Assembly: GCA_030696505.1 (NCBI GenBank)
Contig: JAUYSD010000237.1
Coordinates: 1-34,795 of the forward strand
Source: Sulfuritalea sp.
GTDB taxonomy: Bacteria > Pseudomonadota > Gammaproteobacteria > Burkholderiales > Rhodocyclaceae
Direction: 5' to 3'
Length of the DNA stretch: 34,795 nt
Part shown: one piece after another, positions 1 through 34,795 of the stretch
Layout of the letters: every line of letters starts with the position of its first letter
How positions within the stretch are numbered: position 1 is the stretch's first letter
Made by a program: the position numbers and the translations under genes
Notes under the pieces: generated by a model
What the model was told of the DNA's origin: nothing
Seen by the model: the letters and a program-made list of their open reading frames with translations, nothing else
The model's database searches: none

Positions 1-1250
1 GCGTGGTCTATTTCGCGCCCGGCAGCCTGCCGGCCAAACCCGCCGCGGTGTTCCAGGGCGTGGACATGATGAATCTGTTCATCGTGGTCGAGACCGGCGA
101 CCACCATGTCACGGTGCTCGACGGCGACAAGCTGGAGCCGATCCACCGCTTCCCCAGCCGCTATGCGCTGCACGGCGGGCCGAAGTTCACACCCGACGGG
201 CGCTATGTCTTCTTCGCCTCGCGCGACGGCTGGATCACCAAGTTCGACATCTGGAACCTCAAGGTGGTGGCGGAGATCCGCGCCGGCATCAACACGCGCA
301 ACGTCGCTGTCTCGGGCGATGGCAAATACCTCGCGGTGGCCAACTACCTGCCGCACACCTTGGTACTGCTCGATGCCGACCTCAATCTGCTCAAGGTGCA
401 TGAGGTCTGGGACAAGGAGCACAAGGAAAGCTCGCGCGTCTCCGCCGTGTATGACGCGGCGCCGCGCCAGAGCTTCGTCGCCGCGCTGAAGGACGTGCCC
501 GAGGTGTGGGAGATCAGCTACAACCCGAAGGCAGACGACATCCCGGTCGGCATGGTGCACGACTACAAGTACAAGGAAGGCGCCTTCATCCCCGGCTTCC
601 TCAATCCGCGCCGCAGCTTCCTCTCCGAACCGCTCGACGATTTCTTCTTCACCCAGAACTATTCCGAGCTGATGGGCTCCAGCCGTGAAGCCGGCAAGGG
701 CCAGGTGGTGCATCTCGACGTGAGGAAGAAGATCGCCGACCTCAAGCTGCCCGGCATGCCCCACCTGGGCTCCGGCATCACCTGGAACTACAAGCCGCCG
801 CAAGGCGCGCAGGACCGCACCGTGATGGCCACGCCCAACCTCAAGGAAGGCCTGATCACGGTGATCGACATGCAGGACTGGAGCACGCTCAAGACCATCC
901 CCACGCTGGGCCCCGGCTTCTTCATGCGCAGCCACGAAAACACGCCCTACGCCTGGACCGATTCGATGATGTCGAAGGCCAAGGACACGCTGCAGGTGAT
1001 CGACAAGCGCACGCTGGAGAAGGTCGCCGAGGTGAAGACCGATCCGGGCAAGACCCTGGCCCACGTCGAATTCACGCGCGACGGCAAGTACGTACTGGCC
1101 AGCCTGTGGGAACGCAAGGCCGACGGCGGTGCGCTGATCGTGTTCGACGCGGCGACCTTCAAGGAAGTGAAGCGCATCCCGATGGACAAGCCGGTCGGCA
1201 AGTACAACCTCTGGAACAAGATCAATCGCTCGGAGGGCACCAGTCACTGA
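1..1250 (+). CDS. Cytochrome d1 domain protein (NirN/NirF-like), 5' end missing
   Basis: About 415 residues are visible and the frame is open to the left edge, so the true start, and perhaps a cytochrome c domain, lies outside the window. The protein is an eight-bladed propeller of the cytochrome d1 heme family. Repeated blade motifs include TPDGRYVFFASRDGW near residue 65, SGDGKYLAVAN near 105 and TRDGKYVLASLWE near 365. Candidate heme-d1 histidines lie in YALHGGPKF, GMPHLGSGITW and FMRSHENTPYAW. This set looks more like NirN (dihydro-d1 dehydrogenase) or NirF than catalytic NirS, but I cannot settle which by eye. The role would be periplasmic, in heme d1 maturation or nitrite chemistry. It fits the NO-reductase-like genes further along. 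Confidence 0.8.
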   Translation, partial: VVYFAPGSLPAKPAAVFQGVDMMNLFIVVETGDHHVTVLDGDKLEPIHRFPSRYALHGGPKFTPDGRYVFFASRDGWITKFDIWNLKVVAEIRAGINTRNVAVSGDGKYLAVANYLPHTLVLLDADLNLLKVHEVWDKEHKESSRVSAVYDAAPRQSFVAALKDVPEVWEISYNPKADDIPVGMVHDYKYKEGAFIPGFLNPRRSFLSEPLDDFFFTQNYSELMGSSREAGKGQVVHLDVRKKIADLKLPGMPHLGSGITWNYKPPQGAQDRTVMATPNLKEGLITVIDMQDWSTLKTIPTLGPGFFMRSHENTPYAWTDSMMSKAKDTLQVIDKRTLEKVAEVKTDPGKTLAHVEFTRDGKYVLASLWERKADGGALIVFDAATFKEVKRIPMDKPVGKYNLWNKINRSEGTSH

Positions 1251-1314
1251 AGCTAGCCGCGCAGCGCCGGGCTGATGTATCGTTGCGCCATCGCGATACT
1301 CAAAGGACCCGGCC

Positions 1315-1611
1315 ATGAGTCACAAACACCGAAATGTCCTGCAGGCGATTTTCCACGATCCGCTCAGCAGCAATATCCAGTGGCGCGAAGTCGAGTCGCT
1401 GTTGCACCACCTCGGCGCCACGGTCGAACCCGGCCACGGCGCGCGCTTCCGCGTCGTCCTGAACCGGCACGAGTTCACCGTGCACCATCCACACCACGGC
1501 AACGAGTTCGGCAAGACCGACGTCAAATACCTGCGCGAATGCCTCGCTGCCGCCGGAATCAGCTTGTCGAGCTACGACGAGCAGCACAAGGCGGCCAGCA
1601 GTGACGGATGA
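1315..1611 (+). CDS. HicA-family toxin-like protein, no HicB partner
   Basis: This 98-residue protein resembles the HicA family, small double-stranded-RNA-binding-fold mRNA interferases of type II toxin-antitoxin systems. The visible signature is [17 protein letters not shown] followed by a [11 protein letters not shown] strand and the HHPHHGNE segment, where the family carries its functional histidine. An AAAGGA ribosome site precedes the ATG. No HicB antitoxin is adjacent on either side. The next gene, a VF530 protein, overlaps it by 11 bases. In many proteobacteria such solo HicA-like genes are annotated as toxins without evidence of toxicity, so the fold is better supported than the function. 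Confidence 0.75.
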
Positions 1612-1834
1612 AACCCAGGCCGGCAACCCGCTGCACGGCATCACGCTGAAAATGCTCCTCGACAGCCTTGTGGCGCACTATGGCTGGGAGGCGCTGGGGC
1701 AGCGCATCGATATCCGCTGCTTTACCCACGAACCGAGCGTCGCCTCCAGCCTCAAGTTCCTGCGCCGCACCCCGTGGGCGCGGGAGAAGGTCGAGGCACT
1801 CTATCTGCGCATGCCGCGCTCGACGGCAGAATGA
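1601..1834 (+). CDS. VF530 family (DUF2132) DNA-binding protein
   Basis: This 77-residue protein matches the VF530/DUF2132 family in length and pattern. It has an N-terminal [16 protein letters not shown] stretch, the [14 protein letters not shown] core and a C-terminal [17 protein letters not shown] helix. The family is a small all-helical fold thought to bind DNA; its cellular role is not established. The start is a GTG lying inside the end of the HicA-like gene, which implies translational coupling between the two. An alternative internal start would remove the conserved N-terminal residues, so the GTG is preferred. Confidence 0.85.
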
Positions 1835-1855
1835 AACTTCCATGGAGCTTCGATC

Positions 1856-2362
1856 ATGACCATCTCGATGTACGCAGCCAGCGCTCCGTGTTTCGCCAAC
1901 ATGCTGCGCAATCTCGATGCGATCCTCGCCAAGACACAGGATCATGCGCTCGCCAGGAGAATCGATCCGGCGGTCCTGCTCGGGGCGCGGCTGTTTCCGG
2001 ACATGCTGCCCTTCGTCAAGCAGGTCCAGATCGCCACCGATCACGCCAAGGGGGCGGTCGCCCGGCTGGCGGGTGTGGCGGTGCCGAAGTTCGAGGACAG
2101 CGAACAAAGCTTCGATGAACTTCGGGCGCGCATTGCCCGGACCATCGAATTCGTCGAGTCCTTTTCCGCAGGGCAGATCGACGGTTCCGAAGAGCGGGAG
2201 ATCGCCCTCAAGGTCGGCGGCCATGAAATGAGTTTCACGGGCCAGCCCTATCTGGTCGGCTTCGCCTTGCCGAATTTCTATTTTCATCTGGTGACGGCGT
2301 ACAACATCCTGCGGCACAACGGCGTCGACATCGGCAAGAGCGATTACATCGGCAGTCGCTAG
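1856..2362 (+). CDS. DUF1993 domain protein
   Basis: This 168-residue protein is of the DUF1993 family, which sits in the DinB-like four-helix-bundle superfamily. The N-terminus MTISMYAASAPCFANMLRNLDAIL, the LFPDMLPFVKQVQIATDHAKG segment and the C-terminal PNFYFHLVTAYNILRHNGV helix are characteristic. The histidines in the second and last helices could form a metal site as in DinB relatives, but no activity is known. GGAG sits about eight bases before the ATG. It starts 22 bases after VF530 and probably shares its transcript. Confidence 0.85.
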   Translation: MTISMYAASAPCFANMLRNLDAILAKTQDHALARRIDPAVLLGARLFPDMLPFVKQVQIATDHAKGAVARLAGVAVPKFEDSEQSFDELRARIARTIEFVESFSAGQIDGSEEREIALKVGGHEMSFTGQPYLVGFALPNFYFHLVTAYNILRHNGVDIGKSDYIGSR

Positions 2363-2388
2363 TTAGCCGCCGACAGGATCGCGACGAC

Positions 2389-2643
2389 ATGCGCTCGACT
2401 CGTGCCACCGCGGCCCTGGCCAGGCTGAACTTGCGCAGCGAAGGGCATCACTACCTGATGGCTCTCACGGGTAGCGGCCAGTTCATTCTGCGCGAGCGTA
2501 TCGACGGCGGCGAGTGGCCGCTTTCCGACGCCCTGTCCCTGGACGACTTCGTGCGCCTGCTGGATTCGATGGGGCCAAGAAAAATTGCCCGCGTGACCAA
2601 GAGCGAGGCTGCCTTCATGAAGCAACTGGGGAAAAAGACGTAA
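2389..2643 (+). CDS. Small conserved-looking protein of unknown function
   Basis: This 84-residue protein is one I do not recognise. The sequence reads as genuine coding DNA: strong third-position GC, co-directional with DUF1993 and separated from it by 26 bases. It is predicted soluble, with a basic N-terminal helix (RSTRATAALARLN), a middle segment that looks like beta strands (HYLMALTGSGQFILRERI) and a C-terminal helix ending in lysines. There is no signal peptide, no membrane segment and no cysteine pair. The gene ends about 70 bases before the convergent DUF1318 gene. Confidence concerns it being a gene, not its role. Confidence 0.55.
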   Translation: MRSTRATAALARLNLRSEGHHYLMALTGSGQFILRERIDGGEWPLSDALSLDDFVRLLDSMGPRKIARVTKSEAAFMKQLGKKT

Positions 2644-2713
2644 CAGCCGTGCTGTGCCGAATTCCCGGACGTCGATCGACTGCCCGCGGCGAGTCAGGGC
2701 AATTCTTGGCAAT

Positions 2714-3160
2714 TCAGGGCTTGCGGCTCCATTTGCCTTCGGCGTCGCGCAGCCACCAGCCGGACTTCCACTGCTGGTGCCAGCGCGCGCGCATCAGCTC
2801 CCATATTTCCGGCTCGGCGTCGCGCCGTCCGTTGCTGTCGGCCAGGGCCTGGATCAGCGCCTTGCGTTCCAGGTTTTCCACGTCGATCAGCTTTTCGGCG
2901 ATCTGGCGTTTGGCCAGCGACATCTTGAGGCCGTCGCGCAGGTAGATGAAGCCGTCCTTGCCCAGGGCGATTTCGCCGGCTTCGTAAAAGCGCACCAGGC
3001 GCGACGTGCGTTGCGCCAGCGAATGCTTGACGACGATGACCGATGGCGTGCCGATATCCAGGTTGATCGCCGGCTTGGCTGCCGCATTGACGGGTTCGGC
3101 GGCCAGGACGTGGAGGGCCGGAAGGGCGAGACAGGCGAGCAGCAGTGCGATTCGTTTCAT
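2714..3160 (-). CDS. DUF1318 (YdbL-like) exported protein
   Basis: This 148-residue protein has a clear Sec signal peptide (MKRIALLLACLALPALHVLAA), so it should be periplasmic. The mature part resembles the DUF1318/YdbL family: a basic helix, then an EAGEIALGKDGFIYLRDG segment where the family has its glycine-rich turn. It ends in a tryptophan-rich tail. The frame remains open further upstream, but the ATG at 3160 directly before the signal peptide is the sensible start. It lies 16 bases downstream of the SCO gene on the same strand and is probably co-transcribed. No defined function is known; a structural or envelope role is a guess. Confidence 0.65.
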   Translation of the reverse strand: MKRIALLLACLALPALHVLAAEPVNAAAKPAINLDIGTPSVIVVKHSLAQRTSRLVRFYEAGEIALGKDGFIYLRDGLKMSLAKRQIAEKLIDVENLERKALIQALADSNGRRDAEPEIWELMRARWHQQWKSGWWLRDAEGKWSRKP

Positions 3161-3176
3161 CGGGATTCCCAGGTTG

Positions 3177-3758
3177 TCATTTGCCGGCCAGCAGCAGTTT
3201 GAGGTCGGCGGCGATATTGGCGGGGGCTTCGCCATGGCGCAGCAGCAGGCGCAGCTTGCCTTGCGGATCGAAGGCGAAGCTGCCGGTGGAGTGATCGATG
3301 CTGTAGCTGCCCGGCGTCGAGCCCGGCTGTTTGGCATAAAACACCTTGAAGTCCTTGGCCAGCGCGGCTATGCCTTTTTCATCGGCATAGAGGCCGAGGA
3401 AGCTCGGGTTGAAGGCCGGCACATACTGCGCCAGCAGTTGCGGCGTGTCGCGCGCCGGATCCACGGTGGCGAACAGCACCTGTACGCGCTTGGCATCGTC
3501 GCCGAGCAGTGCCATGGCGTCGCGCATGGTCGACAGCGTGGTCGGGCAGACGTCGGGGCACTGCGTGTAGCCGAAGAACAGCACCACGGCCTTGCCCTTG
3601 AAATCGGCCAGGCGGCGCGGCTGGCCGTTGTGGTCGGTGAGGTTGAAATCCTTGCCCCAGTCGACCATCGACAGGTCGGTCGAGACGAAACGCGGGGGTT
3701 CGGAACAGCCAGCCAGCAGCGTGGCGCAGCAGAAAAGAATGGCCGACAGCAGTTTCAT
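3177..3758 (-). CDS. SCO1/SenC family copper chaperone lipoprotein
   Basis: This 193-residue SCO-family thioredoxin-fold protein binds copper and assists assembly of copper sites in heme-copper oxidases. A lipobox LLAGC at residues 14-18 predicts a lipoprotein anchored in the membrane facing the periplasm. The copper-binding CxxxC is C67-PDV-C71 and the distal histidine is H156 in IDHSTG. Length is normal for the family. It is divergent from the heme-copper subunit I gene at 3845 with only 86 bases between, so they probably serve the same enzyme. A second, different SCO gene lies at 10854, next to the other oxidase cluster. Confidence 0.93.
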   Translation of the reverse strand: MKLLSAILFCCATLLAGCSEPPRFVSTDLSMVDWGKDFNLTDHNGQPRRLADFKGKAVVLFFGYTQCPDVCPTTLSTMRDAMALLGDDAKRVQVLFATVDPARDTPQLLAQYVPAFNPSFLGLYADEKGIAALAKDFKVFYAKQPGSTPGSYSIDHSTGSFAFDPQGKLRLLLRHGEAPANIAADLKLLLAGK

Positions 3759-3844
3759 GGAAGGGGCGATGCAGGAGTGTCAGGAGGGCGTTCAGTGTAC
3801 CATCCGGGTTGCCGTAATCCTTTCATAATTTTCGCGGGGTAATA

Positions 3845-5200
3845 GTGAATTCGCATAATGTCGCAATTTCCGGCGAGGCGTCAAAAGCCCTTGCCAGGGC
3901 ATGGTTGTGGCTGGGGCTGATGGCGCTCATCGGTTCCGGTTTGCTGGCCATTTTGCTGGTGCTCTCGCGCACGCCGGGAATCCAGGACGTGTTCCCGCTG
4001 AAGGACTTTTTCCGCGCCGCGCTGGTGGTTCATGTGGACCTCTCGGTGGCGATTTGGTTCATGGCCTTCGCCGCGGTGATCTGGAGCGCGCTGGGCCGCG
4101 ACGGCTTTGCCTGGCTGGGCTGGAGCGGCTTCGCGCTGGCGGCCGCGGGCACCGCGCTGATGACCGTCTCGCCCTTCCTGCCGGGTGCCGATCCGGTGCT
4201 CAACAACTACATTCCGGTGTTGCAGCAAAAGTACTTCTACGCCTCGCTGTGGATTTGCGCGGCGGGCTTCGGCCTGGCCGTGCTGCGCGCGCTGCTCACC
4301 ACCTGGCCGAAGCCCTTCCTCGGTGCGCCGCTGCAAAGCGGGGCCTTCCTCGGCGCGGTGGCGGCCTTCCTTGCGCTGGCGGCCTTCGTCTGGTCCTGGG
4401 TGGTGGTGCCGCGGATCGAGGAAAAGATTTATTTCGAAGTGCTGTTCTGGGGCGGCGGCCATACCCTGCAGTTCCAGCATGCCATCCTGATGGTCGTCGC
4501 CTGGCTGTGGATTGCCGACCATCTCGGCCGGCCTTCGGAGCGGGGGGCGGGGGGAGGGATTTCCGTTTCGCCACGAGCGCTCTCCGCCATGTTCTGGATC
4601 GCCGCGCTGCCGCTGCTGGTGGTGCCGGCGATCTACTTCACGATTCCGGCCGGCGAACTACCGCACATGGAACTCTTCGCCAAGCTGATGATCTGGGGCC
4701 ATCCCTACATGGCGCCGCTGATCCTGGTCGGCTTGCTCGCCGTGTGGGCCACGCGGCGGACGCCGCCCCAGGCCGCCAAATCGGCCTTCATCGCCTCCTT
4801 CTCGCTGTTCGCGGTGGGCGGCGTGCTGGCCTACATGATCCAGGGCGTGAACGTGGTGATTCCGGCGCACTATCACGGCTCCACCGTGGGCGTGACGCTG
4901 GCCTTCATGGGCCTGGCCTACGTACTGCTGCCGCAACTGGGCTTCGGCGAAGTCGAAGGGCGCATGGCGCGCTGGCAGCCCTATGTCTATGGCGGCGGGC
5001 AACTGATCCACATCCTCGGCCTGGCCTGGTCGGGCGGCTACGGCGTGCAGCGCAAGGTGGCCGGGGCCGAGCAGGCCCTGACCACGCTGCCGCAGAAAAT
5101 CGGCATGGGCATGATGGGCCTGGGCGGCCTGATCGCCGTGATCGGCGGCATCATGTTCGTGCTGGTCTGCCTCAAACTGATGCTGCCGCGCAAGCGCTGA
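3845..5200 (+). CDS. Divergent heme-copper oxidase-like subunit I (cbb3/NO-reductase-like)
   Basis: This 451-residue membrane protein has about 12 hydrophobic helices of the heme-copper superfamily. Heme ligands are visible: H63 in helix II and the H342-Y-H344 pair of helix X. The helix VI CuB histidine is H206 in WGGGHTLQF. The position four residues on is phenylalanine, not the cross-linked tyrosine of A/B-type oxidases or the glutamate of cNOR; Q209 is adjacent. At helix VII I see only G285-H286 where the superfamily usually has two histidines. It is therefore not a standard oxidase and could be one of the alternative NO reductases or another reductase. The start is GTG, preceded by a GGGG ribosome site. 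No subunit II gene is beside it; the SCO gene is divergent. Confidence 0.8.
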   Translation: MNSHNVAISGEASKALARAWLWLGLMALIGSGLLAILLVLSRTPGIQDVFPLKDFFRAALVVHVDLSVAIWFMAFAAVIWSALGRDGFAWLGWSGFALAAAGTALMTVSPFLPGADPVLNNYIPVLQQKYFYASLWICAAGFGLAVLRALLTTWPKPFLGAPLQSGAFLGAVAAFLALAAFVWSWVVVPRIEEKIYFEVLFWGGGHTLQFQHAILMVVAWLWIADHLGRPSERGAGGGISVSPRALSAMFWIAALPLLVVPAIYFTIPAGELPHMELFAKLMIWGHPYMAPLILVGLLAVWATRRTPPQAAKSAFIASFSLFAVGGVLAYMIQGVNVVIPAHYHGSTVGVTLAFMGLAYVLLPQLGFGEVEGRMARWQPYVYGGGQLIHILGLAWSGGYGVQRKVAGAEQALTTLPQKIGMGMMGLGGLIAVIGGIMFVLVCLKLMLPRKR

Positions 5201-5205
5201 AAAAC

Positions 5206-5236
5206 GCGGGGCCGGCGACGAGTGCGCCGGCCCCGC
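5206..5236 (-). terminator. Rho-independent terminator of the YbhB gene
   Basis: A 12-base-pair GC-rich stem (GCGGGGCCGGCG with its complement) closes a seven-base loop. On the minus strand it is followed by five T residues, so it ends the transcript of the gene at 5257. It lies directly after the stop of the plus-strand oxidase gene and could also slow transcription from that side, but there is no T-run in that direction. Confidence 0.85.
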
Positions 5237-5256
5237 TACGAGCTGCTTCCAGCCGC

Positions 5257-5817
5257 CTACTTCTTGCGGCCGTACTTGCCGGTCAGCGTTGCCTTGCCGA
5301 TGGAATTGGCATTGATCATGAAGCCGGCCAGCGAAGCCGTCGCCCCGGCAGGCAGTTCGAGCTTGTCCACCTTGAGCGCGTGCAGCGTGAAGTTGTAGCG
5401 ATGCGGCTTGTCGCCGACCGGTGGGCAGGGGCCGCCCCAGCCGGGGCCGCCGAAGTCGGTGGCGATCTGCGCCGCACCCTTGGGCAGCGCCGAACCGTCG
5501 GCCTTGCCCGCACCCTTGGGCAGTTCCGCGGCATCGGCCGCAATGTTGGTCACCACCCAGTGCCACCAGCCGGCTCCGCCAGTCGGTGCGTCGGGGTCGT
5601 GCACCAGCAAGGCGAAGCTCTTGGTGCCCTTGGGCGCGCCGGACCATTTCAGGGCGGGCGAGATGTTCTTGCCGCTGCAGCCGAAACCCTGGAACACCTG
5701 CTCCTCGGCGATCGGCGCCGCGGCCTTGATGTCGTCGCTGCCGAGCTTGAATTTTTCGGCGTGGGCGCTGCCGGCCAGGGCCAGCCCCGCCGCAAGCAAC
5801 AGACCGTTACGGATCAT
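5257..5817 (-). CDS. YbhB/YbcL family Raf-kinase-inhibitor-like protein, exported
   Basis: This 186-residue protein has a 20-residue signal peptide (MIRNGLLLAAGLALAGSAHA), so it is expected in the periplasm. The mature protein carries the phosphatidylethanolamine-binding-protein fold motifs: HDPDAPTGGAGWWHWVVTNI, the DFGGPGWGGPCPPVGDKPHRY segment and a C-terminal LPAGAT strand. An AGGAG ribosome site sits seven bases before the ATG. The frame is open further upstream, but those residues are not conserved-looking and precede the signal peptide. The bacterial family has no firmly assigned role; small-ligand binding is suggested by the fold. It is monocistronic, with its own terminator. Confidence 0.9.
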   Translation of the reverse strand: MIRNGLLLAAGLALAGSAHAEKFKLGSDDIKAAAPIAEEQVFQGFGCSGKNISPALKWSGAPKGTKSFALLVHDPDAPTGGAGWWHWVVTNIAADAAELPKGAGKADGSALPKGAAQIATDFGGPGWGGPCPPVGDKPHRYNFTLHALKVDKLELPAGATASLAGFMINANSIGKATLTGKYGRKK

Positions 5818-5880
5818 GATGGCTCTCCTTTCTGAATGAGATGGAGCGCCGATTCTAGAAGCATTGGCGGCGAGGCCGTG

Positions 5881-5904
5881 AAAGTTGGCGCTGGCGATAC
5901 GGCG
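5881..5904 (+). repeat. Dispersed 24-base repeat, copy 1 (intergenic)
   Basis: This copy is identical to the consensus I derive from seven copies in the window: AAAGTY followed by GGCGCTGGCGATACGGCG. It lies between the divergent YbhB and DUF167 genes. Confidence 0.7.
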
Positions 5905-5930
5905 CTGCCGTCGTCTTTGCCGCAAAACCG

Positions 5931-6012
5931 GATACTCAGCCCATAATTCCGTCGCGGTGGCGATAAAGTCCTGCGGTCCGGCGGCTGCAAACCCAGGAAA
6001 GGGCTGAGTATC
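5931..6012 (+). other. Long-range 12-bp inverted repeat in the DUF167 leader
   Basis: GATACTCAGCCC at 5931-5942 is perfectly complementary to GGGCTGAGTATC at 6001-6012, enclosing 58 bases that contain GC-rich complementary patches. It ends 21 bases before the DUF167 start codon. If transcribed it would form a closed structured leader RNA. It does not match a riboswitch class that I recognise. It could instead be a paired-arm protein-binding site or the ends of a small decayed element. Confidence 0.5.
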
Positions 6013-6033
6013 AATCTTGCAAGGAAGGAACGA

Positions 6034-6372
6034 ATGCATGTCGGAGGCAAGGCGGCGCGCGAGGGATCGGCGATCGATTCGTTCTGCGCCTGGGATGGTG
6101 AAACCCTGGTGCTCAATATCCTGGGTCAGCCGGGCGCGAAGCGCGATGCGATCGGCAAGGTCAAGGGCAAGCAGCTCAAGGTCAGCGTCACCGCCGCGCC
6201 GGTGGCGGGCCGGGCCACCGATCACATGCTGCGCTTCCTGGCGGAGGAGTTCGGCGTGACAGTCAATGACATTCGAGTCGTGTTCGGCAGATTCAACGTC
6301 AACAAGCAGCTGCGCATCAAGTCGCCGGGAAAGCTGCCGCCGGTCGTCGGCAAGCATCTGGCGCAAGCATGA
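6034..6372 (+). CDS. DUF167/YggU family protein
   Basis: This 112-residue protein is of the DUF167 (UPF0235/YggU) family, a small alpha/beta fold. The hallmark QPGAKRDAIG near residue 32 and the LKVSVTAAPVAGRATDHMLRFLAEEFGV core are present. The usual family length is about 100 residues, with a slightly longer N-terminus here. An AAGGAAGGAA purine stretch precedes the ATG. Its function is unknown; the gene often sits near YggT in proteobacteria, but not here. It overlaps the following DUF2007 gene by four bases (ATGA), so the two are translated together. Confidence 0.9.
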   Translation: MHVGGKAAREGSAIDSFCAWDGETLVLNILGQPGAKRDAIGKVKGKQLKVSVTAAPVAGRATDHMLRFLAEEFGVTVNDIRVVFGRFNVNKQLRIKSPGKLPPVVGKHLAQA

Positions 6373-6641
6373 ACGCCGACTATGCCGGCGACTACGAGAT
6401 CGTCGCGCGCTTTCTCAATCCGACCGACGCCTACGTGCTGTGCTCCTGTCTGAAGATGGCCGGCGTTCCGGCGCTGGTAGCCGACGCGGAACTGGTGCAG
6501 ACGAATTCGCTTTGGGCCGTCGCACTCGGCGGCGCCAGGCTGCTGGTGCCCGCGCTGCATGTCGCCGAGGCGCGGGAAGTCATCGCCGCATTCAACCGCG
6601 GCGAGTACGCCCTGCCGGACGATGACGCAGCGGTGAAATAG
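6369..6641 (+). CDS. DUF2007 family putative signal-transducing protein
   Basis: This 90-residue protein matches the DUF2007 family: an N-terminal IVARFLNPTDAYVLCSCLKMAGVPALVADAEL helix-strand unit like a ferredoxin fold, and a C-terminal LLVPALHVAEAREVIAAF segment. Pfam describes the family as a putative signal transducing protein, without a demonstrated partner. It is coupled by a four-base overlap to DUF167. No signal peptide or membrane segment is present. The gene is followed by a hairpin whose T-run faces the opposite strand, so its own terminator is not obvious. Confidence 0.8.
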   Translation: MNADYAGDYEIVARFLNPTDAYVLCSCLKMAGVPALVADAELVQTNSLWAVALGGARLLVPALHVAEAREVIAAFNRGEYALPDDDAAVK

Positions 6642-6651
6642 CGCCGGCGAT

Positions 6652-6687
6652 AAAACAGCCCGGTCGCCTTGCGGCGCACCGGGCTGT
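6652..6687 (-). terminator. Terminator of the cytochrome b fusion operon
   Basis: The 10-base arms ACAGCCCGGT and ACCGGGCTGT at 6655-6687 enclose a second small stem (CGCC/GGCG). On the minus strand the hairpin is followed by TTTTA, marking it as the end of the minus-strand operon that finishes at 6702. Confidence 0.85.
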
Positions 6688-6701
6688 TGTCTGAAGGCAT
6701 A

Positions 6702-8612
6702 TTACTTCGGCTGGAAGGCCATCGAGCGCGCCGAGATGGTGAAGGCATCGGAGAAGCACATACCTTCCTCGGCGCCCTGGTTCTTCAGCGTCGGGAAGAT
6801 CGCCTCGACCATTTTCACCGAGCCGCAGGCATAGATTTCGTGGCCCTTGAGGTCGGGGAAATCTTCCAGGATGGCTTCATGGACCAGGCCGGTGCGACCG
6901 GTCCAGTGGTCGCCCGGCGCGGCATCGGAGATCACCGGGATGAAATGGAAGTTGGCGTGCTCGCGCGCCCAGCTTTGCGGCAGTCCGGGCAGGTAGAGGT
7001 CGGCCAGTTGGCGCACGCCCCAGTAGAGGTAGATCGGACGCTTGAGGCCGCGCAAGAAGGCGTCCTCGACCATGCTCTTGACCGGGGCGAAGCCGGTGGC
7101 GCCGGCGACGAAGACGATCGGACGCTCCGATTCGCGCAGCGAGAAATCGCCCAGCGGGCCTTCGAAGTTGACGGCGTCGCCCTCCTTCATCCGCTCGAAG
7201 ACGTGGGTGGTGTAGCGCCCGCCCGGCATCAGGCGGATCTGCAGTTCGATCAGGTCGGACTGCTGCGGCGGATTGGCAAAGGAGAAGGCGCGGCGCTGGC
7301 CGTCGTCGAGGATGATGTTGATGTACTGGCCGGCCCTGAAGGGGATCTGCTGGCCCTGCGGCAATTGCAGCAGAACGCGCATCACGTCGTGGGTCAGCTT
7401 TTCCAGCTTCGCCACATGGGCGGTGTATTGACGGATGGCCGTCGCTGCGGCGGCCGCTTCGTATTCGATCTCGACGTCGCCCAGCGCCGTGGCGCAGCAC
7501 AGCAGCACCTTGCCGGCCGCGAGTTCCGCGGCCGACAGCGCGCTCGGCTGGTACAGCCCGGGATCGACGTTGCCGGAAAGCACGGTGCATTTGCACTGGC
7601 CGCAGCCGCCGTTGCGGCATTCGTAGGGCAGGTTGATTTCCTGGCGCAGGCCGGCATCGAGCAGGGTTTCGTCGAAGCGGATGGCGACCGCCCGGTGGTC
7701 GGGGTGGAAGGTCACCGTCGCCTCGGCCTTGCCCGCGCCCATGCGCTTGGGCGGCAGCCACGGGGCGAGGAACAGCAGGGCGGAGAGGCCCAGGATGCCG
7801 AACCAGAGGTAGATCGGATCGACGACATAGACCAGGGCCAGCACCGGCATCTGGAACCAGTCGATCGCGATATTGGTCGGCACCACCAGCATGTCGGCTT
7901 CGCCGCCCTGGCTCACCACCGGCTTGACCAGGGCCAGCACGATGAACATCGCGGTGAAGGCGATGGCGATCGCGCGCGGCGGGTTGACATGGGCACGCGG
8001 CACGCGCTGCACATGGACCCAGGCAATGACGCCGGCAATCAGCGGTGCGCCGAGGTGGATGAAGGCGAGCAGGGTGAACAGCCGGCTGGTGACGTTTTCC
8101 TGGTAGATGAAATTGCGGATCAGGGTGCCGTTGAACATCGGCAGCGCATCGAACCATTCCGCGGTGGCGACGACCACGAACTGCGCCAGCTTGTCCCACA
8201 CCAGCATGAAGCCGTTGAGGCCGGAGATGTAGACCAGCCAGATCAGCGCCACGCCGGTGGCCCAGGAGAACCAGCGGAAGCCGCGGTAACGGTCGTAGGC
8301 GAAGTGCCGCAGCATGTGCAGCAGCATGGTCAGGATCATGCCGTCGGTGGCATAGCGATGCACGCTGCGCATGATGCCGCCGGCCCACCACTGGTCGTGG
8401 GTGATGCTCTCGACCGATTCGTAGGCATCGTGCACGGCGGTATCGGCGAAGACATAAAGATAGATGCCGGTGCCGATCAGCAGCCAGAACTGCCAGAAGC
8501 TGATGGTGCCCAGATGGTAGAAGGGATTGAGCTTCTCGCCGAAGGCCGCGTTGAACAAGTTCTCCGCACGCATGAAGAACCAGCGCACGAGCTTTTGGAG
8601 GAGGGTCAGCAT
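6702..8612 (-). CDS. Cytochrome b - [2Fe-2S] ferredoxin - FAD/NAD(P)H reductase fusion
   Basis: This 636-residue three-part fusion has an N-terminal bc1/b6-type cytochrome b (residues 1-285) with two H-x13-H heme pairs: H85/H99 and H186/H200. A plant-type [2Fe-2S] domain (about 296-385) carries C332, C337, C340 and C372 or C373. A C-terminal ferredoxin reductase (about 390-636) has the FAD motif RAFSFANPP (441-449) and the nucleotide motif GATGFAP (504-510). The reductase half resembles CDP-6-deoxyglucoseen reductase and oxygenase reductases. The likely path is NAD(P)H to FAD to [2Fe-2S] to b hemes to quinone or an oxidase, or the reverse. It is the last gene of its operon, with AGGA about nine bases before the ATG. 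Confidence 0.85.
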   Translation of the reverse strand: MLTLLQKLVRWFFMRAENLFNAAFGEKLNPFYHLGTISFWQFWLLIGTGIYLYVFADTAVHDAYESVESITHDQWWAGGIMRSVHRYATDGMILTMLLHMLRHFAYDRYRGFRWFSWATGVALIWLVYISGLNGFMLVWDKLAQFVVVATAEWFDALPMFNGTLIRNFIYQENVTSRLFTLLAFIHLGAPLIAGVIAWVHVQRVPRAHVNPPRAIAIAFTAMFIVLALVKPVVSQGGEADMLVVPTNIAIDWFQMPVLALVYVVDPIYLWFGILGLSALLFLAPWLPPKRMGAGKAEATVTFHPDHRAVAIRFDETLLDAGLRQEINLPYECRNGGCGQCKCTVLSGNVDPGLYQPSALSAAELAAGKVLLCCATALGDVEIEYEAAAAATAIRQYTAHVAKLEKLTHDVMRVLLQLPQGQQIPFRAGQYINIILDDGQRRAFSFANPPQQSDLIELQIRLMPGGRYTTHVFERMKEGDAVNFEGPLGDFSLRESERPIVFVAGATGFAPVKSMVEDAFLRGLKRPIYLYWGVRQLADLYLPGLPQSWAREHANFHFIPVISDAAPGDHWTGRTGLVHEAILEDFPDLKGHEIYACGSVKMVEAIFPTLKNQGAEEGMCFSDAFTISARSMAFQPK

Positions 8613-8643
8613 GATGTGTGTCCTGGAGGTTCGGAGGGCGTGT

Positions 8644-9162
8644 TCAGAGTTTGTTCGCGGCGCTTTGCTGGAAGAACAGGCCGCCCTTGTCCGGATTGAA
8701 GTCGACCACCAGCACCTGCGCCGGCTTCAGCGTGACTTGTGCTTCCTTGATGAAGTTGAAACCCGGGTTGACCAGGTTGTCGTTCATTTTCACGGCCAGC
8801 TGGTAGGTTCCGGCCTTGACCTCGAAACGCTTGTAGACGGTGGATACGCCGTCGCGCGAGAGCCCGGTCGGATGCATCACGGTTTCGAACATCGACTTGC
8901 CGTCGAGTTCCAGCACCAGCTTGATGTCGGAACGCCCGCGCGGGCAGTCCAGCGGCGCGCGCATGTTGGGCGGCATCTTGGAAAGCTCCTCGGCAGTGCG
9001 CTTGCGGCAATCGCGCCCGCCGAGGTGGCTCATCGACAGCTTGATCAGCGCCACGTCGTCGGGAATCTGCTTGTACGTGGGCGCGGTCGAGAAATATCCG
9101 ATGAAGGCGGCGAAAGCGCCGTAAAGGACGATCTGGCCGGCGATGGCGGCGGGTTTAGGCAT
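8644..9162 (-). CDS. Membrane-anchored small protein of the cytochrome b operon, unknown
   Basis: This 172-residue protein has an N-terminal hydrophobic helix (about residues 8-25) without a convincing cleavage site, and should be anchored with the rest in the periplasm. The outer part has two cysteines, C52 in GGRDCRKR and C73 in PLDCPRGR, and a C-terminal beta-rich region ending FFQQSAANKL. I do not recognise a family. The ATG at 9162 follows AGGAG and overlaps the end of the upstream cytochrome b-MvhD gene by eight bases, indicating translational coupling. The frame is open further upstream but within that gene. It is probably a structural or maturation subunit of the cytochrome b complex. 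Confidence 0.75.
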   Translation of the reverse strand: MPKPAAIAGQIVLYGAFAAFIGYFSTAPTYKQIPDDVALIKLSMSHLGGRDCRKRTAEELSKMPPNMRAPLDCPRGRSDIKLVLELDGKSMFETVMHPTGLSRDGVSTVYKRFEVKAGTYQLAVKMNDNLVNPGFNFIKEAQVTLKPAQVLVVDFNPDKGGLFFQQSAANKL

Positions 9163-10750
9163 GATGTATTTTTCTCCTGGAGAAGGCGGGCGGCCGGATG
9201 CTTTGCGGCCCTGGCGTTTCGAGTCGGTTTCTGAATTCGTCGACGGCGGCGGCGAGCAGCCCCCCGTCGCCGCGCGAGGCATGGACTACCTGCAGGCGCT
9301 GCAGCGGCACCAGGCCGCGCAGATGGGGTTCGCGGCTGCGGGCGAGGCGTTCCTGGGTCCATTGCATGCCGAGGCGGAACTCGCAGCCGCCTTCGCGGCA
9401 ACCGGTGACGACGATGCCATCGGCGCCGCTGCGCAGTGCGTATTCGACGAAGGAGGGCGGCAGCATGCCGGTGCACAGCAGGCTGATGGCGGCGGTGTCG
9501 GCGGCGTCCAGGCCGCGCACGTCGGCGCCCTGGTCGCAGCCGAAGACGACCAGCCGGGTCTTGCCCGGCGTTGGCGTTCCCGCTTGATTTCCCCATGGCG
9601 CCAGCCGCGCCTCGAGCTGCCGGCGCATTTCGTCGACGGGCTGTTGCGGCATGTCGATGCCGGTCACGAGTTTTTCCTGGCTGCGGAAGGGCGTCGAGGA
9701 GGGGCAGGCGCCGGCGCAGATGCCGCAGCTGGCGCACAGGTCGGCATCGACCACGGCGATCCGGTGGCCCGGTTTGTCGGGATGCAGCGCCATGGTCACG
9801 GCTTCGTAGGGACAATCGGCGTGACAGCGGGCGCAGCCGTTGCAGTTTGCCGCATCGACCACGGCGATCGGCTGCGTCTGCGGATGGGGCAGGAAGGGCA
9901 GGGCGAAGAGCAGGATCGTGGCGCCGAAGATCAGCGTCCACACAGCCGCCGGCGAACTGAGGTCGGTCAGCGGATGGATGAACAGCATGAACCAGTCGAG
10001 CCGCAGTCCGGTCGGCACCAGGGCCAGGTCGGCGGGTGCGTCGGACAGCGCCGGCTTGAGCAGGGCCAGCGCCAGGAAGCTGATCATGGTGGCCAGCATC
10101 AGGCGCCGCGAAGGCAGGTAATCGACCCGGCTGATGCGATTGACATGGGCCCAGAGGCCGAGGATCAGCATCAGCGGCACGCCGATGTGGATGAACACCA
10201 GCACCGTGAAGAAGCGGTCGTTGATCGAATCCGGCGCGAGGAAATTGCGCGCCGCGGGCTCGCTGAAGATCGGCAGCCAGTCGAGCAGTTCCGTGGTGGC
10301 GATGGCGGAGAACTGCGCCAGGCGGTCCCAGGTGATCCAGTAGCCGCCGATGCCCGAAATATAGGCGAGCCAGATCAGCGGTACGCCGGTGACCCATGAG
10401 TACAGGCGGAAGCCGTAGTAGCGGCCGTGAGCCCACTCGCGCACCAGGTGCAGCATCATGACCAGGACGAAGGCGTCGGCCGCGTAGCGGTGCAGGCTGC
10501 GCAGTATGCCGCCCAGATACCACTGCTCGCGCGACAGGTAGTCGATCGAGCTGTACACGCCGTCGATGCTGGTGTCCAGCACGGTGTAGAGATAAAGCCC
10601 GCTGGCGACCAGGATCCAGAGGAAATACAGGCCGAGCGCGCCAAGATGGCGCAGTGGATTATCGGCGCCGCCGAAGTAGTCATCGAAGCGATTCTCGATG
10701 TTGTCGAAGAGGGTTTGCGCATTGCCGCGCAAGACAGCATGCAAGCTCAC
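9155..10750 (-). CDS. Cytochrome b - 2x[4Fe-4S] ferredoxin - MvhD-like fusion
   Basis: This 531-residue protein has a cytochrome b part (1-285) with heme pairs H87/H101 and H188/H202. A bacterial ferredoxin part follows, with two CxxCxxCxxxCP clusters (C303, C306, C309, C313 and C339, C342, C345, C349). The C-terminal region (about 398-510) resembles MvhD/FlpD, the [2Fe-2S] subunit that links hydrogenase or formate dehydrogenase to heterodisulfide reductase; candidate ligands are C405, C426, C451 and C456. No Hdr or hydrogenase genes are in the window. The protein may pass electrons between a soluble low-potential donor and the quinone pool. It is the first gene after a strong FNR-type promoter. 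The b part is clearly related to that of the 6702 gene, suggesting duplication. Confidence 0.85.
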   Translation of the reverse strand: MSLHAVLRGNAQTLFDNIENRFDDYFGGADNPLRHLGALGLYFLWILVASGLYLYTVLDTSIDGVYSSIDYLSREQWYLGGILRSLHRYAADAFVLVMMLHLVREWAHGRYYGFRLYSWVTGVPLIWLAYISGIGGYWITWDRLAQFSAIATTELLDWLPIFSEPAARNFLAPDSINDRFFTVLVFIHIGVPLMLILGLWAHVNRISRVDYLPSRRLMLATMISFLALALLKPALSDAPADLALVPTGLRLDWFMLFIHPLTDLSSPAAVWTLIFGATILLFALPFLPHPQTQPIAVVDAANCNGCARCHADCPYEAVTMALHPDKPGHRIAVVDADLCASCGICAGACPSSTPFRSQEKLVTGIDMPQQPVDEMRRQLEARLAPWGNQAGTPTPGKTRLVVFGCDQGADVRGLDAADTAAISLLCTGMLPPSFVEYALRSGADGIVVTGCREGGCEFRLGMQWTQERLARSREPHLRGLVPLQRLQVVHASRGDGGLLAAAVDEFRNRLETPGPQSIRPPAFSRRKIHHA

Positions 10751-10806
10751 GTTGGGAGATTCCGTAACGTCGGTACTGGATGAGTAACGCCGACTATTAG
10801 CGGTTA

Positions 10807-10848
10807 ATGATATTTAAGTCGGAAGATTTCCGACTTGACTGCAATCAA
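10807..10848 (-). promoter_or_regulatory. FNR/DNR-type class II promoter of the cytochrome b operon
   Basis: TTGAC-TGCA-ATCAA at 10835-10848 matches the FNR/DNR consensus TTGAT-N4-ATCAA at nine of ten positions. On the minus strand a TATCAT -10 element lies at 10812-10807. This places the inferred start near 10800 and the box centre about 41.5 bases upstream, the standard activator position. It is about 50 bases before the start codon at 10750. Confidence 0.75.
10816..10836. repeat. Perfect inverted repeat in the promoter spacer
   Basis: AAGTCGGAA-GAT-TTCCGACTT is a 9-base perfect dyad with a three-base centre. It lies between the FNR-type box, which it overlaps by two bases, and the -10 element. 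It has no T-run on the minus strand, so an operator for a second regulator is more likely than a terminator, though termination after the SCO gene cannot be excluded. Confidence 0.55.
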
Positions 10849-10853
10849 CCGGA

Positions 10854-11753
10854 TCAAATCCTGTTGTCGCGGTGTTTGCGCAGAAAGAAGCTCCAGGCCA
10901 GCCAACCCATGAAGAAAATGAAGCTGATGAAGCCGCCGATCTCGAAATACAGCGCGTAATTGGTGCGGTATCTGCCGCTGATCGGGTCATACACCGAGCA
11001 CAGGATACGCAGGCGGTCGGCGATTTCGGCCAGAGTGCTGGTTTGCGGCGGTATCGGCGCACCGGTGATCATCGCCTTGAGCGGTTCCGCGAGGTCCTCG
11101 GCGGTGAATTTCTCGCCATAGATCTGGCGGTAGATCCTGCCCTCGGCATCGACCAGGGTGACCTGGTTCACGTGGTCGAAACCGGCGGTGGTGGCGACAT
11201 AGCTGAAGCCGAAATTCTGCGTCAGCTCGTCGACGATGGCCGGCGCCGGACTGAGGAAATCCCAGTTGGGCAGGTGGATGCCGTACTGCGTGGCAAAGGT
11301 CTTCATCGCCTGCGGGGAATCGAAGGGCTGGTTGAAGCCGATGCTGACGATGTTGAAGCGATTCGCCCCGAGCATGCCGACGGTATTTTCGACGGCTTTT
11401 TGCAGATTCTTGGTGGTGGTGGGGCAGACCTGGAAGCAGGCGGTGTAAACGAAATTCACCAGCAGCGGCTTGCCGCGGTACTTGGCCAGCGGCGTCGGCC
11501 GTTGCTGGCGGTCGAGCAGCACGTGATCGCCGACCGGCTGGCCGACCACGGCCTGCGAGCGTTTCAACGCCGCCTGGGCGTCGAGCGTGGTGAGCGCGAG
11601 GCCGGTGCGTGCGCCTTGCGGCACCGCGCTGAGGCCAGGCGCCGAGGGCGTGCTCGCCTTCGGGCTTTCCGTCGCCGTGTCGCCAGCGCCAACTCCTGCG
11701 GCAGCGACAAGCACGACTGCCGCGATTGCGGCATTGAGCGAGAAACGGATCAC
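10854..11753 (-). CDS. SCO/SenC family protein with extra C-terminal membrane helix
   Basis: This 299-residue protein has an N-terminal signal or anchor helix (3-19), a linker rich in Ala, Pro, Ser and Thr, and an SCO thioredoxin-fold domain. The copper ligands are C106-FQV-C110 and H194 in FDHVNQ. A C-terminal membrane helix at about 267-291 is followed by a basic tail, making it longer than ordinary SCO proteins. The start is GTG at 11753, 13 bases after ctaB. The linker begins with VGAGDTA, encoded by a copy of the dispersed repeat. As the last gene of the oxidase unit it should deliver copper to the CuA or CuB site of the adjacent enzyme. A senC gene in this position recalls the norSY-senC clusters of ammonia oxidisers. 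Confidence 0.9.
   Translation of the reverse strand: MIRFSLNAAIAAVVLVAAAGVGAGDTATESPKASTPSAPGLSAVPQGARTGLALTTLDAQAALKRSQAVVGQPVGDHVLLDRQQRPTPLAKYRGKPLLVNFVYTACFQVCPTTTKNLQKAVENTVGMLGANRFNIVSIGFNQPFDSPQAMKTFATQYGIHLPNWDFLSPAPAIVDELTQNFGFSYVATTAGFDHVNQVTLVDAEGRIYRQIYGEKFTAEDLAEPLKAMITGAPIPPQTSTLAEIADRLRILCSVYDPISGRYRTNYALYFEIGGFISFIFFMGWLAWSFFLRKHRDNRI
11673..11696 (-). repeat. Dispersed 24-base repeat, copy 2 (inside SCO gene)
   Basis: It matches the consensus at 21 of 24 positions on the minus strand and is translated in frame as VGAGDTA, just after the signal helix of the SCO protein. Confidence 0.5.
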
Positions 11754-11766
11754 GGGGATTGCCTGG

Positions 11767-12657
11767 CTAGAAGCGGGCGTCGATGATTGCAGCCGTGAGC
11801 ACCAGCGTCAACTGCGCCAGCGAGGCATGGAAGCAACTCATCGCCGTGGCGCGGTTGGTGTTCTGCACCAGGCGCCAGGCCTTCAGGATGAACAGGAAGC
11901 CGCCGACGGCGGCGCCGGTGAAGTAGATCGTGCCGAGGCCGAAGGCCAGCGGCAGCATCGAGGCCGCCACCAGTGCCAAGGTACTGGCGAAAATGGTCTT
12001 GGCCGCGCGCTGGTCGCCGACCACCACGGGCAGCATCGGCACGCCGGCGGCAGCGTAGTCGTCGCGATAGGCGATCGCCAGGCTCCAGAAGTGGGGCGGC
12101 GTCCACAGGAAGAGCACGAAGGCGAGCGCGAGTGGCACCGCGCCGACCTGCGGGTCGGCCGCCGTGGCGCCGGCCAGCACCGCCCAACTGCCGGCCAGGC
12201 CGCCGAAGACGATGTTGAGCCAGGTGCGGCGCTTGAGCCAGACCGTATAGACGATGGCGTAGAAGAAGGCGCCGAGGAAGGTGAACAACGCCGCCCAGGC
12301 ATTCAGCGCGAGCCAGGCTGCGCCGACGGAGATCGCCATGAGGCCGAAAATGACCACCAGCCAGACCGGGCCGTGCTTGATCTCGCCGGTGGCGAAAGGC
12401 CGGTTCTTCGTGCGCGACATCAGCGGATCGATGTCGTGTTCGTAATACTGATTGAAGGCGCCGGCACTGGCCGAGGAAACCAGCACGGCCAGTGTCAGCG
12501 TGATCAGCTGGATCAGGCTCAGGCTGGGGCCGGCACTCACCGACAGGCCGGCCAGGGCAGTGAAGGTGATGACGACGCCGATGCGCAGCTTGAACAGTCC
12601 CGCGATGGCGCGGAAGGAAAGTCCGGAGGATCTGTGGGTGGGCAGCGTCGATTGCAT
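11767..12657 (-). CDS. ctaB: Protoheme IX farnesyltransferase (heme O synthase)
   Basis: This 296-residue polytopic UbiA-superfamily prenyltransferase transfers a farnesyl group to heme B to make heme O, in the inner membrane. The first aspartate-rich motif NQYYEHDIDPLMSRTKNRP lies near residues 69-87, with YRDDYAAAGVPMLPVV further on. The length is normal. It sits between coxA and the SCO gene, so the adjacent enzyme probably carries heme O or a heme A derived from it. No ctaA is visible in the window. About 140 bases with two hairpins separate it from coxA, the only wide gap in the unit. Confidence 0.95.
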   Translation of the reverse strand: MQSTLPTHRSSGLSFRAIAGLFKLRIGVVITFTALAGLSVSAGPSLSLIQLITLTLAVLVSSASAGAFNQYYEHDIDPLMSRTKNRPFATGEIKHGPVWLVVIFGLMAISVGAAWLALNAWAALFTFLGAFFYAIVYTVWLKRRTWLNIVFGGLAGSWAVLAGATAADPQVGAVPLALAFVLFLWTPPHFWSLAIAYRDDYAAAGVPMLPVVVGDQRAAKTIFASTLALVAASMLPLAFGLGTIYFTGAAVGGFLFILKAWRLVQNTNRATAMSCFHASLAQLTLVLTAAIIDARF

Positions 12658-12714
12658 AAGTGTGTTCGCGGGGTGGCGTCGTAGTGTTTGTTCTTACTAT
12701 CCTAACCTGCTTGG

Positions 12715-12775
12715 ATCGGGCCTGGCGGCCAAGCCCGATTCAGGCAGGTTCCCCGCACCGGAGTGCGGGGAGCCT
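12715..12775 (-). other. Two tandem hairpins between coxA and ctaB
   Basis: One stem-loop lies at 12715-12739 (arms ATCGGGC/GCCCGAT) and a second at 12746-12775 (arms TCCCCGCAC/GTGCGGGGA, four-base loop). Neither has a T-run on the minus strand. They could be an attenuator or an mRNA-end stabiliser that lowers ctaB-SCO expression relative to the structural subunits. Confidence 0.6.
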
Positions 12776-12800
12776 GTGTCAGACGGGGATCAGCTCGTTT

Positions 12801-14498
12801 TCAACTGAGACCCCAGACCTCGGACAGGTACTTCCAATTCACGAAGTAGTAGAGCACGAAGCAGGTCAGCAGCGTGATCGCCAGCACCACCGTGCCGGGA
12901 ACCTTGACGTGCTCTTCGCTGCCGGTGTGGGAAGCGGCAGCTGCCGCGCTCTGGTCGGGAATCGGCACGGGCTTGTCGTGGGTTGCACCACCGTCGAGCT
13001 TCTTGCCGAACAGCAGGGAACCCACCACCAGCAGAATCCACAGAGCGCCGCCGACGACCGCGATCACGCCGAAGATGCCGGTGAGACCCATCATCAGGTA
13101 GGCAGCACCCGGCCATTCATACTGGAACGGAGCGCCCGAGAAGGCCATGTCCCAGTGCCGGCGCGAGACGCCCAGGGTGCCTGCGCCCATCATCACCAGC
13201 GACAGCACGATCATGCTGAGGCCGTAGAGGTAGGGCTGGATCTGGCACAGTTTCGGGAAGATCATTTCGCGCTTGAACAGGGTCGGCACCAGCAGGTAGG
13301 TGATCGACATGAAGGCCAGCGTGGTACCGACGACGACCGTCGCGTGGAAGTGGCCCGGGACGTAGAAGGTGTTGTGCATCAGCATGTTGATCTGTTCGGT
13401 GCCCAGCACGACGCCGGAGATGCCGCCGATGAAGCCGAAGCCGACCAGGGAAATGAACATGCCCGAGAACACCGGGTTGCCCCAGGGCGCCTTGCGCAGC
13501 CACTCGAACAGGCCGTTGTTGAAGCCCTTCTTGCGCTGCGCCGCCTCGATCGCACCCGGAACCGTGAAGCCGTGGATCATCGAGGCCAGTACCGCGAAGT
13601 ACATGAAGTAGGAGGTGTTCAGCACCTTCCACTCCGCGCTCATGCCCGGGTCGGACAGCAGGTGGTGCGCGCTGGCCAGTTGCAGGAACAGGATGTAAAG
13701 CAGGAAGGCGAAGCGCGACACTTTCTCGGACAGCGGCTTGGCGCCGAAGGCCACGGCAGCGACCAGGTACCAGATCGAGACGTGGGCGGCGACGTTGACC
13801 TGCTGCGAGGAGTGACCCAGCGCCCACCAGACCATGCGATACAACTGCGCGTCGATTTCCTTGATCCAGCCCATGGACCAGGCGAAGGTCGGGATCAGGA
13901 TCGCGGCACCGGAAGCGATGGTGAACACGGCGATGATCGCCGCTGTCATGGCGCCGAAGGTGACCAGCGGCAGCGAGCCGGTGTAGGTCTTGTCCTTCTT
14001 GGCCACCACCAGGGTACCGAAGAACACCCCCGTACCCAGCAGGGCGCCGACTGCCACCAGGATGATGCCCAGGTAGAAATGCGGCGCGGCCTGCATCGGC
14101 ACGTAGGAGGTGAACATCACGGAGGACGAGCCCTGGAAGATGGCGACGTTGGTCATGATGCCGCCGACGACCATCAGCCAGAAGCCGAGCCAGGCTACTT
14201 TGGGCGTCGCAATCCGGCAGCGCAGCAGGGTCGATGAGGCGAAATAAAGCACCGCCATTTCGAAGAAGAGTATCCACAGGATCAGCATGTCGATGCCGTG
14301 GGCCGTCAGGATCAGGTAGAACTGGTCTGCCGGCAGCAGCTTGATGGCCGGCCAGCGGGTCAGGATCACCAAGAGGGCGGTGATGCCGCCCACCAGCAGC
14401 CAGAGCACGCCGGCTACGGCGTTCCAGCGCATCAGCTTGTCGGCATCGAGGTCGAACTGCAGCCCGGTGCGCGGACAGGTACGGTAAGTAGTTGCCAT
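12801..14498 (-). CDS. Heme-copper oxidase subunit I lacking the cross-linked Tyr (sNOR-like)
   Basis: This 565-residue protein has at least 12 membrane helices. Heme and copper ligands are complete: H67 (helix II), CuB H229 (helix VI), H278-H279 (helix VII) and H383-F-H385 (helix X). The helix VI motif reads GHSSQQVN instead of GHPxVY, so the residue four after H229 is Q233 rather than the tyrosine that A and B oxidases need for O2 reduction. That loss is a hallmark shared by NO reductases. With a CuA subunit II and a senC gene beside it, the arrangement resembles the sNOR (norSY-senC) family known from ammonia oxidisers. NO reductase is my preferred reading; a divergent B-type oxidase is the alternative. 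A GGGGATAA ribosome site lies in the 12-base gap after subunit II. Confidence 0.85.
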   Translation of the reverse strand: MATTYRTCPRTGLQFDLDADKLMRWNAVAGVLWLLVGGITALLVILTRWPAIKLLPADQFYLILTAHGIDMLILWILFFEMAVLYFASSTLLRCRIATPKVAWLGFWLMVVGGIMTNVAIFQGSSSVMFTSYVPMQAAPHFYLGIILVAVGALLGTGVFFGTLVVAKKDKTYTGSLPLVTFGAMTAAIIAVFTIASGAAILIPTFAWSMGWIKEIDAQLYRMVWWALGHSSQQVNVAAHVSIWYLVAAVAFGAKPLSEKVSRFAFLLYILFLQLASAHHLLSDPGMSAEWKVLNTSYFMYFAVLASMIHGFTVPGAIEAAQRKKGFNNGLFEWLRKAPWGNPVFSGMFISLVGFGFIGGISGVVLGTEQINMLMHNTFYVPGHFHATVVVGTTLAFMSITYLLVPTLFKREMIFPKLCQIQPYLYGLSMIVLSLVMMGAGTLGVSRRHWDMAFSGAPFQYEWPGAAYLMMGLTGIFGVIAVVGGALWILLVVGSLLFGKKLDGGATHDKPVPIPDQSAAAAASHTGSEEHVKVPGTVVLAITLLTCFVLYYFVNWKYLSEVWGLS

Positions 14499-14510
14499 CT
14501 GTTTATCCCC

Positions 14511-15050
14511 TTATTTCACGTAAATACGGCCAAGCATCGTGTGGTGCCCGATGCCGCAGTATTCGTTGCAGACGATGGCGTAGGTGCCGGCCTTGGTCGG
14601 CGTCATCTTGACCACATGCTCATAGCCGGGAATGACCTGGATATTGATGTTGGTCGGCTGCAGCGAGAAGCCGTGGTTGTAGTCGACCGCCGACAGGTGG
14701 ATCTTGTAGGTCTTGCCGGCTTCGAGTTCCAGGATCGGGTACCAGGCCCAGAGACGGGCCAGCAGGAAGGCCTCGCCGTTGGCGTTGGGCTTGACCACCG
14801 GAATGTTCTGTTCCGTCTCGGTACGGATGGTGTTTTCCTTGACGAAGGCTTCGGTCTTCGCGGTAAACATTTCGGTCGTGGTCTTGTACACCTCGTTCGA
14901 AAGGTTCTGCTTACCGTTGATGTGCCAATAGACCATCATGACGAACATGATCATGGCCCAGACGAAGGCGATGCCGATCCAGGCCCATTCCTGGCTGGAT
15001 ATCGGGGTTTTCCACCACAACCGCTCTGAAGGCGGCAGAATTGCGCTCAT
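14511..15050 (-). CDS. CuA-containing subunit II of the heme-copper reductase
   Basis: This 179-residue protein has one N-terminal membrane helix (about 22-42) and a periplasmic cupredoxin domain. All CuA ligands are present: H126 in DYNHGFSL, C161, E163 (backbone carbonyl ligand), C165, H169 and M172. One transmembrane helix, not two, is typical of ba3-type and sNOR subunit II. It should accept electrons from a cytochrome c or cupredoxin and pass them to subunit I. The ATG at 15050 follows AGGGAG by six bases; the frame is open further upstream through the preceding small gene's stop. The intact CuA shows a cytochrome c-linked enzyme, not a quinol enzyme. Confidence 0.92.
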   Translation of the reverse strand: MSAILPPSERLWWKTPISSQEWAWIGIAFVWAMIMFVMMVYWHINGKQNLSNEVYKTTTEMFTAKTEAFVKENTIRTETEQNIPVVKPNANGEAFLLARLWAWYPILELEAGKTYKIHLSAVDYNHGFSLQPTNINIQVIPGYEHVVKMTPTKAGTYAIVCNEYCGIGHHTMLGRIYVK

Positions 15051-15076
15051 ATGATTCTCCCTGATTGAAGGATTGC

Positions 15077-15229
15077 TTACTTGGCGAGGGGGACACTCAT
15101 GATGTCCACGATTCCCCACAAGATGTAAATGACTCCGGGAGAAGCAACTCCCAGGAAGAGGAGCAGGAAGTGGTTGTCCAGCAACTTCTGCATGAATGGA
15201 ACATCGTCGTCGTCATTGTTATTCGCCAT
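15077..15229 (-). CDS. 50-residue single-helix subunit, first gene of the reductase operon
   Basis: This small ORF of 50 codons plus TAA begins MANNNDDDDVPFMQKLLDN. A hydrophobic stretch follows (FLLLFLGVASPGVIYILWGI) and the protein ends VDIMSVPLAK. The acidic N-terminus and single membrane helix match the style of the tiny accessory subunits found in B-type oxidases (subunit IIa of ba3) and in cbb3 enzymes. It is the promoter-proximal gene, 26 bases upstream of subunit II, on the same strand and with matching codon use. It has no recognisable cofactor residues. I infer it is a structural subunit of the reductase. Confidence 0.75.
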   Translation of the reverse strand: MANNNDDDDVPFMQKLLDNHFLLLFLGVASPGVIYILWGIVDIMSVPLAK

Positions 15230-15298
15230 GGTTCTGCCCTCTAACGGTTGGCGCTGCAGCGCGCGGTGGATTCGAACTTACGGAAACTAGTGGGGGCG

Positions 15299-15341
15299 AA
15301 GATAGCCCGACGGGGGGTGTCGGGTAATTGACGTAGGACAA
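15299..15341 (-). promoter_or_regulatory. FNR/DNR-like promoter of the reductase operon
   Basis: On the minus strand TTGTC-CTAC-GTCAA (15341-15328) resembles an FNR/DNR box; the second half is a perfect DNR-type half-site. A TATCTT -10 element at 15304-15299 puts the start near 15292 and the box centre near -42. A CCCGAC/GTCGGG dyad at 15306-15324 lies between them. The spacing parallels the stronger promoter at 10807-10848. Confidence 0.55.
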
Positions 15342-15375
15342 GAAATCGCAGTGTCGGCGCTGGTTTCCATGCTGC

Positions 15376-15396
15376 GCTGCGACATAACGTCGCAGC
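15376..15396. repeat. Inverted repeat between LysR remnant and reductase promoter
   Basis: GCTGCGAC-ATAAC-GTCGCAGC has eight-base perfect arms and a five-base spacer. It has no T-run on either side. It could be an upstream operator for the reductase operon or a remnant terminator of the LysR gene. Confidence 0.5.
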
Positions 15397-15438
15397 GATT
15401 GCGCGCCGGACCGTGCGATGGAATCGGCCTGCGGATGA

Positions 15439-15866
15439 CTAGGCGCCGATGCCTGAGTCCCAGTGCGGCTGGCCCTGGAAGCGCTGGACGAGGAAATCGA
15501 GCAGGGTGCGCAGCGTCGCCGGGACATGCTGGCGCGACAGATAGACGCCCCAGATGGTCAGATCCGGCGGCTGCCAGTCGGGCAGCAGCCGCACCAGTTC
15601 CCCACTGCGGATCAGCGGCCCGGCAAGATAGGTGGGCTGCAGCGCGATGCCGGCGCCGACGCGGGCGGCCTGGGTCAGCACCGTCGCTTCGTTGGCGCTG
15701 AGATTGCCGCCGACCGGCACGCTGCTTTCATCGCCGGCGGCGAGGAAACGCCATTCGCTCTTGCCGAAGCGCGAATAGGTCAGGCAGTTGTGTTGCGCCA
15801 GATCGGCGGGACGTTGCGGCGTTCCGCGATGCGCGCGGCAGGCCCGCCGCCTATGGCGTTTGCACG
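15439..15866 (-). pseudogene. 5'-truncated LysR-type regulator remnant
   Basis: About 140 residues of the C-terminal half of a LysR-type effector-binding domain are readable. The stretch runs from RGTPQRPADLAQHNCLTYSRFGKSEW through VGGNLSANEATVLTQAARVGAGIALQP to a stop at 15439. The helix-turn-helix domain and first half of the sensor domain are missing. The open frame runs into the end of the MBL-fold gene at 15868, so the 5' part was lost by deletion rather than by a frameshift. The nearest in-frame ATG would yield only 93 residues. It probably makes no functional regulator. It marks a rearrangement breakpoint between the reductase operon and the alcohol-dehydrogenase operon. Confidence 0.75.
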
Positions 15867-15867
15867 C

Positions 15868-16818
15868 CTAGGCGGCGTCCTGCGCTTCGAGCCAGTAGGC
15901 CAGACCCTGGGCGTTGAGTTCCAGGTCGAGATGCCAGATGTCGAGGATCTCCGCATCGCTGAGGCGGCAGCCGTGGCGGTGCGCTTCATCGAGCAGGAGC
16001 GCGGTCAGGCCGTCGCGGATGCGCGCCGTCTTGTCCTCGTCCGCGCTGGCGGCAAGGGCAATCGCGACGTACTGATCGAGCAGCGCCAGCACCTTGCGGC
16101 CGAGTTCCGCGGGTGGCGCGAGACGGCTGAAGTGGGTCAGATAGACGGCTTCGGGATTGAAGGACAGCATGCGCTCGATCGAAGCGCGCATCTCGTCCGG
16201 GTCGAACTGGATCGGCGTCGAGGAAGGGAAGATCAGCGGGCGGCCATCGACATCGAGTTCGCGGTAGGAAATACCGAAGGTGTCGCCGGTGAAAATGCCG
16301 CTGGTCTGGCGGTCGACGATCGCGATGTGGTGGCGCGCATGGCCCGGCGCATCGATGCAGTGCAGTTCGCGCGAACCGAGCTTCAGCATCGTGTTGTCAT
16401 GAGCTTCGATGATGCGCTCGGCCGCGATCGGGATCAGCTTGCCGTACATGCGCCGCGCCCGCTCCTGGCCATAGACGCCCTCGACGCCGGCCATGAGCTT
16501 GGTCGGCTCGATCATGTGCCGCGCGCCGCGCGGATGGACCACCAGCTTCGCGTTGGGAAAGGCTTCCATCATCACGCCGGCGCCGCCGGCATGGTCGAGA
16601 TGGATGTGGGTCAGGATTACGTAGTCGACGTTTTCCGGCCCGAGGCCGCGCGCGGCCAGCGCCGCCAGCGCCTGCGGCATGACCTCGAAGTTGGCGGTAT
16701 CGACGAAGGCGGCGCGGCCCTCGCTCTCGATCAGGTGGATCGCGGCCAGCAGGGGGCGAACGTAGCCGGCATCGAAGGCGTAGATGCCGTTGTGATAATC
16801 GATCAGCGGGTTGGGCAT
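15868..16818 (-). CDS. MBL-fold metallo-hydrolase
   Basis: This 316-residue metallo-beta-lactamase-fold hydrolase has the binuclear metal motif THIHLDHAGG near residue 70, plus APGHARHH, GDTFG and a final LTHFSR histidine. The C-terminal helical extension resembles the glyoxalase-II-like or thioesterase-like members of the family. The substrate is not evident. It begins five bases after the GMC dehydrogenase stop, with no clear ribosome site, so it is probably translated by coupling as the third gene of mmsA-GMC-MBL. In this setting a thioester or lactone hydrolase acting on the oxidation product is plausible. Confidence 0.88.
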   Translation of the reverse strand: MPNPLIDYHNGIYAFDAGYVRPLLAAIHLIESEGRAAFVDTANFEVMPQALAALAARGLGPENVDYVILTHIHLDHAGGAGVMMEAFPNAKLVVHPRGARHMIEPTKLMAGVEGVYGQERARRMYGKLIPIAAERIIEAHDNTMLKLGSRELHCIDAPGHARHHIAIVDRQTSGIFTGDTFGISYRELDVDGRPLIFPSSTPIQFDPDEMRASIERMLSFNPEAVYLTHFSRLAPPAELGRKVLALLDQYVAIALAASADEDKTARIRDGLTALLLDEAHRHGCRLSDAEILDIWHLDLELNAQGLAYWLEAQDAA

Positions 16819-16823
16819 GGGTA

Positions 16824-18445
16824 TTAGGCTTGGCTGCGTCGTGCGGCGCGGATCAGCTGCGCCCCGCGTTCGGCGATCATCACGGTCGGCGCATTTGTGT
16901 TGCCCGAGGTGATGGTCGGCATGATCGAGGCATCGACCACGCGCAGTCGCGAAATGCCGCGCACGCGCAGCTCGGAATCGACCACCGCGTTCGGGTCGTC
17001 CGCGCGTCCCATGGCGCAGGTGCAGGTCGGATGGAAGATCGTGGTGCCGATGTCGCCGGCCGCCTTTGCCAGTTGCTCGTCGCTCTGCACCTGGGCGCCG
17101 GGCTGGTGTTCCTGCGGTCGGTAGGGCGCCATGGCCGGCTGCTCGACCACGCGCCGGGTCAGGCGCAGGGCGCGCGCGGCGACCGTGCGATCGTTGTCGG
17201 TCGAAAGATAATTCGGCGCAATGACCGGCGCAGTCGCCGGATCGCGGTCGCGGATATGCACCACGCCGCGCGAAGTGGGGCGGAGGTTGCAGACACTTGC
17301 GGTGAAGGCGGGGAAGGGATGCAGCGGGTCGCCGAACTTCTCCAGCGACAGCGGCTGGACATGGAATTCGAGGTCGGGCGTCGCCACTTCGGGTGAGGAA
17401 TGAAAGAAGCCGCCGAGCTGGCTCGGCGCCATCGACAAGGGACCTGAGCGGAACAGCGCGTACTCCAGACCCATCATCGCCTTGCCCCAGAGGCTGTTGG
17501 CACGCTGGTTCAGGGTCGTGATGCCATGCACCTTGAAGATCATGCGCAGTTGCAGGTGGTCCTGCAGGTTGCCGCCGACGCCGGGGCTTTCATGCACCAG
17601 CGGCACACCATGTTGTTGCAGCAGCGCCGCCGGGCCGATGCCGGAACGCTGCAGGATGGTCGGCGAGCCGATCGCGCCAGCCGTGAGCAGGGTCTCGATG
17701 CGCGCCGTGACGCGATGTGGAACGCCACCGAGGCTGAACTCGACGCCGCGCGCCTCCTTGCCCGCCATGACCAGCTTGTCGATCAGCGCGCCGGTGACGA
17801 CCTTCAGGTTGGGCCGGTGCAATACCGGGCGCAGCATGGCTTTCGAGGCATTCCAGCGTACGCCCTTTTTCTGGTTCACTTCGAAGTGGCCGATGCCGAA
17901 ATTGTCGCCGCGGTTGTAGTCCTGCTTGAAGGGGATGCCGGCCTGCTTCGCAGCCTCGGTATAGCGGTCGAGGATGTCCCAGTGCAGGCGCTGCTTCTCG
18001 ACGCGCCACTCGCCCTTGTCGCCGTGCATTTCGTCGGCACCATTCCAGTAGTCCTCGCTCTGTTTGAACACCGGCAGCACGCTGTCCCAGTTCCAGCGCG
18101 AGTCCCCCGTGATCTGCGCCCACTCGTCGTAATCGCGCACCTGGCCGCGCAGGTAGAGCATGCCGTTGATCGACGAGCAGCCGCCCAGCACCTTGCCGCG
18201 CGCGTAGATGATGGCCCGGCCGTTGAGGCCGGGCTCGGCTTCGGTCTTGTAGCACCAGTCGGTGCGCGGGTTGTTGATGCACTTGAGATAGCCGATCGGG
18301 ATGTGGATCCAGATCCAGTCGTCCTTGCCGCCGGCTTCGAGCAGCAACACCGTCACGTCGGGATCGGCCGACAGCCGGTTGGCCAGCACGCAGCCGGCCG
18401 TGCCACCGCCGGCGATGACGTAGTCGAACTCGCCGAAGTCCTGCA

Positions 18446-18446
<1 letters not shown>
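16824..18446 (-). CDS. GMC family FAD-dependent alcohol dehydrogenase (BetA-like)
   Basis: This 540-residue glucose-methanol-choline oxidoreductase has a dinucleotide-binding motif YVIAGGGTAGCVLANRLS at residues 9-26. The GMC signature regions GKVLGGCSSINGMLYLRG (near 83) and LLTAGAIGSPTILQRSGIG (near 252) are present. The active-site histidine is in FHPTCTCAMG and the C-terminal partner segment is GNTNAPTVMIAERGA. The family oxidises alcohols to aldehydes with FAD; choline dehydrogenase is the common annotation, but no betaine genes are nearby. Its start codon overlaps the mmsA stop by one base, so the two make an alcohol-to-acid or acyl-CoA pathway step. Confidence 0.93.
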
Positions 18447-19963
<1,517 letters not shown>

Positions 19964-20049
19964 GGCGGTCTCTTGATCGGGATGGGGGATTGGAACTCGT
20001 CATTAGAGCGCGATGCCGGGACGAAATCCAATGAGAAATGCTTGCGCGC

Positions 20050-20070
20050 GATATTTGCGGCGCTAATATC
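20050..20070. promoter_or_regulatory. LysR-type regulator binding site in the mmsA/lysR divergent region
   Basis: GATATT-N9-AATATC is a dyad containing the ATT-N9-AAT (T-N11-A) LysR box. It ends six bases before the lysR start codon and about 90 bases upstream of mmsA, the usual geometry for autorepression plus activation of the divergent operon. Confidence 0.7.
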
Positions 20071-20075
20071 CAGAC

Positions 20076-20969
20076 ATGGACTTCAATCTGATCCGCACGT
20101 TCGTCACCCTCGCCCGCGAGGGCAATCTCACGCGCGCGGCGCAGCACCTGCACCTGTCCCAGCCAGCGCTGTCGCTGCAACTGAAGAAGCTGCACGAACA
20201 GCTCGGCCTGGTGTTGTTCGAGCGCACGCCGCGCGGCATGCGCCTGACGCGCGTCGGCGAGCAACTGCTGCCGGCCGCGCAGCGCGCGCTGGAGGCGTCG
20301 AGCGAACTGGTCAGCCTGGCGGCGGGGATCAGTGGCCAGATCGGCGGCCGGCTGCGCATCGGCACCATCGTCGATCCCGAGTTCCTGCGCCTGGGGCCCT
20401 TCCTCAAGCGCCTGGTGGAGTATCACCCCGGTCTCAGCACCGACCTCGCCCATGGCATGTCGGGCGCGGTGCGGCGCGAGGTGGCGGCCAAGCGGCTTGA
20501 TGTTGCCTACACGCTGGGCCAGCCGGGCATGGGCGACGTGGATGCCGCATTCGACGTGCTGCGCCTGACCGGATTCAGTTACCGCGTCATCGCGCCGCCG
20601 GGCTGGCAGGAGCGGGTGCGCGGCAAGGACTGGAAGGAACTGGCGCGCCTGCCCTGGATCGGCACGCCCACGGATTCGGTCCATCACCGGCTGCTCGCCG
20701 GCGTGTTCAGGGAAGCCGGCGCCAGTCCGCGCATCGTCGCCCAGGTCGATCTCGAACCCTCGATGCTCGACCTGGTCAAGTCCGGCGTCGGCCTCTCGCT
20801 GGCGCGCGACAGCATTGCCCTGCGTGCGGCGCATGCTGGTGGAATCGTGATCGCCGATCGCGTGGAGGTGCCGGCCGAGCTCGGATTCCTGTGCCTGCGC
20901 ACACGCCGCGAGGAGCCGGCGATCGCCGCCGCATTCAGCGTAATCGGCAGCGTATGGAGCGCGGCATGA
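20076..20969 (+). CDS. LysR-type transcriptional regulator
   Basis: This 297-residue regulator has an N-terminal winged helix-turn-helix (MDFNLIRTFVTLAREGNLTRAAQHLHLSQPALSLQLKKLHEQLG, residues 1-44). A periplasmic-binding-protein-like effector domain occupies about residues 90-295. The length is normal and complete. It is divergent from mmsA-GMC-MBL with a shared 112-base control region holding a GATATT-N9-AATATC dyad, so it most likely controls that operon in response to a pathway alcohol, aldehyde or acyl-CoA. The ribosome site before the ATG is weak, consistent with low expression. Confidence 0.93.
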   Translation: MDFNLIRTFVTLAREGNLTRAAQHLHLSQPALSLQLKKLHEQLGLVLFERTPRGMRLTRVGEQLLPAAQRALEASSELVSLAAGISGQIGGRLRIGTIVDPEFLRLGPFLKRLVEYHPGLSTDLAHGMSGAVRREVAAKRLDVAYTLGQPGMGDVDAAFDVLRLTGFSYRVIAPPGWQERVRGKDWKELARLPWIGTPTDSVHHRLLAGVFREAGASPRIVAQVDLEPSMLDLVKSGVGLSLARDSIALRAAHAGGIVIADRVEVPAELGFLCLRTRREEPAIAAAFSVIGSVWSAA

Positions 20970-20987
20970 AATTTATCCCGCAATTCG

Positions 20988-21016
20988 TTGCGCGGTCGGG
21001 TTGCCTGTGGCACAAT
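20988..21016 (+). promoter_or_regulatory. Promoter of tRNA-Asp
   Basis: TTGCGC at 20988-20993 and CACAAT at 21011-21016 are 17 bases apart, placing transcription start near 21022, just ahead of the mature tRNA. Confidence 0.6.
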
Positions 21017-21032
21017 GCGCGCCTTCCAACGC

Positions 21033-21109
21033 GGAGTGGTAGTTCAGTTGGTTAGAATACCGGCCTGTCACGCCGGGGGTCGCGGGTTCGAGTCCCGTCC
21101 ACTCCGCCA
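21033..21109 (+). tRNA. tRNA-Asp (GTC anticodon)
   Basis: This 77-base tRNA includes an encoded CCA. The acceptor arms GGAGTGG and CCACTCC pair fully, with G as the discriminator. The D-arm sequence is GTTCAGTTGGTTAGAAT, the anticodon loop is CTGTCAC (GTC at 21067-21069) and the T-arm contains GGTTCGAGTCC. It closely resembles bacterial tRNA-Asp. It sits at the left side of the defense cassette, but I found no duplicate of its 3' end at the right side. Confidence 0.98.
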
Positions 21110-21120
21110 AGCTTTCAGCG

Positions 21121-21163
21121 AAAACCCGTAAGCCTTCAAGGCCTTGCGGGTTTTTCGTTTTTA
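21121..21163 (+). terminator. Terminator after tRNA-Asp
   Basis: AACCCGTAAGCC pairs (with mismatches) with GGCCTTGCGGGTT around the loop TTCAA, followed by TTTTTCGTTTTT. It ends the tRNA transcript 12 bases after the CCA. Confidence 0.85.
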
Positions 21164-21196
21164 TCTTGCGCTCGGCACCGTCGCGGCATGCGAAAT

Positions 21197-21220
21197 CGCC
21201 GTATCGCCAGCGCCGACTCT
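21197..21220 (-). repeat. Dispersed 24-base repeat, copy 4 (left of the defense cassette)
   Basis: It matches the consensus at 23 of 24 positions on the minus strand. It lies in the roughly 340-base gene-free stretch 21110-21448, which otherwise holds the tRNA terminator and the antitoxin-remnant control region. It has the same orientation as the copy at 30349, on the other side of the cassette. Confidence 0.65.
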
Positions 21221-21380
21221 TCCAGAACCCCCGCGCGGGCCTGTTATGACCGGGCGACACTAAAAGCCAAATTTGAGTGCCTTCCAGCACCGCGAACAGG
21301 ACGCTCGGTAGCGGCTGGAAGAACCCCCGGTGGAATCGTGCCGGGCCATGTCTTGCCATGTCGGGTGGGGCAATATCTAT

Positions 21381-21411
21381 TTGGATTGTGTCAAGCATTA
21401 CAGTACATTAC
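21381..21411 (+). promoter_or_regulatory. Putative promoter/operator of antitoxin remnant and hsd operon
   Basis: A direct repeat CATTAC-N4-CATTAC (21396-21411, ten-base period) overlaps a TACATT -10-like element at 21404-21409, with weak TTGGAT 17 bases upstream. Ten-base-period repeats are typical ribbon-helix-helix operators. It is the only promoter-like sequence I find before hsdM. Confidence 0.4.
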
Positions 21412-21448
21412 GGCGCTTCCGCATGAACGTTGCACTAGAGGGACAGCA

Positions 21449-21541
21449 ATGACCACCACCCAGGCCGTCACACTGAATTTACGCATCGAACCGGGCGCGC
21501 TGTGTGTTGCAGGCCAGAAATCGGCGACGGGCAGGAAATAG
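21449..21541 (+). pseudogene. Truncated ribbon-helix-helix antitoxin-like gene (30 codons)
   Basis: A strong AGGGACAGCA ribosome site precedes ATG at 21449. The first codons read MTTTQAVTLNLRIEP, which resembles the N-terminal beta strand of Arc/CopG-type antitoxins that continue ALKEALR and a helix-turn-helix. After IEP the frame diverges (GALCVAGQKS) and stops at 21541, six bases before hsdM. The rest of the gene was apparently lost when the restriction cassette was joined here, which puts the left junction near 21490. I see no matching 3' half at the right end of the cassette. Confidence 0.55.
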
Positions 21542-21546
21542 AAAAA

Positions 21547-23529
21547 ATGGCGCTTTCGCTCAACAAACCCAAGCTCGACAATCTCGCCAACGAAATCTGG
21601 AAATCCGCCGAGCGTTTGCGCGGCAAGTTCAAGGCCTACGAGTACCAGAGCGTCATCCTGCCGATCATCGTCATCCGCCGGCTGGAGTGCGTGCTGCTCG
21701 CCTGGCGCGAGGCCAAGCGCGCCGAAGTGCTGGCCAAGCGGCCCAAGCTCACCGAGAAGGAACTCGCCAAGCTGGTCAAGGAACTTGAACTCAATCCCCA
21801 GCAGTCCCTCTTCTCGAACAAGACCAAATGGACATTGCGCCGTGTCTATGAGGAAGACCACACGCTGCTGGAAGAGAACTTCCGCGCCTACATCAACGGC
21901 TTCTCGAAGAACGTCGACGACATCATCGAACATTTCAACTACCGCGCCACCATAGGCACGATGGTGAAGAACAACCGGCTCGCGCCGATCCTGAATCAGT
22001 ACAAGGAGTTGGAACTCGGACCGAAACAGCTCTCCGGCCTGGAGATGGGCTACATCTACGAAGAGCTGCTGCGGCGTTTCTCGGAACAAAGCGGCGAGGA
22101 GGCTGGAGAACATTTCACCCCGCGCGAAGTCATCCGGCTGATGGTGGAGTTGCTCGACATCCCTATTCCCGAGCGTCACCTCTCGATCTATGACCCCGCC
22201 TGCGGCACAGGCGGCATGCTGTCGGTGGCCGAGGAACACCTGCTCGACCGCGCCGCCACTGCGGCGGAAAAAGCCCGCGTAGAGAAGTTCGTCACCGTCC
22301 ATGGGCAGGAGCTTTCGCCCACCAACTACGCCATCTGCCAGGCCGACCTGCTGATCAAGGACGATCGCCAGGCCAAGGTGTATCTCGGCAATTCGCTCAT
22401 CCCGCACGAGGCGCACAGCAAGGAGCCCGGCGACCAACTGCCCGAAACCAAGTTCCGCTTCGACTTCATGCTCAGCAACCCACCCTTCGGCGTCACCTGG
22501 GGCGGTAAGGATGGTTACGAGAAGGAAGCCCGGAAACTGGAGAAGACCCGCTACCGGGCCGGCATGCCGCGCATAAACGACGGTGCACTGCTGTTTCTGC
22601 AAACCATGCTGGGCAAGATGCAGGCTCCTGAGAAGGGTGGCAGCCGCATCGCCATCGTCTTCAACGGTTCGCCGCTCTCCAATGGCGATTGCGGCTCCGG
22701 GGAGAGCGAAATCCGCCGCTGGATACTGGAGAATGACTGGCTCGATGCCATCGTGATGTTGCCTGACCAGCTTTTCTACAACACCGGCATCTTTACCTAC
22801 ATCTGGCTGCTGCGAAACGAGAAGCCCGCCGGCCATCGCGGGCGCGTGATGCTGATCGACGCCCGCCAGCAGTTCGAGAAGGAGCCGAAAGCCTTCGGCA
22901 ACAAGCGCAACCGGATGACGGACACGCACCGGCAATGGATCGAGGAACGCTACCAAAAGGGCTGGAAGCCCCGCTTTGCCGTTGAGCAGGTGAAGATTTT
23001 CCGCATGCAGGATTTCGCGTTTCACAAGGTCAAGGTAGTCTTCTGGCAGACCGACGAGCACGACAAGCCGGCCATCGTCACCGAACCTTACGAGAAGGCC
23101 TTTACCGCCGCCAACCTCAAGAAGGAACAGGAGTTCCACGACAGCGATCTTACGTTCGACATTCGCGCAATGGTCGGCGCTGGCGAGACGGCGTTCACTC
23201 TGCATCTCACACCCAAGGACAATGCTGCGCAGAAGCTAAAGACCTTGCTGCCGAACGGCGCTTCGGTATTGGGCGTGCACTGGACGCATCGCCACTATGT
23301 GCAGGACGATGAATACATCCCGCACGGCGAGGACATCGCGGCCTTCCTGAAACGGGAAATCGCCAAGCCCATCATTCGATGGGAAGACAGTCCGCAACTT
23401 GGCTATGAAATCCTGCCGAACAAATACTTCTATCGCTACCAGCCGCCCACGCCCGCGAAGGAACTGCTGGCGGAGTTCTGGCGGCTGGAGAAGGAGGCGG
23501 AGGCGATGTTGGAAGGGTTGGCAAAATGA
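21547..23529 (+). CDS. hsdM: Type I restriction-modification DNA methyltransferase subunit
   Basis: This 660-residue N6-adenine methyltransferase has an N-terminal helical HsdM domain (about 1-150) and a catalytic core with the S-adenosylmethionine motif DPACGTGGM (near 215). The catalytic NPPFG (near 310) and a C-terminal extension beyond the usual 500-residue HsdM are present. It methylates host DNA with HsdS and forms the restriction complex with HsdR. The ATG at 21547 is chosen because the MALSLNKPKLDNLANEIWKSAERLRG start matches the family; 15 further upstream codons are in frame but belong to the antitoxin-remnant region. It overlaps hsdS by four bases. It contains one dispersed repeat copy near its C-terminal third. 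Confidence 0.96.
   Translation: MALSLNKPKLDNLANEIWKSAERLRGKFKAYEYQSVILPIIVIRRLECVLLAWREAKRAEVLAKRPKLTEKELAKLVKELELNPQQSLFSNKTKWTLRRVYEEDHTLLEENFRAYINGFSKNVDDIIEHFNYRATIGTMVKNNRLAPILNQYKELELGPKQLSGLEMGYIYEELLRRFSEQSGEEAGEHFTPREVIRLMVELLDIPIPERHLSIYDPACGTGGMLSVAEEHLLDRAATAAEKARVEKFVTVHGQELSPTNYAICQADLLIKDDRQAKVYLGNSLIPHEAHSKEPGDQLPETKFRFDFMLSNPPFGVTWGGKDGYEKEARKLEKTRYRAGMPRINDGALLFLQTMLGKMQAPEKGGSRIAIVFNGSPLSNGDCGSGESEIRRWILENDWLDAIVMLPDQLFYNTGIFTYIWLLRNEKPAGHRGRVMLIDARQQFEKEPKAFGNKRNRMTDTHRQWIEERYQKGWKPRFAVEQVKIFRMQDFAFHKVKVVFWQTDEHDKPAIVTEPYEKAFTAANLKKEQEFHDSDLTFDIRAMVGAGETAFTLHLTPKDNAAQKLKTLLPNGASVLGVHWTHRHYVQDDEYIPHGEDIAAFLKREIAKPIIRWEDSPQLGYEILPNKYFYRYQPPTPAKELLAEFWRLEKEAEAMLEGLAK
23170..23193 (+). 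repeat. Dispersed 24-base repeat, copy 5 (inside hsdM)
   Basis: It matches the consensus at 21 of 24 positions on the plus strand and is translated in frame as MVGAGETA within the C-terminal extension of HsdM. The peptide echoes VGAGDTA of the SCO protein. Confidence 0.45.
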
Positions 23530-24899
23530 GCGCAACCCAACCGCGCTCAGAGCTTGTGGCACACGCGGCTTGGCCCGTTGACCGGATTAAAGACCACGCA
23601 GGGAAGATTGGCAGTGGTGTTACGCCATCAGGCGGCGCGGCATCCTACCTTGACGATGGCATTCCTCTATTGCGAAGCCAAAACGTACATTTCGACGGTC
23701 TGCGGCTCGATGATGTCGCTTACATCGCCGAGGAAACGCACAATGAGATGAGCGGCTCAAAGCTACGCCCCCGCGATGTGCTGCTGAACATCACAGGAGC
23801 ATCAATCGGGCGTTGCGCATTCGTGCCAGACGACTTTGGCGAAGGGAACGTCAACCAGCATGTGTGCATCATTCGTCCAGCAGCGAGGCTCAACCACAAG
23901 TTCCTGACGTACTGCCTATCCGCCCCGTGGGGCCAAGACCAAGTCTTTGCCGGTTTCACGGGCGCGTCTCGCCAAGGCTTGGGGCAGCGCGACCTTGGGG
24001 AAATCCAAGTTCCACTGCCCCCTGTGCCCGAGCAACAGCGCATCGCGGCGTATCTGGATGCGGGTTGTGCGGCGATTGATGCAGCGGTAGCCGCCAAACG
24101 CCGCCAACTCGAAACCCTCGACGCGCTCCGCAAGTCCATTGTTTACCGCGCCGTCACGAAGGGTTTGAATCCTACCGCGCCAAGCCGTACCTCGGGCGTG
24201 GCGTGGTTCGGTGAGATCCCTCAGCACTGGCGCTGCGAACATCTCAAGCGTTTTAGCAAGCGTATTCAGGCCGGAATGACCCCGCCCACAAACACACCGG
24301 AGTACTATTTTGACGGCACTATTCCATGGTTCGCGCCCGGCAGTTTCAACGGCGATATTGACCTGCGGGAACCTCGCAAACTCATCAACGAACTCGCTCG
24401 AAGCGAAGGGGAGTTGCGGATTTTTCCCGCCGAGACGGTGTTTGTCATTGGAATCGGCGCCACCATTGGGAAAGTGGGCCTTGTGTCGGCAGAGGCGTCT
24501 TGTAATCAGCAACTCATTGGTATCGTGTGCGGTCATCGAATGCACAGCCGCTTCCTTGCCTACCAGTTCAAGATTTATGAGGATGTGATTCCCGGCATCG
24601 CGACGGCGACGACACTTCCGATTTTTGACCAAGTGAAGACTGGCAACCTCCCGACGCTTCAACCCCCCATCGATGAGCAAAGGTCCATCTGTGCGTTTCT
24701 GGACGCCAAGCTTGCCGAGTCGAAGAATATCGTTGCCTGTATCGAGCGGCAAATCGCCACCCTCACCGCCTACCGAAAGTCCCTGATCCACGAATGCGTT
24801 ACCGGCCAGCGGCGCATCACCGAGACGGAGGTGCGTCATACTATTGGCCGGATTGCCAAAACAACCGGCGCCGGTCAACGAGAAGATATCCATGCCTGA
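23526..24899 (+). CDS. hsdS: Type I restriction-modification specificity subunit
   Basis: This 457-residue HsdS has two target-recognition domains (about 15-165 and 225-375). They are separated and followed by conserved coiled-coil regions: VPEQQRIAAYLDAGCAAIDAAVAAKRRQLETLDALRKSIV in the middle and IDEQRSICAFLDAKLAESKNIVACIERQIATLTAYRKSLI at the end. The repeated halves are the classic layout for recognising a bipartite target. Its ATG overlaps the hsdM stop (ATGA) and its own end overlaps the ATPase gene by eight bases. The DNA target cannot be predicted from sequence alone. A short basic tail after the last coiled coil may come from fusion of spacer DNA. Confidence 0.95.
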   Translation: MSATQPRSELVAHAAWPVDRIKDHAGKIGSGVTPSGGAASYLDDGIPLLRSQNVHFDGLRLDDVAYIAEETHNEMSGSKLRPRDVLLNITGASIGRCAFVPDDFGEGNVNQHVCIIRPAARLNHKFLTYCLSAPWGQDQVFAGFTGASRQGLGQRDLGEIQVPLPPVPEQQRIAAYLDAGCAAIDAAVAAKRRQLETLDALRKSIVYRAVTKGLNPTAPSRTSGVAWFGEIPQHWRCEHLKRFSKRIQAGMTPPTNTPEYYFDGTIPWFAPGSFNGDIDLREPRKLINELARSEGELRIFPAETVFVIGIGATIGKVGLVSAEASCNQQLIGIVCGHRMHSRFLAYQFKIYEDVIPGIATATTLPIFDQVKTGNLPTLQPPIDEQRSICAFLDAKLAESKNIVACIERQIATLTAYRKSLIHECVTGQRRITETEVRHTIGRIAKTTGAGQREDIHA

Positions 24900-26001
24900 A
24901 CTCGACACTATCAGCGTCAAAGGCTTCAAGAGCATCGCTTCCATCGAGAAGTTGAAGCTTGGGGCGATCAACGTGGTCATCGGCCCGAACGGCTCCGGCA
25001 AGTCCAACTTCATCGGAGTGTTCTCCTTTTTGCATGCCATTCGCGAAGGTCACTTGCAGGACTATGTGATCAAGGCAGGCGGTGCAGACAAAGTGCTGCA
25101 CTTCGGAACGAAGGTAACGAAAAAGCTACAGATAAATGTTTCGTTCCAAGACGAGCGGAACCGGTACCAAATTGATCTGCAACCAACCGATGCCGACGAA
25201 CTCGTCCCGGACGTCGAGGTGGTCTATTTTTGGGACAAGGTGAGATACCCGACCAAACCCTATAGCGAGCTAATCCCGCGGGTCGGCAAAGAGGCAGGCA
25301 TCAGTGCACCAAAGTCCACAAAAATAGCCAGCTACGTTCGCGACCACCTCGACCGCTGGCGCCTCTATCATTTCCACGATACCAGCACGACTTCGCCGAT
25401 GAAAAAAACGGCGGATGTGAATGACAACCGCTATCTGCGTCCGGACGGCTCGAATCTGGCCGCATTTCTTTACTACCTGCGCGAGAAACATGAGGCTGCT
25501 TACAGCCTCATCCGGCGCACCGTGCAGCGAGTGGCCCCGTTCTTCGACGATTTTCAGTTGGAGCCGCAAAAGTTGAACCCGGAAAAGATCCGGCTGGAGT
25601 GGCGGCATAAGGGGTCAGATGCTTATTTTGACGCTCCTGCGCTATCGGACGGCACCTTGCGCTTCATTGCGCTGGCGACGTTGTTCCTGCAGCCCGAGAG
25701 CTATCGGCCATCGGTGATTCTGGTGGACGAACCGGAGTTGGGCTTGCATCCCTACGCCATTACCTTGCTGGCTTCACTGGTCAAGCAAGCCTCGGTTACC
25801 ACCCAGGTAATTATCTCCACGCAATCGCCGTTTTTGCTCGACCACTTCCAGCCAGAAGATGTGTTGGTGGCGGATCGGGTGGATGGAGGCACACAGTTCA
25901 CGCGGTTGGACCCAGCGAAATTGGACTCATGGTTGCAGGATTACAGTCTGGGCCAGCTCTGGGAGAAAAATGAACTGGGCGGTCGCCCAGGGGTCGAGTG
26001 A
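24892..26001 (+). CDS. AAA (AAA_21/OLD-like) ATPase inside the type I RM operon
   Basis: This 369-residue ABC-type ATPase of the RecF/SMC/OLD group has Walker A GPNGSGKSN (31-39), a signature-like ALSDGTLRFIAL segment, Walker B VILVDEPELGLHP (about 275-287) and an STQSPFLLDHF switch region. It has no nuclease domain of its own, but the next gene supplies a TOPRIM-like protein. Together they resemble the two-gene OLD/PARIS-type defense arrangement. The ATG at 24892, inside the hsdS end, is preferred because MPELDTISVKGFKSI is the family N-terminus. Base composition is more AT-rich than the flanking metabolic genes, suggesting transfer. The function is inferred, not shown. Confidence 0.85.
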   Translation: MPELDTISVKGFKSIASIEKLKLGAINVVIGPNGSGKSNFIGVFSFLHAIREGHLQDYVIKAGGADKVLHFGTKVTKKLQINVSFQDERNRYQIDLQPTDADELVPDVEVVYFWDKVRYPTKPYSELIPRVGKEAGISAPKSTKIASYVRDHLDRWRLYHFHDTSTTSPMKKTADVNDNRYLRPDGSNLAAFLYYLREKHEAAYSLIRRTVQRVAPFFDDFQLEPQKLNPEKIRLEWRHKGSDAYFDAPALSDGTLRFIALATLFLQPESYRPSVILVDEPELGLHPYAITLLASLVKQASVTTQVIISTQSPFLLDHFQPEDVLVADRVDGGTQFTRLDPAKLDSWLQDYSLGQLWEKNELGGRPGVE

Positions 26002-26005
26002 ACCC

Positions 26006-26698
26006 ATGTCCCGGTTGCTAATCCATGTTGAGGGTCAGACGGAGGAGGACTTCGTCAATGAGGTGCTGGCACCGCATCTGTACGGATGTGGCTACACGAA
26101 AGTCAGTGCCCGGCTAGTCGGCAATGCACGCCAGCGCGATCGGCGGGGCGGTATTCGCGCATGGAGTGCAGTGCGTAAGGATATTCTCCATCACCTGAAA
26201 GAGGATGCCGGTTGTCTTTCAACGACCATGGTGGATTTCTATGCGCTGCCCCAAACTGGCGACAGGGCATGGCCGGGCCGCGCGCAAGCAGCGCAACTGG
26301 CTTTTGCTGAAAAAGCCAAAGCGGTCGAAAGCGCGCTGTTCGCAGACATATGCAATGAGCTGGGTGCTGGCTTTGAGCAATGCCGTTTCGTCCCCTACGT
26401 CATGATGCATGAATTTGAGGGGCTGCTATTCAGTGACGCCGTAAAGCTTGGGCAAGGCATCGGCAGGCCCGATTTGTCGCCTAAATTCCAGGCGATCCGT
26501 GACGAGTTTGCGACTCCCGAGGAAATCAACGACTCGCCCCTCACTGCACCCTCCAAACGGATTTTGGATTTGTTTCCGCGATATGAAAAGCCGTTGATGG
26601 GAACCTTGGCCGTGCTTGCAATAGGACTCGATGCAATTCGGCAGCAATGTCCTTTATTTCGTGGCTGGATAGAACGACTGGAACAGTGGCCACAGTAG
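26006..26698 (+). CDS. DUF4276 (TOPRIM-like) protein paired with the ATPase
   Basis: This 230-residue protein carries the DUF4276 pattern: N-terminal LLIHVEGQTEEDFVNEVLAPHL with E9 and E13, RGGIRAWSAVRKDI, TTMVDFYALP (candidate acidic residue) and MMHEFEGLLFSD near 132-143. The EGxTE start and following acidic residues are what a TOPRIM nuclease fold would use to hold magnesium. It starts four bases after the ATPase stop and ends nine bases before hsdR, so it is an integral gene of the operon. I infer it is the effector nuclease of an ATPase-TOPRIM module; no activity is established for this family by what I can see. Confidence 0.85.
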   Translation: MSRLLIHVEGQTEEDFVNEVLAPHLYGCGYTKVSARLVGNARQRDRRGGIRAWSAVRKDILHHLKEDAGCLSTTMVDFYALPQTGDRAWPGRAQAAQLAFAEKAKAVESALFADICNELGAGFEQCRFVPYVMMHEFEGLLFSDAVKLGQGIGRPDLSPKFQAIRDEFATPEEINDSPLTAPSKRILDLFPRYEKPLMGTLAVLAIGLDAIRQQCPLFRGWIERLEQWPQ

Positions 26699-26707
26699 CT
26701 GCGTGAC

Positions 26708-29635
26708 ATGCCGAAGAAGCCACCAGAGATCACCTTTCAGAAGCACATCGCGGACTTTCTCATTCGTGAGCATGGCTATGGTGTGCTCGAACAATCGGAC
26801 ATCACGGACAGCGAACACAGCATCGCCGAAGACCAGCTATGGTCCTTCCTCAGGGTCACGCAGGCCGACTCACTCAAGAAGCTCACGGACGACTACGGCA
26901 CGGATGCGCGCGACGAGGTGTTCAAGGCGCTGCGACGAGAACTGGAACACACGCCGCTGTGGATGCTGCTGCGCCACGGCTTGAAGGTGCGCGGGCTGGA
27001 ACTGAGGCTCTATTACCCCAAGCCGCGCTCCGCCGAGAGCGCCTCCGTCCAGAAATTCGGAGAGAACCGCATTAGCTTTCGCCCGCATTTCTACTTCGGT
27101 GAAACCAATCAGGAGATTGATTTCGTCTTCTTCCTCAACGGCCTGCCCATCGTGGCGCTGGAGTTGAAGCACGAGAAGAACCAGACGGTCCATGACGCCG
27201 TGGCGCAGTTCGCGGCCCGCGACCATAGCCGTAGGATTTTCCAGCATCCCTTTCTCTACCTTGCCGCCGACACCAGCGACGTAAAGGCCGCGACCGATCC
27301 GCGCCGGGAGCAGAATTTCCGCTGGCACAACACCGGATTGACGAACACGTCCCAGACGGCGACCGAGTACCCAGTCGAGTTTCTCTATCGCGAGGTGCTT
27401 GCAAAGGATAGCTTGCTCGAAGCGCTGGCTTTCTTCCTCGTCCGCGTGCCCCAGCGCGATGCGGCGGACGACGTGCCGGAGCGCCCGGCCTTCACGCTGT
27501 TCCCGCGCTACCACCAGAGCCGTCTGGTGCGGAAGGTGGCCGACGATATCTCGGTGCACTTCGCCGCGAAGGCCGACATCGGCCGCAAGTATCTGGTCAA
27601 TCATTCCGCGGGCAGCGGCAAGACGCTGACCATCTGCTGGCTGGCGGACCGGCTGCACAGCCTGTTCAAGCCCGGCACGAGCGAGAAGCTGGTGGACCTG
27701 GTGTTCATCCTCACCGACCGCAAATCGCTCGATACGAACATCAAGGACGAAATTGAGAACTTCACGCACCTCAAGGATGTCGTCGGCCTGGCGCGCAAGG
27801 CTGAGGACCTGCCGCGCTTCCTGACGGGGCGCAAGCCGATCATCGTCACCACGCAGCAGAAGTTCGCCTGGGTACTGGAAGAGATCGAGAAGACCCCCGA
27901 ACTGAAGAAGCTCCGGGTCGCCTTCCTGATCGATGAAGCCCACCGCTCGCAGGAAGGCCAGATGGGCGCGGCCATCCGCTTGCCGTTCCGCTCAGATACC
28001 AAAGCTGCGGACGAACCGGATGCCGAGGCTCCCGAGCTGGACCCGCAAGAGCAACTCGCCAGGATCATCCGCGAGCATGACCTCAATCAGATGATCGTCG
28101 CGTTCACCGCCACGCCGGCGCCGGCCACCGTGAATCTGTTCGGCGAGGCGTTCGACACCTATTCCGAGGCCGAGGCCATCGCCGAAGGCTATATCGTCGA
28201 TGTCGCGGCCAGCATCATTTCCTACAAGACGCTCTACAACCTGCATTGCGCGGTTGTGCCCAAGCTGAATGAGGAGAAGCTCTATCCCAAGGGGATCGTA
28301 TCCAAGGCGCTGCAGAACGTGGCCTTCCAGGATGATGGCCTGATTCAGTACAAGGCCGAGGTGATGCTGCGCATCTTCGAGAAGGACGTGATGTCGCTGA
28401 TCGGCGGACGCGCCAAGGCGATGATCGTGACCAGCTCCCGCGTCGCCGGGCTGCGCTATTTCCAGATCATCACTGAGAAGCTCAAGGAGCGCGGCGCGGC
28501 CTACAAGGCGCTTTTTGCTTTTTCCGATTTCGTCCACCCGGGGACCAACGCTGCAATCAGCGAGTACGCGGTCAATGAGTTGAAGGACGGCGAGTTGATC
28601 GAGCAGCGATTCGAGGGCGACGACTACCGCCTGATGATCGTCGCCAACAAATTTCAGACCGGATTCGACCAGCCTTTGCTTGCCGGTATGTTCCTCGACA
28701 AGCCGGTGATGGATCGCAATGCCGTGCAGACACTGTCGCGACTGAACCGCTGTCACGAGGGCAAGGATCGTGTTGTCGTGGTGGATTTCACCAATAACGC
28801 CAAGACGATTCTCAAGGCATTCGTCAAATACCGAAAAGGCACGCCCTTCGAGCCGGAAGAGCCGGATCAGGATCTCTGCCCGAGATTGCATGCCGAGATT
28901 CTGGCGGCAGGGGTGTTCACGCCGAAGGATGCCGTTGATCTTGCCAAGCTGCTCGCGACCGGCACGGATGCCCAGGTACAGTTCTCGGTCAACGCGCTGC
29001 GGATTCGCTTTCAGGCGAGACTCATCGACCCGGAAGCACGCAAGGAATTCGTTTATCTGCTCGCCCGCTTCGTCAAGAGCTTTCACTTCCTCACCTGCTT
29101 TTTCAGCTTTGCACCGCAGATCAAGGGGTTCGCCACGTTTGCCGATTACGTCGGCCCGCAACTCATCAAGGCAGGCAGTGTGTCCGATCTGATGAAGCAG
29201 ATTCGCCAGACGGAAGTCATCAAGGCCGCCGTTGAATACCAGGGCGTCGAAACTGGCGGCGGCACGGTCAAACTCAAACCGGGTACGGGAAAGAAGAGTT
29301 CTGGCCCGCCCCCGAAGAAGGTATCCATTCAGGACATGATCGCGGAGATCCAGGCCAGGTTCGAAATCAGCGATGAGGAAGCGCTCTACATCAAGCAGGT
29401 CACGGAGGAGAAAGCCGCCGACCCGGTGATTCGGAGTACGGTCACCGATCACCGCGACGACAGCATTTATCTTGAAGGCGCTTATCGCGGGCAGGTTAAT
29501 GGCGAGATTCAGGCCGCCTACGATGTGCGAGGACGCTACGAAGAACTGTCGGATCTCAAGTACACCGACACCGGGGGTATCTTCGACATCATGGCAGTCA
29601 CGGTGATTCAGCACCATCTCTCAGTTGCGACATAG
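26708..29635 (+). CDS. hsdR: Type I restriction endonuclease subunit R
   Basis: This 975-residue HsdR has an N-terminal PD-(D/E)xK nuclease with EIDFVFFLNGLPIVALELKHEK at about 136-157 (D138 and the E-x-K pair). A superfamily 2 translocase follows, with Walker A in NHSAGSGKT (about 297-305), DEAH near 408 and the motif VAFTATPAP. A C-terminal HsdM-interaction region completes it. It cuts unmodified DNA after ATP-driven translocation. The length is usual for the family. It follows the DUF4276 gene by nine bases, so the ATPase-TOPRIM genes split the normal hsdS-hsdR adjacency. Confidence 0.96.
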   Translation: MPKKPPEITFQKHIADFLIREHGYGVLEQSDITDSEHSIAEDQLWSFLRVTQADSLKKLTDDYGTDARDEVFKALRRELEHTPLWMLLRHGLKVRGLELRLYYPKPRSAESASVQKFGENRISFRPHFYFGETNQEIDFVFFLNGLPIVALELKHEKNQTVHDAVAQFAARDHSRRIFQHPFLYLAADTSDVKAATDPRREQNFRWHNTGLTNTSQTATEYPVEFLYREVLAKDSLLEALAFFLVRVPQRDAADDVPERPAFTLFPRYHQSRLVRKVADDISVHFAAKADIGRKYLVNHSAGSGKTLTICWLADRLHSLFKPGTSEKLVDLVFILTDRKSLDTNIKDEIENFTHLKDVVGLARKAEDLPRFLTGRKPIIVTTQQKFAWVLEEIEKTPELKKLRVAFLIDEAHRSQEGQMGAAIRLPFRSDTKAADEPDAEAPELDPQEQLARIIREHDLNQMIVAFTATPAPATVNLFGEAFDTYSEAEAIAEGYIVDVAASIISYKTLYNLHCAVVPKLNEEKLYPKGIVSKALQNVAFQDDGLIQYKAEVMLRIFEKDVMSLIGGRAKAMIVTSSRVAGLRYFQIITEKLKERGAAYKALFAFSDFVHPGTNAAISEYAVNELKDGELIEQRFEGDDYRLMIVANKFQTGFDQPLLAGMFLDKPVMDRNAVQTLSRLNRCHEGKDRVVVVDFTNNAKTILKAFVKYRKGTPFEPEEPDQDLCPRLHAEILAAGVFTPKDAVDLAKLLATGTDAQVQFSVNALRIRFQARLIDPEARKEFVYLLARFVKSFHFLTCFFSFAPQIKGFATFADYVGPQLIKAGSVSDLMKQIRQTEVIKAAVEYQGVETGGGTVKLKPGTGKKSSGPPPKKVSIQDMIAEIQARFEISDEEALYIKQVTEEKAADPVIRSTVTDHRDDSIYLEGAYRGQVNGEIQAAYDVRGRYEELSDLKYTDTGGIFDIMAVTVIQHHLSVAT

Positions 29636-29639
29636 GGCC

Positions 29640-30302
29640 ATGAGCAAAACTATCGCACAGATGCAAGAAGTCGACCGACCGCGCGAGAAGCTGTTGCGGA
29701 AAGGCGCGGCAGCCTTGAGTGATCGGGAGCTGCTGGCGGTTCTGCTGGGGAAAGGCACGCCGGGGATGGATGTCATGACCCTTGCCGGAAAGCTGGCGCG
29801 ACTGATCGACGAGAAGGGTCTGGAAGTTAAAGCCGAAGACCTGACGCAGTTTGAAGGCGTTGGCGATGCCAAGGCCACCCTGATTCTCGCGGCAATCGAG
29901 TTCGCTCGGCGACGTATCAAGCCGGAAGGCGCAAAGATCGAAACCCCGGCGGACCTGCTGCCGCACGTTTGGCACTATGCCGACCGGAAGCAGGAGCACT
30001 TTCTTTGCGCCAGCATCAACGGCGCAAATGAAATCCTGAACATCCGCGTGGTTTCGATTGGCTTGATCGATCGGAGTCCGGTTCATCCGCGCGAAGTCTT
30101 CGCCGATGCGCTGGTTGACCGGGCGTCGGCGGTCATCGTCGCCCACAACCATCCAAGCGGGAGCCTTGAACCTTCACCGAGCGATATCAACATTACTGCC
30201 CAACTCAAGGCCGCTGGCGAAATCGTTGGTATCGAACTGCTGGATCACATCATCTTCAATCGTACCGGTTACTTCAGCTTTCTGGAGGCAGGGCGACTGT
30301 GA
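29640..30302 (+). CDS. radC: RadC family protein with JAB/MPN domain
   Basis: This 220-residue RadC homolog has an N-terminal helix-hairpin-helix-like part (ALSDRELLAVLLGKGTPG and FEGVGDAKATLILAAIEF, residues 20-90). A JAMM metalloprotease-like domain carries HNHPSG-x7-SD (near 160-174). The ATG lies six bases after the hsdR stop, so it is co-transcribed with the restriction genes. RadC's old DNA-repair role is doubtful; the family is common on mobile elements and in defense loci. This copy is probably the accessory or last cargo gene of the cassette rather than the housekeeping radC, which normally sits elsewhere. Confidence 0.92.
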   Translation: MSKTIAQMQEVDRPREKLLRKGAAALSDRELLAVLLGKGTPGMDVMTLAGKLARLIDEKGLEVKAEDLTQFEGVGDAKATLILAAIEFARRRIKPEGAKIETPADLLPHVWHYADRKQEHFLCASINGANEILNIRVVSIGLIDRSPVHPREVFADALVDRASAVIVAHNHPSGSLEPSPSDINITAQLKAAGEIVGIELLDHIIFNRTGYFSFLEAGRL

Positions 30303-30348
30303 GGGGAGCGTGCATGAGGCTGCGCCATGGTTTCGAACGGAATCAGAA

Positions 30349-30372
30349 CGCCGTGCCGCCAGCGCCGACTCT
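30349..30372 (-). repeat. Dispersed 24-base repeat, copy 6 (right of the defense cassette)
   Basis: It matches the consensus at 21 of 24 positions on the minus strand, in the 139-base gap between radC and the FAD oxidase. It differs from the left-flank copy at 21197 at two positions. Confidence 0.6.
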
Positions 30373-30407
30373 CGAATTCGATGTGAATTTGTACTTCTGG
30401 CGCGAGG

Positions 30408-30413
30408 TAATAT
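30408..30413 (+). promoter_or_regulatory. Candidate -10 element for the FAD-oxidase operon
   Basis: TAATAT lies 29 bases before the proposed TTG start. It is the only AT-rich element in this gap; the -35 region is not convincing. Confidence 0.3.
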
Positions 30414-30441
30414 TCGCCCCACACCCAACAGGATTCATCGC

Positions 30442-31998
30442 TTGAACATTCCTCCCGTTGAACCCGGCACCGTCGGCCCCTGCCCGGTAGCCCCCGATGC
30501 GCTGCAGGGCATCAAGCGCCAGCAGACCAATCCGGCGCGCTGGAACGGCGCCGGTTGGCAGGCTTTCGTCGCCGATCTGCGCACTGCCGGCGTCGAACTT
30601 GCCGAGAGCAGGGCCGCCTGCGGCGCGTATGCCACCGATGCCGGCGGCACCGCTTACGGCCAGCCGCATGGCGTGGCGATCGCGCGCAGCGCCGGCGAGG
30701 TCGCGGCACTGCTGAGGACGGCGCAGGCGCATCGGGTGCCGGTCACGGTGCGCGGCGGCGGCCTGACCACCGAAGGCGAATCGGTGGCCTACGGTGGCGT
30801 GCTGCTCGACATGACCGGCATGAGCCGGGTGCTGGCGATCGATGCGACGGCGCTGACGGTGCGCGTCGAGGCCGGCATCTACTGGCACAGCCTGGCCGAG
30901 GAACTGCGCCGCGAGAAGCTGGACTACCTGTCGGCGCCGCTCAACCTGACCTCCTCGGTGGGCGGCACGCTGGGCGTCGGCGGCATCGACGTGAATTCGG
31001 CGCGGCTCGGCTGCAGCGCCGATCAGGCGCTGTCGCTGCAGGTGGTGACGCCGACCGGCGAGATCGTCGAGTGCTCGGATACCGAAAATGTCGAGCTGTT
31101 CCAGCGCGTGATCCTCGGCTACGGCCAGTTCGGCGTGATTACCGAGGCGACGCTGCGGGTGCGGCCCTATACGCCGCTCTCGATGCACTATTACTACTAT
31201 TCCTCGCTGCGCACCGCGATCGAGGATTTGCAGATGCTCGACCGCAACGATGCCAGCGACTACTCGGGCATCCTGACCATCATGGATTGCGCGGTGAACC
31301 TGCTGGTCGCCTTCGACTCGGACGAGCGCGAGGCGGCCTTCCGCAGGGACTGGGAAGCGCGCCTGCGCGGCCATGGCGAGTTCGGCTTCGCGCTGTGCAT
31401 GCTCGGGCACTACGCCCTGCGCCCCTGGAAGGCGGGCGAGGCGCTCTACCTGCTCAAGCGCAAGCAGGCGGTGTTCCCCGAGTTCCGCCGGCCCGAGTAC
31501 ATGCGCGACAACAAGATGCACGACCGCAGCGTGGTGTTTTCGCGCGCGGTATGGAAGCACTGGGGCTCGCGCAACATGGTGATCCCCGATCTGGCGACGC
31601 CGGCCGACAAGTTCGTCGCAGCCGTGGAGCGCGGCAATGCGGTGTGCCGCAAATTCTTTGCCCATTACACGCTGTATTGCGTCGGCATCAAGCTGCGGCC
31701 CGAGCACCGGCCGCACTACGAAATGTCCTGCGTGCCGCCGGACGCGGAAGGCTGGGCCTATGGCTGCGAGTTCGAGCCGATGATCGAGGGCGAGGTCTAT
31801 AGCCGCGACCATTTCCAGGCCTTCAAGAACGCCATCTACGACATCGGCGTCGATCTGGGCGCCAGCTATTACCGCTTCGGCGGCATGATGAAAGGCTATA
31901 TCCGGCGCACCTTCGGCGACGAACTGGTGGACAAGCATCTCGCCATGAAACGCCGCGCCGATCCGGCCATGATCCTCAACCGCGACGTGATTTTCTGA
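30442..31998 (+). CDS. FAD-binding (PCMH/GlcD-type) oxidoreductase
   Basis: This 518-residue flavoprotein has an FAD_binding_4 domain from about residue 70 to 250: HGVAIARSAGEVAALLRTAQAHRVPVTVRGGGLTTEG, then LSAPLNLTSSVGGTLGVGGID. The C-terminal substrate-binding part has no standard GlcD tail that I recognise. The TTG at 30442 is chosen because AGGA lies eight bases upstream and the frame before it runs into radC. It overlaps the [4Fe-4S] gene by one base (TGATG), so the two probably form an oxidase that hands electrons through iron-sulfur clusters to the membrane, as in glycolate or lactate oxidases. The substrate is unknown. Confidence 0.85.
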   Translation: MNIPPVEPGTVGPCPVAPDALQGIKRQQTNPARWNGAGWQAFVADLRTAGVELAESRAACGAYATDAGGTAYGQPHGVAIARSAGEVAALLRTAQAHRVPVTVRGGGLTTEGESVAYGGVLLDMTGMSRVLAIDATALTVRVEAGIYWHSLAEELRREKLDYLSAPLNLTSSVGGTLGVGGIDVNSARLGCSADQALSLQVVTPTGEIVECSDTENVELFQRVILGYGQFGVITEATLRVRPYTPLSMHYYYYSSLRTAIEDLQMLDRNDASDYSGILTIMDCAVNLLVAFDSDEREAAFRRDWEARLRGHGEFGFALCMLGHYALRPWKAGEALYLLKRKQAVFPEFRRPEYMRDNKMHDRSVVFSRAVWKHWGSRNMVIPDLATPADKFVAAVERGNAVCRKFFAHYTLYCVGIKLRPEHRPHYEMSCVPPDAEGWAYGCEFEPMIEGEVYSRDHFQAFKNAIYDIGVDLGASYYRFGGMMKGYIRRTFGDELVDKHLAMKRRADPAMILNRDVIF

Positions 31999-32957
31999 TG
32001 GCAGCCGCCCCCTTCGACCATGCGCGCTGCAGCGGCTGCAGCCTGTGCCGGCTGGTGTGCCCGATGTGGCGCCAGCACCGCGATCCGCGCTTCAGCCCCG
32101 AAGGCCTGGCCAGGGCCCGGCAGTGCGACGCCACCGCAGCCGAACTGACGGCGCCGCTGGAAGCCTGCTCGCTGTGCGGCGCCTGCGATCCCGTGTGTCC
32201 CGAAGGCATCGACCTGTCGGGCATGGTCATGGAGCTGCGGCGGGATCTGTCGCCCGCCTTGCCTTACCGGCAGGCACTGGACGCGCTGCAGGCCAAGTTC
32301 GCGCTGGCGGCGGCCGCTGCCGAGGCGCCTGCGGCCGGCGCGCTGTTCCTGCCCGGCCCGGCCCTGCGCGCGCATCCTTCGCTGCTGGCGCGCGTCAAGA
32401 CGCTGCTCGGCTACGCTTGCGCTACCGATGATGGCGCTGATATCGCGCTGGCACTAGAAACCGGGGGAGAAATTTCGCCCGCGCGGCGCCGGCGCTTCCT
32501 CGATGGTCTCGATGGACGCACGCTGGCGGTCGGCGACGGCCTGTTGCTGCGCCAACTGCGCCAATGGCTGCCCGGCGCGCGGCTGCAAAGCCTGGGCGCG
32601 GCGCTGGCCAGCCTGATGCCGATTCGTCGCCGTATCGCCAGCACCGACTTTTACGTGATCGAGCCGCGCGCCTACCATGCCGACTACGAACGCCTGGTCG
32701 CCTACTACGACCGTCTGCGGGCCGAGACCGGCTGCGCGCTGAATCTCGATTTGCAGCGCATCGCGATGCCGGCCCTGACGCAGGCTCTGCCGCACCTGGC
32801 CGGGCCGCTGGTCGACGCCGATGTGGCGCAGGCGCGCTGGATGCTGCAGGGGCGCACGCCGCAGCGCATCGTGGTCGAGAGCCTCGCCGATCGCGCCGCC
32901 TTCGAGCGCGTCTGCGACATTCCGGTGCTGCACCTCGCCGAATTGGCGCAAGATTGA
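31998..32957 (+). CDS. [4Fe-4S] dicluster protein, GlpC/GlcF-like N-terminus
   Basis: This 319-residue protein has two CxxCxxCxxxCP clusters at residues 11-22 (C11, C14, C17, C21) and 57-68 (C57, C60, C63, C67), separated by a helical linker as in GlpC/GlcF/HdrC-type subunits. The rest is alpha/beta-like but lacks the CCG (CX31-39CCX35-36CXXC) motifs normally present in such subunits. It may therefore not bind the further heme or quinone-type cofactor. It is coupled to the FAD oxidase by a one-base overlap and is inferred to be its electron acceptor. One dispersed repeat copy lies within it. Confidence 0.8.
   Translation: MAAAPFDHARCSGCSLCRLVCPMWRQHRDPRFSPEGLARARQCDATAAELTAPLEACSLCGACDPVCPEGIDLSGMVMELRRDLSPALPYRQALDALQAKFALAAAAAEAPAAGALFLPGPALRAHPSLLARVKTLLGYACATDDGADIALALETGGEISPARRRRFLDGLDGRTLAVGDGLLLRQLRQWLPGARLQSLGAALASLMPIRRRIASTDFYVIEPRAYHADYERLVAYYDRLRAETGCALNLDLQRIAMPALTQALPHLAGPLVDADVAQARWMLQGRTPQRIVVESLADRAAFERVCDIPVLHLAELAQD
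32628..32651 (-). repeat. Dispersed 24-base repeat, copy 7 (inside the [4Fe-4S] gene)
   Basis: It matches the consensus at 23 of 24 positions on the minus strand, antisense to the gene; the plus-strand reading is RRRIASTDF. Confidence 0.55.
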
Positions 32958-32991
32958 GCAAGATTGAAGCTGGTCCACAAGGAAACACCGC

Positions 32992-34203
32992 ATGCGCAAT
33001 GTTGATGTCGTGATCGTCGGTGCCAGCCTGGCGGCGGCCGCTGCCGCCAAGCGGCTGGTCGATGCCGGGCTGGAGACCGTGATTCTCGAGCGCAAGGAAT
33101 TGCCGCGGCACAAGATCTGCAGCGGCATCCTGTCGCCGCGCGGCCATCGCTTTCTGCTGGAGAATTTCGGTCCGCTGCCGCCGGAGACCCTGCACGAGCC
33201 GACCGCCTGCCGCGGCGTGACCTTCCATTTCCCGTCCATGGTCTCGATGCCCATGGATTTCTTCCACGGCACCACGCCGCACCTGCATCGCAAGTATTCC
33301 GACCACTGGGCGATTCAGCGCAGCGGCGCCGAGGTGCACGACCAGACCTCGTTTGCCGGCCTCGAGGACAGGGCCGACCACGTACTGGTGCACGCCCGGC
33401 AGAACGGCGCGCCGATCGAATACCGTGCACGCCAGGTGATCGGCGCCGACGGACCCAGTTCGCTGGTGGTGCGCGCCGTCTATCCTGACTACACCAAGCA
33501 GATTCCCTGGTTCTTCGTCGGCCAGAAATTCCACGAGATCATCGATTGCCCGCTCTCGCCCGACTATTTCCATTTCTGGTTCCATCCCGGACTCGGCCAC
33601 TACACCTGGAGCCATGCCCGCGACGGCCGCCAGATCGTCGGCGTCGGCTTCAAGCGCGGCGACAATTTCGCGAAGAAGCACCAGGTCGTCGAGCAATACC
33701 TGAGGGACAAACACGGTGTGCAGCTCAAGCCGGCCGACGACGATCACGAAGGCTGCGCCGAGAACTTCGGTCCTTCGCTGATCAACCGCTACGTCTTCGG
33801 CAAGGGCAATGTGCTGGTCACCGGGCAGGCCGCGGGTTTCCTCAACATGATCGGCGAGGGCATGAGCTGCGCGCTGCATTCGGGCGCGATTTCCGGCGAG
33901 GCGATCGTCGAGGCGCAGCGGCGCAATCGGCCGGTGCAGGAAATCTATCGCAAGATGATCGCCTCCGAGGTGCGTCGCTGCAGCGACCAGTGGAACCCGC
34001 TGAAGATCGCCTTCGAGCGGCCGCACGAGGCGGACTTTCCGGAAGCGCTGATGAAACTCTCCTGGCGCGAACGCGGCCTGGTGCTGCGCGACATGTGGCG
34101 CTTCATCGTGCTGTTCAAGGAATTCAAATGGGGCCGGCAGATTGCCAGCGCCGCCCTGCAGCGTCCGCTGGTCGGCGGCTATTCGATGCAGCGCTGGCTC
34201 TGA
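32992..34203 (+). CDS. Geranylgeranyl-reductase-like FAD-dependent oxidoreductase
   Basis: This 403-residue flavoprotein of the p-hydroxybenzoate hydroxylase/geranylgeranyl reductase group has an N-terminal Rossmann motif DVVIVGASLAAAAAAKRLVDAGLETVILERK, GADGPSS near 150 and the second FAD motif NVLVTGQAAGFLNMIGEGMSCALHSG near 278. The first glycine motif is GASLAA rather than GxGxxG, an acceptable family variant. An AAGGAAAC ribosome site precedes the ATG. It lies 34 bases after the [4Fe-4S] gene and may take electrons from it. Saturation of an isoprenoid or hydroxylation of an aromatic are both possible; the window does not decide. Confidence 0.82.
   Translation: MRNVDVVIVGASLAAAAAAKRLVDAGLETVILERKELPRHKICSGILSPRGHRFLLENFGPLPPETLHEPTACRGVTFHFPSMVSMPMDFFHGTTPHLHRKYSDHWAIQRSGAEVHDQTSFAGLEDRADHVLVHARQNGAPIEYRARQVIGADGPSSLVVRAVYPDYTKQIPWFFVGQKFHEIIDCPLSPDYFHFWFHPGLGHYTWSHARDGRQIVGVGFKRGDNFAKKHQVVEQYLRDKHGVQLKPADDDHEGCAENFGPSLINRYVFGKGNVLVTGQAAGFLNMIGEGMSCALHSGAISGEAIVEAQRRNRPVQEIYRKMIASEVRRCSDQWNPLKIAFERPHEADFPEALMKLSWRERGLVLRDMWRFIVLFKEFKWGRQIASAALQRPLVGGYSMQRWL

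Positions 34204-34795
<592 letters not shown>

Follow-up and report, generated by a model that had tools for sequence, protein, structure and literature searches.

An ATPase–DUF4276 gene pair between hsdS and hsdR of a Sulfuritalea type I restriction operon is probably a riding defence cassette rather than a guard

Introduction

The Rlo genes of C. jejuni are accessory genes inside an hsd operon. PrrC of EcoprrI is likewise an accessory gene within an hsd operon, a tRNA nuclease that is silenced by its restriction enzyme and activated when EcoprrI is inhibited (reviewed in PMC12707154). Defence genes are embedded among hsd genes also in V. cholerae VPI-2 (TgvAB; PMC11411939) and in the EPEC RRDM island (DarTG2; PMC12255303), with effectors different from the one described here; TgvAB within its hsd operon is described as protecting without HsdR restriction activity (PMC11411939), and the hsd-operon slot has been proposed as a site for defence cargo (PMC12255303).

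PARIS consists of AriA and AriB, the effector being a DUF4435 protein. Its detection rule asks for an AAA_15 or AAA_21 ATPase, and Rousset et al. found it active in cells without EcoKI, ruling out guarding of that enzyme (PMC9122126); its action ends in tRNA cutting (PMC12409363). OLD nucleases, Gabija GajA and retron Eco8 OLD are single polypeptides, OLD classes 1-3 carrying the ATPase and TOPRIM in one chain, and OLD proteins cut DNA (PMC10568477); OLD-TOPRIM modules have been proposed as backup effectors in BREX (PMC12839542). The Hma-embedded candidates (HECs) were introduced by Payne et al. in a preprint of 2024. PMC12988326, which cites it, states that several of them, with HEC-06 named, were active in its experiments; HECs have also been counted in P. 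aeruginosa (PMC10855318). In the openly licensed literature searched, we found no mention of DUF4276, nor of HEC-01 together with PADLOC.

Here we describe an ATPase–DUF4276 pair between hsdS and hsdR of a type I operon, which a first-pass annotation had read as a candidate guard of HsdMSR by merging the PARIS and PrrC precedents. The PrrC part of that argument stands, since the restriction enzyme does silence PrrC, but PARIS works without EcoKI and has been ruled out as its guard (PMC9122126).

Results

The hsd operon and its flanks

The window, by which we mean the whole stretch of 34,795 nucleotides analysed (Sulfuritalea sp., contig JAUYSD010000237.1), carries hsdM, hsdS, the ATPase gene, the DUF4276 gene, hsdR and a radC-like gene in a single same-strand row (Table 1), with junctions of -4, -8, 4, 9 and 4 bases by ORF coordinates. 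The layout first proposed for this locus, with spacings of -8, 4 and 9 bases around the pair, is exact in its coordinates and distances. In profile searches HsdR showed its customary domains, scoring 208 bits against TIGR00348, below that model's cut-off of 284.55. GC content is 55-59% across hsdM to radC vs 64.5% and 67.0% in the window flanks, and the row begins 437 bases past a tRNA-Asp gene, so the restriction module with its pair looks horizontally acquired. Neither promoter-like nor terminator-like sites were in excess within 21110-30600 (1 vs 2.7 and 8 vs 9.7 in shuffles, respectively). A radC-like gene also lies 3' of the same kind of hsdR at loci L037, L044, L073 and L077.

Table 1. 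Coordinates of the operon genes, the motifs of the pair and the cargo interval in the window
Feature	Position	Strand	Evidence
hsdM, type I DNA methyltransferase subunit, 660 aa	21547..23529	+	HsdM_N, N6_Mtase 1.6e-57; PADLOC MTase_I 1.2e-177
hsdS, specificity subunit, 457 aa	23526..24899	+	Methylase_S 2e-18; PADLOC Specificity_I 5.3e-96
Cargo interval	24815..26705	.	DNA similarity to L077 interrupted here
ABC/OLD-like ATPase of the pair, 369 aa, PADLOC HEC-01A	24892..26001	+	AAA_21 3.3e-38
Walker A, GPNGSGKS	24982..25005	+	translation; G31, N33, G34, G36, K37, S38 invariant in 32 aligned sequences
Walker B region, VILVDEPELGLHP	25714..25752	+	translation; D279 to P287 invariant in 32 aligned sequences
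DUF4276 protein, 230 aa, PADLOC HEC-01B, TOPRIM-like fold, putative nuclease effector	26006..26698	+	PF14103 5.8e-47
EGQTEE, candidate TOPRIM motif 1 after strand 1	26030..26047	+	E9, E13, E14 invariant in 32
D77-F-Y79, end of strand of residues 70-77	26234..26242	+	D77, Y79 invariant in 32
HEFE	26408..26419	+	E136, F137, E138 invariant in 32; H135 nearly
hsdR, restriction and translocation subunit, 975 aa	26708..29635	+	TIGR00348 2.1e-61, HSDR_N 5.8e-9
radC-like gene	29640..30302	+	RadC 1.3e-38

Identity of the two proteins

Searching the models of PADLOC-DB v2.0.0 revealed that both proteins match HEC-01 over nearly their full length: residues 3-366 of the ATPase align with positions 5-362 of the 363 of HEC-01A (PDLC04175, E 1.6e-144), and residues 1-228 of the DUF4276 protein with positions 12-226 of the 230 of HEC-01B (PDLC04188, E 1.9e-71). 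The pair had been called "not a named system", which these matches correct, although the name refers to embedding in Hma and the pair is embedded here in a type I operon. The family assignments made earlier, OLD/AAA_21 for the ATPase and DUF4276 for its partner, lie far beyond chance (Table 1).

By fold comparison the first protein is an SMC/Rad50-head ABC ATPase with SMC/Rad50 and Septu/retron PtuA as its nearest folds, and its signature S252-G254 is invariant across 32 aligned sequences. It has the AAA_15 or AAA_21 match of the PARIS rule (53.7 and 132.9 bits, respectively), but in PADLOC-DB it is far closer to HEC-01A (479.4 bits) than to the best AriA model (125.6 bits), and its partner belongs to DUF4276 instead of DUF4435. 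No DUF4435 (PF14491) partner was found, PF14103 being the sole Pfam family matched by the DUF4276 protein at E up to 0.1, and membership of PARIS was therefore rejected. Membership of RloA/RloB was likewise rejected, since the RloB-like partner, which we take to be PF13707, had no match in the pair at E up to 0.1.

All 32 aligned DUF4276 sequences share E9, E13, D77, E136 and E138 (the window and 31 of the 45 peptide-scan loci described below, leaving out L054, which has Asp at position 9), bearing out the EGQTE start and HEFE motif first noted in this protein. The accompanying idea of a TOPRIM domain also gained support, as fold comparison gave a TOPRIM-like fold with the OLD C-terminus as best match. 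To judge from TOPRIM topology, D77-F-Y79 presumably occupies the place of the TOPRIM DxD motif, with the second Asp changed to Tyr. No sequence-level link to OLD was detected: the DUF4276 profile matched neither a putative OLD protein, annotated as an ATP-dependent endonuclease on an Aeromonas plasmid, nor any of the PDB sequences, and phmmer of the protein against PDB returned a single match at E 0.3. The DUF4276 protein has a TOPRIM-like catalytic fold as in the OLD family, but the one-polypeptide arrangement of OLD is replaced here by two ORFs, with a stop at 25999-26001 and a new start at 26006. Both genes are under purifying selection (dN/dS against five relatives: ATPase 0.04-0.09, DUF4276 0.03-0.08), the values being rough because synonymous sites are near saturation.

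Genomic contexts of the pair

At E up to 0.001, 65 of 398 genomes sampled from one phylum carried PF14103, and 59 passed the curated cut-off. For a census of contexts we assembled 110 DUF4276 loci, comprising 45 close relatives recovered by scanning for exact peptides of the window protein, 59 from the phylum sample and six from plasmid records (six of 12 such records). The phylum-sample set is 59 of 60 fetched loci, L153 being dropped because no ORF covered its match; the 60 had been drawn from 133 other listed places, nearly all from the stronger half. The ATPase and DUF4276 genes form a nearly obligate pair: an ATPase gene lies upstream on the same strand at 106 of the 110 loci, and three of the remainder (L053, L072 and L138) are at contig edges, the fourth being L064.

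Restriction genes lie within two genes of the pair at 19 of the 110 loci, counts that are low since the neighbours were labelled with home-made profiles seeded with window, EcoKI and plasmid genes (one L038 methylase, for instance, was missed). Type I genes were found within this distance at 10 loci (11 by label, from which L040, with a type-ISP methylase as neighbour, was removed), 12 of the 110 loci showing no upstream gene and five no downstream gene; the pair is thus mostly seen away from type I loci, an outcome that the first-pass annotation had itself named as refuting its proposal. Restriction genes account for 25 of 203 at position +/-1 and 1 of 250 at six or more genes, and every labelled restriction neighbour shares the pair's strand. 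They are strongly enriched beside the pair, yet most copies were seen elsewhere.

The pair has been placed repeatedly and independently in restriction and non-restriction operons. A type III mod-pair-res arrangement is found on Aeromonas veronii pHX3, a DrmD-like helicase and a methylase accompany the pair on an A. media plasmid, and Ideonella has the order helicase-methylase-pair-Mrr. Among type I neighbours the orders hsdR-hsdM-pair-hsdS (L074), hsdR-pair (L133) and pair-hsdR (L134) occur, the last with a distant DUF4276 whose position in the tree is unsure because it is near long branches. On this 94-row tree the type I label changes eight times, at least six of them forced by starred branches, whereas shuffled labels gave a mean of 9.7 changes, with 19 of 500 shuffles as low as eight. 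On plasmids of Piscirickettsia (L175) and Acinetobacter (L176) the pair is alone, without neighbouring hsd; other copies have housekeeping genes around them: at L032 the pair is flanked by an ammonium transporter and an AlkB-like (2OG-Fe(II) oxygenase) gene, and at L038 the pair and N6_N4 methylase genes lie between two NADH-quinone oxidoreductase-type subunits.

In genome G249 the pair sits between two halves of methionine synthase (metH operon). Comparing 19 genomes of one genus, G249 included, revealed a gap of ~1.8 kb between the aligned metH halves in two (G249 and G781) and of 29-74 bases in the other 17. DNA alignment placed a 1.85-kb insert (L185, 1700-3553) opposite a 71-base spacer of L181, and the G781 insert is that of G249 at 93% identity. 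The insert against a short spacer in congeners indicates that the two-gene unit can enter an operon unrelated to restriction.

The hsdS-hsdR slot and the hsd lineage

We surveyed the slot at 37 loci (36 non-window HsdR matches and G415), in 36 of which the fetched DNA has hsdS upstream of hsdR; the gap exceeds 500 bp in 30 of these 36. The part of the cargo that was scanned included DarTG, PtuB-type proteins with an ATPase, IetAS, GmrSD, Schlafen-AlbA, Fic and PDC-S11. A DUF4276 label was found in none of the slots of these 37 HsdR-found loci, and in one phylum sample the only PF14103 place coinciding with an HsdR place was the window's.

Searching HsdR in four genome samples that partly overlap (398 genomes at phylum, 399 at order, 369 at class and 150 at family level) yielded four relatives of the window's hsd type, in G415 (91% identity over 902 residues), G1202 (78%), G1265 (64%) and G1162 (63%); none was found in the class sample, in viral_contigs, or in plasmids at E up to 1e-100. 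The pair is absent from the slot in all four, which holds Gp49-like and HTH proteins in G415 and zeta-toxin-like kinases in G1265 and G1162 and is empty in G1202. DNA similarity between the window and L077, whose HsdR is 91% identical, ends at 24814 in hsdS and restarts at 26706 just 5' of hsdR. The window-homologous slot of L077, read separately because its entry in the gap survey is the slot of its other hsd system, encodes a Gp49-like protein, which we take to be HigB-like, and an HTH protein, the two presumably forming a HigBA-like set.

Six loci (L031, L034, L036, L037, L044 and L073), ranging from Limnohabitans to Chloroflexi and Desulfosarcina MAGs, have the gene arrangement of the window wherever their contigs cover it, with HsdR 73-83% identical and, in four of them, HsdS only 33-44% identical. 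This same layout over several phyla indicates one lineage that kept pair and hsd together through wide transfer. As the six were found through DUF4276, they are uninformative on how frequent the pair is in this hsd type, for which the four HsdR-found loci count, at 0 of 4. Conversely, no hsd gene is present in 20.7 kb at L032 (DUF4276 83% identical) or on the short contigs of L033 and L035 (81%). Pair and hsd therefore dissociate both ways.

Discussion

We consider it probable that the pair is an autonomous two-gene defence cassette, the PADLOC candidate HEC-01, occupying the hsdS-hsdR cargo slot of a type I module. Being a catalogued candidate cassette with many other locations, it probably rides in the restriction operon rather than guarding HsdMSR. 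In such a cassette the ATPase would assemble in an ATP-bound form and keep the DUF4276 nuclease inactive until infection releases it or switches it on through some cue, perhaps DNA ends, a replication intermediate or a DNA mimic made by the phage, whereupon the nuclease may cut tRNA or DNA and abort infection. Physical contact with HsdMSR would not be needed, and the slot would offer ready-made co-transcription and a second layer once restriction fails.

Guarding of HsdMSR, as proposed in the first-pass annotation, is unlikely. An obligate guard of the PrrC type, which the type I enzyme silences as long as it is intact and which fires when that enzyme is blocked, would suit a pair that lies inside an hsd operon with such tight junctions and that has one lineage of identical layout across several phyla, and PrrC is a precedent (PMC12707154). 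We infer, however, that such a guard should occur mainly with type I genes, and 100 of the 110 pairs have none within two genes (given the 12 and five loci without a visible upstream or downstream gene), the closest relatives found by HsdR search lack the pair, and the pair shows no tie to its enzyme such as that of PrrC to EcoprrI. The hsd-less neighbourhoods on plasmids and in metH point the same way, though a chromosome could supply the enzyme in trans. On the context counts, the dissociation in both directions and the metH insertion, we rejected the guard as leading reading, and its obligate form appears very improbable. Still harder to credit are extra subunits giving HsdMSR a nuclease or motor; the location between specificity and restriction genes would fit them, but HsdR keeps its usual domains, the pair is also known from a type III operon and, standing by itself, from plasmids, and close hsd operons without the pair led us to reject this role.

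What the cassette responds to can be read in several ways. A Rad50-like ATPase could detect phage DNA ends or replication forms and the nuclease cut DNA, as thought for some OLD-like systems, to which we give appreciable though minority weight: the nearest folds of the ATPase and the match of DUF4276 to the C-terminus of OLD, whose proteins cut DNA (PMC10568477), speak for it, but SMC and Rad50 top any ABC search, the fold does not reveal the substrate, and the broadly similar PARIS acts in the end by cutting tRNA (PMC12409363). PARIS-style sensing of anti-restriction proteins is also conceivable, if somewhat doubtful. The ATPase itself would recognise anti-restriction DNA mimics (Ocr, ArdA etc.) and release the TOPRIM nuclease, backing up any restriction system and guarding none, and such a response would explain the enrichment of restriction genes; the missing DUF4435 match, the low AriA score beside that of HEC-01A and the restriction genes near only 19 of 110 loci count against it. 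Its broader form, in which ATPase–DUF4276 is a general restriction-backup module, PARIS-like with a different TOPRIM effector, sensing phage anti-restriction proteins directly and repeatedly selected into type I, type III and other operons between modification and restriction genes, seems to us rather unlikely; if true, a single transcript would encode the restriction enzyme together with a response to whatever inhibits it. The pair might also persist by addiction, like a toxin-antitoxin system, or as operon-riding DNA with a minor phage role. The toxin-like genes in the slot (Gp49-like, zeta-like, DarTG and Fic) and the metH insertion agree with that, but the restriction-gene enrichment near the pair and the anti-phage defence reported for DarTG families (PMC12255303) leave it improbable.

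The pair is thus an already known candidate in an already known kind of slot, and what began as an attractive guess is now a narrower idea open to test. DUF4276 proteins are common, and at the loci examined they are accompanied by an ATPase in a two-gene unit that can insert into existing operons, even a housekeeping operon whose empty sites are clear. The pair is therefore well suited to two questions: do ATPase-TOPRIM pairs of the OLD type sense anti-restriction proteins, and what makes the gap between hsdS and hsdR gather so many toxins and defence genes?

Genomic surroundings of the ATPase-DUF4276 pair and of related hsd loci

The genes from hsdM to radC in the window (21547-30302, + strand) have a GC content of 55-59%, clearly lower than that of the flanks (64.5% and 67.0%), and a tRNA-Asp gene lies shortly upstream. 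On account of these two features, the row resembles an island acquired close to a tRNA gene.

Features in the window and at the comparison loci
Feature	Locus	Position	Placement
tRNA-Asp gene	window	21033-21109	437 bases ahead of hsdM
IS200-type Y1 transposase gene	L190 (genome G1202), close hsd relative	8406-8906	between hsdM and hsdS
322-aa protein gene	L062	5405-6373	between hsdS and the pair
Pair with N6_N4 methylase genes	L038	1774-12335	flanked by two NADH-quinone oxidoreductase-type subunit genes

Genome G415, whose HsdR is close to that of the window, carries two tandem type I systems at locus L077. In the first, hsdM-hsdS is accompanied by an IrrE-like/DUF4411 pair and by an hsdR belonging to that system. 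Next come a remnant of hsdS, a Gp49-like/HTH pair, an hsdR of the window type and finally radC. The additional protein of L062 had no Pfam match at E values up to 0.001 and no PADLOC match at E values up to 1e-10.

The arrangement at L038 looks as if a nuo operon had been invaded by a restriction module. At locus L125/L185 of genome G249, the ATPase-DUF4276 pair is placed between both halves of a split metH; a short spacer occupies this position in 17 of the 19 genomes of the genus. Around the pair at six Caldilineaceae loci (L043, L048, L054, L055, L057 and L059), neighbour genes have matching lengths. Several Caldilineaceae seem to have retained the pair at a single chromosomal place, and thus vertical inheritance of the pair, unaccompanied by restriction genes, may occur as well.
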